64,000 nucleotides of DNA, taken from Massilia sp. YIM B02763 (lineage in GTDB: Bacteria; Pseudomonadota; Gammaproteobacteria; Burkholderiales; Burkholderiaceae_D). A model generated the notes under the pieces. It saw only the letters and a program-made list of their open reading frames with translations. It was not told the origin of the DNA and did no database searches. Positions 1 through 64,000 of this stretch are shown piece by piece (position 1 is the first letter of the stretch; every line of letters starts with the position of its first letter). Where the stretch lies: NCBI RefSeq assembly GCF_030412015.1, contig NZ_JASNRD010000014.1, positions 1 to 64,000 of the forward strand, given 5' to 3'. The translations under genes and the position numbers were made by a program.

Positions 1-66
1 AGTTATGTCTAACTTCTCTGGGTCAGTTCACAGGCAGGGGCGATGCCGTTCGCGCGTATCGTTCGT

Positions 67-2316
67 TCAGGCCGCGCGCGTCAGCGCATCGTTCCCCAGC
101 CACTCCAGCAGCGCCTGCGGCGCCAGCGGCCGCGCGAACAGGTAGCCCTGCGCCAGCGGGCAGCCGAGCGACTGCAGGATCTGCGCCTGGCGCTCGTCCT
201 CGACGCCCTCGGCGATGATCGACAGGCCCAGGTTGCGGCCCAGCTCGATAACCATCTCGGCGATGCTGCTGCCGCGCGCCGATCCCGTGATCTCGGTGAC
301 GAAGGCGCGGTCGATCTTGAGCCGGTCCACCTGCAGGCGCTGCAGGTAGGACAGCGAGGAAAACCCCGTCCCGAAGTCGTCGATCGCGATCGATACGCCG
401 GTACGCTTGATCTCGGCGAGGCGCTCGATCAGCAGGTCCGGCTCTTCCATGGCCATCGATTCCGTGATCTCAAGCTCGACCCGTTCCGGCGGGGCGCCCG
501 TCTCGTGCAGGGCGCGGCGCAGCATGTCGATGAAGTGCGGATGGCGGAACTGCACCTGCGACACGTTGATCGACATCGTGAAGTCGAGGTGGCCGGCCGC
601 GCGCACGCGCATCAGTTCGGCGCAGGCCTCGCGCAGCACCCAGGCGCCGATGTCGATGATCAGGCCGGAATACTCGGCGATCGGAATGAAGCGGTCCGGC
701 GGCACGAAGCGGCCGTCCTCGGTGCGCCAGCGCAGCAGGGCCTCGGCGCCGAACGCGCGGCGCGCGCCCAGCTCCACCTGCGGCTGGTAGGCGAGGAACA
801 GTTCACCGCGCGCGAAGCCGCTGCGCAGCGCATGCATCAGGCGCACGCGTTCGCGCGTCTCGACGCCCATCGCCCGCGAAAAATAGAAGTGGCCGCCGCG
901 CTGCTTGGTCTTGGCGCGCTTGAGCGCGATGTCCGCATCCTTCAGGGCGTCCGTGCCGTTGCCGTCGTGCTCGCGCAGGCGCACGAGGCCCAGCGTGGCC
1001 GAGACCTGCACGTCCTGGCCCTCGATCGAGAACGGGGTATCGAACTGCGCGTGGAGCAGGGCCGGGTCGAGCTGGCAGCATGGGCCCAGCACGCAGAAGA
1101 TGTCGCCGCCGATGCGCGCCAGCGCCAGGCGCGCGTCCAGGCGCGTACGCAGGCGCTGCGCCACGGCCACCAGCAGCGCGTCGCCGAACTGGTGGCCGAG
1201 CGCGTCGTTGGTTTCGGCGAAATGGTCGATGTCGACGAGGCACAGGGTGGCGTCGCTGTCCTGGCGCAGGCGCAGGCTGTCGTCGATCAGCTCGACAAGG
1301 CGGGTGCGGTTGGGCAGGCCGGTCAGGCCGTCGTAGAAGGCGGCGCGCTGCAGGTCCGTCATCAGCGCCACGTTGTCCAGGCCGACGGCGAGGCTGCTGG
1401 CGAACACGTCGAGCAGGCCGCGGCGCAGCGCGTCGACGGGGCGCTCCAGGCGCAGGTAGGCGGCGAAGTCGGCGTGCGACTTGCCGCGGAAGTACAAGGT
1501 CAGTTCGTGCGCGTCGTAGACGTTGGCCCGCCGCTCGAGCGTGCGCGCGATGGCGGCGGCGGGGCCGTGGGCCGTGCGTGCCAGCATCCCGTCGGCCACC
1601 AGGCCCGCGCAGTCGCCGCAGCTCGCCAGCACGTGCCAGGCTTCCGGACGGTCGCCGGGCGCGCTGGCGCACAGCAGGCCGTGCGCCGGCTGGCCCAGCA
1701 GCAGGGCCGCTTCGCGCAGGATGCCCTGGGTCATCTCGCTGATCGAGTGCAGCGCCATCAGCTCCGTATTCGCGCGCACCACCTGGGCCAGGCCGGCCCG
1801 GCTGTCCTCGAGCGCGTGGATCTGCTCGTAGGCGCGGATCGCCGCCGCCACGCTGGTGTACAGCTTGGTGCGGGTCAGTTCGGACTTGGTGCGGTAGTCG
1901 TTGATGTCGTAGCCGCGGATCGCATCCATTTCCGGCGCATAGCCGGGCTGGCCCGTGCGCAGCAGGATGCGCACGTCGTGCATGCCCAGCACGTCGCGGA
2001 TGTGGCGTACCAGTTGCAGGCCGGCGTCGGCCTGTTCCATGACGACGTCGAGCAGGATCACGGCGATGTCGCGTTCGCGCTCGAGCAGGCGCTCGGCCTG
2101 GGCGCGCGAATAGGCATGCAGGAATTCCAGCGGGCGCCCGTGCAGCTCGAGGCTGCCGAGGGCGAAGGTCGTGGTCGAGTGGACGTCGGCATCGTCGTCC
2201 ACGATCAGCACCCGCCATGCGCCTGCTGCGCCAGGTTGCGGCGCGGCAGGCGTTTCGTCGACGAATACCAGATCGTCGTCCTGCGCAGCGCCCGAGGGCG
2301 CGTTCGGTGCGGGCAT
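67..2316 (-). CDS. Response-regulator/GGDEF/EAL c-di-GMP phosphodiesterase with a degenerate GGDEF domain
   Basis: A 749-residue cytoplasmic signalling protein predicted to hydrolyse cyclic di-GMP. Domains seen in order: a receiver domain (about 35-160) with acidic cluster D40-D42, phospho-acceptor D90 in VILLDVVME, T121 and K144; a linker resembling DUF3369 (about 170-320); GGDEF (about 330-480); EAL (about 500-740). The GGDEF signature reads RIGGDIF, so the catalytic Glu is lost and cyclase activity is unlikely; the domain may bind GTP as a regulator. The EAL domain keeps its motifs: EALLRW, NVS, EITES, DDFGTG, KIDRAF, EGVE and QGY. No transmembrane segment is seen, so input is probably phosphorylation by an unlinked kinase. 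It is transcribed away from aroC, and 175 bp separate the two starts. The 66 bases after its stop hold nothing I recognise. The domain call is secure; the biological output is unknown. Confidence 0.9.
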   Translation of the reverse strand: MPAPNAPSGAAQDDDLVFVDETPAAPQPGAAGAWRVLIVDDDADVHSTTTFALGSLELHGRPLEFLHAYSRAQAERLLERERDIAVILLDVVMEQADAGLQLVRHIRDVLGMHDVRILLRTGQPGYAPEMDAIRGYDINDYRTKSELTRTKLYTSVAAAIRAYEQIHALEDSRAGLAQVVRANTELMALHSISEMTQGILREAALLLGQPAHGLLCASAPGDRPEAWHVLASCGDCAGLVADGMLARTAHGPAAAIARTLERRANVYDAHELTLYFRGKSHADFAAYLRLERPVDALRRGLLDVFASSLAVGLDNVALMTDLQRAAFYDGLTGLPNRTRLVELIDDSLRLRQDSDATLCLVDIDHFAETNDALGHQFGDALLVAVAQRLRTRLDARLALARIGGDIFCVLGPCCQLDPALLHAQFDTPFSIEGQDVQVSATLGLVRLREHDGNGTDALKDADIALKRAKTKQRGGHFYFSRAMGVETRERVRLMHALRSGFARGELFLAYQPQVELGARRAFGAEALLRWRTEDGRFVPPDRFIPIAEYSGLIIDIGAWVLREACAELMRVRAAGHLDFTMSINVSQVQFRHPHFIDMLRRALHETGAPPERVELEITESMAMEEPDLLIERLAEIKRTGVSIAIDDFGTGFSSLSYLQRLQVDRLKIDRAFVTEITGSARGSSIAEMVIELGRNLGLSIIAEGVEDERQAQILQSLGCPLAQGYLFARPLAPQALLEWLGNDALTRAA

Positions 2317-2491
2317 GTGCTACTTCTCCAGTGAGCGCGGTTCTTTGAACCTAGTATATATGCAATACTCAAGGCCCAGGAAAAAATTCTTTGAGGCAAC
2401 AGTTGCGATAGTGACAGGTGTTGTCAAATGACCGCGCCGGGCCCGATACTGTAGAATCTTCCTTTCCCTTCTTACAAGTCCAGAGTTCTCA

Positions 2492-3586
2492 ATGTCCGGC
2501 AACACATTTGGCAAGCTGTTTTCCGTTACCACCTTCGGCGAGTCGCACGGTCCCGCGATCGGCTGCGTGATCGATGGCTGTCCCCCGGGGATGGCGCTGT
2601 CCGAGGCCGACATCCAGCCCGAGCTGGACCGTCGCAAGCCCGGCACGTCGCGCCATGTGACGCAGCGCCAGGAAGCGGACCGCGTGCAGATCCTGTCGGG
2701 CGTGTACGAGGGCGTCACCACCGGCACGCCGATCGCGCTGCTGATCCCCAACGAGGACCAGCGCAGCAAGGACTACGGCAACATCGCCGAGACCTTCCGT
2801 CCGGGCCACGCCGACTATACGTACTGGCACAAGTACGGCGTGCGCGACCCGCGCGGCGGCGGCCGTTCCTCCGCGCGCCTGACCGCGCCCGTGGTCGGCG
2901 CCGGCGCCATCGCCAAGAAGTGGCTGCGCGAGCGCTTCGGTACCGAATTCATGGGCTGCATGGGCGCGCTGGGCGACATCGACGTGCCGTTCCAGGGCTG
3001 GGAGCACGTGCATGCGAATCCCTTCTTCGCCGCCACCGGCGACGCGGCGCTGATCGCGCGGATGGAAGCCGCGATGGACGAGCTGCGCCGCGCCGGCGAC
3101 TCGATCGGCGCGCGCATCGACGTGGTGGCGAAGAACGTCCCCGTGGGCCTGGGCCAGCCGCTGTACGACAAGCTCGATGCCGACATCGCCTATGCGATGA
3201 TAGGGATTAACGCGGTCAAGGGCGTGGAGATCGGCGCCGGCTTCGCGTCGGTGGCGCAGAAGGGTTCCGAGCATGGCGACGAACTGACGCCGCAGGGCTT
3301 CGTCGGCAACAACGCCGGCGGCGTGCTGGGCGGGATCTCGACGGGGCAGGACATCACGGTCTCCATCGCCATCAAGCCGACGTCGTCGATCCGCACGCCG
3401 CGCCGCTCGATCGACAAGGCCGGCAATCCGGTGGAGGTCGAGACCTTCGGCCGCCACGATCCCTGCGTGGGCATCCGCGCCACGCCGATCGCCGAGGCGA
3501 TGCTGGCGCTGGTGCTGATCGATCATGCGTTGATGCACCGGGCGCAGTGCGGGGATGTCAGGGTCGATACCCCGAAGCTGGCGTAA
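2492..3586 (+). CDS. aroC: Chorismate synthase
   Basis: Converts 5-enolpyruvylshikimate-3-phosphate to chorismate, the last common step of aromatic amino acid and folate precursor synthesis; needs reduced FMN; cytoplasmic. The 364-residue protein has the usual length. Family signatures are visible: [18 protein letters not shown] near the N-terminus, the RPGHADYTY and [14 protein letters not shown] segment in the middle, and [18 protein letters not shown] near the C-terminus. The start ([10 protein letters not shown]) matches the usual start of the family, although only a weak ribosome site (GAGT) precedes it. It stands alone, divergent from a c-di-GMP protein and convergent with the HDOD gene, with a palindromic hairpin at 3604-3633 between the two stops. 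Confidence 0.98.
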
Positions 3587-3603
3587 ACAAACGGTCTAAA
3601 CCA

Positions 3604-3633
3604 ACGTCGTCCCTGCGCAGGCAGGGACGACGT
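3604..3633. repeat. REP-like perfect hairpin between convergent genes
   Basis: A perfect 13-bp inverted repeat, ACGTCGTCCCTGC and its complement, around a GCAG loop. It fills the 56-bp gap between the stops of aroC (+) and the HDOD gene (-). No T-tract follows, so it is a better fit to a REP-type element or Rho-assisted end structure than to a standard terminator. Related sequences occur at 32751-32855 and 62984-63072, also at convergent junctions. Confidence 0.75.
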
Positions 3634-3642
3634 CGTTGACGT

Positions 3643-5133
3643 TCAGGTCCTGAGCGCCGCCGCTTCCGCCTGCTGCCTGCGCTCGACCGTCTTCACGACC
3701 AGCCCGCGCAAGTCGTTCAGCATCGCGAACTCGGTCTGGCTCAGGTACACCGTCGGATAGCGGTCGTCCCAGTCGCCGTAGATGAAGCCGACCGGCTCGC
3801 CGTGCGTGCACAGCGGGATGATGACGAAGCAGCGCGCCTCCTGCAGCGACGCCTTCCACCAGTCGGGCAGCTTGCTCGAGAACTTGGGATCGCGCGCGTT
3901 CTCGATGAAGATCACGCGGTCGCTGCCGAGGGCGGCGAAGAACACGTTCGGGTCGTAGGCGTCGTCGAAGGCCAGTTGCGGCAGCAGGGCCTTGGCATGG
4001 TCGCCCAGGCCGATCTTGGCCGTGTACTTGCCGTCGCGGCGGCTGCGCAGGAAGCCGAAGGCGCGCGTGAACGACAGGCCGTGGTAGGCCGTCTCGATGG
4101 CCATCGACATCATCTGCCCCGGCGTGGCGCCGGCGGCAGCGTCGCGCATGTCGGCCACGCCGCTCATCAGGATCTTGTTGCCGGCCTCGCGCATGCGCGT
4201 GGCGGCCGCTTCGCGCGCGCGCTTCTCGGGCGGGTTGGCCAGCGGCGCGATCGACAGGTCGGCCGCCGCTTCTTCCTTGGCCTTCTCGATGGCGCCGACA
4301 ATGGAGTCGGGCTCGATGCCGATCATGGGCGCGAAACTCTCCGCGATCTTCTGCACCTCGTCGGCGCCCGTGTCCTCGTCATGCCACAGCGAGTCCGCCG
4401 TCTGCGACGCCATGGTGCCCAGCGCGGCCAGCCAGTCGTCGTGGCCGAACTGCTCGCCGCGCTCGCCCGGCTCGACGCGGCGCATGCCGGCGATCAGGTT
4501 GCGCGGCAGGCCCCAGTGCTCGGCCGTCGCGCGGCCGATCTGTTCCAGCGGGAGGCCGAGCTGGGCGTGCGCCGCCGCGTCCTCGCCGCCGGCGCCGCCG
4601 GCCTGCTGCAGCAGCACCCATTGCTCGGGCAGGTAGAAGGTCACCATCATGCGGCCCAGCGAGTGCAGGATCGAGCACACCACGGCTTCCTCGGCGTCCT
4701 TCACGCGGGCCTGGGCCGCGACCTGGTGCGCGACCATGCCGGCCAGGACCGCCTTTTCCATCTCGATCTGGGCCTGCAGCGAATCCGGCGTCGACTTGCT
4801 CAGTTCCTCGATCAGCTTCAGGCCCAGCGCCAGGTGGCCGATCGCCTCGGTGCCCAGCACGAGGATCGCCTTCGACACCGTGTTGATGCGCTGGCCGAAC
4901 GCCGAGTACATGCCGCTGTTGGCCAGGCGCAGCACCTTCTGCGTCAGCACGGGATCGGACAGCACCGTCTCGGCCATCGAGAAATCGGCCTCGTCCTCGC
5001 CGCGCATGGAGGCCAGGATGGCGTTGATCGCGCGGGTAAAGCCGGGCATGTCGCCGCGCCGGCGGACGCGTTCCCACAGCAGGGCGAGGGTGGCGTCGGC
5101 CTTCGGCGACCGTTCGAAGTTCAGTTGATTCAT
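3643..5133 (-). CDS. HDOD-domain signalling protein with C-terminal GAF-like domain
   Basis: A 496-residue cytoplasmic protein. Residues about 20-230 look like an HDOD domain (PGFTRAINAI, MAETVLSDPVLTQKVLRLANS, SILHSLGRMM), a metal-independent HD relative found in bacterial signalling proteins. Residues about 330-490 resemble a GAF sensor (FVIIPLCTHGEPVGFIYGDW). It overlaps the upstream PAS-GGDEF-EAL gene by 4 bp (its ATG shares TCAT, read on +, with that gene's stop), so the two are almost certainly co-transcribed and translationally coupled. This suggests it works downstream of, or with, that c-di-GMP enzyme. HDOD proteins do not have a uniform biochemical activity, so no reaction is assigned. 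Confidence 0.85.
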   Translation of the reverse strand: MNQLNFERSPKADATLALLWERVRRRGDMPGFTRAINAILASMRGEDEADFSMAETVLSDPVLTQKVLRLANSGMYSAFGQRINTVSKAILVLGTEAIGHLALGLKLIEELSKSTPDSLQAQIEMEKAVLAGMVAHQVAAQARVKDAEEAVVCSILHSLGRMMVTFYLPEQWVLLQQAGGAGGEDAAAHAQLGLPLEQIGRATAEHWGLPRNLIAGMRRVEPGERGEQFGHDDWLAALGTMASQTADSLWHDEDTGADEVQKIAESFAPMIGIEPDSIVGAIEKAKEEAAADLSIAPLANPPEKRAREAAATRMREAGNKILMSGVADMRDAAAGATPGQMMSMAIETAYHGLSFTRAFGFLRSRRDGKYTAKIGLGDHAKALLPQLAFDDAYDPNVFFAALGSDRVIFIENARDPKFSSKLPDWWKASLQEARCFVIIPLCTHGEPVGFIYGDWDDRYPTVYLSQTEFAMLNDLRGLVVKTVERRQQAEAAALRT

Positions 5134-6896
5134 GGTTTGCCCACCCGTAGTTCGTCCGGCAGCAGTTCGGCGTACAGGTTTTCCCTGAGCGCGGCCATGG
5201 CCACGTGGGCCGGCATCGGCTTGCCGGTCAGGTAGCCCTGCACGTAATCGCAGCCGCGCGACTCGACATACGCGAGTTGTTCTTCGGTTTCCACGCCCTC
5301 GGCGACGACCGACAGGTCGAGGTGCTTGGCCAGGTCGAGCACGGCGTTGCAGATGGCGGCGTCCTTGGTCGACGCGGGCAGGTCCTTGATGAAGGCCCGG
5401 TCGATCTTCAGCACCGAGATCGGGAAGCGCTTCAGGTAGGCGAGGCTCGAGTAGCCGGTGCCGAAGTCGTCGATCGCGATGCGCGCGCGCCGCTCCGTCA
5501 TCTTGGCCAGGATCGCCTCGGCGTGCAGCGGGTCGATCATCAGCGTGCCTTCGGTGATCTCGAGCACCAGCTTGTCGCCCGGGGTGCCGGAAAAGGCCAG
5601 CGCATCGTCGAGGACGGACAGGAATTTGTCGTTGCGGAACTGGCGCGGGCTGATGTTGACGGAGATGTACAGCTCGCGCTTGGCCACCTCCTCGAACTGG
5701 CGCAGCTGCACCAGCGCAGCCTTCAGTGCCCAGGCGCCCAGCAGGTTGATGAGGCCGTTGGTCTCGGCGATCGGGATGAAGCGCACGGGCGGCACCATGC
5801 CCAGCACCGGGTGCTTCCAGCGCATCAGCGTCTCGAAGCCTTCGATCTGGCGCGAGCGGCTGCTCACGATGGGCTGGTAGTACAGCAGGAATTCGCCTTC
5901 GCGCACGGCCTGGAACATCGCCGCTTCCAGCGAGATGTCGTGCTGCGGCGGGCCGCTGTCCTTCAGGTTGTAGACGACGCTCCTGCCGCCGCCGGTTTCC
6001 TTGCAGCGGCCCATGGCGGCATCGGCCATCGCCAGCAGGCGCACTTCGTCTTCCGCATGTTCCGGGTAGATCGACACGCCCACCGACGCGCCCAGGTAGA
6101 TCGTGTGGCTGTCGATCTCGAACGGCGACTGCAGGGCCGCCAGCAGGCGGCCCGTCACGAGCTTGATCTGGGCCGCGGTATAGGTGCCGGGCAGCACCGC
6201 GACGAACTCGTCGCCGCCGACGCGGGCCAGCGTGTCGCTGTCGCGCAGCGTCTTGCGCAGGCGCGCCGCGGCCTGGCGCAGGATGGCGTCGCCGACCGGG
6301 TGGCCGAGGCCGTCGTTGACCTTCTTGAAGCCGTCCAGGCCGATGGTGGCGACCGAGAAGCCCTGGCCGGAGCGGCGCGCGCTGGCGATCACCATGCGGA
6401 TGCGGTCGGACAGCAGCAGGCGGTTGGGCAGCTCCGTCAGCGCGTCGTGCGTGGCCATGTGGCGCAGGCGCTGCTCGGTGGCACGCTGGGCGGACATGTC
6501 GCGCCCGATGGCGAGCAGTTCATGGCTGCCGGGCAGGCTGCTGATGCGCAGCTCGTACCAGGTTTCCTTGTCGCCCATGTCCTTGTCTGCCGCGCGCAGC
6601 CGTACTTCGACCAGCACGGGGTCGGCGATGGCGACCGCGCTGGCGTCGATGATGGCATTGCGCAGCGCCGGCTGGTCCGCTTCCGGGGCCAGCGCGAGCA
6701 TTGGCCTGCCGGCGAGCGGTGCGGCGTCGCTGCTGCCCAGCGTGCGCAGCGTGCGCTGGCTGGCGAACTGGATCAGTCCCCCCGGATCGAGCCGGAACAC
6801 GATGTCGCCCGCCGCCTCCATGAAGCCGTCCAGGCTCGCGGCGGGAAGGGCATCGCGGGGCTCCTCGTGCGGTACTGCGGGTGAACTGGCACGCAT
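5130..6896 (-). CDS. PAS-GGDEF-EAL cyclic di-GMP enzyme
   Basis: A 588-residue protein with a PAS-like sensor (about 25-145), a GGDEF domain (about 155-310) and an EAL domain (about 325-570). Unlike the protein at 67-2316, the cyclase signature is intact (RVGGDEFVAVL). The EAL motifs are also present, with ETLMRW in place of EALLRW, NIS, EITEG, DDFGTGYSS, KIDRAF, EGVE and QGY, so it could be bifunctional. No membrane segment or signal peptide is seen. The start (MRASSPAVPHEE) is the first ATG of the frame; no strong ribosome site marks it, so a later start is possible. It is the first gene of a two-gene operon with the HDOD gene, which overlaps its stop by 4 bp. Confidence 0.9.
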   Translation of the reverse strand: MRASSPAVPHEEPRDALPAASLDGFMEAAGDIVFRLDPGGLIQFASQRTLRTLGSSDAAPLAGRPMLALAPEADQPALRNAIIDASAVAIADPVLVEVRLRAADKDMGDKETWYELRISSLPGSHELLAIGRDMSAQRATEQRLRHMATHDALTELPNRLLLSDRIRMVIASARRSGQGFSVATIGLDGFKKVNDGLGHPVGDAILRQAAARLRKTLRDSDTLARVGGDEFVAVLPGTYTAAQIKLVTGRLLAALQSPFEIDSHTIYLGASVGVSIYPEHAEDEVRLLAMADAAMGRCKETGGGRSVVYNLKDSGPPQHDISLEAAMFQAVREGEFLLYYQPIVSSRSRQIEGFETLMRWKHPVLGMVPPVRFIPIAETNGLINLLGAWALKAALVQLRQFEEVAKRELYISVNISPRQFRNDKFLSVLDDALAFSGTPGDKLVLEITEGTLMIDPLHAEAILAKMTERRARIAIDDFGTGYSSLAYLKRFPISVLKIDRAFIKDLPASTKDAAICNAVLDLAKHLDLSVVAEGVETEEQLAYVESRGCDYVQGYLTGKPMPAHVAMAALRENLYAELLPDELRVGKP

Positions 6897-7254
6897 TGTT
6901 GAAATATCTGCTTTCTGTTAGCTGGGCAGGAGCCTGGATTTCAGTGAAACCGTACGAGTGTACCAAATCGACAAACAATGTATCACTGAAAAATTCCGTG
7001 AAGCATCAAACATGACAATTTCCTCGTGGCGCGTTCACACCTGCTTGATGCATCGCAGTCGGGATTTTGGGACTGCCATGCTTGCCCGGCATGAGGCTTT
7101 GCGCTAGCCTTGTTGCCTTATCGTTAAGGCGAGGCAAGCGCGGAACTGGTGCATTGTCGCTGATATAGTGCAGCAAGGAAACTTTTTCATATTGAAGATG
7201 ATGCTACGTTGCAACAAATATAGCCCCGCCCCCCGATCGATGGAGGAGACCGCC
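6897..7254. promoter_or_regulatory. Intergenic region upstream of aidB with a GCCTTA-TCGT-TAAGGC palindrome
   Basis: A 358-bp non-coding stretch between two divergent genes, with lower GC than its flanks. The clearest element is a perfect 6-bp inverted repeat, GCCTTA-TCGT-TAAGGC, at 7115-7130, with TTG to its left and CAA to its right in near symmetry. A strong ribosome site (GGAGGAGA, 7242-7249) lies just before the aidB ATG at 7255. I could not fix a convincing -35/-10 pair. The palindrome is a candidate operator only. Confidence 0.4.
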
Positions 7255-8934
7255 ATGAACCGCTTCGACACCCACGACGTCATCAACCAGGCGCCGCCGT
7301 TCGGCGACGTCAACCTGTTCCGCTGCGACGCGGCGCTGCGCGAAGGGCTGGAGCGGGAGGGCGGCGGCTGGGCCGCGGCCGAACTCGACCGCCTGGGCGA
7401 ACGGCTGGGCGCGCGCGACCTGCAGGAACTCGCGCGGCTCGCCAACGAACACGGTCCGCGCCTGGTCGGCTACGACCGCCAGGGCCGGCGCGTCGACGAG
7501 ATCGAGTTCCATCCGGCCTGGCACGCGCTGATGGCGCTGCTGGTCGAGAACGGCGCCCATTCGCTGCCGTGGGAAGCCCCGCGCGGCGGCGCCCAGGTGG
7601 CGCGTGCCACCGCTTACCTGATGTTCGGCCAGGTCGAGAACGGCAGCCAGTGCCCGGTGACCATGACCTACGCGGCCGTGCCGGCCCTGCGCCAGGCGCC
7701 GGCGCTGGCCGCGCGCTGGCTGCCGAAGATCCTGTCGCGCGATTACGATCCGCGTTCGCTGCCCGTCGAGCAGAAGCGCGGCGCGCTGGTGGGCATGGGC
7801 ATGACGGAAAAGCAGGGCGGCTCGGACGTGCGCGCCAACACGACGCGCGCCGCGCCGATCGATCCGGCGCAGGCACGGGAGCGCTTCGGCGACGAGCATG
7901 CGCAGGCCTGGAACATCGTCGGCCACAAGTGGTTCTTCTCGGCGCCGCAGGCCGACGCCCACCTGATCCTGGCGCAGACCGATGCGGGCGGCGGCGCGGG
8001 CCTCAGTTGCTTCTTCGTGCCGCGCTACCTGCCCGACGGCAGCCGCAACGCCGTGCGCGTCCAGCGCCTGAAGAACAAGCTGGGCAACCGCTCGAACGCG
8101 TCGTCGGAGGTGGAGTTCTGCGACGCCGTCGGCTGGATGATCGGCAAGGAGGGGCGCGGCATCCCGACGATCCTCGAGATGGGCAGCCACACGCGCCTCG
8201 ATTGCGTGCTGGGCAGCGCCGGCACCATGCGCGCCGCGCTGACGCATGCGCTGCACCATGCGCGCGGACGCGTCGCGTTCGGCCGGCCGCTGGCCGAGCA
8301 GCCGCTGATGCAGAACGTGCTGGCCGACCTGGCGCTCGAGTCGGAGGCGGCGACGGCATTCGCGCTGCGCCTGGCGCGCTGCTTCGACCATGCCGACGAT
8401 CCGCACGAGGCGCTGCTGGCGCGCGTGCTCACGCCGGCCGGCAAGTACTGGATCTGCAAGCGCGGCCCCGCGTTCGGCGCCGAGGCGATGGAAGTCATGG
8501 GCGGCAACGGCTACGTCGAGGACGGTCCGCTGGCGCGCCTGTACCGCGAACTGCCCGTCAATTCGATCTGGGAGGGGTCGGGCAACGTGATGTGCCTGGA
8601 CGTGCTGCGCGCCCTGTCGAAGGGCCCGGAAGTGCGCGAGGCGCTGGCGGCCGAGCTGGCGCCGGCGGCCGGGCGCGACGGCCGCTACGATGCCTATTGC
8701 GCCGACCTGCTGGAAGCGCTGGCGCACGCGGCCGGCGACGAGGGCGGCGCGCGCCGGCTGGCCGAGCGTCTCGTGGTGGCCGTGCAGGCGGGCCTGCTGC
8801 TGCGCCATGCGCCCGCGAGCGTGGCGGACGCCTTCCTGGCGTCGCGCATCGCGCGCGACGCGGGCGGGGCGTTCGGGCGGCTGCCGGCGGGCGTCGACTG
8901 CGCGGCGATCCTGGCGCGGGCGCTGCCGGCGTAG
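7255..8934 (+). CDS. aidB: AidB-like acyl-CoA dehydrogenase family flavoprotein
   Basis: A 559-residue FAD protein of the acyl-CoA dehydrogenase superfamily, AidB branch. Segments recalled from E. coli AidB are nearly identical: [47 protein letters not shown] and [17 protein letters not shown]. In E. coli AidB belongs to the Ada adaptive response, binds DNA and is thought to limit alkylation damage; it also has weak isovaleryl-CoA dehydrogenase activity. An in-frame ATG exists upstream at 7168, but 7255 is preferred because GGAGGAGA lies 5 bp before it and the N-terminus ([14 protein letters not shown]) aligns with the family. No ada or alkA gene is nearby. Downstream upp is 80 bp away and probably independently transcribed. 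Confidence 0.92.
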
Positions 8935-9014
8935 CCATATGTCTTCGACAAAAAGGCGGGACAAACGGGCGCGCGGCTGGGATAATGGCGCCCTTCGCAC
9001 CAACCAAGATTCCC

Positions 9015-9674
9015 ATGTCGACAATGAAACAAGATCCGCGGTTTCCGAACCTGTTCATCACCAACCATCCCCTGATCCAGCATAAGCTGTCGCACATGCG
9101 CGACCGCGGCACGTCGACCCGCACGTTCCGCGAGCTGCTCAAGGAGATCACGCTGCTGATGGGCTACGAGATCACGCGCGACCTGCCGCTGACCACCCGC
9201 CAGATCGACACGCCGCTCGAAACCATCGACGCGCCCGTCATCGCGGGCAAGAAGCTGGCCATCGTCCCGATCCTGCGCGCCGGCGTCGGCATGAGCGACG
9301 GTCTGCTGGAACTGGTGCCGTCGGCACGCGTCGGCCACATCGGCGTGTTCCGCGACCCGGACACCCACCTGCCGGTCGAATACCTGGTGCGCCTGCCGGA
9401 CACCAACGAGCGCACCTTCATCCTGTGCGACCCCATGGTGGCGACCGGCAACTCGGCCGTGTACGCCGTGGACGTGCTCAAGAAGCGCGGCGTGTCCGAC
9501 GACCAGATCATCTTCCTGGCATTGGTGGCGGCGCCGGAAGGCGTGGAGGTGTTCCACAAGGCGCATCCGAACGTCAAGCTGTACGTCGCCTCGCTGGACA
9601 GCCACCTGAACGACCACGCCTACATCATCCCCGGCCTGGGCGACGCGGGCGACCGCATCTTCGGCACCAAGTAA
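9015..9674 (+). CDS. upp: Uracil phosphoribosyltransferase
   Basis: Salvage enzyme: uracil + PRPP to UMP + pyrophosphate, cytoplasmic. The 219-residue protein starts [10 protein letters not shown]; a second in-frame ATG at 9024 is possible. Visible signatures are [14 protein letters not shown] at the N-terminus, [17 protein letters not shown], and the PRPP-binding loop [13 protein letters not shown], followed by a C-terminal [13 protein letters not shown] typical of bacterial Upp. A short Hpt gene starts 4 bases after its stop, so the two are likely one transcript. That pairing has no obvious metabolic logic. Confidence 0.97.
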
Positions 9675-9677
9675 GCC

Positions 9678-10052
9678 ATGAGCAGCGGCGCGGACGAGGA
9701 ATTCTTCGCACGCCTGGCGGAGCTGAACGGCAAGTTCGCCGCCAGCCTGCCGCAAACGCTGGGCCGCCTGTCGGCGGCGCGCGAGGCCTTCGACGTGGCG
9801 CGGCCGCAGGGGGCATTGATCGCGCAGCTGCAGGCGGTGCTGCACACGCTGGCCGGATCGTCGGCCACGTTCGGCTTCCGCGGCCTGGGCCAGCACGCGC
9901 GCGCCCTCGAGCAGCGCCTGCGCGTGCTGACCACCTTCGACTCCGTCAACCCGACGGAATGGCGCGCCTGGTTGGGCGAGCTCGACACGTTCGTGGCCTG
10001 GGGCCTGCGCGACCCGAAAGGGTCCTATCCCAACGATGAGCCCGGCATTTAG
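9678..10052 (+). CDS. Small Hpt (histidine phosphotransfer) domain protein
   Basis: A 124-residue protein made almost entirely of a four-helix Hpt-like domain. The phospho-acceptor region is LHTLAGSSATFGFRGL, which fits the family pattern H-x-L-x-G-x-S/A-x-x-F/L-G. Such proteins shuttle phosphate between hybrid sensor kinases and response regulators in the cytoplasm. It begins 4 bases after upp and probably shares its transcript. No receiver or kinase gene is adjacent, so its partner must lie elsewhere; the c-di-GMP response regulator at 67-2316 is one possible distant partner, but that is speculation. Confidence 0.78.
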   Translation: MSSGADEEFFARLAELNGKFAASLPQTLGRLSAAREAFDVARPQGALIAQLQAVLHTLAGSSATFGFRGLGQHARALEQRLRVLTTFDSVNPTEWRAWLGELDTFVAWGLRDPKGSYPNDEPGI

Positions 10053-10206
10053 ATCCTGAACAAAAATACTGTCCGGGAGTCGTTTGATCCAAGACAAACT
10101 TGGCAACCATCGATGACCTATATTTTCCGTACTGCCGAAGCAAAAAGAGCGCGTAAAAGTTGGCTTTAGGAATGTTACGTGATCAGGGGTTTTATTTTGC
10201 GAAAAC

Positions 10207-10235
10207 TGTATACATTCGGTTTTATTCGGTATAAT
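10207..10235 (+). promoter_or_regulatory. Likely promoter of the cold-shock gene
   Basis: A perfect TATAAT (10230-10235) lies in an AT-rich tract, with a weak -35 candidate (TGTATA, 10207-10212) at 17-bp spacing. Transcription from here would give a leader of roughly 105 bases before the ATG at 10349, as is common for cold-shock mRNAs. The rest of the 296-bp gap (10053-10348) shows nothing else I can name. Confidence 0.6.
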
Positions 10236-10348
10236 GCGGGATCGTTGGATTCGAGGTAGCAGTGCAGTTAGTCTGTCATTTGTTTCTTGCTTCTTCAAAC
10301 GATCATAAACGGACGTTAAGTCCACTTTAACTGAAATAGGAAATTGTA

Positions 10349-10552
10349 ATGGCAACTGGCATCGTAAAATGGTTCAATGACTCCAAGGGCTTCGGCTTCA
10401 TCACCCCGGACGAAGGTGGCGAAGACCTGTTCGCTCACTTCTCGGCGATCCAAACCCAGGGCTTCAAGTCGCTGCAAGAAAACCAGCGCGTGTCGTTCGA
10501 CGTGACCTCCGGTCCGAAGGGCAAGCAAGCATCGAACATCCAGCCGCTGTAA
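10349..10552 (+). CDS. CspA-family cold-shock protein
   Basis: A 67-residue single cold-shock domain, an OB-fold that binds single-stranded RNA and DNA and acts as an RNA chaperone. Both RNA-binding motifs are present: RNP1 as KGFGFI and RNP2 as DLFAHF. Length and sequence ([17 protein letters not shown]) are typical of beta-proteobacterial paralogues, so I do not assign a particular csp letter. A long AT-rich leader precedes it and a strong terminator follows at 10570-10603, so it is monocistronic. Confidence 0.97.
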
Positions 10553-10569
10553 TGCGCTGAATGACGTGC

Positions 10570-10603
10570 AAAAAAATCCTCGGAATTTCCGGGGATTTTT
10601 TTT
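10570..10603 (+). terminator. Rho-independent terminator of the cold-shock gene
   Basis: The stem AATCCTCGGAA pairs with TTCCGGGGATT (one T-G pair) and is followed by eight T residues. It begins about 18 bases after the stop codon. A run of A on the left makes it potentially bidirectional, which would also serve the convergent LysR gene. Confidence 0.9.
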
Positions 10604-10662
10604 GTCCAGCATCTGCAAATTGCTGAGCTGGAATGGCCTGGTTTGCGGATGTTGATTGCTTT

Positions 10663-11577
10663 TCAGGCGCCGCCGGTCTTGCGCCAATAATCCGGCTGGG
10701 CATAAGCCCGCCGCAGGAAATCGACGAATAAACGGATGCGTAGCGGCAAGTGACGCCGTTGTGCAAAGACCGCGAAGATGTCGTTGCCGGGCGCCGCGTA
10801 TTCCTCCAGCACCGGCACCAGCCGGCCCGACTCGATCGCCACACCCACTTCCCACAGCGAGCGCCACGCCAGGCCGCGTCCCGCCAGCGCCCAGTCGTGC
10901 AGTACTTCGCCGTCGTTGCACTCCATATTGCCGGCCACCTTCACCGTGATGGTCTGGCCGCTCTCGCGGAAATTCCAGCCGCGCTGGCTGCCTTCGCTGC
11001 TGATCGCAAGGCAATTGTGACGTACCAGGTCGTCCGGCGTGCGCGGCGTACCGTGGCGTTTCAGGTACGCCGGCGCCGCCACGACCACGCGGCGGTTGTC
11101 GGCGAGTTTGACGCCAATCAGATTGGAGTCCGTCAGGCCGGCTATGCGCACGGCCACGTCGACGCCTTCGCCGACCACGTCGACGACGCGGTCGTTCAGG
11201 TTCAGGTTGACGGTGACGTCGCGGTGTTCGGCCAGGAAGGAGGGCAGGAGGGGCGCGACGTGCTGGCGCCCGAAGCCGGCCGGCGCCGACACCAGCAGGT
11301 GGCCGCTGGCGCGCGCGCTACGTTCCGAGACGGCGCTTTCCGCTTCCTCCAGCTCGGCCAGGATACGCTGGCAATCCTCGAGGAAGGCCGCGCCCTCGTC
11401 GGTGAGCGCCAGGCGCCGCGTCGTGCGCTGCAGCAGCTTGACGCCGAGGCGGGCTTCCAGCGCATCCAGGCGGCGTCCGATCATGGCCGGGGCGATGCCC
11501 TCGGCCCGTGCCGCGGCCGACAGGCTGCCGCGGGCGACGACCTCGACGAAGGTGGAAATCTGGCGGAACTGTCCCAT
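10663..11577 (-). CDS. LysR-type transcriptional regulator
   Basis: A 304-residue LTTR. Residues 1-60 form the winged helix-turn-helix (FRQISTFVEVVARGSLSAAA, ARLGVKLLQRTTRRLALTD), and about 90-295 the periplasmic-binding-protein-like effector domain. Its sequence is close to the subgroup often annotated as CrgA/YafC-like. It is divergent from aceB with a 140-bp shared intergenic region, so autoregulation and control of malate synthase are plausible; this is inferred from position only. The effector is unknown. Confidence 0.92.
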   Translation of the reverse strand: MGQFRQISTFVEVVARGSLSAAARAEGIAPAMIGRRLDALEARLGVKLLQRTTRRLALTDEGAAFLEDCQRILAELEEAESAVSERSARASGHLLVSAPAGFGRQHVAPLLPSFLAEHRDVTVNLNLNDRVVDVVGEGVDVAVRIAGLTDSNLIGVKLADNRRVVVAAPAYLKRHGTPRTPDDLVRHNCLAISSEGSQRGWNFRESGQTITVKVAGNMECNDGEVLHDWALAGRGLAWRSLWEVGVAIESGRLVPVLEEYAAPGNDIFAVFAQRRHLPLRIRLFVDFLRRAYAQPDYWRKTGGA

Positions 11578-11652
11578 GCTGTCTCCTTCATCTGTGATAA
11601 AAACGCACAGATGAATGTATTTTTTGTCTCGTTTAGGTAGGCTGGAGTGAAT

Positions 11653-11699
11653 ATACTTGACCGTATAGCAAACGCCAAGCCGCGTTGAACGATTTCAAC
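11653..11699. promoter_or_regulatory. Two short palindromes between the LysR gene and aceB
   Basis: ATAC-TTGACC-GTAT at 11653-11666 embeds a -35-like TTGACC, and GTTGAA-CGAT-TTCAAC lies at 11684-11699, just before the aceB ribosome site. Either could be the LysR protein's site or an RNA hairpin in the aceB leader. They are candidates from symmetry alone. Confidence 0.4.
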
Positions 11700-11717
11700 A
11701 CTACAGAGGAGCACGCC

Positions 11718-13307
11718 ATGACCATCGCCACCCCCGCCGGAATGGAGATCCGCGCCGAGATCAAGCCGGGATACGACCAGATCCTGACCCCGGACGCGCT
11801 CGCGCTGGTAGCCAAGCTGAGCCGCGAATTCGAGCCGCGCCGCCAGCAATTGCTGGCAGCCCGCACCGAGCGCGCGAAGCGCCTGGATGCCGGCGAGCGT
11901 CCGGACTTCCTGGCCGAGACGGCCCCTATCCGCGGCGGCGACTGGAAGATCGCCCCGATCCCGAAGGCGCTGGAGTGCCGTCGCGTGGAGATCACGGGCC
12001 CCGTCGAACGCAAGATGGTCATCAATGCGCTGAACTCGGGCGCGGACAGCTACATGACCGACTTCGAGGATTCGAACACGCCGAACTGGGACAACCAGAT
12101 CACGGGCCAGCTGAACATGCGCGACGCCGTGCGCGGCACGATCTCCCTGGAACAGAACGGCAAGCAGTACAAGCTGAACGAGAAGGTCGCCACGCTGGTC
12201 GTGCGCCCGCGCGGCTGGCACCTGGACGAAAAGCACGTGCTGGTGGACGGCAAGCGCGTCTCGGGCGGCATCTTCGACTTCGCGCTGTTCATGTTCCACA
12301 ACGCCAAGGAGCAAATGGCGCGCGGCGCCGGCCCGTATTTCTACCTGCCGAAGATGGAATCGCACCTGGAAGCGCGCCTGTGGAACGACATCTTCGTCAT
12401 GACGCAACGCGAGCTGGGCCTGCCGCAGGGCACCATCAAGGCCACCGTGCTGATCGAGACGATCCTGGCCGCCTTCGAGATGGACGAGATCCTGTACGAA
12501 CTGCGCGAGCACAGCGCCGGCCTGAACGCGGGCCGTTGGGACTACATCTTCTCGTGCATCAAGAAGTTCAAGCTGGACAAGGACTTCTGCCTGGCCGACC
12601 GCCCCAAGGTGACGATGACGGCGCCGTTCATGCGCGCCTATGCCTTGCTGCTGCTGCAGACCTGCCACAAGCGCGGCGCGCCGGCGATCGGCGGCATGTC
12701 GGCCCTCATCCCCATCAAGAACGACCCGGAAAAGAATGCGGTCGCCATGGCCGGCGTGATCGGCGACAAATCGCGCGACGCGACCGACGGCTACGACGGC
12801 GGCTGGGTCGCCCACCCGGGCCTCGTCGAGCCGGCGATGACGGAATTCAGGAAAGTGCTGGGCGACCGCCCGAACCAGATCGACAAGCTGCGCCCGGACG
12901 TCGACGTCTCCGCCGCCGACCTGCTCGACTTCAAGCCGGAGGCGCCCATCACGGAGGCGGGCCTGCGCTACAACATCAATGTCGGCATCCACTACCTGGG
13001 TGCCTGGCTGGCCGGCAACGGCTGCGTGCCGATCCACAACCTGATGGAAGATGCGGCCACGGCCGAGATCAGCCGCTCCCAGGTGTGGCAATGGATCCGT
13101 ACGCCGAAGGGCGTGCTGGACGACGGCCGCAAGGTCACGGCCGAGATGGTGCGCGCGATGATCCCGGAAGAACTGGCCAAGGTGAAGGACGTGGCGCCGA
13201 ACGGCGACAACCCGAGCTATGCGCGCGCGGCGGAGATCTTCGAACAGATGTCGACGTCGGAAGACTTCGCGGAATTCCTGACCTTGCCGCTGTACGAGGA
13301 AATCTGA
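11718..13307 (+). CDS. aceB: Malate synthase A
   Basis: Condenses glyoxylate and acetyl-CoA to malate in the glyoxylate shunt, allowing growth on acetate and fatty acids. The 529-residue protein has the length of the A isoform. The family signature is present ([16 protein letters not shown]), as are [11 protein letters not shown] and the C-terminal helical segment [11 protein letters not shown]. The start at 11718 is chosen over an in-frame ATG at 11685 because GAGGAG sits about 7 bases upstream and the encoded start [11 protein letters not shown] is family-like. Isocitrate lyase is not in the window. A strong hairpin follows at 13317-13343. The divergent LysR gene is the obvious candidate regulator. 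Confidence 0.97.
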
Positions 13308-13316
13308 GGTTGGTCG

Positions 13317-13396
13317 GACGGTGGGCAGGTGGTGCCCACCGTCAGAATGCCGGGTACGGTAGAAGTCACCACGCAGGTGGGCATGACTGGCCCACC
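13317..13396. terminator. Two hairpins between convergent aceB and gloB
   Basis: GACGGTGGGCA pairs perfectly with TGCCCACCGTC across a 5-base loop (13317-13343), 9 bases after the aceB stop. A second stem, GGTGGGC with GCCCACC (13376-13396), sits 7 bases before the gloB stop codon as read on +. Neither has a T-run. Together they look like end structures for the two convergent genes. Confidence 0.7.
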
Positions 13397-13403
13397 ATGC
13401 GCG

Positions 13404-14225
13404 TCAGAACACGTTCTTCCATTCGCGCAGCGCCGCGAACGCGCTGACGGCGTCCGGCGCCGCGTCCGCGCCCGCCGGCAAGCGTCCCGCCGCGACCAGG
13501 CTCGCCAGGATCGCCGGTTGCGTCGCACGCAGGAAGGGATTCGTCGCCTTTTCGATCGCGATATTCGACGGCACCGTCGGCAGGTGGGTGCCGCGCAGCT
13601 TGCTGTCGTTCTCCACGCGCATCTGCAAGGCCCGGTTGTCCGGTTCCAGGGCCTGGGCAAACCGCAGGTTCGACAGCGTGTATTCGTGGGCGCAATACAC
13701 GAGCGTGTCGTCGGGCAGGGCGGCCAGCTTGTCCAGCGACGCCTTCATTTGCGCCGGCGTGCCTTCGAACAGGCGGCCGCAGCCGGCGCCGAACAGCGTA
13801 TCCCCGCAGAACAGCCACCGTTCCCCCGGCGTTTCCCGCACATAGGCGATATGGCCCAGCGTGTGGCCGGGCACGTCCAGCACCGAGCATTCCAGCGCCA
13901 GTCCCGGCACGGCGACGCGGTCGCCTTCGCCCAGCGGATGCGTGACGGCGTCGATGCCGTCGTTGCGCGGGCCGAACACGGGGACCTGATATTCTTGCAG
14001 CAGGCGCGGCACGCCGCCGATGTGGTCAGCGTGATGATGGGTGAGTAGAATGGCGGTCAGGGTGAGTCCATGCGCGCGCAGGGCGTCCAGGATCGGCTCG
14101 CCGTCGCCCGGATCGACGACCGCCGCGCTGTCGCCGTCGTGGATGAGCCAGAGGTAATTGTCCTGGAAAGCAGGCACCGTCAATACGGCAAGTTCAGGAC
14201 GTAATGGAGTCATCGTCTGGGTCAT
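13404..14225 (-). CDS. gloB: Hydroxyacylglutathione hydrolase (glyoxalase II)
   Basis: Hydrolyses S-lactoylglutathione to D-lactate and glutathione, finishing methylglyoxal detoxification in the cytoplasm. The 273-residue metallo-beta-lactamase-fold protein carries the dinuclear metal motif THHHADH (residues 62-68), further ligands in VPGHTLGH and FCGDTLF, and the C-terminal HEY...NLRFA and N-x-P-F-L-R substrate-binding elements of glyoxalase II. It is divergent from the methyltransferase gene with a very small gap, the common beta-proteobacterial arrangement gloB | methyltransferase-rnhA-dnaQ. A second ATG 12 bases downstream (14213) could be the true start. Confidence 0.96.
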
Positions 14226-14249
14226 ATGAGGGATCGAAAAGGGTTAGTC

Positions 14250-15035
14250 ATGGATAGCGCGTCATCCGAAAAATCCATTATAGCGCTCGACCACTGGCTG
14301 CAATCGCCGGCGGGAGCCTATGTGCGCGCCTGGGAGCAGGCCTGCCTGGACGAGTTGACGGTCGATATCTTCGGCTTCAATGCGGTGCAGATCGGCCTGC
14401 CGCAGATCGACGCCCTGGCCGCCAGCCGCATGCCCAACAAATGGGTCGCGGCCACGCGCACGTCCACCGAGGACGAGCTGGCCATCGCCACGAGCGGCAA
14501 GCAGATCTCGGTGGCGCTGGATTTCGCCGACCTGCCGTTCGCCTCGCAGAGCCTGGACCTGGTCGTGCTGCCGCATGTGCTCGAGTTCGCCGAAGAGCCG
14601 CACCAGGTGCTGCGCGAGGTCGAGCGGGTCCTGATCCCGGAGGGGCAATTGATCATCTGCGGCTTCAACCCGGCCAGCATGTGGGGCATGCGCCAGGGGA
14701 TGGGGCGGATCACGAGCAGCGACTACCTGCCGGCGGCCGGCGAGTTCATTTCTTTGCCACGTCTCAAAGACTGGTTAAAATTGCTCAATCTGGGGGCCAC
14801 GCGCAGCCATTTCGGCTGTTACGCGCCACCGTTCCGCACCGCGCAATGGCTGAACCGCTTCGCCTTCGTCGAAGGCGCGGGGCAGCGCTGGTGGCCCTAC
14901 CTGGGCGCCGTCTACATCGTCCACGCCATCAAGCGCGTCAAGGGCATGCACCTGATCGGCCCGGCCTGGAACAAGAAAAAGGCCAAGGCGCCGCAAGCGG
15001 TGCCGGCCACGAATCGCAACGAACGACATAAATAA
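14250..15035 (+). CDS. Class I SAM-dependent methyltransferase of the gloB-rnhA locus
   Basis: A 261-residue protein with a methyltransferase-type core: [21 protein letters not shown] and [18 protein letters not shown], the segment that normally follows the SAM-binding region. The N-terminal glycine-rich SAM loop is not recognisable (the region reads [12 protein letters not shown]), so catalysis is less certain than the fold. In beta-proteobacteria an orthologue regularly sits between gloB and rnhA. ATG 14226 is in frame but would abut the divergent gloB start by one base; 14250 ([10 protein letters not shown]) follows AAGGGTT and is preferred. rnhA starts 26 bases after its stop and is probably co-transcribed. 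Confidence 0.8.
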
Positions 15036-15061
15036 AAGTCAACACGAGGGAAACGAACAGC

Positions 15062-15502
15062 ATGACCAAAGTAGAAATCTTCACCGACGGTGCCTGCAAG
15101 GGAAATCCGGGCACCGGCGGCTGGGGCGCGCTGTTGACGGCCGAAGGCGGCCACCAGAAGGAAATCTATGGTGGCGAAGCCAATACCACCAACAACCGCA
15201 TGGAATTGCGCGCCGTGATCGAGGCGTTGACCACGCTGAACCGTCCCTGCCAGGTCGTCCTGCACACGGACAGCCAGTACGTGCAGAAGGGCATCTCCGA
15301 GTGGATCCACGGCTGGAAGGCGCGCGGCTGGAAGACCTCGACCAAGGAACCCGTCAAGAACGACGACCTGTGGAAGGCGCTCGACGCCGCCCAGCAGCAG
15401 CACGCCGTCGAATGGCGCTGGGTACGCGGCCACAACGGCCATCCGGGCAACGAGCGCGCCGACGTGCTCGCCAATATGGGCTGCGCGTCCGTCAAGCGCT
15501 GA
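15062..15502 (+). CDS. rnhA: Ribonuclease HI
   Basis: Endonuclease that cuts the RNA strand of RNA-DNA hybrids, removing R-loops and primers. The 146-residue length is typical. The catalytic carboxylates D9, E48, D70 and D134 and the flexible-loop H124 are all visible in their normal contexts ([39 protein letters not shown]). GAGGG lies about 10 bases before the ATG. It lies in the usual order ahead of dnaQ. Confidence 0.98.
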
Positions 15503-15588
15503 CCGCTGCCGCCGGCCCGCACTGCGTTCCCCCGACCCCTTTGGTATACTGAGGGGTCTTCCTTTCACGTTTGAGAATCCCCACGCGC

Positions 15589-16296
15589 ATGCGCCAAATC
15601 GTCCTCGATACCGAAACCACGGGCCTGAATCCGCGCACCGGCGACCGCATCGTCGAAGTCGGCTGCGTCGAAATCGTCGACCGCAAGCTGACCGGCAATA
15701 ACTACCACCGCTACATCAATCCCGAGCGCGACTCGGACGAGGCGGCGCTGGCGGTGCACGGTCTGACCACCGAATTCCTGAGCGATAAGCCGAAGTTCCA
15801 TGAAATCGCCGAAGAGCTGCGCGACTTCATCAAGGACGCGGAAATCATCATCCACAACGCGCCGTTCGACCTGGGCTTCCTGAACCACGAATTCCAGCGC
15901 ATCGGCATGCCGCCGTTCGTCGAGCATTGCACCAACGTGATCGACACCCTGGTCCAGGCCAAGGAACTGCACCCGGGCAAGCGCAACTCGCTGGATGCCC
16001 TGTGCGACCGCTACGGTATCTCGAATGCCCACCGCAAGCTGCACGGCGCATTGCTGGACTCGGAGCTGCTGGCCGACGTCTACCTGGCCATGACGCGCGG
16101 CCAGAACACGCTGTCGATGGACGTCGAGGTCGAGACGAGCGCCGGCGGCATCGTGCTGGAAGCGGGTCCGCTGGGCGAGATCCTCGTCGTCGCGGCAGCC
16201 GAGGACGAGCTCGCCGAGCACGAGAATGTGCTCGCCGCACTCGACAAAGGGGTGAAGGGAGAATGCGTTTGGAGAAAATATTCTCCGCAGGGGTGA
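15589..16296 (+). CDS. dnaQ: DNA polymerase III epsilon subunit (proofreading exonuclease)
   Basis: The 3'-5' proofreading exonuclease of the replicative polymerase. The 235-residue protein has all three exonuclease motifs: Exo I VLDTETTG, Exo II HNAPFDLGFLNHEF and Exo III HRKLHGALLDSELLADVY. A C-terminal linker and tail, by analogy the part that binds the alpha subunit, follow residue about 180. ATG 15589 (MRQIVLDTETTG) is preferred over TTG 15571, which would add six residues. A possible promoter, with TATACT at 15545-15550, lies between rnhA and dnaQ. The TGA stop overlaps the -35 box of the downstream tRNA promoter. Confidence 0.97.
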   Translation: MRQIVLDTETTGLNPRTGDRIVEVGCVEIVDRKLTGNNYHRYINPERDSDEAALAVHGLTTEFLSDKPKFHEIAEELRDFIKDAEIIIHNAPFDLGFLNHEFQRIGMPPFVEHCTNVIDTLVQAKELHPGKRNSLDALCDRYGISNAHRKLHGALLDSELLADVYLAMTRGQNTLSMDVEVETSAGGIVLEAGPLGEILVVAAAEDELAEHENVLAALDKGVKGECVWRKYSPQG

Positions 16297-16321
16297 CAGA
16301 ACGCAAATTTCCCCCTATAAT
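16293..16321 (+). promoter_or_regulatory. Sigma-70 promoter of tRNA-Val overlapping the dnaQ stop codon
   Basis: GTGACA (16293-16298), exactly 17 bases, then TATAAT (16316-16321). The TGA of dnaQ (16294-16296) is inside the -35 box. Predicted start is near 16328, about 38 bases before the mature tRNA. A small hairpin, GGAGA-AAATAT-TCTCC (16271-16286), sits just upstream in the dnaQ end. Confidence 0.75.
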
Positions 16322-16365
16322 GCTCGTCATTGCAGCGATGCATTCGCAGCAAAGCAGGAAAAGTA

Positions 16366-16440
16366 GGGCGGTTAGCTCAGGGGTAGAGCACAGCATTCAC
16401 ACTGCTGGGGTCGCAAGTTCGAAACTTGCACCGCCCACCA
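16366..16440 (+). tRNA. tRNA-Val (anticodon CAC)
   Basis: A 75-base tRNA with encoded CCA. The acceptor stem GGGCGGT pairs with ACCGCCC, the D arm reads TTAGCTCAGGGGTAGAGCA, the anticodon stem CAGCA/TGCTG encloses loop TTCACAC with anticodon CAC (reads GUG, valine), and the T arm has GCAAG-TTCGAAA-CTTGC. Discriminator A precedes CCA. Its own promoter and a strong terminator flank it. Confidence 0.97.
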
Positions 16441-16454
16441 GGATTAGGACAAGA

Positions 16455-16480
16455 AAGCCAGCTTGATAGCTGGCTTTTTT
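16455..16480 (+). terminator. Rho-independent terminator after tRNA-Val
   Basis: AAGCCAGCT pairs perfectly with AGCTGGCTT around TGAT, followed by four more T. It starts 15 bases after the CCA end. Confidence 0.93.
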
Positions 16481-16596
16481 GCTTTGTGCATCCATCGTGA
16501 GTCGGACCCTGTCGTAGTAGAGGCCTCCGCGAGCTCTCCACGTCGGCCGGCATGCCAAGCTGTACACTGGCGGTCTTGCCCTCAAGGAGAAACTAT

Positions 16597-17349
16597 ATGA
16601 TGCACAACTCCCATAAACGCCTTCCGGCATGCGCCGTGTTCGTACTGGCATGCGCGGGCGCGGTCGTTCCTTTCGCCCGCGCGGCCGATACCGATGCCGC
16701 CTCGCGCTACCAGGCGGCCATCGCCAGTCCGGCACGCACCGACGCCGATCGGGCCGCCGACGGCAAGCGCAAGCCGGCCGAGTTCCTCGCGTTCGCCCAG
16801 GTCCGTCCCGGCATGAAGGTGCTGGACCTGGTGGCCGCCGGCGGCGCGACGTCGGAATTGCTGGCCCTGGCCGTCGCGCCGGGCGGCGAAGTCTGGGCGC
16901 ATAACCCGAAGGCATCGGACTCGCTGGGCCAGCGCCTGGCGCAGCATCCGCAGGCCAACCTGCATCCGTTCGTGGCTTCGTTCGACGATCCGGTACCGAA
17001 GGACGCAGGCCCCTTCGACCTGATCACGCTGGTGATGAATTACCACGACATCGTCAACGCCGGCACCGACCGCGAAGCGATGAACCGGCGCCTGTTCGCC
17101 GCGCTCAAGCCCGGCGGCCGCTTCGTCGTGATCGACAATGCCGCCAGGGAGGGTAGCGGCCTCGGCGCGACCAAGACCCTGCATCGCATCGACCGCGCCG
17201 CCGTGATCGCGGAAGTCATCAAGGCCGGTTTCGTGCTCGATGGCTCCAGCGACTACCTGCACGTCGCCGACGACCCGCGCGACCAGCCCTTCTTCAAGAT
17301 GGACGGGCGCCCCGACGACAAGTTCGCGCTGCGCTTCGTGAAGAAATAA
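16597..17349 (+). CDS. Exported SAM-methyltransferase-like protein (COG4798 type)
   Basis: A 250-residue protein with a Sec signal peptide (MMHNSHKRLP then a hydrophobic stretch ending FARA-ADT, cleavage near residue 29). The mature part is a Rossmann methyltransferase-like domain: MKVLDLVAAGGATSELLA (SAM-binding loop region), DLITLVMNYHDI, and ALKPGGRFVVID. Homologous exported methyltransferase-like proteins are common in proteobacteria but their substrate is unknown, and SAM is not expected in the periplasm. The start at 16597 follows AAGGAGAAA; an upstream in-frame ATG at 16552 would spoil the signal peptide. It stands alone, and its stop is 60 bp from that of the convergent receptor gene. 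Confidence 0.85.
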   Translation: MMHNSHKRLPACAVFVLACAGAVVPFARAADTDAASRYQAAIASPARTDADRAADGKRKPAEFLAFAQVRPGMKVLDLVAAGGATSELLALAVAPGGEVWAHNPKASDSLGQRLAQHPQANLHPFVASFDDPVPKDAGPFDLITLVMNYHDIVNAGTDREAMNRRLFAALKPGGRFVVIDNAAREGSGLGATKTLHRIDRAAVIAEVIKAGFVLDGSSDYLHVADDPRDQPFFKMDGRPDDKFALRFVKK

Positions 17350-17409
17350 GGCGCATCCGGCGAGAATCCGCCGGCGGCCCGCCCGTCATCCGAGGCCGCC
17401 GGGGAATAC

Positions 17410-20181
17410 TCAACGGAACGCGTACGTCGCGCTCGCGTAGAACCGCCTTCCGCGCGGATCCGTATAGCTCGGATCGTACCCCGACAGGAAGTAATAGGCC
17501 TGGTTCGAATACGGCGGACTGCGATCGAACATGTTCTGGATGCCCAGGCGCAGTTTCAGGTGCGGGTTGAACACGTAGGCGCCCGACAGGTCCCACAATG
17601 AATACGACTTGACGTGGTTCTTCGCCACCACGCTGCCGTCGTCGATGTTGATCGCCGTGTTCTGGTCCTCGTAGCCGCTCGAGAAGGTGTTCGACAGGCT
17701 GGCCGAGAACGGGCCGCGGTCCCAGTCGAACGTGACCGTATGGCGCCAGCGCTGCACCACGCCGTCCGTGACGAAGTGGTTCAGGTTGCTGACGTAGGGG
17801 TCGCCCGGGGCATTCTGGATCTTGGACGACAGCACGTAGGTGCCGTTCAGGCGTCCGCCGAAGCGGCCCACCGGCGTGTCCACGCCGCGCACGGTGATGG
17901 CCAGGTCCAGGCCCTTGGCCAGCTGGGCGCCGCGGTTTTCCTTGCGCAGGTCGATGTAGTCGATCAGGCCGTCCTCGTCGCGGTGCACCAGGTCGCCGTA
18001 CTTGTCGAGGTTCGAGAGGATGATGTCGTCGCCGATCTCGCTGATCAAGTCGGTGCGCTTGATGTTCCAGTAGTCGAGCGAGGCGTTGACGTGGCTGCCG
18101 ATGGCGGCCACGGCGCCCAGCGAGAACTGGCGGCTGCGCTCCGGCTTCAGGTCCGGGTTGCTGTAGCGGCGCGTGTCCCAGTTGTCGGCGCAGTCGGCGT
18201 AGTTGTTCTCGACCGTCGCGCAGTACACGGGGTCGGGCAGGGTGGCCGTGCTGCTGTAGACGGTGGGACGGTGCAGCTCCGTCATCGACGGCGCGCGAAA
18301 GCCGCGGCCGGCCGATCCGCGCAGCAGCACGCCGGCTGCGGGGCGGTAGGACAGGCCGATCTTCGGGCTGGCCGCGCCACCCACCTGCTGGTAGTGGTCG
18401 TAGCGCGCGGACAGCTGCGCTTCCCATTGCTTGGCGAAGGGCAGCAGCATCTCTCCGTAGACGGCGCCGATGGTGCGGCTGTCGTGGGTGGCGCGGCCGC
18501 CTTCCGGCGCCGCGTCGTTGTTGATGTTGTCGCTCAGGAGGAGGGCGGACGGCGTGAAATCGTTGCGCTCGCGCCGCGCCTCGCCGCCGATGGCCACGGC
18601 CAGGTCGCCGCCCGCCATCGGGGCCAGGGCGCGCGAGAACTTGAAGTCCCACGAATCCATCGTGCCGCGCGCGTGGCGCACGTCGTCGTTGACCTGGATG
18701 CTGTCGATCAGCGCGCGGCCTTCGGCGCTGGAGGGGCCGAACGGGTTGATGCGGCCGTCCGCGATGCCGGCCAGCAACTGGTCGTACAGCAGGTAGCCGT
18801 GGGTGTCCTTGTCCTTGACGGTGTTGACGCTGTGGTTCAGCGCCGTGTCGTAGTCCCAGCCGCCGATGGTGCCGGTCAAGCCCACGACGATGCGCACGCC
18901 TTCGCTGGTCAGGCTGCTGGTGCGCTGGCCCGCTTCGTTCAGGCGCATGCGCAGTTCGAGTTCGCCGGGGATGTCGTCGTCGAGCTGGTCCAGTCCCGTG
19001 CCGGCCAGCTGCGGCACGCGGCTATAGTCGATGTAGCCCGTCACGCGCGCGGACGAACCCGTGTAGTCCGTCTTGGAGCGCGACAGCGCCACCTCGGCAT
19101 AGGCCTGGTGGCCGTCGCCCAGCTTGATCACGCCGCGGCTGAGGAGGCTGGCCTTCTCCGACTTCGGATACAGCTCCGTGTCCCCCATGTAGTTATACGT
19201 GCAGGCGTCGACGCCGCCCGTGCCGGCCGGCAGGTAGACGTTGGCCGGCGGCGCGCAGTTCGGTACCGACAGGTTGATCAGGCGGTTCGTGATCGGCTGG
19301 CCGTTGATCGTGAAGCCGATGTCCTGCAGGTGGTCGCGCTGCGCGGACGTCAGGCGGATGTTGGCCGGGCTCGTATAGCCGGACAGCAGGTGGCCCAGGC
19401 GCTGTTCGACCTGCAGGCCGGGAATGAAGCTGCGCTGCGACGTGCTGAGCGCGTTCGTGCGCTGGAAGTCGGCGACGGCGAACACGTTGTAGCCGTCGCG
19501 CTCGATGTCGCCCTTGCCCACGCCGATGCTGGCCGTGCGCTTGCCGGCGCCGCCTTCGCGGGTCTTGCCGCCGTAGACGTTCAGCTCGAGGCCCTGGAAG
19601 TCCTTGCGCGTGATGAAGTTGATGACGCCGCCGATGGCGTCCGTGCCGTACAGGGCGGAGGCGCCGTCCAGCAGCACCTCCACGCGTTCCAGCGCGGCGG
19701 CCGGGATGTTGTTCAGGTCGACGCCCGTGTCGTCGCCGGGCGACGCGAAGTTGGCCATGCGCCGGCCGTTCAGCAGCACGAGCGTGGACGAGGTGCCGAT
19801 GCCGCGCAGGTTGGCGCTGTTGAAGCCGCGCTGGTCGCCGCCGACGTTGATGCTGGCGCCGTCCGTCAGGCCGTTGACGTTGGCGGAGATGCGCGTCATG
19901 AGTTCCGACGCCGTGGTCACGCCGGCCTTCTCGATCTCCGCGCGGGTCACGGTCTGCACGGGCAGCGCCGTTTCCGCCTGCACGCGCCGGATCGCGGAGC
20001 CCGTGATTTCGACGGTCGGCATCGGAGTTGCAGTATCCGCCGTCTTTTCCGCCGCCGCTTGCGCCGTCGCCACCCCGTCCTGGGCCGCCGCCGGGTTGGC
20101 CAATACGCCGGCCGCCATCCATCCACCTGCCAGCAGCACGCCCCGCACGGCGCGCGCCGCCACCTTCATCCTTGGTTTCAT
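17410..20181 (-). CDS. TonB-dependent outer-membrane receptor
   Basis: A 923-residue outer-membrane receptor. A signal peptide (cleavage about ANPAAA-QDG) is followed by the plug domain (about 55-180: PVQTVTRAEIEKAGVTT, LRGIGTSSTLVLLNGRRM, YGTDAIGGVINFIT) and a 22-strand-type barrel with the TonB-dependent signature RGFRAPSMTELH and LKPERSRQF. It belongs to the large, iron-independent-looking group of receptors with an extended barrel. No TonB-box sequence is certain, though PTVEITGSAIRR near residue 54 is in the right place. The C-terminus YAFR is unusual in not ending on an aromatic residue. It lies next to pcaR, but its ligand cannot be read from sequence. GGGAGAG precedes the ATG. Confidence 0.93.
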   Translation of the reverse strand: MKPRMKVAARAVRGVLLAGGWMAAGVLANPAAAQDGVATAQAAAEKTADTATPMPTVEITGSAIRRVQAETALPVQTVTRAEIEKAGVTTASELMTRISANVNGLTDGASINVGGDQRGFNSANLRGIGTSSTLVLLNGRRMANFASPGDDTGVDLNNIPAAALERVEVLLDGASALYGTDAIGGVINFITRKDFQGLELNVYGGKTREGGAGKRTASIGVGKGDIERDGYNVFAVADFQRTNALSTSQRSFIPGLQVEQRLGHLLSGYTSPANIRLTSAQRDHLQDIGFTINGQPITNRLINLSVPNCAPPANVYLPAGTGGVDACTYNYMGDTELYPKSEKASLLSRGVIKLGDGHQAYAEVALSRSKTDYTGSSARVTGYIDYSRVPQLAGTGLDQLDDDIPGELELRMRLNEAGQRTSSLTSEGVRIVVGLTGTIGGWDYDTALNHSVNTVKDKDTHGYLLYDQLLAGIADGRINPFGPSSAEGRALIDSIQVNDDVRHARGTMDSWDFKFSRALAPMAGGDLAVAIGGEARRERNDFTPSALLLSDNINNDAAPEGGRATHDSRTIGAVYGEMLLPFAKQWEAQLSARYDHYQQVGGAASPKIGLSYRPAAGVLLRGSAGRGFRAPSMTELHRPTVYSSTATLPDPVYCATVENNYADCADNWDTRRYSNPDLKPERSRQFSLGAVAAIGSHVNASLDYWNIKRTDLISEIGDDIILSNLDKYGDLVHRDEDGLIDYIDLRKENRGAQLAKGLDLAITVRGVDTPVGRFGGRLNGTYVLSSKIQNAPGDPYVSNLNHFVTDGVVQRWRHTVTFDWDRGPFSASLSNTFSSGYEDQNTAINIDDGSVVAKNHVKSYSLWDLSGAYVFNPHLKLRLGIQNMFDRSPPYSNQAYYFLSGYDPSYTDPRGRRFYASATYAFR

Positions 20182-20265
20182 TCACTCTCCCTGTCATGGC
20201 CCGGTGTCGTCATTCTCTTGGCCGGACGCCTTGGGTTCCGATCATAGTGGAGAGCGTAATTACTT

Positions 20266-20279
20266 TGTCATTTTTGACA
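20266..20279. promoter_or_regulatory. TGTCA-TTTT-TGACA palindrome upstream of the receptor gene
   Basis: A perfect 5-bp inverted repeat in the AT-rich 158-bp gap between the receptor start and the pcaR stop, 85 bases before the receptor ATG. It is a possible operator; no named consensus is matched. Confidence 0.35.
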
Positions 20280-20339
20280 GTGTCCCTTATAACTATGCAG
20301 CAATTTAGCAACGCTTCACGGCACGGGAGCAGACATTGT

Positions 20340-21164
20340 TTACGGCAGCAGCACGGCCAGCTCCTGCGCGCCCCGCTGCAGCACGGGCAGGAATTCCTCC
20401 ACCATCCGTTCGTGCGACACCCGCGCCGCCTGGGCGCCCACGTTCAGCGCGGCGAGCACGCGCCCGGAGGCGCCGCGCACGGGCACGGCGATCGAGCGCA
20501 GGCCCAGCTCCAGTTCCTGGTCGTTGACCGCATGGCCGTCGCGGCGCACTTCGCCCAGCACCGCGCGCAGGCGGTCCGGATCGGTGATCGTGCGTTCCGT
20601 CCGGGGCAGCAGCGTCGTGCGGGCCAGGTAGGCATCCAGTTCGCCTTGCGGCAGGTGCGCCAGCAGCACGCGGCCCAGCGAGGTGCAATAGGCCGGCAGG
20701 CGGCTGCCGGCGCTGAGCGACACCGACATCACGCGCGAGGTCGCCGCGCGCGCCACGTACAGCACCTGGTCTTCTTCCAGCACGGCGAGCGAGCTCGATT
20801 CCCCCAGCGTCTTGCTGACGCCGTCCAGGCAGGGCTGCGCCGCCAGCGTCAGCGGCGTCGACGACAGGTAGGAATAGCCCAGCGTCAGGACCTTCGGTCG
20901 CAGGGTGAAGTTGTTGAGCTGCGCATCGACGTAGCCGAGCTGGCGCAGCGTGTGCAGGCAGCGGCGCACGGCGGCGCGCGGGATGCCGGTCTGCTGGCTG
21001 ATCTGGGCGATGGTCTGCGGCTGGCGCGAATCGGCGAAGGCGCGGATCACGGCCAGGCCGCGCGCGAACGAGGTCATGAAGTCCGGGTCCGTCAACGCGT
21101 CGATCTCGTCGGCGATGGTGAGGGCGCCTGGCCGTGCGGGAGTGGTGTCGTTGGTCGATGGCAT
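20340..21164 (-). CDS. pcaR: IclR-family regulator of the beta-ketoadipate genes
   Basis: A 274-residue IclR-type regulator: an N-terminal winged HTH (about 28-90: SFARGLAVIRAFADS, TIAQISQQTGIPRAAVRRCL) and a C-terminal effector domain (about 105-270: SRLPAYCTSLGRVLLA, GLRSIAVPVR). The wording of these segments is characteristic of PcaR/PobR/PcaU proteins, which sense beta-ketoadipate or protocatechuate. It is divergent from pcaI, and a PcaR-type operator occupies the shared promoter region. The start (MPSTNDTT) is the ATG closest to that region. It is assigned as pcaR by family plus neighbour. Confidence 0.9.
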   Translation of the reverse strand: MPSTNDTTPARPGALTIADEIDALTDPDFMTSFARGLAVIRAFADSRQPQTIAQISQQTGIPRAAVRRCLHTLRQLGYVDAQLNNFTLRPKVLTLGYSYLSSTPLTLAAQPCLDGVSKTLGESSSLAVLEEDQVLYVARAATSRVMSVSLSAGSRLPAYCTSLGRVLLAHLPQGELDAYLARTTLLPRTERTITDPDRLRAVLGEVRRDGHAVNDQELELGLRSIAVPVRGASGRVLAALNVGAQAARVSHERMVEEFLPVLQRGAQELAVLLP

Positions 21165-21240
21165 GGTCGAATTGTAAGCGAATGCGGGTGCCCGGCTGGA
21201 GGCGCGCTTGACCGCCCGCCGGGACGGGCGTAGACTTTTT

Positions 21241-21274
21241 GTGCGGTTAGCGAATATGTGTTCGATAATCGCAC
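21241..21274. promoter_or_regulatory. PcaR-type operator overlapping the pcaI promoter
   Basis: GTTCGATAATCGCAC at 21260-21274 matches the 15-bp PcaR box I recall from Pseudomonas putida. An inverted copy, GTGCGGTTAGCGAAT (21241-21255), agrees at 12 of 15 positions, four bases away, so the whole 34 bp is an imperfect palindrome. GATAAT inside the right half is the probable -10 of pcaI, which is how the Pseudomonas site is placed. Confidence 0.8.
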
Positions 21275-21308
21275 ACCTTGGGCGAATACGCCATACGGAA
21301 GGCACACC

Positions 21309-21974
21309 ATGATCGACAAGACATTCGAATCGCTCCAGCAGGCCGTCGCCGACATTCCGGACGGGGCCACCGTCATGATCGGCGGCTTCGGCAACGCCGG
21401 CATGCCGTCGGCGCTGATCGACGCGCTGCTGGAGCAGGGCGCGCGCGAGCTCACCATCGTCAACAATAATGCAGGCAACGGCGAGACGGGACTCGCGGCG
21501 CTCATCAAGGCCAAGCGCGTGCGCAAGATCGTCTGCTCTTTCCCGCGCCAGGCCGACTCCTGGCACTTCGACGCGGCCTACCGCGCCGGCGAGATCGAGC
21601 TGGAACTCACCCCGCAGGGCAACCTGGCCGAGCGCATCCGCGCCGCCGGCGCCGGCATCGGCGGCTTCTTCTCTCCCACCGGCTACGGCACGCTGCTGGC
21701 CGAGGGCAAGGAGACCCGCGTCATCGACGGCAAGCATTATGTCTTCGAGACGCCCATCCATGCCGACTTCGCGCTCATCAAGGCGCTGCGCGGCGACCGC
21801 TGGGGCAACCTCGTGTACCGCAAGACGGCGCGCAACTTCGGCCCGATCATGGCGATGGCCGCCAAGACCACCATCGCCCAGGTGGCCGAGATCGTGCCGC
21901 TGGGCGAGCTCGATCCGGAAGCGATCGTCACGCCGGGCATCTTCGTACAACGCGTCGTCAAGGAGGCAGCATGA
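21309..21974 (+). CDS. pcaI: 3-oxoadipate CoA-transferase subunit A
   Basis: Alpha subunit of the class I CoA-transferase that moves CoA from succinyl-CoA to beta-ketoadipate, the penultimate step of protocatechuate and catechol breakdown. The 221-residue protein shows the glycine-rich MIGGFGNAGMPSALIDAL and GGFFSPTGYGT motifs of the subunit. Related acetoacetate transferases are similar in sequence; the neighbours pcaR and pcaF decide the assignment. pcaJ overlaps its stop by 4 bp (ATGA), so the subunits are translationally coupled. Confidence 0.93.
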   Translation: MIDKTFESLQQAVADIPDGATVMIGGFGNAGMPSALIDALLEQGARELTIVNNNAGNGETGLAALIKAKRVRKIVCSFPRQADSWHFDAAYRAGEIELELTPQGNLAERIRAAGAGIGGFFSPTGYGTLLAEGKETRVIDGKHYVFETPIHADFALIKALRGDRWGNLVYRKTARNFGPIMAMAAKTTIAQVAEIVPLGELDPEAIVTPGIFVQRVVKEAA

Positions 21975-22624
21975 ACAACGCGAGCAGATTCACCCGCGAC
22001 CAGATGGCCGAGCGGGTCGCGCAGGACATTCCCGAAGGCGCCTACGTCAACCTGGGCATCGGCTTGCCGACCAAGGTGGCGAACTACCTGCCGCCCGAGC
22101 GCGAAGTCTTCCTGCACAGCGAGAACGGGGTGCTGGGCATGGGCCCGGCGCCGGCGCCCGGGGAGGAAGACGAGGACCTGATCAACGCCGGCAAGCAGCC
22201 GGTGACGCTGCTCACGGGCGGCGCCTACTTCCACCATGCCGACTCGTTCGCGATGATGCGCGGCGGCCACCTGGACATCTGCGTGCTGGGCGCGTTCCAG
22301 GTATCGAAAAAGGGCGACCTGGCCAACTGGCACACGGGGGCGCCGGACGCGATTCCGGCCGTGGGCGGCGCCATGGACCTGGCGATCGGCGCCAAGCAGG
22401 TATTCGTCATGATGGAACACCAGACCAAGACGGGCGAGAGCAAGATCGTCGAGGCCTGCACCTATCCGCTCACGGGCATCGGCTGCGTCAGCCGCATCTA
22501 TACTGACCTTGCCGTGCTCGACGTGACGCCGGACGGCCTGCGCGTGCGCGAACTGGCGCCGGGCCTGACGCTGGCCGACGTGCAGGCGGTGACGGCGGCG
22601 CCGCTGCTGCCCGCATCAAACTGA
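21971..22624 (+). CDS. pcaJ: 3-oxoadipate CoA-transferase subunit B
   Basis: Beta subunit, partner of PcaI. The 217-residue protein includes the catalytic-glutamate motif [11 protein letters not shown] (the Glu of SENG forms the thioester) and [17 protein letters not shown] near the N-terminus. It overlaps pcaI by 4 bp and is followed 14 bases later by pcaF, whose ribosome site (AAGGAG) lies in that gap. Confidence 0.94.
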
Positions 22625-22638
22625 ACAAGGAGATCACC

Positions 22639-23841
<1,203 letters not shown>

Positions 23842-24022
23842 GCGACCGGCCGGCGCCGCGCGGCGCGCCCGCGGGCGCGTCGCTGATGCCGACGCCGATG
23901 CCGATGCCGATGTTCGCCCGGCGCGGCCGTGTGCGCATGCGGAGGCGCGGTCCGCCCTATAATCGTGGTTTTGCTGCATCACGTCCCCATCCACCCGGCC
24001 GGGGACTGCGGGGCTCCACGCC

Positions 24023-25426
24023 ATGTTCTTGCGCTTTTTCATCGCCATGTTTCTCGCGTCGACCGTCGGCATGACGGCCTTCGGCGCCGGCCTGCATTAC
24101 CTCGACAACCGGCGCACGCGCGCGACGCTCGCCTCCGAGGAGTTCATGGACCACGCGCGCCAGGCCTTCGACGCGGCCGCGCCGCTGCTGCGTTTCGCTG
24201 CCGCGAATCCCGCCACCTGCGAGGATGCGCTGCGCCTGTTCATGTCCGACTTGTTCCCCCAGGGGAGCCTGCCCAACACGGGCGCCAACGCGCTGCGCCA
24301 GCTGCTGGCCGACGGCCGCGCGGCGTTCTCGTATGCGAACGCGGACGGCGTCGGCTGCAGCTATCCGCATGGCGCCAAGGTCGACGCGTCGGCCGCCCGC
24401 GTGGATGGCGTCGCCCAGCCCGCCAAGCGCAACTACCAGGTGCTGCTGGGCGCCGGCGGCGACCGCCTGGCGCTGCGCCTGCGCCTGCACGGGCCGTTGG
24501 GGGCGCTCGCGCATTCGCCCACGTCGGCCTGGACCGTCGGCTTCTCGCTGATCGTCGTGCTGAACCTGGCCTGCGCGGCGACGCTGGTACCGCTGCTCGT
24601 GCGGCGCATCCGCCGCGCCCAGCGCGCCGCCCGCGCCTGGACCCAGGGGGACACGCGCATGCGCATCGTCGACACGATCAATGACGAATTCGGCGACCTG
24701 GCGCGTTCCTTCAACCGCCTGGCCGATTCGTTCGCGGAAGTCATCCGCGTCAAGCAGCACCTGGCCGCCGCCGACGAGCGCAACCGCCTGGCGCGCGAAT
24801 TGCACGACACGGCCAAGCAGCGCGCCTTTGCCCTCAGCCTGCAACTGACGGCGCTGAAGTCGAAGGCCGCGCAGGATCCGGAACGGCGCGAGCGCATCGT
24901 CGCCACGTCCGTGACGCTGGTGCGGCAGTTGCAGAGCGACCTGGCGGGCGTGATCCAGCGCCTGTCCGGCTCGACCTTGGCCGAAGCGGGCGTACGGGCG
25001 GTGCTGGCCGAAGAGGTGCCGGCGCTGCTGGACGGTTCGGGCATCGGCTGGACCGTCGACATCGCGGACGACGTCGACGCGGCGCTGCGCGAGGCGCCCG
25101 AGATCTCGCAGCAGGTGCTCCTGATCGCCATCGAGGCCGTCGCCAACGCCCGGGAGCATGCGCGCGCGCGGCGCGTGGCGATCGCGCTGGCCGGCGATCC
25201 GTCGGGCTTTGTGTTGGACGTCAGCGACGACGGCGAGGGCTTCGACGTGCGCAATCCCGCGCGCGTGGGGATGGGCCTGGTGAACATGCGGGCCCGTGCA
25301 CGCGCCCTGCCGCACGGGGCGTTCGAGATCGCCAGCGCGCCGACGTCCGGCACGCGGGTGTCGGTGACGTTCCGGCTCGCGCATGCGGCGACACCGGAAC
25401 GAACGAAGGAAGGAGCCCCGGCATGA
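24023..25426 (+). CDS. Membrane sensor histidine kinase, NarL-partner type
   Basis: A 467-residue inner-membrane kinase. TM1 is about residues 3-25, a periplasmic domain of about 140 residues follows with two cysteines (ATCEDAL and GVGCSYP), TM2 is about 172-195, then a HAMP-like linker, the phospho-acceptor H box ERNRLARELHDTAKQRAFAL and a C-terminal ATPase domain (NAREHA as N box, DDGEGFD and GMGLVNMRARA as G boxes). The response-regulator ATG overlaps its stop by 4 bp. The stimulus is unknown. The 181-bp gap before it holds a short GATGCC-type tandem tract and no clear promoter. Confidence 0.9.
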   Translation: MFLRFFIAMFLASTVGMTAFGAGLHYLDNRRTRATLASEEFMDHARQAFDAAAPLLRFAAANPATCEDALRLFMSDLFPQGSLPNTGANALRQLLADGRAAFSYANADGVGCSYPHGAKVDASAARVDGVAQPAKRNYQVLLGAGGDRLALRLRLHGPLGALAHSPTSAWTVGFSLIVVLNLACAATLVPLLVRRIRRAQRAARAWTQGDTRMRIVDTINDEFGDLARSFNRLADSFAEVIRVKQHLAAADERNRLARELHDTAKQRAFALSLQLTALKSKAAQDPERRERIVATSVTLVRQLQSDLAGVIQRLSGSTLAEAGVRAVLAEEVPALLDGSGIGWTVDIADDVDAALREAPEISQQVLLIAIEAVANAREHARARRVAIALAGDPSGFVLDVSDDGEGFDVRNPARVGMGLVNMRARARALPHGAFEIASAPTSGTRVSVTFRLAHAATPERTKEGAPA

Positions 25427-26079
25427 AGCCAAGCGTCCTGCTGGTCGACGACCACGCCGTCGTGCGCGACGGCCTCGCCAGCCTGCTCACCATCGCCGGG
25501 AACTACGGCGAGATTCATCACGCGGCCGACGGCGACGCCGCCATCGCCGTCGCCCAGGACACGAAGCCGGACATCGTCGTCATCGACCTGCTGATGCCGA
25601 ACATGCCGACGGCGGGCGCCATCCGCATCCTGCGCACGGTAGCGCCGGATGCCGCCATCGTCGTGCTGACGTCGAGCCAGGACGAGAAGGCGGCGTTCGC
25701 CGCGCTGGAGGCGGGCGCCCATTCCTTCCTGCTGAAGTCGATGTCGGGCGACGAGATCCTGGAAGCGATGGAGCGCATCGCCGCCGGCACCCCCGTGATC
25801 CACCCGGCGGTGACATCGCGCATGGTCGACATGCTGCGCACGCGCGGCAGCACGCGCCAGGACCCCTTCCACGCGCTGACGGCGCGCGAGCTCGACGTCC
25901 TGGTCGAACTGGCCAAGGGCGCCAGCAACGGCAAGATCGCCACCACGCTGGACATCACGGAACGCACCGTCAAGGCCCACATCAGCAGCGTGTTTGCCAA
26001 GCTGGGATTGAACGACCGCACGGAAGCCGTGGCGTTCGCGTGGCGTCACCGCCTCATCACCCCGTCAGACCTCGACTAG
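25423..26079 (+). CDS. NarL/FixJ-type response regulator
   Basis: A 218-residue DNA-binding regulator paired with the kinase immediately upstream (4-bp overlap). The receiver has DDH at 9-11, the phospho-acceptor Asp in IVVIDLLMPNM (about residue 54), T in VLTSS and K in FLLKS; the LuxR-type HTH is at about 150-210 (LTARELDVLVELAKGASNGK, TERTVKAHISSVFAKLGL). Its target is unknown; the outer-membrane gene 180 bp downstream is one candidate. Confidence 0.93.
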   Translation: MKPSVLLVDDHAVVRDGLASLLTIAGNYGEIHHAADGDAAIAVAQDTKPDIVVIDLLMPNMPTAGAIRILRTVAPDAAIVVLTSSQDEKAAFAALEAGAHSFLLKSMSGDEILEAMERIAAGTPVIHPAVTSRMVDMLRTRGSTRQDPFHALTARELDVLVELAKGASNGKIATTLDITERTVKAHISSVFAKLGLNDRTEAVAFAWRHRLITPSDLD

Positions 26080-26260
26080 GCCACGCCCCATCGACAGGCT
26101 GTTGCACCGCACAAGCGGGCACGCATGGGCCGCACGACCGAGGCGGCCTAGTACTTTCGTACAAGGCCGCATTCAATCGTGCGCATTAGCATAATGTCAT
26201 CAATTCCGCATCGACCTGGATCCATGCGGTGTGTTGACTTAACCAAGAGGCTAATACATC

Positions 26261-27115
26261 ATGACGCGCACCAGCGGTACCCCATCCGTTTCCACCACCT
26301 TCCGCATCCTTCCCGTGGCCCTGGCCATCGCTTCGGCCACCCTGAGCCTGGCCAGCGGCTCGGCCGCCGCCCAGGCTTCGCCGGCGCTGGACCGCATCAG
26401 CGTGTCGGCCGGCGGCTTCTACGTCGAACCGAAGGTGCGCGCCGAGGGCGATACCGACTATGGCCGCGTGCGCACGCCGGAAGGCGAGGATGGCCACACC
26501 ACGCTGCCGCGCGTGAAGGCCGAACTGCTGATCGGCGACTCGCACGGCCTGTCGTTCGATTACTTCCGCTACCACAAATCGTATTCGCCGGAATTCGCCG
26601 GCAGCACCGTGGTCGACGGCCAGAACGTCTCGGCCACCGCCCGCGCCGACGCCAAGCTGGAACTGGACCTGGCCAAGCTGGCCTATAAATTCTGGATGGG
26701 CAAGGGCAACGACGTATTCGGCGTGGGCCTGGGCGCCGCCTACTACCGCGCCGCCATCAAGGGCAGCGGCACCGTGACCGCCAGCGCCACCGGCGTGCCG
26801 TCGCAGTCCGTGGACTTCCGCGGCGACGAGAGCGAAAGCGCGTTCGCGCCGCTGGTCGAACTGGCCTGGCGCCATGCGTTCTCGCCGGAGTGGCGCATGG
26901 TCGCGGAAGCGTCGGGCATCAAGAAGAACGGCGGCAACGTCAACGGCCATATCTACGGCGGCTCGATCGGCGCCGAGTGGTTCCCGGCCAAGAACGTCGG
27001 CCTGGCGCTCGACTACGGCATCCAGAAGATCTCGCTGAACCACGACTCCGACCATGACGCCAGCGTCGACGTGCGCCTGAAAGGCCCGTCGGCCTACCTC
27101 AAAGTGCGCTTCTGA
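26261..27115 (+). CDS. Putative outer-membrane beta-barrel protein
   Basis: A 284-residue protein with a signal peptide (cleavage about GSAAA-QAS) and an alternating hydrophobic pattern of antiparallel strands, ending in YLKVRF, the C-terminal aromatic typical of outer-membrane barrels. Residues DYGRVRTPEGEDGHTTLPRV and the strand WMGKGNDVFGVGLGAAYYR resemble small OmpW/OmpX-like or porin-like barrels, but I cannot place it in a named family. AAGAGG precedes the ATG. It lies downstream of a two-component pair and upstream of an efflux operon; a functional link to either is not shown. Confidence 0.75.
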   Translation: MTRTSGTPSVSTTFRILPVALAIASATLSLASGSAAAQASPALDRISVSAGGFYVEPKVRAEGDTDYGRVRTPEGEDGHTTLPRVKAELLIGDSHGLSFDYFRYHKSYSPEFAGSTVVDGQNVSATARADAKLELDLAKLAYKFWMGKGNDVFGVGLGAAYYRAAIKGSGTVTASATGVPSQSVDFRGDESESAFAPLVELAWRHAFSPEWRMVAEASGIKKNGGNVNGHIYGGSIGAEWFPAKNVGLALDYGIQKISLNHDSDHDASVDVRLKGPSAYLKVRF

Positions 27116-27286
27116 CGCGCGCGCTCCCGGCCCGCTTGCCGGGAGCCGTTCTCCACTTCGCCGCGCCTCGCATCCGCCATACGGCAGATGCGCGCGTGCC
27201 CCCTCATCTGCTGTAATGCCGGTTGCCGACGCGGCCGCGCCCTCTCGCACGTTCCGCTGCGGCCGTATCCACCGTCGAGGCAGAAC

Positions 27287-28741
27287 ATGCGCAGGTCCGA
27301 ACACTCCCTTTCCATGCTCGTCGTGGCCGCCCTGTTGGCCGGCTGCGCGGGCATGGGCCCGCACACGCCGCGTGCCGCGCTGGCCGGCACGGCGGCGTTG
27401 CCGGCCGCCGGCGCGATCGCCGAGGCGAGCCTTCCGTCCGCCGGCTGGCCCGGGCAGGACTGGTGGCGTGCCTATGGCGACCCGCAACTGGACCGGCTGG
27501 TCGAGCGGGCCCGCGCCGACAGCCCGACGGTGGCTGCGGCCCTGGCCCGCGTGCGCCAGGCCGCGGCGCTGGAAGGCGTGGCCGAGGCCGCGCTGGGCCC
27601 GCAGGCAAACCTGTCGGCGCGCAGCAGCCGCCAGCACTTCAGCGCCAACAGCAATATCCCGAAGCCGCTGGCCGGATCCTGGCGCTGGTTCAACGACGCC
27701 AGCGTGGGCCTGAGCTACGAGGTCGACTTCTGGGACAAGAACCAGGCCGCCGTGCGCGCCGCCGCGGGCCGCGTCGACGCCCAGGCGGCCGAGGCGCAGT
27801 CGGCCGCGCTGGCGCTGTCGGTGTCCGTCGTGCAGGCCTACCTGCGCCTGGACCAGCTCCATGCCCAGCGCGACCTGGCGGAACGGGCGCTGCGCCAGCG
27901 CGAGCAGACGCGCGACCTCGTGGCCCGGCGCGTGGCCGCCCAACTGGATGCGCGCGCCGACCTGAAACAGGCGGAGATCGCCGTGCCGCAGGCCCGCGGC
28001 CAGCTCGCCGCCCTCGACGAGGCGATCGCCCTGACGCGCGGCCAACTGGCGGCGCTCGCCGGGCAGGGACCGGATGCGGGCCTGGCGCTCGAGCGCCCGC
28101 ATATCGTCTTGCAGCGCGTGCCCGGCGTCCCGCCCGACCTGCCCGCGGCCCTGCTGGGGCGCCGTCCCGACCTGGTGGCGCTGCGCTGGCGCGTGGAGGC
28201 GGCCAGCGGCGACATCGACGTCGCCAAGGCCCAGTTCTACCCGAGCGTCAACCTGAGCGCGCTGGTGGGCGTGCAGAGCCTGGGCTTCGACCGCCTGCTG
28301 GAAGGAAGCAGCCGCTCGCTCGCGGCCGGCCCGCTGGTGACGCTGCCGCTGTTCGACGGCGGCCGCCTGCGCAGCAACCTGCAGGGACGCCATGCCGACT
28401 ACGACCTGGCCGTGGAGCAGTACAACGGCGCCGTCATCGAAGCGCTGCGCGACGTGGTCGCGCAACTGACGTCGCTGCACTGGCTCGAGGCGCGCATGCG
28501 CGAGCAGGACGAGGCGCTGGCCGCGGCCGAGCAGGCATGGCAGCTGGCCGACGAGCGTTATCGCGCCGGCCTCGGCAACTTCCTGCAGGTGCTGGTGGCC
28601 GACGCGCAGGTGATCGCCGAGCGGCGCAACCGTACCGACCTGGCCGCCCGCGCCAACGAGCTGGACCTGAACCTGGTGCGCGCCCTGGGCGGGGGCTACG
28701 GCGCGGCCGACCCCGCGCCGGCGGCCGCCGGCGCACCGTAA
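27287..28741 (+). CDS. NodT-family outer-membrane efflux lipoprotein
   Basis: Outer-membrane channel of a tripartite exporter (TolC/OprM type). The 484-residue protein begins with a lipoprotein signal peptide, lipobox LLAGC with Cys at about residue 20, then two OEP domains (WWRAYGDPQLDRLV, LLGRRPDLVALRWRVEAA, ADERYRAGLGNFLQVL) characteristic of the RND/EmrAB outer-membrane lipoproteins. The start at 27287 is chosen because it follows GAGG and puts the lipobox in place. Its TAA shares a base with an ATG of the next frame, and the fusion-protein gene follows directly. Confidence 0.93.
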   Translation: MRRSEHSLSMLVVAALLAGCAGMGPHTPRAALAGTAALPAAGAIAEASLPSAGWPGQDWWRAYGDPQLDRLVERARADSPTVAAALARVRQAAALEGVAEAALGPQANLSARSSRQHFSANSNIPKPLAGSWRWFNDASVGLSYEVDFWDKNQAAVRAAAGRVDAQAAEAQSAALALSVSVVQAYLRLDQLHAQRDLAERALRQREQTRDLVARRVAAQLDARADLKQAEIAVPQARGQLAALDEAIALTRGQLAALAGQGPDAGLALERPHIVLQRVPGVPPDLPAALLGRRPDLVALRWRVEAASGDIDVAKAQFYPSVNLSALVGVQSLGFDRLLEGSSRSLAAGPLVTLPLFDGGRLRSNLQGRHADYDLAVEQYNGAVIEALRDVVAQLTSLHWLEARMREQDEALAAAEQAWQLADERYRAGLGNFLQVLVADAQVIAERRNRTDLAARANELDLNLVRALGGGYGAADPAPAAAGAP

Positions 28742-28752
28742 TGAGGAGCACG

Positions 28753-29988
28753 ATGGAACCGAAGTCGCAAGAAGGACCCGCATCCGCCAACCCCGCACCC
28801 GCACCGACGCCCGCACCCGCGGCCGCGCCGACCCGGGCGCGCCGCTACGCCGGCCTGGCGCTGAGGGCGGCGTTGCCGCTCGTCGTGGTCGGCGTCGCCC
28901 TGTCGGCGCCCGGCCTGCTGCACTGGCAGCCGCACGGCGAGGCGACCGAGGATGCCTACGTGGAGGGCAACCTGGTGCAGGTCACGCCGCAGGTGGCCGG
29001 CACCGTGGTGCGCATCGGCGCCGACGACACGGACTATGTGCGCGCCGGCGACCCGCTCGTGCAACTGAACCCGCTCGACGCCCAGCTCGCGCTCGCGCGC
29101 GCCGAGGCGGGGCTGGCGAAGACGGCGCGCCAAGTGCGTGCCCAGTTCGCGAACGTGGAGCAATGGCGCGCCACCGTGGCGCTGCGCGCGACCGACCTGG
29201 CACGCGCCGAGAGCGACGTGGCGCGCCGCTACGGCCTGGTGGACAGCGGCGCCGTCTCGGGCGAGGACCTGCGCCACGCGAAAGACGCCACGGCCGCCGC
29301 GCGCGCCGCGCTGGCGGCCGCGCGCCAGCAGGAGCAGGCGGCGCGCGTGCTCGTGGACGGCACCACGGTCGAGGACCATCCGGAGGTGGCGGCTGCGATC
29401 GCCCAGGTGCGCGACGCCGCCGTGGCATTGTCGCGCACGGCGCTGGCGGCGCCCGTGGGCGGCATCGTGGCGCGCCGCAACGTGCAGATCGGGCAGCGCG
29501 TGGGCCAGGGCAGCCCCCTGATGGCGATCGTGCCGCTGGACCAGATGTGGGTCACGGCCAACCTCAAGGAAAACCAGCTGGCCGGGGTGCGCATCGGCCA
29601 GCCGGCCACCATGACCGCCGACGTCTACGGCAGCGAGGTCGTGTTCCACGGGCGCGTGGTCGGCCAGGAAGCGGGTACGGGCAGCGCCTTCGCCGCCGTG
29701 CCGGCGCAGAACGCGACCGGCAACTGGATCAAGGTGGTGCAGCGGGTGCCGGTGCGCATCGCGCTGGATCCGGCCGAGCTGCGCCGCCATCCGCTGCGCC
29801 TGGGCCTGTCGATGCGGGTGGAAGTGGATACCCGCGACCGCGGCGGACCGGCGCTGCTGCAGGCGGGCGTGCAGCGCACCGAATACGCGACTGCCGTGTT
29901 CGCGCGCGAGGACGCGGGCGCCGAGGCGATCATCGCGCGCGCCCTCGGCAAGCCGCAGGCGCACGCTCCCTCCGTGGCCGCGCGCTGA
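28753..29988 (+). CDS. EmrA/HlyD-type membrane fusion protein
   Basis: Periplasmic adaptor linking the inner-membrane pump and outer-membrane channel. The 411-residue protein has an Ala/Pro-rich cytoplasmic N-terminus, one TM helix (about 32-55: LRAALPLVVVGVALSA), a lipoyl half-motif (EDAYVEGNLVQVTPQVAG), a long alpha-hairpin (about 110-215) and the second half (APVGGIVARRNVQIGQRVGQG) plus the barrel (WVTANLKENQLAGVRIGQ). The hallmark ATEDAYVEGN and NLKENQL strings are EmrA-like. ATG 28753 follows GAGGAG; ATG 28741 is also in frame. Confidence 0.93.
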   Translation: MEPKSQEGPASANPAPAPTPAPAAAPTRARRYAGLALRAALPLVVVGVALSAPGLLHWQPHGEATEDAYVEGNLVQVTPQVAGTVVRIGADDTDYVRAGDPLVQLNPLDAQLALARAEAGLAKTARQVRAQFANVEQWRATVALRATDLARAESDVARRYGLVDSGAVSGEDLRHAKDATAAARAALAAARQQEQAARVLVDGTTVEDHPEVAAAIAQVRDAAVALSRTALAAPVGGIVARRNVQIGQRVGQGSPLMAIVPLDQMWVTANLKENQLAGVRIGQPATMTADVYGSEVVFHGRVVGQEAGTGSAFAAVPAQNATGNWIKVVQRVPVRIALDPAELRRHPLRLGLSMRVEVDTRDRGGPALLQAGVQRTEYATAVFAREDAGAEAIIARALGKPQAHAPSVAAR

Positions 29989-29995
29989 GCCGGCC

Positions 29996-31432
29996 ATGCG
30001 CGCGCAAGCGATCCCGCGGCCGGCGCTGCTGGCCACGATCTTCGTCTTCAACTTCATCGAATTCCTGCAGTCCGGGATGGTGGTGTTCGCCTCCGCCGCG
30101 ACCATGGGGCACGTCGGCGCTTCGCCCGAGGAGTACGCGCTGGCGACCGGGCTGTACGCGGCCGTCGCCGTCGTCGCGATCTCGCAGATGTCGGCGTGCG
30201 TGCAGCGCTTCGGCTGGCGCGACTTCATGCTCGGGTCGGCCCTGGTGTCGGCGCTGGGCGCCTGGACGTGCGCGGCGAGCACCTCGCTGTTCGGCTTCGC
30301 CGCCGGGCGCGTGCTGATGGCGGCGGGCGGCGGCGTCTTCATGACGGCCGCGCGCATGATGGTGAACTTCATTCCGCCGTCGCCGGCGCGCATCATCGGC
30401 ATCGCGTCGTTCGGCGCCGCGCTGTCCGGCGGGCTCGCGCTGGCCTCGCTGGCGGCGGGCACCCTCGTCGGCGCGGAGGCCTGGAGCGGCATCTTCCTGC
30501 TGCTCGCGACGCTGGCGCTGCTGGGCGGCGCGCTGGCGTGGCGCTGGCTGCCGAACGGCGCCGATACCCTCGACGCGTCGCCCAGCCGCTTCGACCTGGG
30601 CGACAGCCTGGCGCTGGGCGGCGCCGCCTTCCTGCTGCTGTACGGCCTGCAGCGCCTGGTCTACGACTGGCACCGCGAGCGCGCCGACGTGTTGGCGCTC
30701 GTCGGCTGCGGCCTGCTGCTGGCCGTGCTGTTCTACGCGCGCCACCGGCGCCGGCCCGCGCGCTTCCTGCGCCTGGAGATGCTGCGCAGTCCGCGCTACC
30801 GCACGGGCTTGCTGATCTTCGCGAGCTGCTACACGCTGCTGGGCATGTTCAACACGGTGCTGCCGCAGCTGGTGCAGCGGGTGCTGGGCGTTCCGCTGCA
30901 GCAGGCGGGAGAACTGCAGGCGGCCGGGATGGCGCTCGGCATTCCCGTGTTCGCGGCAATGCTGCTGGTGGTGCGCAAGCATCCGCACGCGACCAAGTTC
31001 TACGTCACGGGCTTCCTCGCGCTGGCGGCGTTCGGCTGGCATTTCGCCCATCTCGATCCGGCCGCGCAACCCTGGCGCAGCGTGGCGCCGTGGATCGGCC
31101 TGTTCGGCACGTTCGTCATCCTCGCCATGGCGACGACGGCGCTGCACTCGTTCACGGACTTCCAGCACGACAACGTGCTGTTCTCCAATGCCCAGCAGCT
31201 GAAGAACATGCTGGGCCAGGTCGGCACGGCGCTCGGGGCGGGGTATGGGGGCGTGCTGCTGCAGGACCGCGGGGCGCTGCATGGAGAACGCCTGGCGGAG
31301 CAAGCCTCCGTCGGCGGCGCCGTGCTGCTGCAGCAGGGCAGCCTGCTGGCCGGCATCGACGTGTTCCTGCTGCTGGCCGTGACGGGCGTCGTCGGCGCCG
31401 TCCTGCTGGCCGTGCAGCGGCGCTTCGACTAA
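29996..31432 (+). CDS. EmrB-type MFS efflux transporter
   Basis: Inner-membrane drug/proton antiporter of the 14-TM DHA2 type. The 478-residue protein is hydrophobic throughout, with the N-terminal segment LLATIFVFNFIEFLQSGMVV, ATGLYAAVAVVAISQMSA and PPSPARIIGIASFGAALSGG. It starts 7 bases after the fusion-protein stop, so nodT-like, emrA-like and emrB-like form one operon. The usual D/N-rich first TM motif of DHA2 members is replaced by F-I-E-F, so the substrate spectrum is open. No regulator gene is directly linked. Confidence 0.88.
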   Translation: MRAQAIPRPALLATIFVFNFIEFLQSGMVVFASAATMGHVGASPEEYALATGLYAAVAVVAISQMSACVQRFGWRDFMLGSALVSALGAWTCAASTSLFGFAAGRVLMAAGGGVFMTAARMMVNFIPPSPARIIGIASFGAALSGGLALASLAAGTLVGAEAWSGIFLLLATLALLGGALAWRWLPNGADTLDASPSRFDLGDSLALGGAAFLLLYGLQRLVYDWHRERADVLALVGCGLLLAVLFYARHRRRPARFLRLEMLRSPRYRTGLLIFASCYTLLGMFNTVLPQLVQRVLGVPLQQAGELQAAGMALGIPVFAAMLLVVRKHPHATKFYVTGFLALAAFGWHFAHLDPAAQPWRSVAPWIGLFGTFVILAMATTALHSFTDFQHDNVLFSNAQQLKNMLGQVGTALGAGYGGVLLQDRGALHGERLAEQASVGGAVLLQQGSLLAGIDVFLLLAVTGVVGAVLLAVQRRFD

Positions 31433-31436
31433 ATAG

Positions 31437-31466
31437 ATCGCTGAATCGATCGCCGAATCGATCGGC
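31437..31466. repeat. Short 12-bp tandem repeat
   Basis: Two 12-bp units, GATCGCTGAATC and GATCGCCGAATC, plus a partial third (GATCGGCGG). It begins 4 bases after the emrB-type stop and lies in the 153-bp gap before lldD, the remainder of which shows no clear promoter. Confidence 0.6.
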
Positions 31467-31585
31467 GGCAGGCGCCGTGGCCTTGCCGAAGCGGCGATGT
31501 TTGCGCAGAATAGGGTCGGGGACACCAGGGACGGCGACGCAGCCGTCCATACGACAACGACACCGGCGCGACGCCGCGACACGCC

Positions 31586-32716
31586 ATGATCATTTCTTCC
31601 GCCACCGACTACCGCGAGGCGGCACGCCGCAAGCTGCCGCCGTTCCTGTTCCATTACCTCGACGGCGGCGCCGGCACCGAGACCACGCTACGCGCGAACG
31701 TCGACGACCTGCAGCAGGTGGCGCTGCGCCAGCGCGTGCTGAAGGGCTCCGCGCAGCTCGACCTGTCGACCGAATGGTTCGGCACGTCGCACCGGCTGCC
31801 GGTGGCGCTGGCGCCGATCGGCCTGGCGGGCATGTATGCGCGGCGCGGCGAGGTGCAGGCGGCGCGCGTGGCGGCGGAGCGCGGCATTCCCTTCATCCAG
31901 TCGACCGTGTCGGTGTGCGCGCTGAAGGAGGTGGCCGGCCGCTGCGACCAGCCCCTGTGGTGCCAGCTGTACGTGCTCAAGGACCGCGGCTTCATGCGCG
32001 ACTACCTGCGGCGCGCCCGCGAACTGGGCATCGAGACGCTCGTGTTCACCGTCGACATGCCCGTGCCGGGCGCGCGCTACCGCGACGCCCATTCCGGCAT
32101 GAGCGGCAGGAACGGTCCGCTGCGGCGCGTCGTGCAGGCCATGCTGCACCCGCGCTGGGCGCTGGACGTGGGCCTGCTGGGCCGTCCTCACGACCTGGGC
32201 AACATCTCGACCTACCGCGGCAACCCGACGGGCCTGGCCGACTACATCGGCTGGCTGGCCGCCAACTTCGATCCGGGCATCGACTGGGCCGACCTGCAGT
32301 GGATCCGCGACGAGTGGGACGGTCCGATGGTCATCAAGGGCATCCTCGACGCCGACGACGCGCGCGATGCCAGGGCCTTCGGCGCGGACGGCATCGTCGT
32401 CTCGAACCACGGCGGGCGCCAGCTGGACGGCGCGCTGTCGACGGCCAAGGCCTTGCCGGCGATCGCCGCCGCAGTCAAGGGCGACATGACGATCCTCGCC
32501 GACGGCGGCGTGCGCACGGGCCTGGACGTCGTGCGCATGCTGGCGCTGGGCGCGGACGGCGTGCTGCTGGGCCGCGCCTTCATCTACGCGCTGGCCGTCG
32601 CCGGCGGGGAGGGCGTGCGCAGGCTGCTGGACATCTTCGAGAAGGATATCCGGACCAGCATGGTGCTGACGGGCGTGAAGTCCGTGCGCGAGATCGGGCC
32701 GGAGATTCTCGCCTAG
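31586..32716 (+). CDS. lldD: FMN-dependent L-lactate dehydrogenase
   Basis: Membrane-associated flavoenzyme oxidising L-lactate to pyruvate with electrons passed to quinone. The 376-residue TIM barrel shows the alpha-hydroxyacid dehydrogenase motifs: [15 protein letters not shown] and [11 protein letters not shown] at the N-terminus, [15 protein letters not shown], and the active-site [10 protein letters not shown] with catalytic His and Arg, followed by [19 protein letters not shown]. The sequence resembles LldD rather than glycolate oxidase or mandelate dehydrogenase. It is monocistronic and convergent with the Nit1C operon; lldR and the permease are not adjacent. Confidence 0.93.
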
Positions 32717-32750
32717 GGTCTACCCGACCGGTTTTTCGCTAACGGTAACA

Positions 32751-32855
32751 CCGCCGCCCCTGCGAGAATACCGTCGCCCCTGCGAGAATACCGTCGCCCC
32801 TGCGAAGGCAGGGGCCCAAGTTCCTCGCGCCGCCACGTCCGCAAACCCGGGTCCC
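32751..32855. repeat. Tandem 20-bp repeats plus REP-like element between lldD and the Nit1C operon
   Basis: Two near-identical 20-bp units (CCGYCGCCCCTGCGAGAATA at 32751-32770 and 32771-32790) and a diverged third (32791-32810) end in a hairpin, GCCCCTGC-GAAG-GCAGGGGC (32796-32815). It is followed by CCCAAGTTCC (32815-32824) and ACCCGGGTCCC, both also found in the element at 62984-63072. It lies between two convergent stops. Confidence 0.75.
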
Positions 32856-32860
32856 GGCCC

Positions 32861-33139
32861 TCATTCGGCAAAGCGTTCGACGCCAACCTGGCCTCCTTCG
32901 AACCGCTCCGCCTTCTGCTCGATCCTTGCCAGCTGGTCCAGCGCGGAAGAACAGGCGAAGCCGTATTTCGCCCTGACCCGCTCGCTGGCGATGTGCAAGG
33001 CTTCGCGGCTGCGCCGCACGAAATCGTCCACCGGATAGCGGCCGCCGACGTCGAGGTAATCCTTGATGACGAGCGAGGGCGAGTAGCAGTCGTCGACGGT
33101 GCCGTCCGGCCAGCGGACGGTGAAGCGCATTTCAGGCAT
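32861..33139 (-). CDS. MSMEG_0570-family small protein of the Nit1C cluster
   Basis: A 92-residue soluble protein, MPEMRFTVRWPDGTVDDCYS at the start, matching the MSMEG_0570 family that is described as a nitrogen-starvation-response protein and occurs with Nit1-type nitrilases. It has no signal peptide or membrane segment; conserved-looking residues are WPDG, C-YSPS, Y-VDDF and RV-A-KYGFACS. It overlaps the glycosyltransferase stop by 8 bp and has AGGGAG before the ATG, so it closes the operon. Function unknown. Confidence 0.88.
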   Translation of the reverse strand: MPEMRFTVRWPDGTVDDCYSPSLVIKDYLDVGGRYPVDDFVRRSREALHIASERVRAKYGFACSSALDQLARIEQKAERFEGGQVGVERFAE

Positions 33140-34313
33140 GGGGTGCTCCCTGGGATGGGGTGGCGAGGCAGGCGCGATAGAGCGCGAGGTGGCGCACGGC
33201 CGAGCGGTGCCAGCTGTGCTGGGCGCACACGGCCTGGCCGCGTGCGCGCAGCCTCGTCGCCGTGGGCGGATCGCAGGCCTCGACGAGCGCGGCGGCGATC
33301 GACGCCGGATCGTCCGGATCGGCCCAGGCGCAGGCGCGTTCCGGCAGGTAGTCGGTAAATGGGGCGATGCGTGGGACGACGACCGGGGTGCCGCTCGCCA
33401 TCGCTTCCAGCACGACGAGGCCGAAGCCTTCGCGCAGCGAGGGAAACGCCAGCACGTCGGCGCAGCGCAGCAGGGCGGGCATGTCCTTGTCGTCGATCCG
33501 GCCCAGCACTTGCAAAGGCCGGCCCGGCCCACGCTCGAGTCCCGCCGCGGCGACCCGGGCCTCGAATTCCCGCGCGTAGGCGCCGTGGTCCAGCAGGCTG
33601 GCGCCGCCCGCGATCACGAGCTGTGCGCGCGGCAGGCGGGCGCGCAGCAGCAGGAAGGCCTGCAAGATGCGCAGCGTGTTCTTGCGCGGCTCTATGCCGC
33701 CGACGGCCAGCACGACGGGTCCCGGACCCAGGCCCAGCCCGGCGCGCAGGGCCAGGTCGCGTTCGTTCGGCTCCGGCGTCCAGCGCGCCAGGTCGACGCC
33801 GTTGGATACCTGCAGCGCAGCGATGTCGTGTTCGCGTGCGAGCGTCTCGCACCACAGGCGGCTCACGCACAGCACGCGGTCGGCGGCGCGGTAGCCGCGC
33901 TCCTGCCAGGCGGCCAGCAGCGGATCGTCGAAGTCGTCCAGGTGGTGCACGGTGCGCACGAAGCCCGGGATGATGCCGCGCCCGCGCAGGACGGCGAGGG
34001 CGTTGGCGCTGATCGCATCCTGGGCGTGATAGATGTCGAATTGTGGCGCATCGGGACGGGCGAACCAGGCCACGTAGTCGTCGATGCCCTGCCGCACGCG
34101 CGCGGCGAGGTTTCCGTCCACGGCGCGCGCCGGCACGCCGGTCCAGCCGCAGCGCGTCTCGCGGAACAGCCCGCGTCCGTGCGGGTCGGGCGCCAGCACC
34201 GTCGCGTGCTGGCCCAGCGCATGCAGGGCGTCGCCCAGCTCGATGGCGTGCACGACGCCGCCGCGCGGATTCGTCGAGTGGGTCAGCAGGGCGATGCGCA
34301 GCGCCGCCTCCAT
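33132..34313 (-). CDS. Glycosyltransferase, MSMEG_0565 family (GT4 type)
   Basis: A 393-residue GT-B-fold transferase. The start MEAALRIALLTHSTNPRGG has the N-terminal Gly-rich loop; VLAVGGIEPRKNT, and the donor-binding segment FPSLREGFGLVVLEAMASG with the E-x7-E motif, are typical of GT4 enzymes. Its sequence corresponds to the MSMEG_0565 family found in Nit1-type clusters. The upstream AIR-synthase-like stop is one base away, and its own end overlaps the MSMEG_0570-like gene by 8 bp. The sugar donor and acceptor are unknown; its presence suggests that a glycosylated or nucleotide-like product is made. Confidence 0.87.
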   Translation of the reverse strand: MEAALRIALLTHSTNPRGGVVHAIELGDALHALGQHATVLAPDPHGRGLFRETRCGWTGVPARAVDGNLAARVRQGIDDYVAWFARPDAPQFDIYHAQDAISANALAVLRGRGIIPGFVRTVHHLDDFDDPLLAAWQERGYRAADRVLCVSRLWCETLAREHDIAALQVSNGVDLARWTPEPNERDLALRAGLGLGPGPVVLAVGGIEPRKNTLRILQAFLLLRARLPRAQLVIAGGASLLDHGAYAREFEARVAAAGLERGPGRPLQVLGRIDDKDMPALLRCADVLAFPSLREGFGLVVLEAMASGTPVVVPRIAPFTDYLPERACAWADPDDPASIAAALVEACDPPTATRLRARGQAVCAQHSWHRSAVRHLALYRACLATPSQGAPHA

Positions 34314-34314
34314 C

Positions 34315-35301
34315 TCAGGCTCCCGGCGCGGCGCAGCCGATGAAGCGTTCTTCGGCGAAGTCCCACAGAGGGGCGCTCTCGCCGTCGTGGCGCAGCGTGA
34401 CGCGCGTGCCGGGCATGACGCGCCCGAAGGCGGCGCAGGCGATGCCCCGCGCCGCGAAGCGCTGCCGCACGGCCTGCAGGTGCGCATCCGGGACGGCGAG
34501 CAGGAAGCCGTAGCTGGGAAAGGCGGCGAGCCAGCGTTCCAGCGCTACGCCATCCGGACGGGGCACGAGTGCCGGTTCGACCTCCGCGCCCACGCCGGAG
34601 CACTCCAGCAGCATCAGCGCCGTGCCGACGGCGCCGGCCATGCTGATGTCCTTGGCTGCCGCGCACAGGCCGTCCTCGGCCAGGCCGGGCAGGATCTCGA
34701 GGTCCGCGCGCAGGCGTTCGGGCGGCGCGCCCGTGCTGGCGTTCCAGTAGGCGTACGGTTCCTGGAAGCGGCCGCGCAGGTCGATGGCGGCGACGAGGTG
34801 GTCGCCGGGACGCGCATCGAAGCTGGTCAGGAGCTTGTTCGCCCGTCCCACGATGGCCACCGACAGCTGCTCGCGGTCGTTGCGCCGGTTGCTGTGGCCG
34901 CCCACGATGGGCACGCCGTACACGCGCGAGGCCTCGGCCAGGCCTTCCAGCACGGGCGCGGCCGCCGCGCCGCCACGGCTCCACAACGCGTCGACGACGG
35001 CCGTGGGCCGGCCGCCCATCGCATAGATGTCGCTCACGTTGACCATCACGCCGCAGTAGCCGGCGAACCACGGTTCGCGCTCGACGAATTCGTTGAGGAA
35101 GCCCTCGATGGCGAACAGCAGCCAGCCGTCGCCGTCGGGGATCGCCGCGCAATCGTCGCCCACGAGGACGGCGCTGGGCGCGCCGGCGGCCAGCAGGGGC
35201 AGCACGCCGTCGATGTCGCGCTTGTGGGCGAAGCCGCGGGTGTCGCGCAGGAAGCGCGCAAGGGCGCTGGCCGGGCCCTGGGGGAGGTCGGGAACGTTCA
35301 T
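34315..35301 (-). CDS. AIR-synthase-like (PurM/ThiL/HypE-type) ATP-binding protein of the Nit1C cluster
   Basis: A 328-residue protein of the PurM superfamily, sll0787/MSMEG_0567 C-terminal type. VLVGDDCAAIPDGDGWLLFA is the nucleotide-binding strand region, followed by NVSDIYAMGGRPTAVVDALW, PIVGGHSNRR and the second PurM half (about 200-320). Superfamily members use ATP to activate an amide or carboxylate oxygen. In some organisms this domain is fused to the GNAT domain; here they are separate genes. It overlaps the radical SAM gene by 4 bp. The substrate is unknown. Confidence 0.87.
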   Translation of the reverse strand: MNVPDLPQGPASALARFLRDTRGFAHKRDIDGVLPLLAAGAPSAVLVGDDCAAIPDGDGWLLFAIEGFLNEFVEREPWFAGYCGVMVNVSDIYAMGGRPTAVVDALWSRGGAAAAPVLEGLAEASRVYGVPIVGGHSNRRNDREQLSVAIVGRANKLLTSFDARPGDHLVAAIDLRGRFQEPYAYWNASTGAPPERLRADLEILPGLAEDGLCAAAKDISMAGAVGTALMLLECSGVGAEVEPALVPRPDGVALERWLAAFPSYGFLLAVPDAHLQAVRQRFAARGIACAAFGRVMPGTRVTLRHDGESAPLWDFAEERFIGCAAPGA

Positions 35302-36428
35302 GCCGGCCTCTTTTCGTAGGTGGACAGCGTGGAGCAGGCGCCGCAGCGCCCGCAGCCGGCCTTGATCTCGCCGGAGCGCATGCCGTCCGCCTCCAGCATG
35401 CCGGCCAGCGGTTCTAGCACGCCGCGCATGAAGGCCGCATCCGGCGCCGGATGGTCTTCGAGCGGCGTGCCGGTGACGGGGACGAAGGGCACGACGAACG
35501 GGTACACGCCCATCTCGACGAGGCGCGCCGACGTGTCCAGGATCGCCTGCGGCGTGTCGCCCAGCCCGGCGAGGATATAGGTGCTGACCTGGCCGCGGCC
35601 GAACACGGCGACGGCGGCCTCGAAGGCGTCGAAGTAGCGCTCGAGGGGCACGCTGGCCTTGCCCGGCATGATGCGCGCGCGCACCTCCGGGGTGACGGCT
35701 TCCAGGTGCATGCCGAGCGCATCGATGCCGGCGTCGCGCATGCGCACGAACCAGGCGTCGTCGTCGGGCGGTTCGCACTGGCCCTGGATCGGCAGGTCGA
35801 CAGCTGCTTTTACCCCAGCTGCGCTCTCGCACAGGATCTGGGCGCCGCGGTCGGTGGCGTTCGGCGTGCCCGTCGTCATGACCATGTGCCTGACGCCGTC
35901 AAGCTCCACGGCGGCGCGCGCCACCTCGGCCAGCTGCTGCGGGGTCTTGCGGGCGATGGTGCGGCCGGCGGCGAGCGACTGGCCGATGGCGCAGAACTGG
36001 CACATCTTGCGCCGGCTTTCGTAGCGGATGCAGGTCTGCAGCACGGTCGTCGCCAGCACGTCGGCGCCGTGCAGCGTGGCGATCTTGGAGTAGGGAATGC
36101 CGTCCGCGGTCTCCAGCTTGTAGAACCTGGGCTGGCGCGGGAAGGAGACGACGGCCAGCTCCACGCCGTCGCGCACGATGCGGCTGGTGCCGTCGGCCTG
36201 CGGCGCCTCGGCGACGTAGGGCGAGCTCCAGGAACCGGCCGTGTGCACGGGGATCATGACGGTGTGGCCGTCGATGGTGACGGCCTTGTGGTCGGTGGGG
36301 CCGGCGCCGCCGCGGCGGCTGGGCGCGCCGGCACCCGGGTCGGCCAGGCGCAGGCCGACGGACTGCAGTTCGGCGATCAGGTGGCTGTTCGTGGCGGGTT
36401 GCAATGCGAGATCGAGGGGGGCGTTCAT
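35298..36428 (-). CDS. Radical SAM protein, MSMEG_0568 family, of the Nit1C cluster
   Basis: A 376-residue predicted [4Fe-4S] radical SAM enzyme. The cluster-binding cysteines are seen as C133-x9-C143-x2-C146 ([18 protein letters not shown]), not the usual CX3CX2C. A second group, C359-x2-C362-x2-C365, lies at the extreme C-terminus and may hold an auxiliary cluster. The middle ([45 protein letters not shown]) fits a BioB-like TIM barrel. The stop overlaps the AIR-synthase-like start by 4 bp and its start overlaps the nitrilase stop by 4 bp. In Pseudomonas fluorescens the homologous gene belongs to the cluster needed for growth on cyanide. Confidence 0.9.
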
Positions 36429-37426
36429 GGCTGCTCCACGGGTTGGCGTTGCGGGAAGGCGGTTTCGGCCGGGGCGTCCTGCGCCGGCTCGCGCAGCGGA
36501 TGCATCGTGGCGGCCGCGCGCCGGTCGATGGCGAGGCTGAGCAGTTCGGGGCGGGCGTAGTGCCCCACCGAATCCATCATGCGTTTGCGCTTCGTGATCA
36601 GGGACATGTCCAGGTCGGCGATGACGATGCCTTCGCCGCTGCGCATGGGTTCGGCCAGCAGCTTGCCCTCGGGGCTGACGATGGCCGTGCAGCAGCCTCC
36701 GCGCAGGGCGTTCTGGACGGCGGCGTCCGGCGTGATGGAGCGGATCTGCTCGTCGGTGAGCCAGCCGGTGGCGTTGACGACGAAGCAGCCCGATTCCAGC
36801 GCATGGTGGCGGATCGTCACCTCCATCTGGTCGGCGAAGATCTGGCCGACCATCGATCCGGGAAACTGGGCGCAGTGGATTTCCTCGTGCTGGGCCATGA
36901 GCGCATAGCGTGCCAGCGGGTTGTAGTGCTCCCAGCAGGCGAGCGCGCCGATGCGGCCGACCGCTGAATCGACGACGCGCAGGCCGCTGCCGTCGCCCTG
37001 GCCCCAGACCATGCGTTCGTGGTAGGTCGGGGTGATCTTGCGGCGCTTCAGGATCAACGTGCCGTCGGCGTCGAACACGAGCTGGGTGTTGTACAGCGAG
37101 CCGTGGTCGCGTTCGTTCACGCCCAGCACGACGACGACGCCCTGGCTGCGGGCCGCCGCGGCGACGGCATCCGTCACGGGGCCGGGCACGACGACGGCGC
37201 GCTCATACAGCAGCAGGTGCTCCGGACCCTGCTGGAAGGGCGGGCGGATGAACGAAAAGTAGGGATAGTAGGGGACGAAGGTCTCCGGGAATACGACCAG
37301 CCCGGCGCCCCGGGCCGCGGCGTCGGCGATCGCTTCGCACACCTTCGCCACGGTGCCGTCGCTGCTGTCCAGGTCCGGCGCGATCTGGACCGCCGCCGCC
37401 CGTACCACGTTCTTCCTTGCATTCAT
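36425..37426 (-). CDS. Nit1-type nitrilase
   Basis: A 333-residue carbon-nitrogen hydrolase. The Glu-Lys-Cys triad is visible: E48 in [13 protein letters not shown]130 in [11 protein letters not shown] (second Glu E137) and C164 in [11 protein letters not shown]. These match nitrilases proper, which convert a nitrile to carboxylate and ammonia, and especially the Nit1/sll0784 branch that defines the Nit1C cluster. The natural substrate of this branch is not settled; cyanide-derived nitriles have been proposed. A 15-bp gap follows the MSMEG_0572-like gene and a 4-bp overlap precedes the radical SAM gene. Confidence 0.95.
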
Positions 37427-37441
37427 GGCCGCCCTCCAGGC

Positions 37442-37924
37442 TTACATGGTCCAGGTGTCGATGATCACCGCGTTGTCGCGGATGTGCAGCAGCTTGATGT
37501 CCAGCACGTCGAGGGGGCTGATGGGGCGGATGCCTTCGATCAGCGAGGACTCGCCGTGGCCGTACAGCGCCTGCAGCGCGAAGCGGCAGGCGTACACCTT
37601 GCCGCCCTCGGCCATGAACTTCATGATCTGGTTGCCGTAGTTCTGGTGGCCCGGGAAGGCGTCGTCGCCGATGGTCGGGAAGCCGCGCTGCACGCCCAGC
37701 TGCACGCCGGGGCCGTACAGCAGCACGGAGGTCTCGTAACCCTTGCGCTGCAGCCGGGTGGCCTGCAGCAGGTTGACGAAGCCGATCGAACCTTCGAACG
37801 CGACCGTGTGGAACGTCACCAGCGCCTTCTCGCCGGGCCGGGCCTTGACGTCCTCGAACACCTTCTCTTCGTAGTCCACGAAGAAGTCGCCTTTCTTGTG
37901 CAAGGGTTGGTTCACTGCTGGCAT
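37442..37924 (-). CDS. MSMEG_0572/Sll0783-family protein, first gene of the Nit1C main operon
   Basis: A 160-residue soluble protein with a DsrE-like alpha/beta look ([51 protein letters not shown]). It matches the MSMEG_0572/Sll0783 family; loss of sll0783 in Synechocystis affects the nitrogen-starvation response and PHB accumulation. Start [15 protein letters not shown] follows AGGAG. It is the first gene after a 278-bp gap that carries a sigma-54 type promoter (37978-37993) and activator-like repeats, so it should head the six-gene operon running to 32861. No catalytic motif is recognised. Confidence 0.9.
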
Positions 37925-37977
37925 GGTCGTGCTCCTGTTGGTTGGTTGGAAAAGATCGGTACTGCATCCGGATTGAT

Positions 37978-37993
37978 TGCATGCGGCGTGCCA
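37978..37993 (-). promoter_or_regulatory. Sigma-54 type promoter of the MSMEG_0572/nitrilase operon
   Basis: Read on the minus strand: TGGCACG-CCGC-ATGCA, with GG-N10-GC exact. Predicted start is near 37967, about 43 bases before the ATG at 37924. It lies in a 31-bp block (37970-38000) that matches 40109-40139, the other nit promoter, at 26 of 31 positions without a gap. Confidence 0.75.
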
Positions 37994-38016
37994 GTCAATG
38001 CGCGACCGGCTCCGGA

Positions 38017-38109
38017 TTGAATGGAGCCTTGTCCATTCAAGGAGGCCGTCCCGCAAGGGAAAGCGCGGGCCGGATTCTGCTGCTGCATACAAGTCATCCA
38101 TTCAATCCG
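38017..38109. promoter_or_regulatory. Activator-like repeat sites upstream of the nitrilase-operon promoter
   Basis: TTGAATGGA-GCCTTG-TCCATTCAA (38017-38040) is a perfect 9-bp inverted repeat. CGGATTGAATGGA (38013-38025) recurs exactly, inverted, at 38097-38109, with a further related GCATACAAG at 38085-38093. They begin about 25 and 100 bases upstream of the -24 element. The rest of the gap includes a GC-rich hairpin at 38112-38145. Confidence 0.65.
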
Positions 38110-38111
38110 TG

Positions 38112-38145
38112 GCGGGCGCAGCGGCGTCCCTGCGCTGGCGCCCGC
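38112..38145 (-). terminator. GC-rich hairpin after the flavoprotein gene
   Basis: GCGGGCGCAGCG (38112-38123) pairs with CGCTGGCGCCCGC (38133-38145) with one bulged C and a 9-base loop. It lies 58 bases after the flavoprotein stop in the direction of transcription and upstream of the next sigma-54 promoter, so it may end the first nit sub-operon. No T-run is present. Confidence 0.45.
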
Positions 38146-38202
38146 ATTCGCGCGGTGCACGCTTGAAGCGCAGCGCACCGCATTCGTGCGCCGCACAGCG
38201 GC

Positions 38203-39512
38203 TCAAGCGTGCGCCAGCGCCGGCGCGGCATGCTGCTTGCCGGCCAGCGCCGCCGCGATGTGCTGGGCGAGGTAGTGCGCGTCGCGCGCCACGCCGGAAA
38301 AGCGGCCCGAGCCCCATGTGTGCAGCCAGGGCAGGCCGAGGAAGTACAGGCCCGGCTGCTCGCTGACGCCGCGCAGGTGCACGGGATGGCCGCGGCCGTC
38401 GAACACGGGCGCGTCGATCCAGCCGAAGTCCGGGCGCAGGCCGATGCACCAGACGATGGCGCCGATGCCCTCCGCTTCCAGGTCCAGGCTCGTGCGCTCC
38501 GCGTCCGGCTGCCACACGGGCGCATAGACGGAGGGCGGCGGCGCCGCGATGCCGCGCTCGTCGATGTACTTGTCGATGGCCGCGTTGATGCCGTTGTAGA
38601 CCTTGTCGGCGGCATCCAGGTTGGCCTGCAGGTTCGGTGCGAACGCGAGCCGGCCGTCCTCGATGCCGGTGAGGGCGCCGTACAGCTGCATGCCCTCGCG
38701 GGCGAAGGCGCGCAGGTCGATGTCGCGGCCGCCGTCGCGCCCCGTCACGTAGTGGTTCGTGTTGTCGCGCACGCCCTCGCGCAGCGGGTGCTCGAGCACG
38801 GATTTCTCGTAGTAGCCCATGTCGGCCAGCCAGTCGACCACGTCGCGGCCGCGGTAGAAGCGGGCGCAGCGCGGCGCGTTGCCCGTCGCCAGGTGGACGC
38901 GGCGGCCGGCCAGGTGCAGGTCCTCGGCGATCTGGGCGCCGGACTGGCCGGAGCCGACGACGAGCACGGCCCCGTCGGGCAGCGCTTGCGGATTGCGGTA
39001 GTCGGCCGAATGGATCTGCGCGATCCCGGCCGGGAGCGCATCCGCGTAGTCGGGGACGATCGGATCCTGGTAGCAGCCGGATGCGACGACGACCTGGCGC
39101 GCCGTGGTCGGGCCCAGCGACGTCAGCACGGAGAATCCGGCGCCCGCCAGCAGGACGACCTTCAGCACCTCCACGCCTTCGCGCACGGGGGCGGCGACCT
39201 TGGCGACGAAGCGGTCCAGGTAGGCGACGATCTCGTCCTTCTTCATGAAGCCGTGCGGGTCGTCGCCGTCGTACGGGTGGCCGGGCAGCTGGCACTGCCA
39301 GTTGGGCGTGACGAGCGAGAACGCGTCCCAGCGCTGCGTGCGCCAGGCGTGGACCTGCGCATGCTTCTCGAACACGATGTGCCCGATGCCGGCCTGCTGC
39401 AGGTACCAGCTCATCGACAGGCCCGCCTGGCCGCCGCCGACGATGACGACGTCGTAGTGCGGCTGCAGCGGCGCGTGCGCGGCGGGCGTGGCGGACAGGG
39501 TGGCGGCGGTGC

Positions 39513-39516
<4 letters not shown>
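38203..39516 (-). CDS. MSMEG_0569-family FAD/NAD(P)H flavoprotein of the Nit1C cluster
   Basis: A 437-residue flavin monooxygenase-like oxidoreductase. The FAD-binding motif is near the N-terminus (DVVIVGGGQAGLSMSWYLQQ) and the NAD(P)H-binding motif at about 180 (VLVVGSGQSGAQIAEDLH), with GLYFLGLPWLHTWGSG close to the C-terminus. This corresponds to the MSMEG_0569 family (NitH in the Pseudomonas nomenclature, as I recall it) and could oxygenate or oxidise the cyanide-derived intermediate. Its start overlaps the GNAT stop by 4 bp. A 278-bp gap separates its stop from the next nit gene. Confidence 0.92.
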
Positions 39517-43047
<3,531 letters not shown>

Positions 43048-43055
43048 AGCCATCC

Positions 43056-44219
43056 ATGAGCGAAACCCTGATTTCCCGTACCCGCGCCGCCTTCGAATCC
43101 GCCTTCGGCGCCGCCCCGGCGCTCGTCGTGCAGGCGCCGGGACGCGTGAACCTGATCGGCGAGCATACCGACTACAACGGCGGCTTCGTGCTGCCGTGCG
43201 CCATCGACTACCGCACCGTGATCGCGGCCCTTCCGCGCGCCGACCGGCTCGTGCGCGTCGTGGCCGCCGACTACGGCGGCGCGATCGACGAATACTCCCT
43301 CGACGCGCCGATCGAGCGGCGCGACGACGCCATGTGGGCCAACTACGTGCGCGGCGTCGTGCGCGAACTGCAGCGCCGCGGCCTGCCGCTGACGGGCATG
43401 GACATGGCCATCTCGGGCGACGTGCCGCAGGGCGCGGGCCTGTCCTCGTCGGCCTCGCTGACGGTGGCCGTCGGGCGCCTGTTCGCCACGCTGCCGGGCA
43501 TGGACGCCCTGACGCCCATCGAGACGGCGCTGGCGGCCCAGCATTCGGAGAACGACTTCGTCGGCACCCAGTGCGGCAACATGGACCAGATCATCTCGGC
43601 CTGCGGCGTCGAGGGGCACGCGCTGCTGATCGACTGCCGTTCGCTGGAAACGCGTCCCGTCGAGATTCCCGCCGGCGTCGCGATCATGATCCTGCACTCG
43701 CACGTCAAGCGCGGCCTCGTCGACAGCGAATACAACACCCGCCGCCAGCAGTGCGAAGCGGCTGCCCGCCATTTCGGCGTACCGGCGCTGCGCGACGTCG
43801 ATCCCGCCATGCTCGCCGAGCGCGGCGCGGGCCTGGACGAAGTGACCTTCAAGCGGGCGCGCCACGTCGTGACGGAGGACGCGCGCGTGCTGCAGGCGAC
43901 CCAGGCGCTGGCTTCCGGCGACCTCGCGCGCATGGGCCGCCTGATGGCCGAATCGCATGCGTCGATGCGCGACGACTTCGAGATCACCGTGCCGCCGGTC
44001 GACCGCCTGGTCGAGATCGTGGCGGGCGTGGTCCAGGAACGGGGCGGCGTGCGCATGACGGGGGGCGGGTTCGGCGGCTGCATCGTGGCCGTGGTGCCGG
44101 AAGACCTGGTCGAACCGGTGCGGGAAGCCGTGCTGCGGGACTACCGCGCGCCGGGCGGCGAACAGTCGACGATCTACGTCTGCCGCGCCGCCGCCGGCGC
44201 GGGCGTGGTCTCGCAGTAG
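43056..44219 (+). CDS. galK: Galactokinase
   Basis: Phosphorylates galactose at C1 with ATP. The 387-residue GHMP kinase shows the galactokinase signature GRVNLIGEHTDYNGGFVLP, the ATP-binding GHMP motif PQGAGLSSSASLTVA, and the C-terminal RMTGGGFGGCIVAVV. The Asp of NMDQ serves as catalytic base in the family. It is co-transcribed with galT. galE and galM are not in the window. The convergent AAA gene's stop lies 22 bp away, with a short GC-rich palindrome (GCCGGCC) between. Confidence 0.96.
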   Translation: MSETLISRTRAAFESAFGAAPALVVQAPGRVNLIGEHTDYNGGFVLPCAIDYRTVIAALPRADRLVRVVAADYGGAIDEYSLDAPIERRDDAMWANYVRGVVRELQRRGLPLTGMDMAISGDVPQGAGLSSSASLTVAVGRLFATLPGMDALTPIETALAAQHSENDFVGTQCGNMDQIISACGVEGHALLIDCRSLETRPVEIPAGVAIMILHSHVKRGLVDSEYNTRRQQCEAAARHFGVPALRDVDPAMLAERGAGLDEVTFKRARHVVTEDARVLQATQALASGDLARMGRLMAESHASMRDDFEITVPPVDRLVEIVAGVVQERGGVRMTGGGFGGCIVAVVPEDLVEPVREAVLRDYRAPGGEQSTIYVCRAAAGAGVVSQ

Positions 44220-44241
44220 GCGTCGCCGGGCCGGCCGGCTC

Positions 44242-45228
44242 CTAGTTGATGCTGCGCGTGCGGGCCACGCGCAGGACGCTGGCGGCGCAGGGAACGGCGC
44301 GGGCGCCCGGCACGCCGGCCAGGTGGAAGGTGGTGCGCGGCAGCGCCTCCAGGCGCGCGCCGAGCGGATCGGACTGGGATCCGGGCTGCGCTTCCGACCC
44401 CAGCATCCAGACGAGCGGCAGGTCCAGCGTGGCCGGCAGCACGGTGTCGAGCATCGACGCCGTGCTCCAGTCGGCGCATTGGACATCGTCGACCACGAGC
44501 GCCAGCGGCTGGCGCCGGGCGCGCTGGCGGATCAGCGCGCACAAGGCGGCGGCCTGCAGGACTTGCGTTCCCGGCAGCGGCCAGGACGAGAGCCCGGCTA
44601 GCATGCCGAGGCAGGCGTCGACGTGTTCCGCGCACAGGTCGAGCGCGCGGCAGCGGCTGCGTACCAGTTCGTCCATGTCCGCCGCATCTTCGCCAGGACC
44701 GATATACAGCAGCGCGCGCACCAGCTGGGCCAGCGGGTGCAGCGCCCGCGCATTGGCCCGCGCCAGCTCGACGACGACGGCGGAAAAGCCGCGCTGGCGC
44801 GCATCTTCCGTGCACTCGGCCAGCATCGTCGACTTGTTCGAGCCGGGCGCGCCGCGCACGTCCGCCAGGCGGCCGTGGCCCGTCGCCAGCACGGCGTCGA
44901 ACAGCGCCGCGCATTGCAGGCGCTCGACCCCGAACGCGCCGCCCTTTGCGGCCGGCACGGCATGGCGCGCCGCCGGCGCGATCAGGGCTTCGACGCCGAT
45001 CCCGTAGAACGCCGCCAGGTGGCGCACGGTGCGAAAGCGCACCGGCCGGCCCGAGGCGGCGCGCTTCAATGCGGCCCGTGTCAGGCATTGGCGCCGGTCC
45101 AGGAATTTCTCCGAGATGGCCGCCGCGCCATCGGCGGGCCGCTGGCGCAGCAGGTTCAGGCGCTGGACGTCGAGCGTGACGCGGACGTCGGGTGCCAGCA
45201 TGTTCGGGGCGGATTCGGGCTTGTGCAT
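44242..45228 (-). CDS. HTH-AAA ATPase, short signalling or regulatory ATPase
   Basis: A 328-residue protein of this start. An N-terminal helix-turn-helix (about 15-75: LNLLRQRPADGAAAISEKF, ALKRAASGRPVRFRTVRHLA) resembles XRE-like domains at the front of large STAND-type ATPase regulators. A P-loop domain follows with Walker A GAPGSNKST (about 129-137) and Walker B LALVVDDVQCAD. The C-terminal TPR or cyclase region of the larger homologues is absent, so it may be a shortened version. The start at 45228 (MHKPESAPN) is a guess among three ATGs in frame, as none has a good ribosome site. It is divergent from the sigma-54 activator gene. Confidence 0.65.
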   Translation of the reverse strand: MHKPESAPNMLAPDVRVTLDVQRLNLLRQRPADGAAAISEKFLDRRQCLTRAALKRAASGRPVRFRTVRHLAAFYGIGVEALIAPAARHAVPAAKGGAFGVERLQCAALFDAVLATGHGRLADVRGAPGSNKSTMLAECTEDARQRGFSAVVVELARANARALHPLAQLVRALLYIGPGEDAADMDELVRSRCRALDLCAEHVDACLGMLAGLSSWPLPGTQVLQAAALCALIRQRARRQPLALVVDDVQCADWSTASMLDTVLPATLDLPLVWMLGSEAQPGSQSDPLGARLEALPRTTFHLAGVPGARAVPCAASVLRVARTRSIN

Positions 45229-45352
45229 GGTCGTGATTCGCTGGGTCGGTGGGCCGCGGGGCAGGGGCGGCACGGTCTCTGTTGCAAGCGTCATGCCATG
45301 CCTGTTTGCCCCGTAAAATGGGGCCTCCCGCTCCCCGCCGCGCGCCGCAGCG

Positions 45353-45376
45353 TGTAAAATTGCCACGTTTTTTACA
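45353..45376. promoter_or_regulatory. TGTAAA-N12-TTTACA palindrome overlapping the start of the sigma-54 activator gene
   Basis: TGTAAA (45353-45358) and TTTACA (45371-45376) are exact inverted arms 12 bases apart; the A of the ATG at 45376 is the last base. The left arm runs into TAAAAT, a possible -10 element. It may be an autoregulatory site. Confidence 0.4.
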
Positions 45377-46905
45377 TGTCAACATTCGCCGCGGCCTTCA
45401 CCATGCACGATTCCGACTTCACGCTGACTTCGCCGCTGTCCGACCCCGGCGTGTCCGAACGGCCGCTGCTGGCGCTCACGATCGTCTGGCATCCCGACTC
45501 GGCGCGCATCGGCGAGCAGTACGTGGGCGACGCCGGCATGCTGGAGCTGAACCGCTACGCGCCGCAGTTCAGCCGCCCGGGCCACGAAGGCCTGCCCTTG
45601 GGCCACGGCGGCATCTCGCGCGAGCCGCTGCGCTTCACGCGCAACCGCGACGACGAGGTGACGATCGCGCTGCCGGCGAGCCGCATGACGGTCGACCTGA
45701 ACGGCCGGGCCGTGGAGGGCAGCGTGCGCCTGGACGCCGATGCCGTGGCCGCGGGCCAGATCCTCACGCTGGGCCGCGCCGTGGTGCTGTGCCTGCACTG
45801 GATGAACTGCCTGCCGAAGGATAACCCGGTCCCGGGCCTCGCGGGCGTGGGCAGCGCGGCCATCGCGTTGCGCGACCAGATCCGCATGGTCGCGCCGACC
45901 GACCTGACCGTGCTGCTGCTGGGCGAGACGGGCACCGGCAAGGAGATCGCCGCGCGGGGCATCCACGCGCTGGGGCGGCGCAGTGCCGACCGCCTGGTGG
46001 CCGTGAACATGGCCGCGCTGAACGAAGCGCTGGCCGCCGCCGACCTGTTCGGCGCGGCGAAGGGCGCCTACACGGGCGCCCAGGCCGAACGCCGCGGCCT
46101 GTTCGCGGAAGCCGACGGCGCCACGCTGTTCATGGACGAAATCGGCAACGCGCCGCCGAGCGTGCAGCCGATGCTGCTGCGCGTCCTCGAAGGCGGCGAC
46201 TACCGCCCGCTGGGCGCGGCCCAGGACCGCCGTTCGACGGCGCGCCTGATCGCCGCCACCGACCAGGACCTGGACAGCGCCTCGTTCAACCATGCGCTGC
46301 TGCGCCGCCTGGAAGGCTTCACGATCCAGCTGCCGCCGCTGCGTGCGCGGCGCGAGGACATCGGCGTCCTGATCGTGCACCTGTTGGGGAAGCAGGGCGC
46401 GCTGCCGCCGCTGCCGGCGCGCCTGGTGACGGAGATCGCCTGCTACGACTGGCCCGGCAACATCCGCCAGCTGGGCCACACGCTCAAACGCATCGCCCTG
46501 CTGGTGGAAAACGGCGGCACGCCGCAACTGGAGCAATTGGTGCGCATGGCGCCCGTCCCGCCGAGCAGCGTCGCGCGCCTGGTGGCCGAGGCGGCGCCGG
46601 CGTCGTCCGCATTGTCGGCGGGACCGCGCCGCAAACCTTCGCAATTGACCGAACAGGACGTGACGGACGCGATGGTCGCCAGCGACTGGAATATCCAGGC
46701 GGCGTCGCGCATGCTGGGGATTTCGCGTCCGAGCCTCTACAAGCTGCTCGATACGCACGGCGAGATTCGCTGGGCCGAGAAGATCCCGGCCGAGGAAATC
46801 GCGCGCGCCATGGCCGCCCACGGGGACGACGTGACGCGCGCGGCGGCTGCGCTCAGGACGCCGACGGAGTCCTTGCGCAGGGAGGTGAGGAGGTTAGTCG
46901 TCTGA
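45376..46905 (+). CDS. Sigma-54-dependent activator with N-terminal FHA-like domain
   Basis: A 509-residue enhancer-binding protein. Residues about 30-145 read like an FHA phosphothreonine-binding domain (HGGISREPLRFTRN, VDLNGRAV, GQILTLG). The central AAA+ domain (about 155-385) has Walker A GETGTGKE (183-190), the sigma-54-contacting loop as GAYTGA (230-235, F to Y) and Walker B LFMDEIG (251-257). A Fis-type HTH follows (IQAASRMLGISRPSLYKLL), with a second weaker HTH-like segment at the C-terminus. FHA-EBPs are usually controlled by Ser/Thr kinases, and one lies 400 bp away. No ribosome site precedes ATG 45376; ATG 45403 is possible. Confidence 0.88.
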   Translation: MSTFAAAFTMHDSDFTLTSPLSDPGVSERPLLALTIVWHPDSARIGEQYVGDAGMLELNRYAPQFSRPGHEGLPLGHGGISREPLRFTRNRDDEVTIALPASRMTVDLNGRAVEGSVRLDADAVAAGQILTLGRAVVLCLHWMNCLPKDNPVPGLAGVGSAAIALRDQIRMVAPTDLTVLLLGETGTGKEIAARGIHALGRRSADRLVAVNMAALNEALAAADLFGAAKGAYTGAQAERRGLFAEADGATLFMDEIGNAPPSVQPMLLRVLEGGDYRPLGAAQDRRSTARLIAATDQDLDSASFNHALLRRLEGFTIQLPPLRARREDIGVLIVHLLGKQGALPPLPARLVTEIACYDWPGNIRQLGHTLKRIALLVENGGTPQLEQLVRMAPVPPSSVARLVAEAAPASSALSAGPRRKPSQLTEQDVTDAMVASDWNIQAASRMLGISRPSLYKLLDTHGEIRWAEKIPAEEIARAMAAHGDDVTRAAAALRTPTESLRREVRRLVV

Positions 46906-47274
46906 GCCGGGGCGGTTGCGGATGACGACCTCCGGATCCGGGAGGTAATAGAAAGAGCTGGTGCCGTCGGCGTTGCGAGCGCTGAACGCTAGCGAAAAGC
47001 CCCAGCGACCAAGGTTTTTACCAACCTGGAGGGTGGGCGTCTTCGTTAAATCGATCTGGTTGCCCTGGATGAAGGGCGACGAGATTTTCTCGTCACCCAT
47101 CTGACCGCATAGCATGACAGCTTGATTGACGTCGCCGGGGCCGTTGAAAATGACGTCGACAAGGTCGCCCGGATGGGCGTCACAACATTCTTCGCGATCC
47201 ACGTTATTGTAGGACCAAGTTGCCCGCTCCTGGTCCAAGGTATAGGTGACGGTGAGCGTGTAGGTATCTTGCAT
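46894..47274 (-). CDS. Hypothetical 126-residue protein linked to the Ser/Thr kinase
   Basis: I do not recognise a family. The protein (MQDTYTLTVTYTLDQERATW at the start) looks like a small beta-rich domain, with two adjacent cysteines (EECCDAHPGD), a third Cys in VMLCGQM, and a charged tail RPGSDD. It has no signal peptide. It begins 43 bp after the kinase stop on the same strand and is probably co-transcribed, suggesting a kinase substrate or partner. Its 3' end overlaps that of the convergent sigma-54 activator gene by 12 bp. Starts further upstream (47307, 47373) are in frame. Base composition is lower in GC than the flanking genes. Confidence 0.7.
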   Translation of the reverse strand: MQDTYTLTVTYTLDQERATWSYNNVDREECCDAHPGDLVDVIFNGPGDVNQAVMLCGQMGDEKISSPFIQGNQIDLTKTPTLQVGKNLGRWGFSLAFSARNADGTSSFYYLPDPEVVIRNRPGSDD

Positions 47275-47317
47275 CGGTTTCTCGCTGGTTGTAGGGCGGT
47301 GGCCCATGGAAAAAATG

Positions 47318-49507
47318 TTATTCCGCCTGATATCCTGGATCTCGGCGCAACGCCGCGAGATCCGGCTCGGCATCTATGAAGTTCGATGGATAGCCCAGGC
47401 GCTTGGCTTTATTTATCGCCGCGAGCGCTAGCGAACGTTTGCCTAATAGTTCGTAAGCCATACCTGCCCGAAATTGCACTGTCGGGTCATTCGGCGCCAA
47501 CGTCAGGGCACGTTGAACGAGCGGTGCAGCATCTACTGCCAGTCCTGCGCGTACCGCGTAGAGACCCATCCGCGAATTAAGTACCGGATCACTAGGGGCG
47601 CGTGCCAACTTCGGCGTCAGCAGCTGTCGCGCCTTGTCGTAAGCTTGCTTAGCTTGTTGTTCGCGACCTGGCAGCCAGAGAAGCGTGTCAGCGAGATTCG
47701 CCCAGTTCAGGTAGTCGCCAGGCGAACCGCGCGTGGGTGACACTGCGTTTTCGAATGCTTTTGCTGCGCCTACAAAATCACCGCGTACGAACAATGCGTT
47801 TCCAAGGTTGGTGTAAAGATGCGCGCTCGGGCGGATTTGCAGCCCTTCCTGCAGTACTTGTAGGGCCTCATCACTACGGTCTTGCATCAGGAGAACGCCG
47901 TTCAGGTTCGCGTATGGGAATACGGCATCCGGCTGCAGTGCGATACTGTGTCTAAAGGCCTGCTCCGCCGCCGCGTAGTCGCCTTGCGTTACCTTGAATG
48001 CACCGAGCTCGCCATAGAAAATCGCTTCTTGAGGGAAACGACGAATGCCTTCATCAATGGCCGCGATTGTCTGCGGCGTTCTTCGGGCATTGCGAAGGGA
48101 CTCTACTTTGCCGCGCCATGCAAAATAATTGTTAGGATCAAGCCGAAGCGCGCGTTCATAGGCTTCGGACGCAGCTGCAAACTGTCCCTTACGGTCTAGA
48201 ACGGCACCTTGCGCAACTTGGCTCAATGCCAATTGGTCATTGAGCTTGAGCGCCAACTGTGCGCCAGCGTCAGCTTTTTGTAGCCAGATTTCGTCCTTGT
48301 CGTCCGTTGCAAAACGCTGGCTATACACCAGCGAAATGCCTGCGACGGCTGCGGCGTTGTTTGGGCTGCGTACAAGAATCTCGTTGAACCGCTTTTCAGC
48401 ATCTTGAAGCTCCCCCGAGAGATCACTGCGCTTCAGCGCGGTCAATGCCTGCTCCATTGCTGCTGCTTCCGAATACGGCGCCAGAGGATTTTGAAGCGAC
48501 TTCATATTGGGCCCCGCCTGCCACCAAGCGACACCCGCTAGCGCTGCCAGCAAAATCGCTACGCTTCCGAACCCCGCAGGGCTCAATAAATGATAGCGAC
48601 GGTCCTTGAGGTCGGAATCGACGCTCGGAAGGGCTCGTGGTGGATCGATCGACGACGAATCATACTGTTGCAAGATTCGCTTTCCGGCCTCGCCGATCGT
48701 CGCGATGCGTTGCTCGGGGACACGCGCCGTCATTCCCCGGACGAGCGCAATGAGCGCAGTATCGAGGCTATCCGGATAGTCCCAACTATCCGACGAAGAC
48801 TGTATGTGTGCCGCAGCCAGTGCGAGGCCATTCAGCGTGGAGAACGGTCGCTTGCCGACCACCATCTCATAGAGCATCACACCCAGCGAGTAAATGTCGC
48901 CACGCGCATCGGGTAGCGCACCGAGCAAGCGCTCCGGCGCCATGTACGCGATCGTTCCCTGCGGCTCGGACTGCGTGATCGTGGTCGTCGCCAGCATGTC
49001 GTGGCGCAGCGCCAGCCCGAAGTCGAGGATGCGCACCTTCCCGCTTGGCTCGAGCATGATGTTCGATGGCTTCAGGTCGCCGTGGACCAGCCCGGACGCA
49101 TGCGCGTCCTGCATCGCTTCGGCCACTTGGCGCGTCCAGTCGAGCGCATCGGCCAGGGCTGGTTTGCCCTCCGCCAGCACTCGCTTGAGCGTGCGGCCGG
49201 GAATCAGCTCCATGACGATGAACTGGCCGTCCTCCGTCTCTTCAATCGCATGGACCTTGACGAATGCCGGATGATGGAGCGAGGCGGCCATTCGTGCTTC
49301 GCGCATGAGGTCGGCGCCTGCCGCGACGGCATCGTGCTTGACGCGCTTGATCGCGACGCTGCGCTGCAGCTTCGTATCCCAGGACTCGTAGACTTCGCCA
49401 TGCCCCCCTTCGCCCAGGCGGCCACGAAATGCATAATGTGCCGGCGCGGGAGGAAAGGCGGTGGACGGCACTGAGCTGGAAGGAAGAACGTCGTCGAGAA
49501 CAGCCAT
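47318..49507 (-). CDS. Membrane Ser/Thr protein kinase with C-terminal TPR repeats
   Basis: A 729-residue Hanks-type kinase. Residues 25-280 carry the glycine loop GRLGEGGHGEVY, K54, E70, HGDLKPSN (catalytic D144, but HGD in place of HRD) and DFG (162-164), then SEPQGTIAYMAPE. A single TM helix (about 312-328) follows, then about 400 residues of TPR-like repeats outside the cytoplasm (RALRLDPNNYFAW, HSIALQPDAVFPYANL, LYTNLGNALF). The kinase half has normal high GC, while the TPR half is noticeably AT-richer. No ribosome site precedes the ATG, and a GGAACA-AAG-TGTTCC palindrome lies 13 bases upstream. Likely partners are the FHA activator and the small gene downstream. Confidence 0.9.
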   Translation of the reverse strand: MAVLDDVLPSSSVPSTAFPPAPAHYAFRGRLGEGGHGEVYESWDTKLQRSVAIKRVKHDAVAAGADLMREARMAASLHHPAFVKVHAIEETEDGQFIVMELIPGRTLKRVLAEGKPALADALDWTRQVAEAMQDAHASGLVHGDLKPSNIMLEPSGKVRILDFGLALRHDMLATTTITQSEPQGTIAYMAPERLLGALPDARGDIYSLGVMLYEMVVGKRPFSTLNGLALAAAHIQSSSDSWDYPDSLDTALIALVRGMTARVPEQRIATIGEAGKRILQQYDSSSIDPPRALPSVDSDLKDRRYHLLSPAGFGSVAILLAALAGVAWWQAGPNMKSLQNPLAPYSEAAAMEQALTALKRSDLSGELQDAEKRFNEILVRSPNNAAAVAGISLVYSQRFATDDKDEIWLQKADAGAQLALKLNDQLALSQVAQGAVLDRKGQFAAASEAYERALRLDPNNYFAWRGKVESLRNARRTPQTIAAIDEGIRRFPQEAIFYGELGAFKVTQGDYAAAEQAFRHSIALQPDAVFPYANLNGVLLMQDRSDEALQVLQEGLQIRPSAHLYTNLGNALFVRGDFVGAAKAFENAVSPTRGSPGDYLNWANLADTLLWLPGREQQAKQAYDKARQLLTPKLARAPSDPVLNSRMGLYAVRAGLAVDAAPLVQRALTLAPNDPTVQFRAGMAYELLGKRSLALAAINKAKRLGYPSNFIDAEPDLAALRRDPGYQAE

Positions 49508-49519
49508 GCCATTGGATAC

Positions 49520-49534
49520 GGAACAAAGTGTTCC
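49520..49534. promoter_or_regulatory. GGAACA-AAG-TGTTCC palindrome before the kinase gene
   Basis: A perfect 6-bp inverted repeat with a 3-base spacer, 13-27 bases before the kinase ATG. It may be an operator or a hairpin in the leader. Confidence 0.4.
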
Positions 49535-49626
49535 TGATTATAGCAATGGGGCAACTAAAAATGGATGCAGAGATGCAATTTTTAGTCGCGTCCCGGCGAC
49601 ACTTTTACACATCCATGGAGCGGGCT

Positions 49627-51531
49627 TCAGCCCCGCGCCGGCTTCTCCGGCGACACGAACGCCAGCGCTTCCTCGAACGACCTCAGCACGATATCGATAT
49701 GGTTCTCGATCGCCGATTGCGGCACCGTCGAGCGGTCGAACGGCGGGCGGACCGTGGCCAGCAGCACGGTCGGCAGGCTGTTGCGCAGTTCCAGCGCCGC
49801 CGTCAGCCACGTGGCCAGGTGCTCTTCCATCGGGTAGGGCAGGAAGATGGTCGAGATCAGTTCGGCGTAATCGGGTCCCGGGCCTTTCGTTTCCAGCAGC
49901 GTGAAGCTGCGCGCGTCGATGTCGCCTTCGCGCAGCGCCCGCACCAGCAGTTCGCTCAGGATGCCGTCGCGCTCGGACGCCAGGCCGGCGCACAGGACGA
50001 CCGAATGGGCCGGCACGTCGAGCGAACCCTGCCAGCGGCCCTGCCGCTCCTCGCGCATCTGGCGCAGGTGGGCGCCGAGGTTGGCGTCCAGGAGGGAGAC
50101 GTTGCGCCGGCGCAGGCTGCGGATGGGGACGGGCATGTCCGGCGTCAGCTGCGACGCGACGTCGGCGATGGTGGCGCGGATGCGGGCCAGCTGGGTATCG
50201 TCGATCTGGCCGCTGCGGATGTCGGCGGAGGCCGTCGTCAGGCCCGGCAGCAGCACCTGGTCGCAGTAGCGCGCGAAGCTGGCGCGGCGCAGGTAGGCGC
50301 GGGCGTCGCGCAGGATGGTCTCCGTATCGCCGGCCAGCACGCGCTGGTACAGGCGCTGGGCGCCGCTGACGCTGGGGGCGTCGCCGAGCAGGATGGTCAC
50401 CGGTTCGAGGCCGCGCACGTGGCGGCCGGCCACCACGAGGCACAGCGTCAGCGGCGTCGACAGCAGCAGGCCGATCGGTCCCCACATCGCGCCCCAGAAT
50501 ACGGCCGAGACGATCACCGCCAGCGGCGACAGGCCCGAGCTGTGGCCATAGACCTTGGGCTCGACGACGTTGGCGACGAACAATTCCAGCGCCAGGAACA
50601 GGGCGATGCACGAGACCGCCAGCTGCCAGCCCGGATCGATGGCGGCGACGAAGACGGCGATGGTGAGCCCGGCGGCCATCACGCCCAGGTAGGGCACGAA
50701 GCGCAGCATGGCGCTGAGGGCGCCCCATAGTCCGGCGTGCGGCACGCCGGCCAGCCATAGCAGCAGGCCGATCAGCGTGCCGAACGTCAGGTTGACGACG
50801 AATTGCGAGAAGAAGAAGCGCGACACGCCCTGGGCGGCATCGGACAGCGCACGGATCGTCCTGCCGACCTCGGCCTGGCCGGCCAGGCGGATCACGCGGT
50901 CGCGCAGCGATTCGTGCTCGAGCGTGATGAATACCAGCAGCACGAGCACGAGGCCCGCTTCGCCGATCGGTCCCCAGGCCACGGAGAACAGGCGCTGGAT
51001 CTGGTCGCTGGTCGTCAGGCGCGGCTGGCGGATCTCGACGGGCAGCGGCTGCGTCGGGCTGACGGTGACGGTGGTGATGCCGCGCCGGGCCGTGACGGCG
51101 CCCCGTTCCTGCGGCGAAACGGCGGTCAGCTCGGCCTCCAGGCGGGCGAAGGGGCGTTCCGCGAATTCGCGCACGGCGGCGACCTTGGTGCGGATCGCGG
51201 CGCGGTACTTCGGCAGGTCGTGCGACACGGCGACCAGCTGGAAGGCGAGGATCGTGCCGACGCCGATCACGCAGCTCGCGACGATGATCACCGACAGCAG
51301 CGTGGCCGGCATGTGCGACAGGCCGAACCGGCGCATGCTGCGGATCAGCGGCGCGATGACAAGGCTCAGGATGGATGCGAGCGCGAGCGGTTGGATGACG
51401 TCGCGGCCGAAGTACAGCAGTCCGAGGACGCAACAGGCCGTGACGATCGAGCCGGAACCCAGGTACTTGAATAAGGATGAATCGCGCATTCGCGGGGTGC
51501 GGGGCGGATGGCGGGACGCTGTCGCTGCCAT
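49627..51531 (-). CDS. AI-2E family transporter-like membrane protein with large cytoplasmic C-terminus
   Basis: A 634-residue protein from the start used here. Its first about 380 residues are an AI-2E (UPF0118/PerM) type domain with 6-8 TM helices (SGSIVTACCVLGLLYFG, MPATLLSVIIVASCVIG, RFVPYLGVMAAGLTIAVFV, SPLAVIVSAVFWGAMWGPIG). About 250 soluble residues follow, with no named domain (DAPSVSGAQRLYQRVL, SVVLCAGLASERDGILSELL). Family members have been described as autoinducer-2 exporters, Na+/H+ antiporters or of unknown role. ATG 51531 is chosen, but ATG 51489 is possible, and the only good ribosome site (GGAGG) is 13 bases away. Confidence 0.82.
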   Translation of the reverse strand: MAATASRHPPRTPRMRDSSLFKYLGSGSIVTACCVLGLLYFGRDVIQPLALASILSLVIAPLIRSMRRFGLSHMPATLLSVIIVASCVIGVGTILAFQLVAVSHDLPKYRAAIRTKVAAVREFAERPFARLEAELTAVSPQERGAVTARRGITTVTVSPTQPLPVEIRQPRLTTSDQIQRLFSVAWGPIGEAGLVLVLLVFITLEHESLRDRVIRLAGQAEVGRTIRALSDAAQGVSRFFFSQFVVNLTFGTLIGLLLWLAGVPHAGLWGALSAMLRFVPYLGVMAAGLTIAVFVAAIDPGWQLAVSCIALFLALELFVANVVEPKVYGHSSGLSPLAVIVSAVFWGAMWGPIGLLLSTPLTLCLVVAGRHVRGLEPVTILLGDAPSVSGAQRLYQRVLAGDTETILRDARAYLRRASFARYCDQVLLPGLTTASADIRSGQIDDTQLARIRATIADVASQLTPDMPVPIRSLRRRNVSLLDANLGAHLRQMREERQGRWQGSLDVPAHSVVLCAGLASERDGILSELLVRALREGDIDARSFTLLETKGPGPDYAELISTIFLPYPMEEHLATWLTAALELRNSLPTVLLATVRPPFDRSTVPQSAIENHIDIVLRSFEEALAFVSPEKPARG

Positions 51532-51645
51532 TCGTAAACATGAAACCTCCAATGTAACGAAAAAATGGCACCCAATCAAATTAGCTTATGGAAATAGAAA
51601 GGAAAGGACGTTTTGTACGTACGACACGGCCCTGAACCCGAGGAA

Positions 51646-52254
51646 TCAGGCCCTGGACCGCCCGCCGTCCGCTGCCGGCGCCTTCTGGGCCGGTCCGATG
51701 GTCCACATATGGATGGTCCGGCCGCCGACGTCCTCCGTGCGCTCCGGCGGCCACTCGGGACCCATGTCGAAGGCGTGCGAGACGACGCGGCTGCCGACCT
51801 TGAGCTGTTGCCACAGCTTGGGGCGCAGCTTGACGTTCACGTCGGGCAGCAGGTACAGGGTGACGACCGAGGCGCGCGACAGGTCGGTCTCGAACAGGTT
51901 GGCGATGCGGAAGTCGACGCGGGTGCCCACGCCGGCCTTTTTCGCGTTGGCGCGCGCCTCCGTGATGCGTTCGGGATTCAGGTCGATGCCCAGTCCCTGC
52001 GCGCCGAATTCGCGCGCCGCGCTGACGACGATGCGGCCGTCGCCGCAGCCCAGGTCGATCAGGTAGTCGCTCTTGGCCACATGGGCCAGTTCCAGCATGC
52101 GGTCGACGACGTCCTGCGGCGTCGGCACATAGGGGACGTCCAGGCGCGCCGGCGGCCGCTTGTCCTGGGCGCAGGCGACCGGCGCGGGCAGCAGGGCGAT
52201 GCCCCCGGCGGCGGCGGCGAGCAGGAAGTGGCGGCGGTGCATGATCGGGTTCAT
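51646..52254 (-). CDS. Exported class I SAM methyltransferase with Tat-like signal
   Basis: A 202-residue protein. The N-terminus MNPIMHRRHFLLAAAAGGIA looks like a Tat signal (RRHFLL) followed by a likely cleavage near VACA-QDK. The mature domain has an intact SAM loop (YLIDLGCGDGRIVVSAA), GLGIDLNPERI, and a strand with VVTLYLLPDVNVKLRP. Such small methyltransferase-like proteins with a signal peptide recur in proteobacteria, but the substrate is unknown. Its ATG overlaps the stop of the upstream permease gene by 4 bp, so the two are co-transcribed. ATG 52242 is an alternative start that still keeps the twin arginines. Confidence 0.85.
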   Translation of the reverse strand: MNPIMHRRHFLLAAAAGGIALLPAPVACAQDKRPPARLDVPYVPTPQDVVDRMLELAHVAKSDYLIDLGCGDGRIVVSAAREFGAQGLGIDLNPERITEARANAKKAGVGTRVDFRIANLFETDLSRASVVTLYLLPDVNVKLRPKLWQQLKVGSRVVSHAFDMGPEWPPERTEDVGGRTIHMWTIGPAQKAPAADGGRSRA

Positions 52255-53768
52255 CTTCGCTTCTCCTCGGGTTCGAAGGCGGCGGGCGCCGCGCGCTGGC
52301 CGTCGTCGTGGCGCAGCACGACGAGCAGCAGCAGGCCGGCGGCAAGGACGGCGACGCCGATCCAGGCGGCATTCACGCCGCCCAGCGACTGGCTCGCCAC
52401 GTGGGTCAGGCTGGCCCACAGCATTGCCGTGCAGCTGGCGCAAAAGACCAGCGGCAGCAGCGGATACCACGGTACGCGGAAGGGGCGCGGGCGGGCAGGG
52501 TCGCGCCGCCGCAGGACGAACAGCGCGATGCCCGTCAAGAGGAAGAACAGCCAGAAGACGGGCGCCGTGAATTCGACCATCGCACGAAAGCCGTCGCCGC
52601 TGCCGCTGCCGATGCCGACCAGCAGCAGCGCGGCCGCGGTCTGCAGCAGCATGGCGCTGGCCGGGCTGCCGCGTGCGCCATCCCAGCGGGCCAGACGGCG
52701 CAGGCGCGGCCAGTCGCGGCCGAGTGCATAGCCGGTGCGGGCGCCGACGATCATCGTGGCATTGATCGACGTGAGCGCGGACACCGCCACCAGCAGGGCG
52801 ATGGCTTCGCTGCCCGCGTCGCCCAGGCCCAGGCGCAGCACGTCGGCGGCGGGCGCGCTCGACGCGGCCAGCGCGGCCATGCCCAGCGCATGCCAGTAGG
52901 CCCAGCACACCAGCAGGTACAGCGCCGTGATCAGGGCGACGGAGAGGACCAGCGCCCGCACCATGGCGCGTGGCCCTCCGCGCAGTTCGGCGCTGATGTA
53001 GGCGGCCTCGTTCCAGCCGCCGTAGGTGAGGAGCACGAATACCATCGCGAGGCCGAAGGCCGCGGGCGCGCCGCCGGCGGCTGCGGCTGCGGCGGCAGGG
53101 GACGGCGTGGCGCCGCCGGCCGCCAGCGCCAGCGGGACGCCGCCGACCAGCAGCAGCCCGCCCACCTCGACGAAGGTGAGCCAGTTCTGGGTGCGGCTGC
53201 CGCTGCGGATGCCGGCCAGGTTGACCGCTGCCAGCGCCACGACGGCGGCCGCGGCGTAGACGGTGGCGCCGGCGGCGGGCGCCAGCGACGCCAGCGGCAG
53301 CGCCTGTTGCGCGTAGTCGCCGAACACGAAGGCCAGCAGCGCGATCGAGCCCGTCGTGATCACGGCGTAGCGCGCCCAGCCGAACAGGAAGGCGAGCCCG
53401 CGCCCGTACGCTTCGCGCAGGTAGTGATAGTCGCCTCCGGCATGCGCATGGCTCGTCGCCAGCTCGGCGTAGCACAGGGCGCCGACGAGGGACAGGGCGC
53501 CGCCGAGTGTCCACGCGAGGAACATCCAGCCGGGACTGCCGGTCAGGCCGGCGACGGCGGCGGGCGCCTTGAAGATGCCGGCGCCGATGACGATGCCGAC
53601 GATCAGCGTGACGGCTTCGCGCTGGCCCAGGGTGGGCCGCGGGGCGTCGCGGCATTCGACTTCGGCGTCGTGCGGTGCATCGGGCATGGTGGCGAACGGC
53701 TCGGGTGGCGGGGTCTTGTCCGGTAAGACGAGGCGGGCAGGACGAAGTTCCGGCGCAGGTGCCGGCAT
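52251..53768 (-). CDS. APC-superfamily amino acid permease
   Basis: A 505-residue transporter with about 12 TM helices. TM1 has the characteristic broken motif GIVIGAGIFKAPAAVAG, TM3 follows with ELATSHAHAGGDYHYLREAYG, and TM6 with FVLLTYGGWNEAAYI. These are typical of the LAT/AAT groups. The first 27 residues are Pro/Ala-rich and may not be translated, since ATG 53687 (MPDAPHDAE) is an alternative and neither has a clear ribosome site. It is co-transcribed with the exported methyltransferase. The substrate cannot be read from sequence. Confidence 0.87.
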   Translation of the reverse strand: MPAPAPELRPARLVLPDKTPPPEPFATMPDAPHDAEVECRDAPRPTLGQREAVTLIVGIVIGAGIFKAPAAVAGLTGSPGWMFLAWTLGGALSLVGALCYAELATSHAHAGGDYHYLREAYGRGLAFLFGWARYAVITTGSIALLAFVFGDYAQQALPLASLAPAAGATVYAAAAVVALAAVNLAGIRSGSRTQNWLTFVEVGGLLLVGGVPLALAAGGATPSPAAAAAAAGGAPAAFGLAMVFVLLTYGGWNEAAYISAELRGGPRAMVRALVLSVALITALYLLVCWAYWHALGMAALAASSAPAADVLRLGLGDAGSEAIALLVAVSALTSINATMIVGARTGYALGRDWPRLRRLARWDGARGSPASAMLLQTAAALLLVGIGSGSGDGFRAMVEFTAPVFWLFFLLTGIALFVLRRRDPARPRPFRVPWYPLLPLVFCASCTAMLWASLTHVASQSLGGVNAAWIGVAVLAAGLLLLVVLRHDDGQRAAPAAFEPEEKRR

Positions 53769-53928
53769 GGATACGTATCAAACGTGCGGCGCTGGACGTG
53801 GCCGTGACGCCCGGTAACGTGCGGGCCGGGCCCGGTACCCGATGCTAAGCTGGATGTTCGTGCCGGCCCCGGGGCGCGGCGCGCCGTTACCTCCACCCAA
53901 CGTTACGCAGAGCATCGAAAGGATCGAC

Positions 53929-55158
53929 ATGAAAGCCGTTGTATTCCACGACGTCGGCGACATCCGCCTCGAAGACGTTCCCGAACCCCGCATCGAAGGA
54001 CCGCAGGACGCCATCGTCCGCATCACCACCAGCGCCATCTGCGGCACGGACCTGCACTTCGTGCGCGGCAGCTTCAGCGGCATGGAAGCGGGGACGATCC
54101 TCGGGCACGAGGCGGTCGGCATCGTCGAGCAGCTCGGAAGCAACGTGCGCAACCTGTCGATCGGCGACCGGGTCGTGATCCCCTCGACCATCGCCTGCGG
54201 CTATTGCTCGTACTGCCGCGCCGGCTACTATGCCCAGTGCGACAACGCCAACCCCAACGGCCCGTCGGCTGGCACCGCCTTCTACGGCGGGCCGAAGGCG
54301 ACCGGCCCGTTCAACGGCCTGCAGGCCGAGAAGGCGCGCGTCCCCTTCGCCAACGTGAACCTGATCCGCCTGCCGGACGAGGTCACGGACGACCAGGCGA
54401 TCCTGCTGTCCGATATCTTCCCGACGGCCTGGTTCGGCGCCGACCTGGCGGACATCGAGCATGGCCACACGGTGGCCGTGTTCGGCTGCGGTCCGGTCGG
54501 CCAGTTCGCGATCGCCTCGGCCAAGCTGATGGGCGCGGCGCGCGTGCTGGCCGTCGACAACCTGCCGGACCGCCTGGAGGTCGCGCGGCGCCAGGGCGCG
54601 GAGGTGATCAATTTTGACGAGGAGGATCCCGTCAAGACCATTCTCGAGCTGACGGGCGGCATCGGCGTCGACGCCGTGATCGATGCCGTGGGCGTCGATG
54701 CCGCATGCCCGCACCATGGCCCGGCCGCGCAACAGGCGGCCGAGAAGAAGGAGCAGTTCGAGCGCGAGGTACAGGAAGTGGCGCCGCACCAGCATCCGGA
54801 CGGCGACAACTGGCATCCGGGCCAGGCGCCGTCCCAGGCCCAGCAGTGGGCCGTGCAGGCGCTGGCGAAGGCAGGCACGCTGTCGATCATCGGCGTGTAT
54901 CCGCCGTCGGACAACTCCTTCCCGATCGGCAGCGCCATGAACAAGAACCTCACCATCCGCATGGGCAACTGCAACCACCGCAAATACATTCCCGACCTGA
55001 TCGAACTGGTGCGTACGGGGGCCTTCGACCCGACCTCGATCATCACCCAACGCGAAGGCATGGAATCCGTGATCGACGCCTACAAGGAATTCGACCTGCA
55101 CCGCCCCGGCTGGCTGAAGGTCGAGCTGATCGAGTCGCGCGACGGCCGGCGCGGCTGA
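53929..55158 (+). CDS. Zinc-dependent alcohol dehydrogenase (FdhA-like)
   Basis: A 409-residue medium-chain dehydrogenase. The catalytic zinc site is C38, H60 and E61 (ICGTDLH, GHEAVG), and the structural zinc site has C90, C93, C96 and C104 (ACGYCSYCRAGYYAQC). The NAD fold follows in VAVFGCGPVGQFAIASAKLMG. An insertion of about 60 residues (about 258-315, rich in Q/E) is typical of the glutathione-independent formaldehyde-dehydrogenase-like group, so aldehyde or alcohol oxidation is likely but not certain. ATG 53929 follows AAAGGA; an in-frame ATG at 53842 lies in the promoter region. It stands alone, with the LysE gene convergent. Confidence 0.9.
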   Translation: MKAVVFHDVGDIRLEDVPEPRIEGPQDAIVRITTSAICGTDLHFVRGSFSGMEAGTILGHEAVGIVEQLGSNVRNLSIGDRVVIPSTIACGYCSYCRAGYYAQCDNANPNGPSAGTAFYGGPKATGPFNGLQAEKARVPFANVNLIRLPDEVTDDQAILLSDIFPTAWFGADLADIEHGHTVAVFGCGPVGQFAIASAKLMGAARVLAVDNLPDRLEVARRQGAEVINFDEEDPVKTILELTGGIGVDAVIDAVGVDAACPHHGPAAQQAAEKKEQFEREVQEVAPHQHPDGDNWHPGQAPSQAQQWAVQALAKAGTLSIIGVYPPSDNSFPIGSAMNKNLTIRMGNCNHRKYIPDLIELVRTGAFDPTSIITQREGMESVIDAYKEFDLHRPGWLKVELIESRDGRRG

Positions 55159-55200
55159 CCGGGCCCGCCGGGATCGGCGGGCGGTGGCCGGCGCCGTCGA

Positions 55201-55827
55201 TCAGCGCGCCACGATCAGGCGCAGGCCCAGGCCGATGAACACGGCTCCGGCGATGCGGTCGAGCCACATGCCCGCCGCCGGGCGGCGCCCCAGCCAGGCG
55301 CCGATCGTCCCCGAAAAGAAGCCGAGCAGGCCGAACAGCACGGCGGCCTGCAGGGTGAAGGTCAGGCCCAGCAGCGCGATCTGCACGTTGGCGTCACCGC
55401 GGCCGGCAGCCACGAACTGCGGCAGGAAGGAGAGGAAGAACAGGGCGACCTTCGGATTGATCGCGTTGGCCAGCATGCCCTTGAAGAACAGCGTGCGCGC
55501 GGATTCCGCCACGCCCTCGGCCCGATCGACGCGAGCGCCGCCCCGGCTGCGGATCGCATGCCAGCCCATCCAGGCCAGGTACAGGCCGCCGCACACCTTC
55601 AATGCCGTGAACGCCACCGGCGACGCCGCGATCAGGGCGCTGACGCCGACCACGGCCAGCAGCGTATGGCTCAGGCAGCCGAACGCGCAGCCCAGGCCGA
55701 AGGCGATCCCGCGCAGGCGTCCCTTGGCGATGCCGATGCTCAGGACCATCATATTGTCCGGCCCCGGCGACAGGGTCAGCAGGACGGCGGCGGCGAGGAA
55801 GGCGAGGAATTGGTCGAGGGTCAGCAT
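55201..55827 (-). CDS. LysE/RhtB-family amino acid exporter
   Basis: A 208-residue inner-membrane protein with six TM segments. The family signature is near the N-terminus (TLSPGPDNMMVLSIGIAKG), followed by GLGCAFGCLSHTLLAVVG, KVCGGLYLAWMGWHAIRS and INPKVALFFLSFLPQF. These are typical of the LysE superfamily that exports amino acids and homoserine lactones. ATG 55827 is used; a TTG at 55854 would add nine residues. It lies convergent with the dehydrogenase gene and divergent from the phosphoesterase gene. Confidence 0.93.
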   Translation of the reverse strand: MLTLDQFLAFLAAAVLLTLSPGPDNMMVLSIGIAKGRLRGIAFGLGCAFGCLSHTLLAVVGVSALIAASPVAFTALKVCGGLYLAWMGWHAIRSRGGARVDRAEGVAESARTLFFKGMLANAINPKVALFFLSFLPQFVAAGRGDANVQIALLGLTFTLQAAVLFGLLGFFSGTIGAWLGRRPAAGMWLDRIAGAVFIGLGLRLIVAR

Positions 55828-55962
55828 CGGCGTTGTGATAAAAGTGGAGGCCAATCTTAGCGGCTCTTGATCTAGCGCACTAGTCCATGCACGCCCGGCG
55901 GCTAATCTGCGCCGTCCGCGGGACGCTTGGTGTAGAGTGCCAGTTTTACAAGTATCTTACGC

Positions 55963-56814
55963 ATGAGCAAGAACAAGCACGGCCGCCCCATCCGCCACGC
56001 CACCGAACGCGTCCTGAACTTCCTGCTGCTGGGCGGCATGGTCGCAGGGCTCAGCTACCGGCTCGGCGGCCAGGGCAGGGTGCGCGTCGTGCGCCAGGAC
56101 GTCGAGGTCAAGGGCGGCAGGCGCCTGCCGCAGCCGCTGCGCATCGGCTTCGCGTCCGACTTCCATGCGGGGCCGACGACGCACGGCGCCCTGTTCGACG
56201 ATCTCCTGCTGCAGGTCGAGCGCGAGCGTCCGGACGTGCTGCTGCTGGGCGGAGACTACGTGTCCTTCGACGCGGGCAACGTCCAGGCGCTGGCGGCGTT
56301 CCTGCGCCGCGCCGCCGTCCTCGCGCCGCTCGGCGCCTACGCGGTGATGGGCAACCACGACGTCTGGAACGGCCGCGAGACCATCGAGCGGGTGCTGCGC
56401 GACGCCGGGGTGGGGGTGCTGGTCAACCGCAGCGTGGCGCTGCCCGGCCCGTTCGACGAGGTCAGCATCTGCGGCATCGACGACCCCTGGACGGGCCAGC
56501 CGTCCGCGCGCGACGCCTTCGCCGGCGCCGGGCCGGTGCGTATTTACCTCATGCATTCTCCGGATGGTTTGTGGCGCCTGGAGGGTCAGCATTTCGACGT
56601 CGGCTTCGCCGGCCATACCCACGGTGGGCAGATCGCGCTCCAAAATGGTGCGCCGCTATTCCGGCCCAGCGGACCCGTGTCGCGCGACTACTGTTATGGC
56701 CGCTACGACATTCCCGGCAACGGACCGTTGATCGTTAGCCGGGGCGTCGGTTGCGCGGGCATTCCCTTGCGCCTGAATGCGGATCCGGAACTGCTCATCT
56801 GCACCCTACGCTAG
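55963..56814 (+). CDS. YaeI/YkuE-type metallophosphoesterase
   Basis: A 283-residue calcineurin-like phosphoesterase. Motifs are SDFHAGPTTH, LLLGGDYVSFD, GNHDVWNG and GHTHGGQI, the dimetal active site. A hydrophobic segment near the N-terminus (about 19-32) suggests a membrane anchor, as in YaeI/YkuE proteins that act on UDP- or lipid-linked phosphates. The substrate is not known. Its upstream gap of 135 bp contains no obvious promoter. Confidence 0.9.
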   Translation: MSKNKHGRPIRHATERVLNFLLLGGMVAGLSYRLGGQGRVRVVRQDVEVKGGRRLPQPLRIGFASDFHAGPTTHGALFDDLLLQVERERPDVLLLGGDYVSFDAGNVQALAAFLRRAAVLAPLGAYAVMGNHDVWNGRETIERVLRDAGVGVLVNRSVALPGPFDEVSICGIDDPWTGQPSARDAFAGAGPVRIYLMHSPDGLWRLEGQHFDVGFAGHTHGGQIALQNGAPLFRPSGPVSRDYCYGRYDIPGNGPLIVSRGVGCAGIPLRLNADPELLICTLR

Positions 56815-56907
56815 CAAACGTCGCGCTTCACAGGCGGATCGATCGTCATCCGAGGCGGCCGTCGCCAGCATTTCCATCCTAAACAAACGGATTTTTTAAG
56901 TAATCCT

Positions 56908-57110
56908 TTGATTCCCGTTAAGAGAATGGTGATAATGTCACGCCGCTAACGCTGCTGCCCGGCATTGTTTTTGCATGCCGGAAAGCCGCGCAAGCCCGTA
57001 CCCAAGAGGAGACATCGCGCGTGTGTCGGTCGAGAACGACACGATCGCTCTGCGGCGGCGCACACAATAACGAGGGTCCGGGATCTATCTACTATCGATT
57101 GGAGAAAGCA
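56908..57110 (+). promoter_or_regulatory. Promoter and long structured leader of the APC permease
   Basis: TTGATT (56908-56913), 17 bases, then GATAAT (56931-56936) make a good sigma-70 promoter. The predicted start is near 56943, so the leader to GTG 57111 is about 168 bases. It includes CCGGCAT/ATGCCGG (56959-56981) and GTGTCG/CGACAC (57023-57042) hairpins. I cannot match it to a known riboswitch. It also contains an AAGAGGAG before an in-frame GTG at 57021. Confidence 0.55.
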
Positions 57111-58508
57111 GTGAGTCTTTTCAGAACCAAGAATCTCGACAACATGGTCGCGTCCGCCGCTACCCCTGGCGGACTGAAGAAGGTACTGGGTCCGACCGAC
57201 CTGATCCTGATGGGCATCGGCGCCATCATCGGTACCGGTATCTTCGTGCTGACCGGCGCGGGCGCGCTGACTGCGGGCCCGGCACTGACGGTGTCCTTCA
57301 TCGTCGCCGCCATCGCCTGCGGGTTCGCGGCGATGTGCTATGCCGAGTTCGCATCGACCGTGCCGATCGCCGGTTCGATCTATACCTACAGCTATGCGGT
57401 GCTGGGCGAACTGGTGGCGTGGATGATCGGCTGGGACCTGCTGCTCGAGTACGGCCTCGCCACGTCGACCGTCGCCAGCGGCTGGTCGGGCTATTTCCAA
57501 TCGCTGATGGCCGGTTTCGGCCTCGAGATTCCCAAGGTGCTGTCGGCCGCGCCGGGCGCGCTGCCGGGCGTGCAGACCTATATGAACCTGCCGGCCCTGT
57601 GCATCATGCTGCTGCTGACCTGGATGCTGTCGCTGGGCGTGCGCGAATCGGCGCGCGTGAACAACGTCATGGTGATCATCAAGACCGTGGTCGTGCTGCT
57701 GTTCATCTTCGTGGGCTTCAAGCACGTGGCGCCGGCCAACTGGCACCCGTTCGCCCCGTTCGGCGTGAACGGCATCATGAGCGCCGCCGCCGTCGTGTTC
57801 TTCGCCTTCATCGGCTTCGACGCCGTGACCTCGGCCGCCGAGGAAGTCAAGCGTCCGGAGCGTGACCTGCCGATCGGCATCATCGGTTCGCTGCTGATCT
57901 GCACCGTCCTGTACGTGATCGTGGCCGGCATCATGACCGGCATCGTCCCGTTCAAGCTGTTCGAAGGCGTCGACCATCCGGTCTCGCTGGCCCTGCAGCA
58001 CGCGGGCGAGAACTGGTTCGCCGGCTGGATCGACCTGGGCGCGATCCTGGGCATGACCACCGTGATCCTGGTGATGGCCTACGGCCAGACCCGCATCATC
58101 TTCGCCATGTCGCGCGACGGCTTGCTGCCGGCCAAGCTGTCGACCGTGCATCCGAAATACGGTACCCCGTTCTTCGCCACCTGGATGGTCGGCATCGTGT
58201 TCGGCCTGATGGCCGCCTTCGTGCCCCTGAACGTGCTGGCCGAGCTGGTCAACATCGGCACGCTGGCCGCGTTCTGCCTGGTGTCGGTGGCCGTGATCGT
58301 GCTGCGCAAGAAGCGTCCGGACCTGAAGCGCGCCTTCCGCTGCCCGGGCGTGCCCGTCGTGCCGGCGATCGCCGTGATCTTCTGCCTGGCGCTGATGTCC
58401 TTCCTGTCGGCCATTACCTGGATCGCCTTCGGCATCTGGCTGGCGATCGGCCTGGTCGTGTATTTCGGCTACGCGCGTTCGCGCTCCAAGCTGCATGTCC
58501 AGCAATAA
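57111..58508 (+). CDS. APC-superfamily amino acid permease (CAT/YhdG type)
   Basis: A 465-residue transporter with about 12 TM helices. TM1 is LMGIGAIIGTGIFVLTG, the classic APC motif; IAGSIYTYSYAVLGELVAWMIG and FFAFIGFDAVTSAAEEVKRP mark the cationic amino acid transporter-like group. The start is GTG 57111 with GGAG 6 bases upstream and MSLFRTKNLDNM-like wording that fits the family; an in-frame GTG at 57021 would add 30 residues. The gene is monocistronic, with a promoter with long leader upstream and a terminator downstream. The substrate is probably a cationic or neutral amino acid. Confidence 0.92.
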   Translation: MSLFRTKNLDNMVASAATPGGLKKVLGPTDLILMGIGAIIGTGIFVLTGAGALTAGPALTVSFIVAAIACGFAAMCYAEFASTVPIAGSIYTYSYAVLGELVAWMIGWDLLLEYGLATSTVASGWSGYFQSLMAGFGLEIPKVLSAAPGALPGVQTYMNLPALCIMLLLTWMLSLGVRESARVNNVMVIIKTVVVLLFIFVGFKHVAPANWHPFAPFGVNGIMSAAAVVFFAFIGFDAVTSAAEEVKRPERDLPIGIIGSLLICTVLYVIVAGIMTGIVPFKLFEGVDHPVSLALQHAGENWFAGWIDLGAILGMTTVILVMAYGQTRIIFAMSRDGLLPAKLSTVHPKYGTPFFATWMVGIVFGLMAAFVPLNVLAELVNIGTLAAFCLVSVAVIVLRKKRPDLKRAFRCPGVPVVPAIAVIFCLALMSFLSAITWIAFGIWLAIGLVVYFGYARSRSKLHVQQ

Positions 58509-58545
58509 ATAAAGTGTGTGCCGCGGCTGCCGCGGCGGACTCGGA

Positions 58546-58571
58546 AGGGCGGCCGCGAGCCGCCCTTTTTC
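58546..58571 (+). terminator. Rho-independent terminator of the APC permease
   Basis: AGGGCGGC pairs with GCCGCCCT around CGCGA, followed by TTTT, 38 bases after the stop codon. Confidence 0.9.
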
Positions 58572-58735
58572 ATGGATTGACGCATTGCCATCAGGAATGA
58601 ATATAAAAATATCTTTCTTGAAATGAATGCATTTTTTGTAATCATTGTCCGACAACGAGGAGGGGAGCGTACCGATTACGTCCTCATGCACCGGTCCGCA
58701 TAATCGAGGTAGAACAGTTACCAAAAAGATTTGCC

Positions 58736-60196
58736 ATGACCTCTACGTTTGCCATCGAGAGCACGAATGCGCGTACCACCCCGGAGACACGCGCCGCCAT
58801 CCCCGCCCTGGATTCGAAAGCACTTTATTTTGCACTGCTGGACAATCCGGCCGAGCATGTGGAAGCCGCGCGCGCCTACCTGCGCGCGCAGATCGAGGCC
58901 ACCCGCGCCGAACCGGACGAGCTGCCGGATGCGCCGTGGCAACTGCCGGGCTGGATCCAGGGCCGTTCCGAAGCCGTGGGCCTGTCCTACCGCGAATACC
59001 TGGCTGCGCGCAAGAACGGCGCGCCGCGCCGTTATTTTTCGAACAAATCGCACGCCCTGTACTTCCTGAAGGGCGCTGCGCCGACCAAGCTGGTCGACGG
59101 CGCCTGGCTGTACGGCGTGCTGTCGCGCTGGGAAAACCCGGACTACCACCCGCTGATCAAGACCTATCTCGAAGAGCTCGGCGACGGCGTGCCGGACAAG
59201 AACCACGTCACGCTGTACCGCCGCCTGCTGGCCGCCCACGGCTGCGAGCATTGGGAAGGCCTGTCCGACGACTACTTCGTCCAGGGCGCGATCCAGCTGG
59301 CGCTGGCCTACTGCGCCGACCAGTTCCTGCCGGAAGTCGTCGGCTTTAACCTGGGCTATGAACAGCTGCCGCTGCACCTCTTGATCACGTCCTACGAACT
59401 GAACGAGCTGGGCATCGACCCCTACTATTTCACGCTGCACGTCACCGTCGACAATGCCGGCAGCGGCCACGCCCACAAGGCCGTCCAGGCCGTGCGCAGC
59501 CTGGCGGCCCAGTCGAGCGACCCGGCCGCGTTCTGGCGCCGCGTGCTGGACGGCTACCGCCTGAACGACCTGGGCGCCTGCACCACCTCCATCATCGGCT
59601 CGTTCGACCTGGAGGCGGAGCTGGTCGAGATCTTCACGGCGAAGGCGGCCATCGGCAAGAACATGCATTCGGATTACTGCCGCGTGGCCGGCCGTTCCGT
59701 CAACGACTGGCTGTCCGAACCGGCCGATATTCCCGCCTTCCTGAAGGCGATGGAAGACGCGGGCTGGATCCAGCGCGGCGAACCGGTCGAGAACAGCCGC
59801 TTCTGGCGCCTGATCCAGGGCGAGCGCGCCGAGATGTTCGGCGTGTTCTCCGCCTACGAGCAGGAAGTGCTGCGCGACTGGATCACGAGCACCCGCGACG
59901 ACGTCAAGACGAGCCGCACGGGCCGCGTCCTGTCCCACCGCGCGCGCCAGCGCACGCTGGACAAGCTGAACCAGCAGGGGGAGCGCAGCGGCTACCCCGA
60001 ACGGGGCCTGATCCGGCGCCGTAGCGCCGGCACGGGCGGCGACAGCGAACTGATCCAGCTGGAAGAGCGCGTTGCCAACGCCGCGGGCAAATCCGAGGCG
60101 ATGTCCATGCTGGCGCGCCTGATGTCGCCTTCCGTGCATCATACGGCTATCGGCCTCATGGCGACCCGCATGTATTCCAAACTGCTCGACGCCTGA
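58736..60196 (+). CDS. Haem-oxygenase-like iron-containing redox enzyme upstream of cphA
   Basis: A 486-residue soluble protein. Residues about 150-350 look like the haem-oxygenase-like diiron fold (iron-containing redox enzyme family): E209 and H214 in GYEQLPLHLL, and H235-x3-D239-x5-H245 in LHVTVDNAGSGHAHKA are candidate iron ligands. Members of this superfamily carry out N-oxygenation or C-C cleavage of amino acid-derived substrates. The N-terminal 120 and C-terminal 110 residues have no recognised domain. It lies 83 bp upstream of cphA on the same strand. No ribosome site is seen before ATG 58736. The 164-bp upstream gap is AT-rich with a weak TTACGT-N17-CATAAT pair. Confidence 0.8.
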   Translation: MTSTFAIESTNARTTPETRAAIPALDSKALYFALLDNPAEHVEAARAYLRAQIEATRAEPDELPDAPWQLPGWIQGRSEAVGLSYREYLAARKNGAPRRYFSNKSHALYFLKGAAPTKLVDGAWLYGVLSRWENPDYHPLIKTYLEELGDGVPDKNHVTLYRRLLAAHGCEHWEGLSDDYFVQGAIQLALAYCADQFLPEVVGFNLGYEQLPLHLLITSYELNELGIDPYYFTLHVTVDNAGSGHAHKAVQAVRSLAAQSSDPAAFWRRVLDGYRLNDLGACTTSIIGSFDLEAELVEIFTAKAAIGKNMHSDYCRVAGRSVNDWLSEPADIPAFLKAMEDAGWIQRGEPVENSRFWRLIQGERAEMFGVFSAYEQEVLRDWITSTRDDVKTSRTGRVLSHRARQRTLDKLNQQGERSGYPERGLIRRRSAGTGGDSELIQLEERVANAAGKSEAMSMLARLMSPSVHHTAIGLMATRMYSKLLDA

Positions 60197-60220
60197 CGTT
60201 TACAACAGAAGCTTTACCCT

Positions 60221-60257
60221 GGGACGCGGCCGCCGGCACCACCGGCGGCCGCGTCCC
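60221..60257. other. Perfect 16-bp hairpin between the iron enzyme and cphA
   Basis: GGGACGCGGCCGCCGG and its exact complement flank CACCA. It lies in the 83-bp gap, 24 bases after the first stop and 22 before the cphA start codon, and has no T-run. It might end the first transcript, or protect mRNA ends to give unequal expression in a shared operon. Confidence 0.75.
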
Positions 60258-60279
60258 GTTGTCCAGAACGAGGAATCCT

Positions 60280-62913
60280 GTGCACATACTTGAACAACGC
60301 TTCCTGCGTGGCCCGAACATCCACGCGGAATCCCCATGCCTGCTGTCCGTGCTCGACCTCGACGACTTGTACGGCGTCTCCACCCGCGATATCCCCCAGT
60401 TCACCGTCGCCTTGCTCGATCTGCTGCCGTCGCTGGCGGACTACCTGGTGCCGACCGGGCAACCGGGCGGCTTCGCGCAGCGCCTGCGCGAGGGCACCTA
60501 TCTCGCCCGCGTCGTGGAACACGTGACCCTCGGCCTGCAATGCCTGGCCGGCGCGCCAGTCGCCTTCGGCCGCACGCGTCCCGTGACGGGCAAGCCGGGC
60601 CAGTACCGCGTGGTCGTCGCCTACCTGCAGGAAAAGGTGGCGCAGCCGGCCTTCGCCCTGGCCGTCGACATCGTCGACGCACTGGCCCACGGCAAGCCGT
60701 TCGACCTGGAGCCGCGCCTGCAGGAATTGCGCGACGTGGCCGAACACTATGCGATCGGCACCAGCACGGCAGCCGTGCTGGCGGCCGCGCAGGAACGCGG
60801 CATTCCCGTGCAGCGCATCACCGAGGATGCCAACCTGTTCCAGTTGGGCTGGGGTGCGAAGCAGAAGCGCATCCAGGCCACCGTCACGGGCGACACGAGC
60901 ACCATCGCCGTGCGCATCGCCGGCGACAAGCAGCTGACCAAGCAATTGCTGCAGGAAGCGGGCGTGCCCGTGCCCCAGGGCGAAACCGTCACGACGATCG
61001 AGGATGCGCTGCGCGTGGCGCGCAAGCTGGCGGTGCCCGTCACCGTCAAGCCGCTCGACGCCAACCAGGGCAAGGGCGTGACCGTCGACTGCCGCACGGA
61101 CAGCGAAGTCGAGCAGGCCTACGCGTTCGCGCGCAAGCATGGCCGCCGCGTCATCGTCGAACGCTTCGTCGAGGGCGCCGACTACCGCGTGCTGGTCGCC
61201 GGGGGCAAGGTGGCGGCCGCTTCGTGCCGGCGCCCGGCCCATGTCGTGGGCGACGGCATCAGCACCGTGCGTGACCTGGTCGACGCGGAAAACGCGAATC
61301 CCGCGCGCGGCGCCGGCCACACGAACATCCTGACGAAGATCGCGCTCGACGCCCACGCCGAGGACCTGCTGCGCAAGCAGGGCTACGTGCCGGACGCCGT
61401 CCCGCCGGCCGGCGCCACCGTCTATTTGCGCGGCAACGCCAACCTGTCGACTGGCGGCACCGCCGAGGACGTGACGGACCTGCTGCCGGAATCCACGCGC
61501 CGCCTGTGCGTGCGCGCCGCCGCCAAGATCGGCCTGGACGTGGCCGGCATCGACATCGTATGCCGCGACATCGCCGTGCCGCTGGACGAGCAGGGCGGCG
61601 CCGTCATCGAGGTCAATGCCGCGCCGGGCATCCGCATGCACCAGCATCCGAGCAGCGGCCAGGCGCGCGATGCGGGCGACGCCATCGTCGAGGGCATGTT
61701 CGGCCATGGCGACGGCCGCATTCCCGTCATCGCCCTGACCGGCACCAACGGCAAGACCACCACCACGCTGCTGATGGCGCACACGGTGCGCCTGGCCGGC
61801 CGCGTCACCGGGGTGACGACCACGCACGGCGTCTACATCGACGGCAAGCAGGTGGCGAGCGGCGATTGCACCGGCTACTGGTCGGCACGCACCGTGCTCG
61901 CCTCGCCCGACGTGGAATTCGCCGTGCTGGAAACGGCGCGCGGCGGCATCCTCAAGCGCGGCCTCGCGTTCGACCGCTGCGACGTCGGCATCGTGCTGAA
62001 CGTGGCGGCCGACCACCTGGGCCTGGACGGCGTCGACACGATCGAGGACCTGGCCCAGGTGAAGGCCGTGGTGCCGATGTCGGCGTCGCGCGCCGTCGTG
62101 CTCAATGCGGAGGATCCGCTGTGCGTGGCCATGGCGCGCCGCATCCACCCGGACGTCGAGATCGTCTACTTCGCGATGGAGGCCGACAATCCCGTGCTGC
62201 TGCGCCACCTGGAAGAGGGCGGCCGCGCCACCTATTTCCAGGACAACGCCATCGTCGTCGCCGACGCGACCTACCACCAGGAGCTGCTGCGCGTGGAATC
62301 CATGCCCATCGCCTTCGGCGGCCGCGCGCGCTACAACATCGCCAACGCGCTGGCCGCGGCGGCGGGCCTGATGGCGTCCGGTTTCACCAACCTCCAGATC
62401 GCGACCGGCCTGTCGACCTTCGTCAGCGACGGCAAGACCAATCCGCTGCGTACCAACGTGTTCGACGTGCGCGGCGTGACGGTCATCGTCGACTATGCGC
62501 ACAACAAGGCGGCGTATTCCGCCCTCGTCGAGATGGCGCGCGCGCTGCTGCCGGGCCAGTTGGTCGGCATCGTCACGGCGCCCGGCGACCGGCGCGACGC
62601 CGACCTGATGGACGTGGGCCGCGTGTGCGGGGCCGGCTTCGACGAACTGGTCGTCTACGATTCGGCGCCGCGCGGCCGGCCCGCTGGCGAGGCCGTGGAC
62701 CTGATCCTGCGCGGCGCCGAGGAAGTGGTCGGCGTGTCGGACACGCTGCGCCGCGAACTGGACGTGGGCAAGGCGGTGCGCCTGGGCCTGTCGCTGTGCG
62801 AACGGGGCGACGTGCTGGTGTTCGCCTGCGGTTCCTCGCTGGACGTGTTCGTGGAAGCGATCCGGGAGATGGATCCGGAGAGTGCGCAAAAGATCGCGGC
62901 GCAGGTGGGATAA
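60280..62913 (+). CDS. cphA: Cyanophycin synthetase
   Basis: Polymerises aspartate and arginine into cyanophycin with ATP, non-ribosomally, in the cytoplasm. The 877-residue length is typical of CphA. An N-terminal domain (about 1-160) is followed by an ATP-grasp domain (about 210-480: VTVKPLDANQGKGVTVDC, EVNAAPGIRMHQHPS), which adds Asp, and a Mur ligase-like domain (about 485-870) with P-loop GTNGKTTTT, ADHLGLDG and NVFDVRGVTVIVDYAHN, which adds Arg. Start GTG 60280 (VHILEQRFLRGPNIH) with GAGGA 5 bases upstream; a TTG at 60259 is in frame. A second, convergent cphA-like gene follows. Cyanophycinase is not seen. Confidence 0.95.
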   Translation: MHILEQRFLRGPNIHAESPCLLSVLDLDDLYGVSTRDIPQFTVALLDLLPSLADYLVPTGQPGGFAQRLREGTYLARVVEHVTLGLQCLAGAPVAFGRTRPVTGKPGQYRVVVAYLQEKVAQPAFALAVDIVDALAHGKPFDLEPRLQELRDVAEHYAIGTSTAAVLAAAQERGIPVQRITEDANLFQLGWGAKQKRIQATVTGDTSTIAVRIAGDKQLTKQLLQEAGVPVPQGETVTTIEDALRVARKLAVPVTVKPLDANQGKGVTVDCRTDSEVEQAYAFARKHGRRVIVERFVEGADYRVLVAGGKVAAASCRRPAHVVGDGISTVRDLVDAENANPARGAGHTNILTKIALDAHAEDLLRKQGYVPDAVPPAGATVYLRGNANLSTGGTAEDVTDLLPESTRRLCVRAAAKIGLDVAGIDIVCRDIAVPLDEQGGAVIEVNAAPGIRMHQHPSSGQARDAGDAIVEGMFGHGDGRIPVIALTGTNGKTTTTLLMAHTVRLAGRVTGVTTTHGVYIDGKQVASGDCTGYWSARTVLASPDVEFAVLETARGGILKRGLAFDRCDVGIVLNVAADHLGLDGVDTIEDLAQVKAVVPMSASRAVVLNAEDPLCVAMARRIHPDVEIVYFAMEADNPVLLRHLEEGGRATYFQDNAIVVADATYHQELLRVESMPIAFGGRARYNIANALAAAAGLMASGFTNLQIATGLSTFVSDGKTNPLRTNVFDVRGVTVIVDYAHNKAAYSALVEMARALLPGQLVGIVTAPGDRRDADLMDVGRVCGAGFDELVVYDSAPRGRPAGEAVDLILRGAEEVVGVSDTLRRELDVGKAVRLGLSLCERGDVLVFACGSSLDVFVEAIREMDPESAQKIAAQVG

Positions 62914-62929
62914 GGAAGATCGGCAATGA

Positions 62930-62966
62930 AAAGCCGCCCGTGCTTGCGCAGGGGCGGCTTTTTTTG
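62930..62966 (+). terminator. Rho-independent terminator of cphA
   Basis: AAAGCCGCCC pairs with GGGCGGCTTT across about 12 bases and is followed by further T residues. It may also work for the convergent cphA-like gene given the A-run on the left. Confidence 0.88.
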
Positions 62967-62983
62967 TGACGCAACCGTTAAAA

Positions 62984-63072
62984 GACGTCGCCCCCACGCA
63001 GGCGGGGACCCAAGTTCCGCGCGCGCCATCGCTGCGCATGAAAACCGGGTCCCTGCCTGCGCAGGGACGACA
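62984..63072. repeat. REP-like composite element between convergent cphA genes
   Basis: A left imperfect hairpin (GTCGCCCCC...GGCGGGGAC, 62987-63008), CCCAAGTTCC (63009-63018), then ACCGGGTCCC leading to a right perfect hairpin, GTCCCTGC-CTGC-GCAGGGAC (63049-63068). CCCAAGTTCC and the GGGTCCC segment recur at 32815-32855, and the right stem matches part of the 3604-3633 hairpin. Confidence 0.75.
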
Positions 63073-63085
63073 TGTCGGCGTTAAC

Positions 63086-64000
63086 TCAGACCGCTTCGGC
63101 CGCAATCCTGCGCGCCGTCTCCGGCGACGTCGGCCGGATCGCCTCCGTCAGTTCCGTGATCGACGAGCCGCAGCCGAACACCAGCACGTCGCCGGGCTCG
63201 CAGCGCGCCAGCCCGGCGCGGATCGCCTTGTGCACGTCCAGCTCCACCTGCAGGTGGTCGGCCTCGAACTTGGCCAGTTGCGCGCCCTGCACCAGCAGCT
63301 GGGACACGGCGCCGGAGGCGCGGCCGCGGTTCTCCGTCTCGTAGACGACCAGCTCGTCGAAGCCGGCGGCGCAGGTCGCGCCGATGTCGACCAGGTCGCC
63401 GTCGCGGCGGTCGCCCGGCGCGGCGACGACGCCGACCAGGCGGCCCGGCGTCATCGCGCGCGCCGTCTCGGCCAGCGCGGCGTAGGCGGCCGCATTGTGG
63501 GCGTAGTCGACGATGACGGTAACGCCGTCCACGTCGAAGACGTTCGAGCGCAGCGGATTATGCTTCCAGTCCGAGACGAAGGTGCGCAGGCCGTCGGCGA
63601 TTTCCAGGTTGCCGAAGCCGGTCGCGGCCAGCGCCGCCGCCGCCGCCAGGCTGTTTGCGATGTTGTAGCGGGCCGCGCCCTTGAGGGTGACGGGCATGGT
63701 GCGCACGTCCAGCAGCGCTTCATGGCGGCTGGCGCCGGCCAGCACGATGCTGTTGTCCTGCAGGTACACGGCGCGGCCGCCTTTTTCCAGGTGGCGCAGC
63801 AGCACAGGGTTGTCGGCGTCCAGCGCGAAGTACAGCACCTCGACGCCCGGATCCAGCTGGCCGGCCATCGCCACGCAATGGTCGTCCTCGGCATTCAGCA
63901 CGACGGCGCGGCGCGCGCGCCGGGCGATGACGCTCTTCACGCGCGCCAGCTCCTCGACGCTGTCGATGCCGTCCAGGCCCAGGTGGTCGGCGGAGACGTT
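63086..64000 (-). CDS. Second cyanophycin synthetase-like gene (partial, cut by window end)
   Basis: Only the last 304 residues are in the window; the reading frame runs off the end without a start (a GTG at 63940 is internal). Visible is the Mur ligase-like C-terminal domain of a CphA-type protein: ADHLGLDGIDSVEELARVK at the edge, then LEKGGRAVYLQDNSIVLAG, NVFDVDGVTVIVDYAHNAAAY and APGDRRDGDLVDIGATC. The order matches the corresponding part of cphA (61980-62913) with many identities. It is convergent with cphA, 172 bp between stops. Whether the ATP-grasp half is present, hence cphA2 or a second cphA1, cannot be decided here. Confidence 0.88.
   Translation of the reverse strand, partial: NVSADHLGLDGIDSVEELARVKSVIARRARRAVVLNAEDDHCVAMAGQLDPGVEVLYFALDADNPVLLRHLEKGGRAVYLQDNSIVLAGASRHEALLDVRTMPVTLKGAARYNIANSLAAAAALAATGFGNLEIADGLRTFVSDWKHNPLRSNVFDVDGVTVIVDYAHNAAAYAALAETARAMTPGRLVGVVAAPGDRRDGDLVDIGATCAAGFDELVVYETENRGRASGAVSQLLVQGAQLAKFEADHLQVELDVHKAIRAGLARCEPGDVLVFGCGSSITELTEAIRPTSPETARRIAAEAV

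What the first reader, a model, noticed from the sequence alone, without database searches (positions are those of the whole stretch)
58736..64000. Haem-oxygenase-like iron enzyme next to two convergent cyanophycin synthetase genes
A 486-residue putative diiron enzyme lies upstream of cphA in the same direction, and a second cphA-like gene is convergent. Iron enzymes of this fold oxidise amino-acid-derived substrates, so modification or turnover of cyanophycin, arginine or a related peptide is conceivable. I do not know of a described function for this pairing.
Basis: inference. Interest (0 to 1): 0.6.

Follow-up and report, generated by a model that had tools for sequence, protein, structure and literature searches.

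The report
Stress-type iron enzyme beside cyanophycin genes
A soil bacterium of the Massilia group keeps an iron enzyme, related to one that helps Acinetobacter survive drying, next to the genes that make and break down its nitrogen-storage polymer, and relatives of that enzyme often travel with a partner methyltransferase in other bacteria, which points to an unstudied pathway that may feed on stored arginine or protect resting cells.

Summary
A 486-aa PF14518 protein (58736-60196) precedes a full cyanophycin synthetase gene, and a second is convergent; past the window end come cyanophycinase and isoaspartyl peptidase genes. The pairing is not strain-specific: 45 of 52 related loci hold cphA; of 195 family genomes, the 26 with this cphA clade all have the enzyme, 24 of them within 5 kb. 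The enzyme is a full-length homologue of Acinetobacter DtpC (36.5% over 446 aa), a desiccation and peroxide protectant of unknown chemistry; three residues essential in DtpC are conserved. Its closest solved folds are N-oxygenases. Other cyanophycin clusters carry that methyltransferase with a different, shorter PF14518 enzyme, so the set probably arose twice. Most likely an N-methylation/N-oxygenation pathway on an arginine-type nitrogen, or a plain stress protectant; substrate, product and metal are unknown.

The parts
58736..60196 (+). DtpC-family haem-oxygenase-like (PF14518) putative diiron enzyme, 486 aa; candidate metal ligands E147, H157, E209, H235, D239, H245, possibly D121
60280..62913 (+). 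cphA_a, cyanophycin synthetase, 877 aa from GTG 60280 (884 aa from TTG 60259); keeps the VVEHV motif of the N-terminal domain
63086..64000 (-). cphA_b, second, convergent cyanophycin synthetase; only the C-terminal part lies in the window, whole gene is contig 63086-65683; lacks the VVEHV motif
60221..60257 (+). perfect GC-rich inverted repeat (16-bp arms, 5-base loop, no T run) between the enzyme gene and cphA_a
   Evidence: z -5.2 here; not shown to be general
58545..58570 (+). terminator-like hairpin with T run behind the upstream permease gene (read by eye and by folding; the consensus scan did not list it)
58618..58645 (+). sigma-70-like promoter match upstream of the enzyme gene; weak evidence
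   Evidence: 1 found, 0.4 expected
57114..58508 (+). upstream neighbour: amino-acid permease of the BcaP type (728 bits, cut-off 690); present in 31 of the 53 loci compared, probably its own transcription unit here

Best explanation
The protein is a DtpC-family haem-oxygenase-like diiron oxidase/oxygenase (HDO). Shown by sequence: it forms a recurrent gene set with an N-methyltransferase-like protein (MT19, my label) and, in the Massilia group, with a dedicated cyanophycin cycle (two synthetases, cyanophycinase, isoaspartyl peptidase). Inferred: the cycle stores and releases beta-Asp-Arg and arginine; MT19 methylates a side-chain nitrogen of such an arginine-type compound; the HDO activates O2 at its two irons and oxidises a nitrogen of the same compound, much as SznE and SznF do with arginine. 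The product, or the use of O2 or peroxide itself, protects resting or drying cells, which would explain why relatives sit with catalase and trehalose genes and why DtpC lowers peroxide in dried Acinetobacter. In the window's genome MT19 lies on another contig (C17:60925-61845).
For: DtpC homology over the full length: 36.5% over 446 aa, E 2e-105; the A. baumannii gene is followed after 54 bp by a large catalase, as the paper says of dtpC-katE, and from its MPVVV start E143, H153 and H232 fall on our E147, H157 and H235. The seven candidate ligands are invariant in 46 close and 21 diverse sequences. Fold: RohS Z 18.9 over 261 residues, HrmI Z 17.8, SznF Z 16.6. MT19: in 43 of 195 family genomes, 42 of them with the HDO, against 56 of 195 HDO genomes in all; the 43rd (G086) has a short PF14518 protein beside MT19, with a broken frame. 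In the phylum draw 18 of 398 genomes have MT19, 17 of 18 have a PF14518 protein, adjacent in 14 of 18. MT19's best structural matches are N-methyltransferases: the gentamicin enzyme, aeronamide AerE, then a carbamoyl N-methyltransferase and PrmC. Cyanophycin link: this cphA clade (57% identity or more; the next matches are at 46%) in 26 of 195 genomes, all 26 with the HDO, 24 of 26 within 5 kb. Independent repeat: Sphingobium pKN1 cphA-iaaA-cphB-MT19-short HDO and genome G1055, of another class, with cphB-cphA divergent from short HDO-MT19; their cphA fall in another clade. SznE/SznF precedent: passages of PMC11705231.
Against: No substrate, metal or product is shown. 14 of 56 HDO genomes lack MT19, and DtpC works in A. 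baumannii, where MT19 was not found in the records that hold the homologue (E 1e-20). MT19 also occurs without a PF14518 gene: genome G925 has none, and of five MT19 plasmid records read (of 21 found) two show no HDO match in the stretch held (L150, L151). Most HDO-MT19 pairs outside the Massilia group stand without cphA in the stretch read. 30 of the 56 HDO genomes lack this cphA clade. Fold likeness to N-oxygenases shows no function; Foldseek itself reached only E 2.8e-3, and the profile match to RohS and SznF sequences is weak (E 0.7-1.1, below an unrelated kinetochore protein at 0.086). SznF's cupin domain is absent. Whether MT19 resembles SznE was not tested, and a methyltransferase fold matches very many chains (1477 at E 0.001).
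Confidence: 0.4

Rival explanations
1. Pure stress protectant: like DtpC, the protein limits peroxide or iron damage in resting or dried cells by using O2 or peroxide or by holding iron; it sits by cyanophycin genes because storage and protection are switched on together, not because it acts on an arginine compound.
For: DtpC phenotype and essential residues (PMC13232832); relatives on Acinetobacter plasmids within 9 kb of a catalase gene, DUF421 and trehalose OtsAB genes, on a Comamonadaceae plasmid with YsnF/AvaK and ferritin-like genes, in L104 with KatE and LigD, in L103 with a hemerythrin gene; no MT19 in the Acinetobacter records searched.
Against: Does not explain the company of an N-methyltransferase-like protein (42 of 43 MT19 genomes in the family draw) nor the pairing of MT19 with a different, short PF14518 enzyme elsewhere.
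Confidence: 0.34
2. Natural-product reading: cphA_a or its product serves as the peptide-forming step and the HDO oxidises the arginine side chain of a small peptide, as MboA does with Leu-Ala-Arg in mangotoxin.
For: MboA acts on an Arg peptide, and its authors counted 1447 HDOs near ATP-grasp ligases (PMC13185094).
Against: Both CphA are full synthetases with cphB and iaaA behind them; no redox-partner or peptide-synthetase gene was recognised in the ORFs read beside the gene, though not every flanking ORF was searched.
Confidence: 0.1
3. One reading: the enzyme modifies cyanophycin itself (oxidised arginine in the polymer) or is needed for its turnover.
For: Adjacency to cphA in several arrangements.
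Against: Relatives occur in genomes without a cphA over the cut-off and in A. baumannii records without a cphA match; a granule polymer is a poor substrate for a buried diiron site (inference).
Confidence: 0.08
4. Neighbourhood by descent only: an ordinary enzyme carried next to cphA in one clade without functional link.
For: The Massilia-group cases may descend from one joining event; the cphA of these loci form one clade.
Against: Different gene orders (HDO-cphA; HDO-cphB-cphA; HDO-MT19-iaaA-cphB-cphA; cphB-cphA-HDO-iaaA) keep the set together, and two other lineages repeat it with other homologues.
Confidence: 0.05

Closest known systems
DtpC of Acinetobacter baumannii (PMC13232832)
   Same: Homologous over the full length (36.5% over 446 aa), same three essential residues, single PF14518 domain with a long C-terminal region
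   Different: DtpC sits before katE in an operon; here there is no KatE match in the window or in contig 54000-72000, cyanophycin genes instead, and an MT19 gene elsewhere in the genome
SznF/StzF (with SznE/StzE), streptozotocin
   Same: HDO fold (Z 16.6); D121, E147 and H157 fall without gaps on SznF E189, E215 and H225 in a weak profile match; SznF works after an arginine N-methyltransferase
   Different: No C-terminal cupin here; the third His of the last helix is 6 residues behind the Asp here (H245 after D239), against 3 in SznF (recalled numbering); substrate unknown
RohS (azomycin) and HrmI (lysine N-oxygenase)
   Same: Best structural matches (Z 18.9 and 17.8)
   Different: 14-16% identity; this protein has about 180 further residues behind the HDO domain
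MboA (mangotoxin acetylenase, PMC13185094)
   Same: HDO found by its authors beside ATP-grasp ligases and acting on an arginine-containing peptide
   Different: Not among the 50 structural rows; has a dedicated redox partner, none recognised here
Cyanophycin gene clusters as surveyed in PMC10206079
   Same: cphA with cyanophycinase and isoaspartyl dipeptidase genes
   Different: 'iron', 'oxygenase' and 'Massilia' occur 0 times in that paper's main text; the HDO and MT19 are additions

Membership tests
HDO superfamily (haem-oxygenase-like dimetal oxidases/oxygenases) | Haem-oxygenase-like helical fold | tested here: met
   AF2 model pLDDT 81, pTM 0.81; RohS Z 18.9, rmsd 3.9 over 261 residues
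HDO superfamily (haem-oxygenase-like dimetal oxidases/oxygenases) | Three His, three carboxylate ligand set | tested here: met
   At sequence level only: E147, H157, E209, H235, D239, H245 invariant in A1 (46) and A4 (21); geometry not measured
HDO superfamily (haem-oxygenase-like dimetal oxidases/oxygenases) | Binds two metals and activates O2 | not testable with these tools
   needs purified protein
DtpC family | Homology over the full length, C-terminal region included | tested here: met
   36.5% over 446 aa, query 40-484; tblastn 35.1% over 96%
DtpC family | Residues essential in DtpC (E143, H153, H232) | tested here: met
   E147, H157, H235
DtpC family | Operon with katE (context in Acinetobacter, not a defining sequence feature) | tested here: not met
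   no KatE match in window or L009
DtpC family | Protects drying cells | not testable with these tools
   needs mutants
SznF-type N-oxygenase | C-terminal cupin domain | tested here: not met
   only PF14518 found; so not filed as SznF-type, though it may work like its HDO part
SznF-type N-oxygenase | Fourth carboxylate ligand (3H/4C) | tested here: inconclusive
   invariant D121 falls opposite SznF E189 in an ungapped but weak profile match; that E189 is SznF's fourth carboxylate is recalled
SznF-type N-oxygenase | N-oxygenates an arginine guanidine | not testable with these tools
   needs assay
Cyanophycin synthetase (TIGR02068) | Scores over the curated cut-off over the whole length | tested here: met
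   cphA_a 1046 bits, cphA_b 938.7 bits, cut-off 850
Cyanophycin synthetase (TIGR02068) | EH motif of the N-terminal domain (recalled as the primer-making hydrolase site) | tested here: inconclusive
   VVEHV in cphA_a, absent in cphA_b; its role is recalled, not tested
N-methyltransferase (GenN/AerE/PrmC-like) for MT19 | PrmC-like domain with NPPY motif and a fold closest to small-molecule or peptide N-methyltransferases | tested here: met
   NPPY invariant in 19; Foldseek E 1.6e-15 with the gentamicin enzyme, 2.2e-14 with AerE
N-methyltransferase (GenN/AerE/PrmC-like) for MT19 | Membership in a named family with a curated cut-off | tested here: not met
   below the cut-off of every NCBIfam model shown; so no named function is assigned

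The most novel reading that the evidence does not exclude
Cyanophycin in these bacteria is not only a nitrogen store but the feedstock of a two-enzyme pathway: MT19 N-methylates and the DtpC-type diiron enzyme N-oxygenates arginine or beta-Asp-Arg released from it, giving an N-oxygenated guanidine (for example a nitric-oxide or N-N-bond-forming compound) that protects dormant cells. DtpC's unexplained role in drying would then be the remnant of the same chemistry on free arginine.
Probability: 0.17. Interest if true: 0.85.

Novelty: new variant of a known kind. Interest (0 to 1): 0.6.

Why it matters
By its authors' account DtpC is the only HDO linked to desiccation tolerance so far, and its reaction is unknown. 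A partner methyltransferase that co-occurs with its relatives in the family studied here, and a repeated link to an arginine polymer, turn 'what does DtpC do?' into a short list of substrates to assay, in harmless soil bacteria. It would also give cyanophycin a role beyond storage.

Tried and rejected
Strain-specific or chance pairing: rejected. Haem oxygenase proper: the closest folds are non-haem diiron enzymes, and haem oxygenases (HmuO) come lower, at Z 8.7-8.8 (where Z under about 13 can mean only a common helical arrangement); haem binding was not tested. NCBIfam gave no family for the HDO and PADLOC none for it, so no defence role is argued. phmmer of the single sequence against solved structures found nothing at E 1; the profile found RohS and SznF only at E 0.7-1.1, under an unrelated kinetochore protein. 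Foldseek gave no match at E 0.001 or better; the ranking rests, a second look at Foldseek's own list.

Upstream permease as part of the unit: judged unlikely here, since a terminator-like hairpin lies between, though it is in 31 of 53 loci. Conserved intergenic hairpin: 32 of 35 other Massilia-group gaps fold at -22 kcal/mol or lower, but only 4 of 36 (this window included) reach z -3 against dinucleotide shuffles, so it is not claimed as a conserved element. An earlier count said '33 of 35', which is wrong.

Literature on the pairing: no paper holds both 'cyanophycin' and 'iron-containing redox enzyme', or 'cyanophycin' and 'heme oxygenase-like', or 'iron-containing redox enzyme' with 'methyltransferase' and 'operon'; only the open-licence library was searched. 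The structure papers of RohS and SznF were not held.

Biases and results against: the 52 loci came from peptide patterns of this protein and favour near relatives. The draws are even over the family but the species are related, so the Fisher values (2e-29 for HDO-MT19, 4e-17 for HDO-cphA clade) overstate independence; by genus 13 of 15 HDO genera have MT19 and 13 of 14 MT19 genera have the HDO, of 44. In the class draw only 7 of 369 genomes matched, three of them (G000, G266, G356) along most of the length: the family is uncommon there. The cphA tree holds mainly loci fetched because they carry the HDO; it is a quick tree with long branches flagged. G182 has a partial cphA of this clade (75% over residues 462-883) without the HDO and was left out of the 26; G091 (contigs apart) and G170 (unlinked) are the two of 26 not within 5 kb. 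'Within 5 kb' was read by eye.
Full report
What is there. The 486-residue ORF at 58736-60196 matches one Pfam family, PF14518 'Iron-containing redox enzyme' (E 3.9e-31). Behind it, after 83 bases if the GTG at 60280 is the start, lies a cyanophycin synthetase gene (TIGR02068 1046 bits). The convergent gene at the window end is a second full synthetase (938.7 bits), followed on its own strand by genes for a peptidase S51 (cyanophycinase) and an Asparaginase_2 (isoaspartyl peptidase) beyond the window. The genome has a further cphA pair on contig C23 (979.6 and 677.2 bits). The two local synthetases differ: cphA_a keeps a VVEHV motif in the N-terminal domain and cphA_b lacks it. I recall this as a primer-making site; no call tested it.

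Is the pairing real? In 52 related loci from named records, nearly all Oxalobacteraceae by title, 45 have cphA in the sequence held. Gene orders differ: HDO-cphA with a convergent cphA-cphB-iaaA in Massilia, HDO-cphB-cphA in Duganella sp. CF517, HDO-methyltransferase-iaaA-cphB-cphA in Pseudoduganella buxea, cphB-cphA-HDO-iaaA in Duganella aceris. In a draw of 195 genomes of the family, 56 have the HDO. A search with cphA_a finds the clade of this synthetase (57% identity or more; the next matches are at 46%) in 26 genomes; all 26 are among the 56, and 24 of the 26 have both within 5 kb (read). The exceptions are G091 (different contigs) and G170 (unlinked). G182 has a cphA fragment of this clade and no HDO match. 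A quick tree puts the cphA of these loci in one clade, away from the C23 pair (long branches flagged, and most rows were fetched because they carry the HDO).

What the enzyme is. AlphaFold2 gives a model with mean pLDDT 81; residues 1-23 and most of 391-434 are poor. The best solved matches are HDOs that oxidise nitrogen: RohS Z 18.9, HrmI 17.8, SznF 16.6; then an unnamed Pseudomonas protein 14.0, FlcD 13.5 and CADD 12.3 (Foldseek itself reached only E 2.8e-3). The residues expected as metal ligands, E147, H157, E209, H235, D239 and H245, and D121 as a possible seventh, are invariant in 46 close relatives and in 21 diverse ones. A profile match to SznF, weak in score (E about 1), puts D121, E147 and H157 without gaps on E189, E215 and H225 (residue names by chain position).

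The DtpC link. The A. baumannii gene read (L093) is followed after 54 bp by a large catalase gene, the spacing that PMC13232832 gives for dtpC-katE. Of that paper I saw the abstract and outline, passages, section 3 and part 1 of 2 of section 10. From an MPVVV start, E143, H153 and H232, which the paper found essential for desiccation tolerance, fall on our E147, H157 and H235. Identity is 36.5% over 446 residues. The authors could not name a mechanism. On Acinetobacter plasmids the relative sits within 9 kb of a catalase, DUF421 and trehalose genes; on a Comamonadaceae plasmid with YsnF/AvaK and ferritin-like genes.

The missed partner. Downstream of the HDO in Pseudoduganella is a methyltransferase, here called MT19. 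The same protein lies beside the HDO in 9 of 10 genomes with a match (of 244 searched) in the order of G356, another order of the same class (the tenth match is distant, in a 740-aa frame). In the family draw MT19 is in 43 of 195 genomes, 42 of them with the HDO. The 43rd, G086, has instead a shorter PF14518 protein beside MT19, with a broken frame. In about half of the genomes the two are apart: 19 of 41 pairs compared lie within 20 kb, plus G091. In the window's genome MT19 is on contig C17, at least 60 kb from the HDO by the contig lengths, next to a zinc peptidase and an anion-channel gene. In a phylum draw 18 of 398 genomes have MT19; 17 of these 18 have a PF14518 protein and 14 of 18 have it adjacent. 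MT19 carries a PrmC-like NPPY domain. Its model (pLDDT 75) is closest to the gentamicin N-methyltransferase and the peptide N-methyltransferase AerE, then a carbamoyl N-methyltransferase and, lower in the list, PrmC, so N-methylation of a small molecule or side chain is the likely activity. Methyltransferase folds match very many chains (1477 at E 0.001), so this is a lead.

A second assembly. On Sphingobium yanoikuyae plasmid pKN1 the order is cphA-isoaspartyl peptidase-cyanophycinase-MT19-short PF14518 enzyme-dicarboxylate symporter. In genome G1055, of another class of the phylum, cphB-cphA is divergent from short HDO-MT19. The short enzyme is a different PF14518 lineage (no more than a trace match to ours) and the cphA belongs to another clade. 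Of the 21 plasmid records with MT19 I read five: a short HDO is adjacent in three (Sphingobium yanoikuyae, Komagataeibacter, Variovorax; the last two without a cphA match in the stretch). The other two go against the pairing: Sphingobium sp. TomTYG65, with MT19 and the cphA-iaaA-cphB cluster on different plasmids, and Novosphingobium ES2-1 show no HDO match in the stretches held. Genome G925 has MT19 and no PF14518 match at all.

How it may work. From the literature: HDOs bind two metals through three His and three or four carboxylates and act mostly on fatty- or amino-acid-type substrates (PMC13108848, passages); SznE methylates arginine and SznF then hydroxylates the guanidine (PMC11705231, passages); MboA acts on an Arg tripeptide (PMC13185094, abstract, passages and sections 7 and 11). 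Inferred: MT19 and the HDO act in turn on a nitrogen of an arginine-type compound, which cyanophycin turnover supplies in the Massilia group and free metabolism elsewhere. The rival, that the HDO simply protects resting cells and shares regulation with storage genes, fits Acinetobacter better, and I give it nearly as much weight.

Verdict. The enzyme is of a known kind (HDO, DtpC family). The set of DtpC-type enzyme, N-methyltransferase-like protein and cyanophycin cycle is not in print as far as the searches show. Substrate, product and metal remain unknown.

Noticed in passing
window 60221-60257: Perfect GC-rich inverted repeat between the enzyme gene and cphA_a; 32 of 35 other gaps of the group also fold at -22 kcal/mol or lower with unrelated sequence, but few exceed shuffles (4 of 36 at z -3).
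   Followed up: partly
L079, L080, L081, L092 and record NZ_CP013105.1 (hit H16): Distant matches to the HDO profile inside open frames of about 710-820 aa; the plasmid match overlaps a gene annotated as LodA/GoxA family CTQ-dependent oxidase.
   Followed up: no
L160 (Pelagibacterium plasmid), L158 (Deinococcus plasmid): cphA-iaaA-cphB clusters on plasmids of a desert-soil and a dune-soil isolate with no HDO match in the stretch read; the first has a catalase gene nearby.
   Followed up: no
L048, L060, L115 (Duganella-type loci): HDO-linked cphA genes that match over a shorter length (689-752 aa); in L048 no Mur ligase family was found, suggesting degenerate or single-function synthetases.
   Followed up: no
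L102 5126-6238, L103 7913-9130: GCS2 carboxylate-amine ligase genes next to the HDO of two HDO-MT19 loci, a possible further partner.
   Followed up: no
window 53842-55158: ORF that looks by eye like a zinc alcohol dehydrogenase, 3.6 kb upstream of the enzyme gene (no family search). A zinc alcohol dehydrogenase gene also lies directly behind MT19 in L101. Relation of the two not tested.
   Followed up: no
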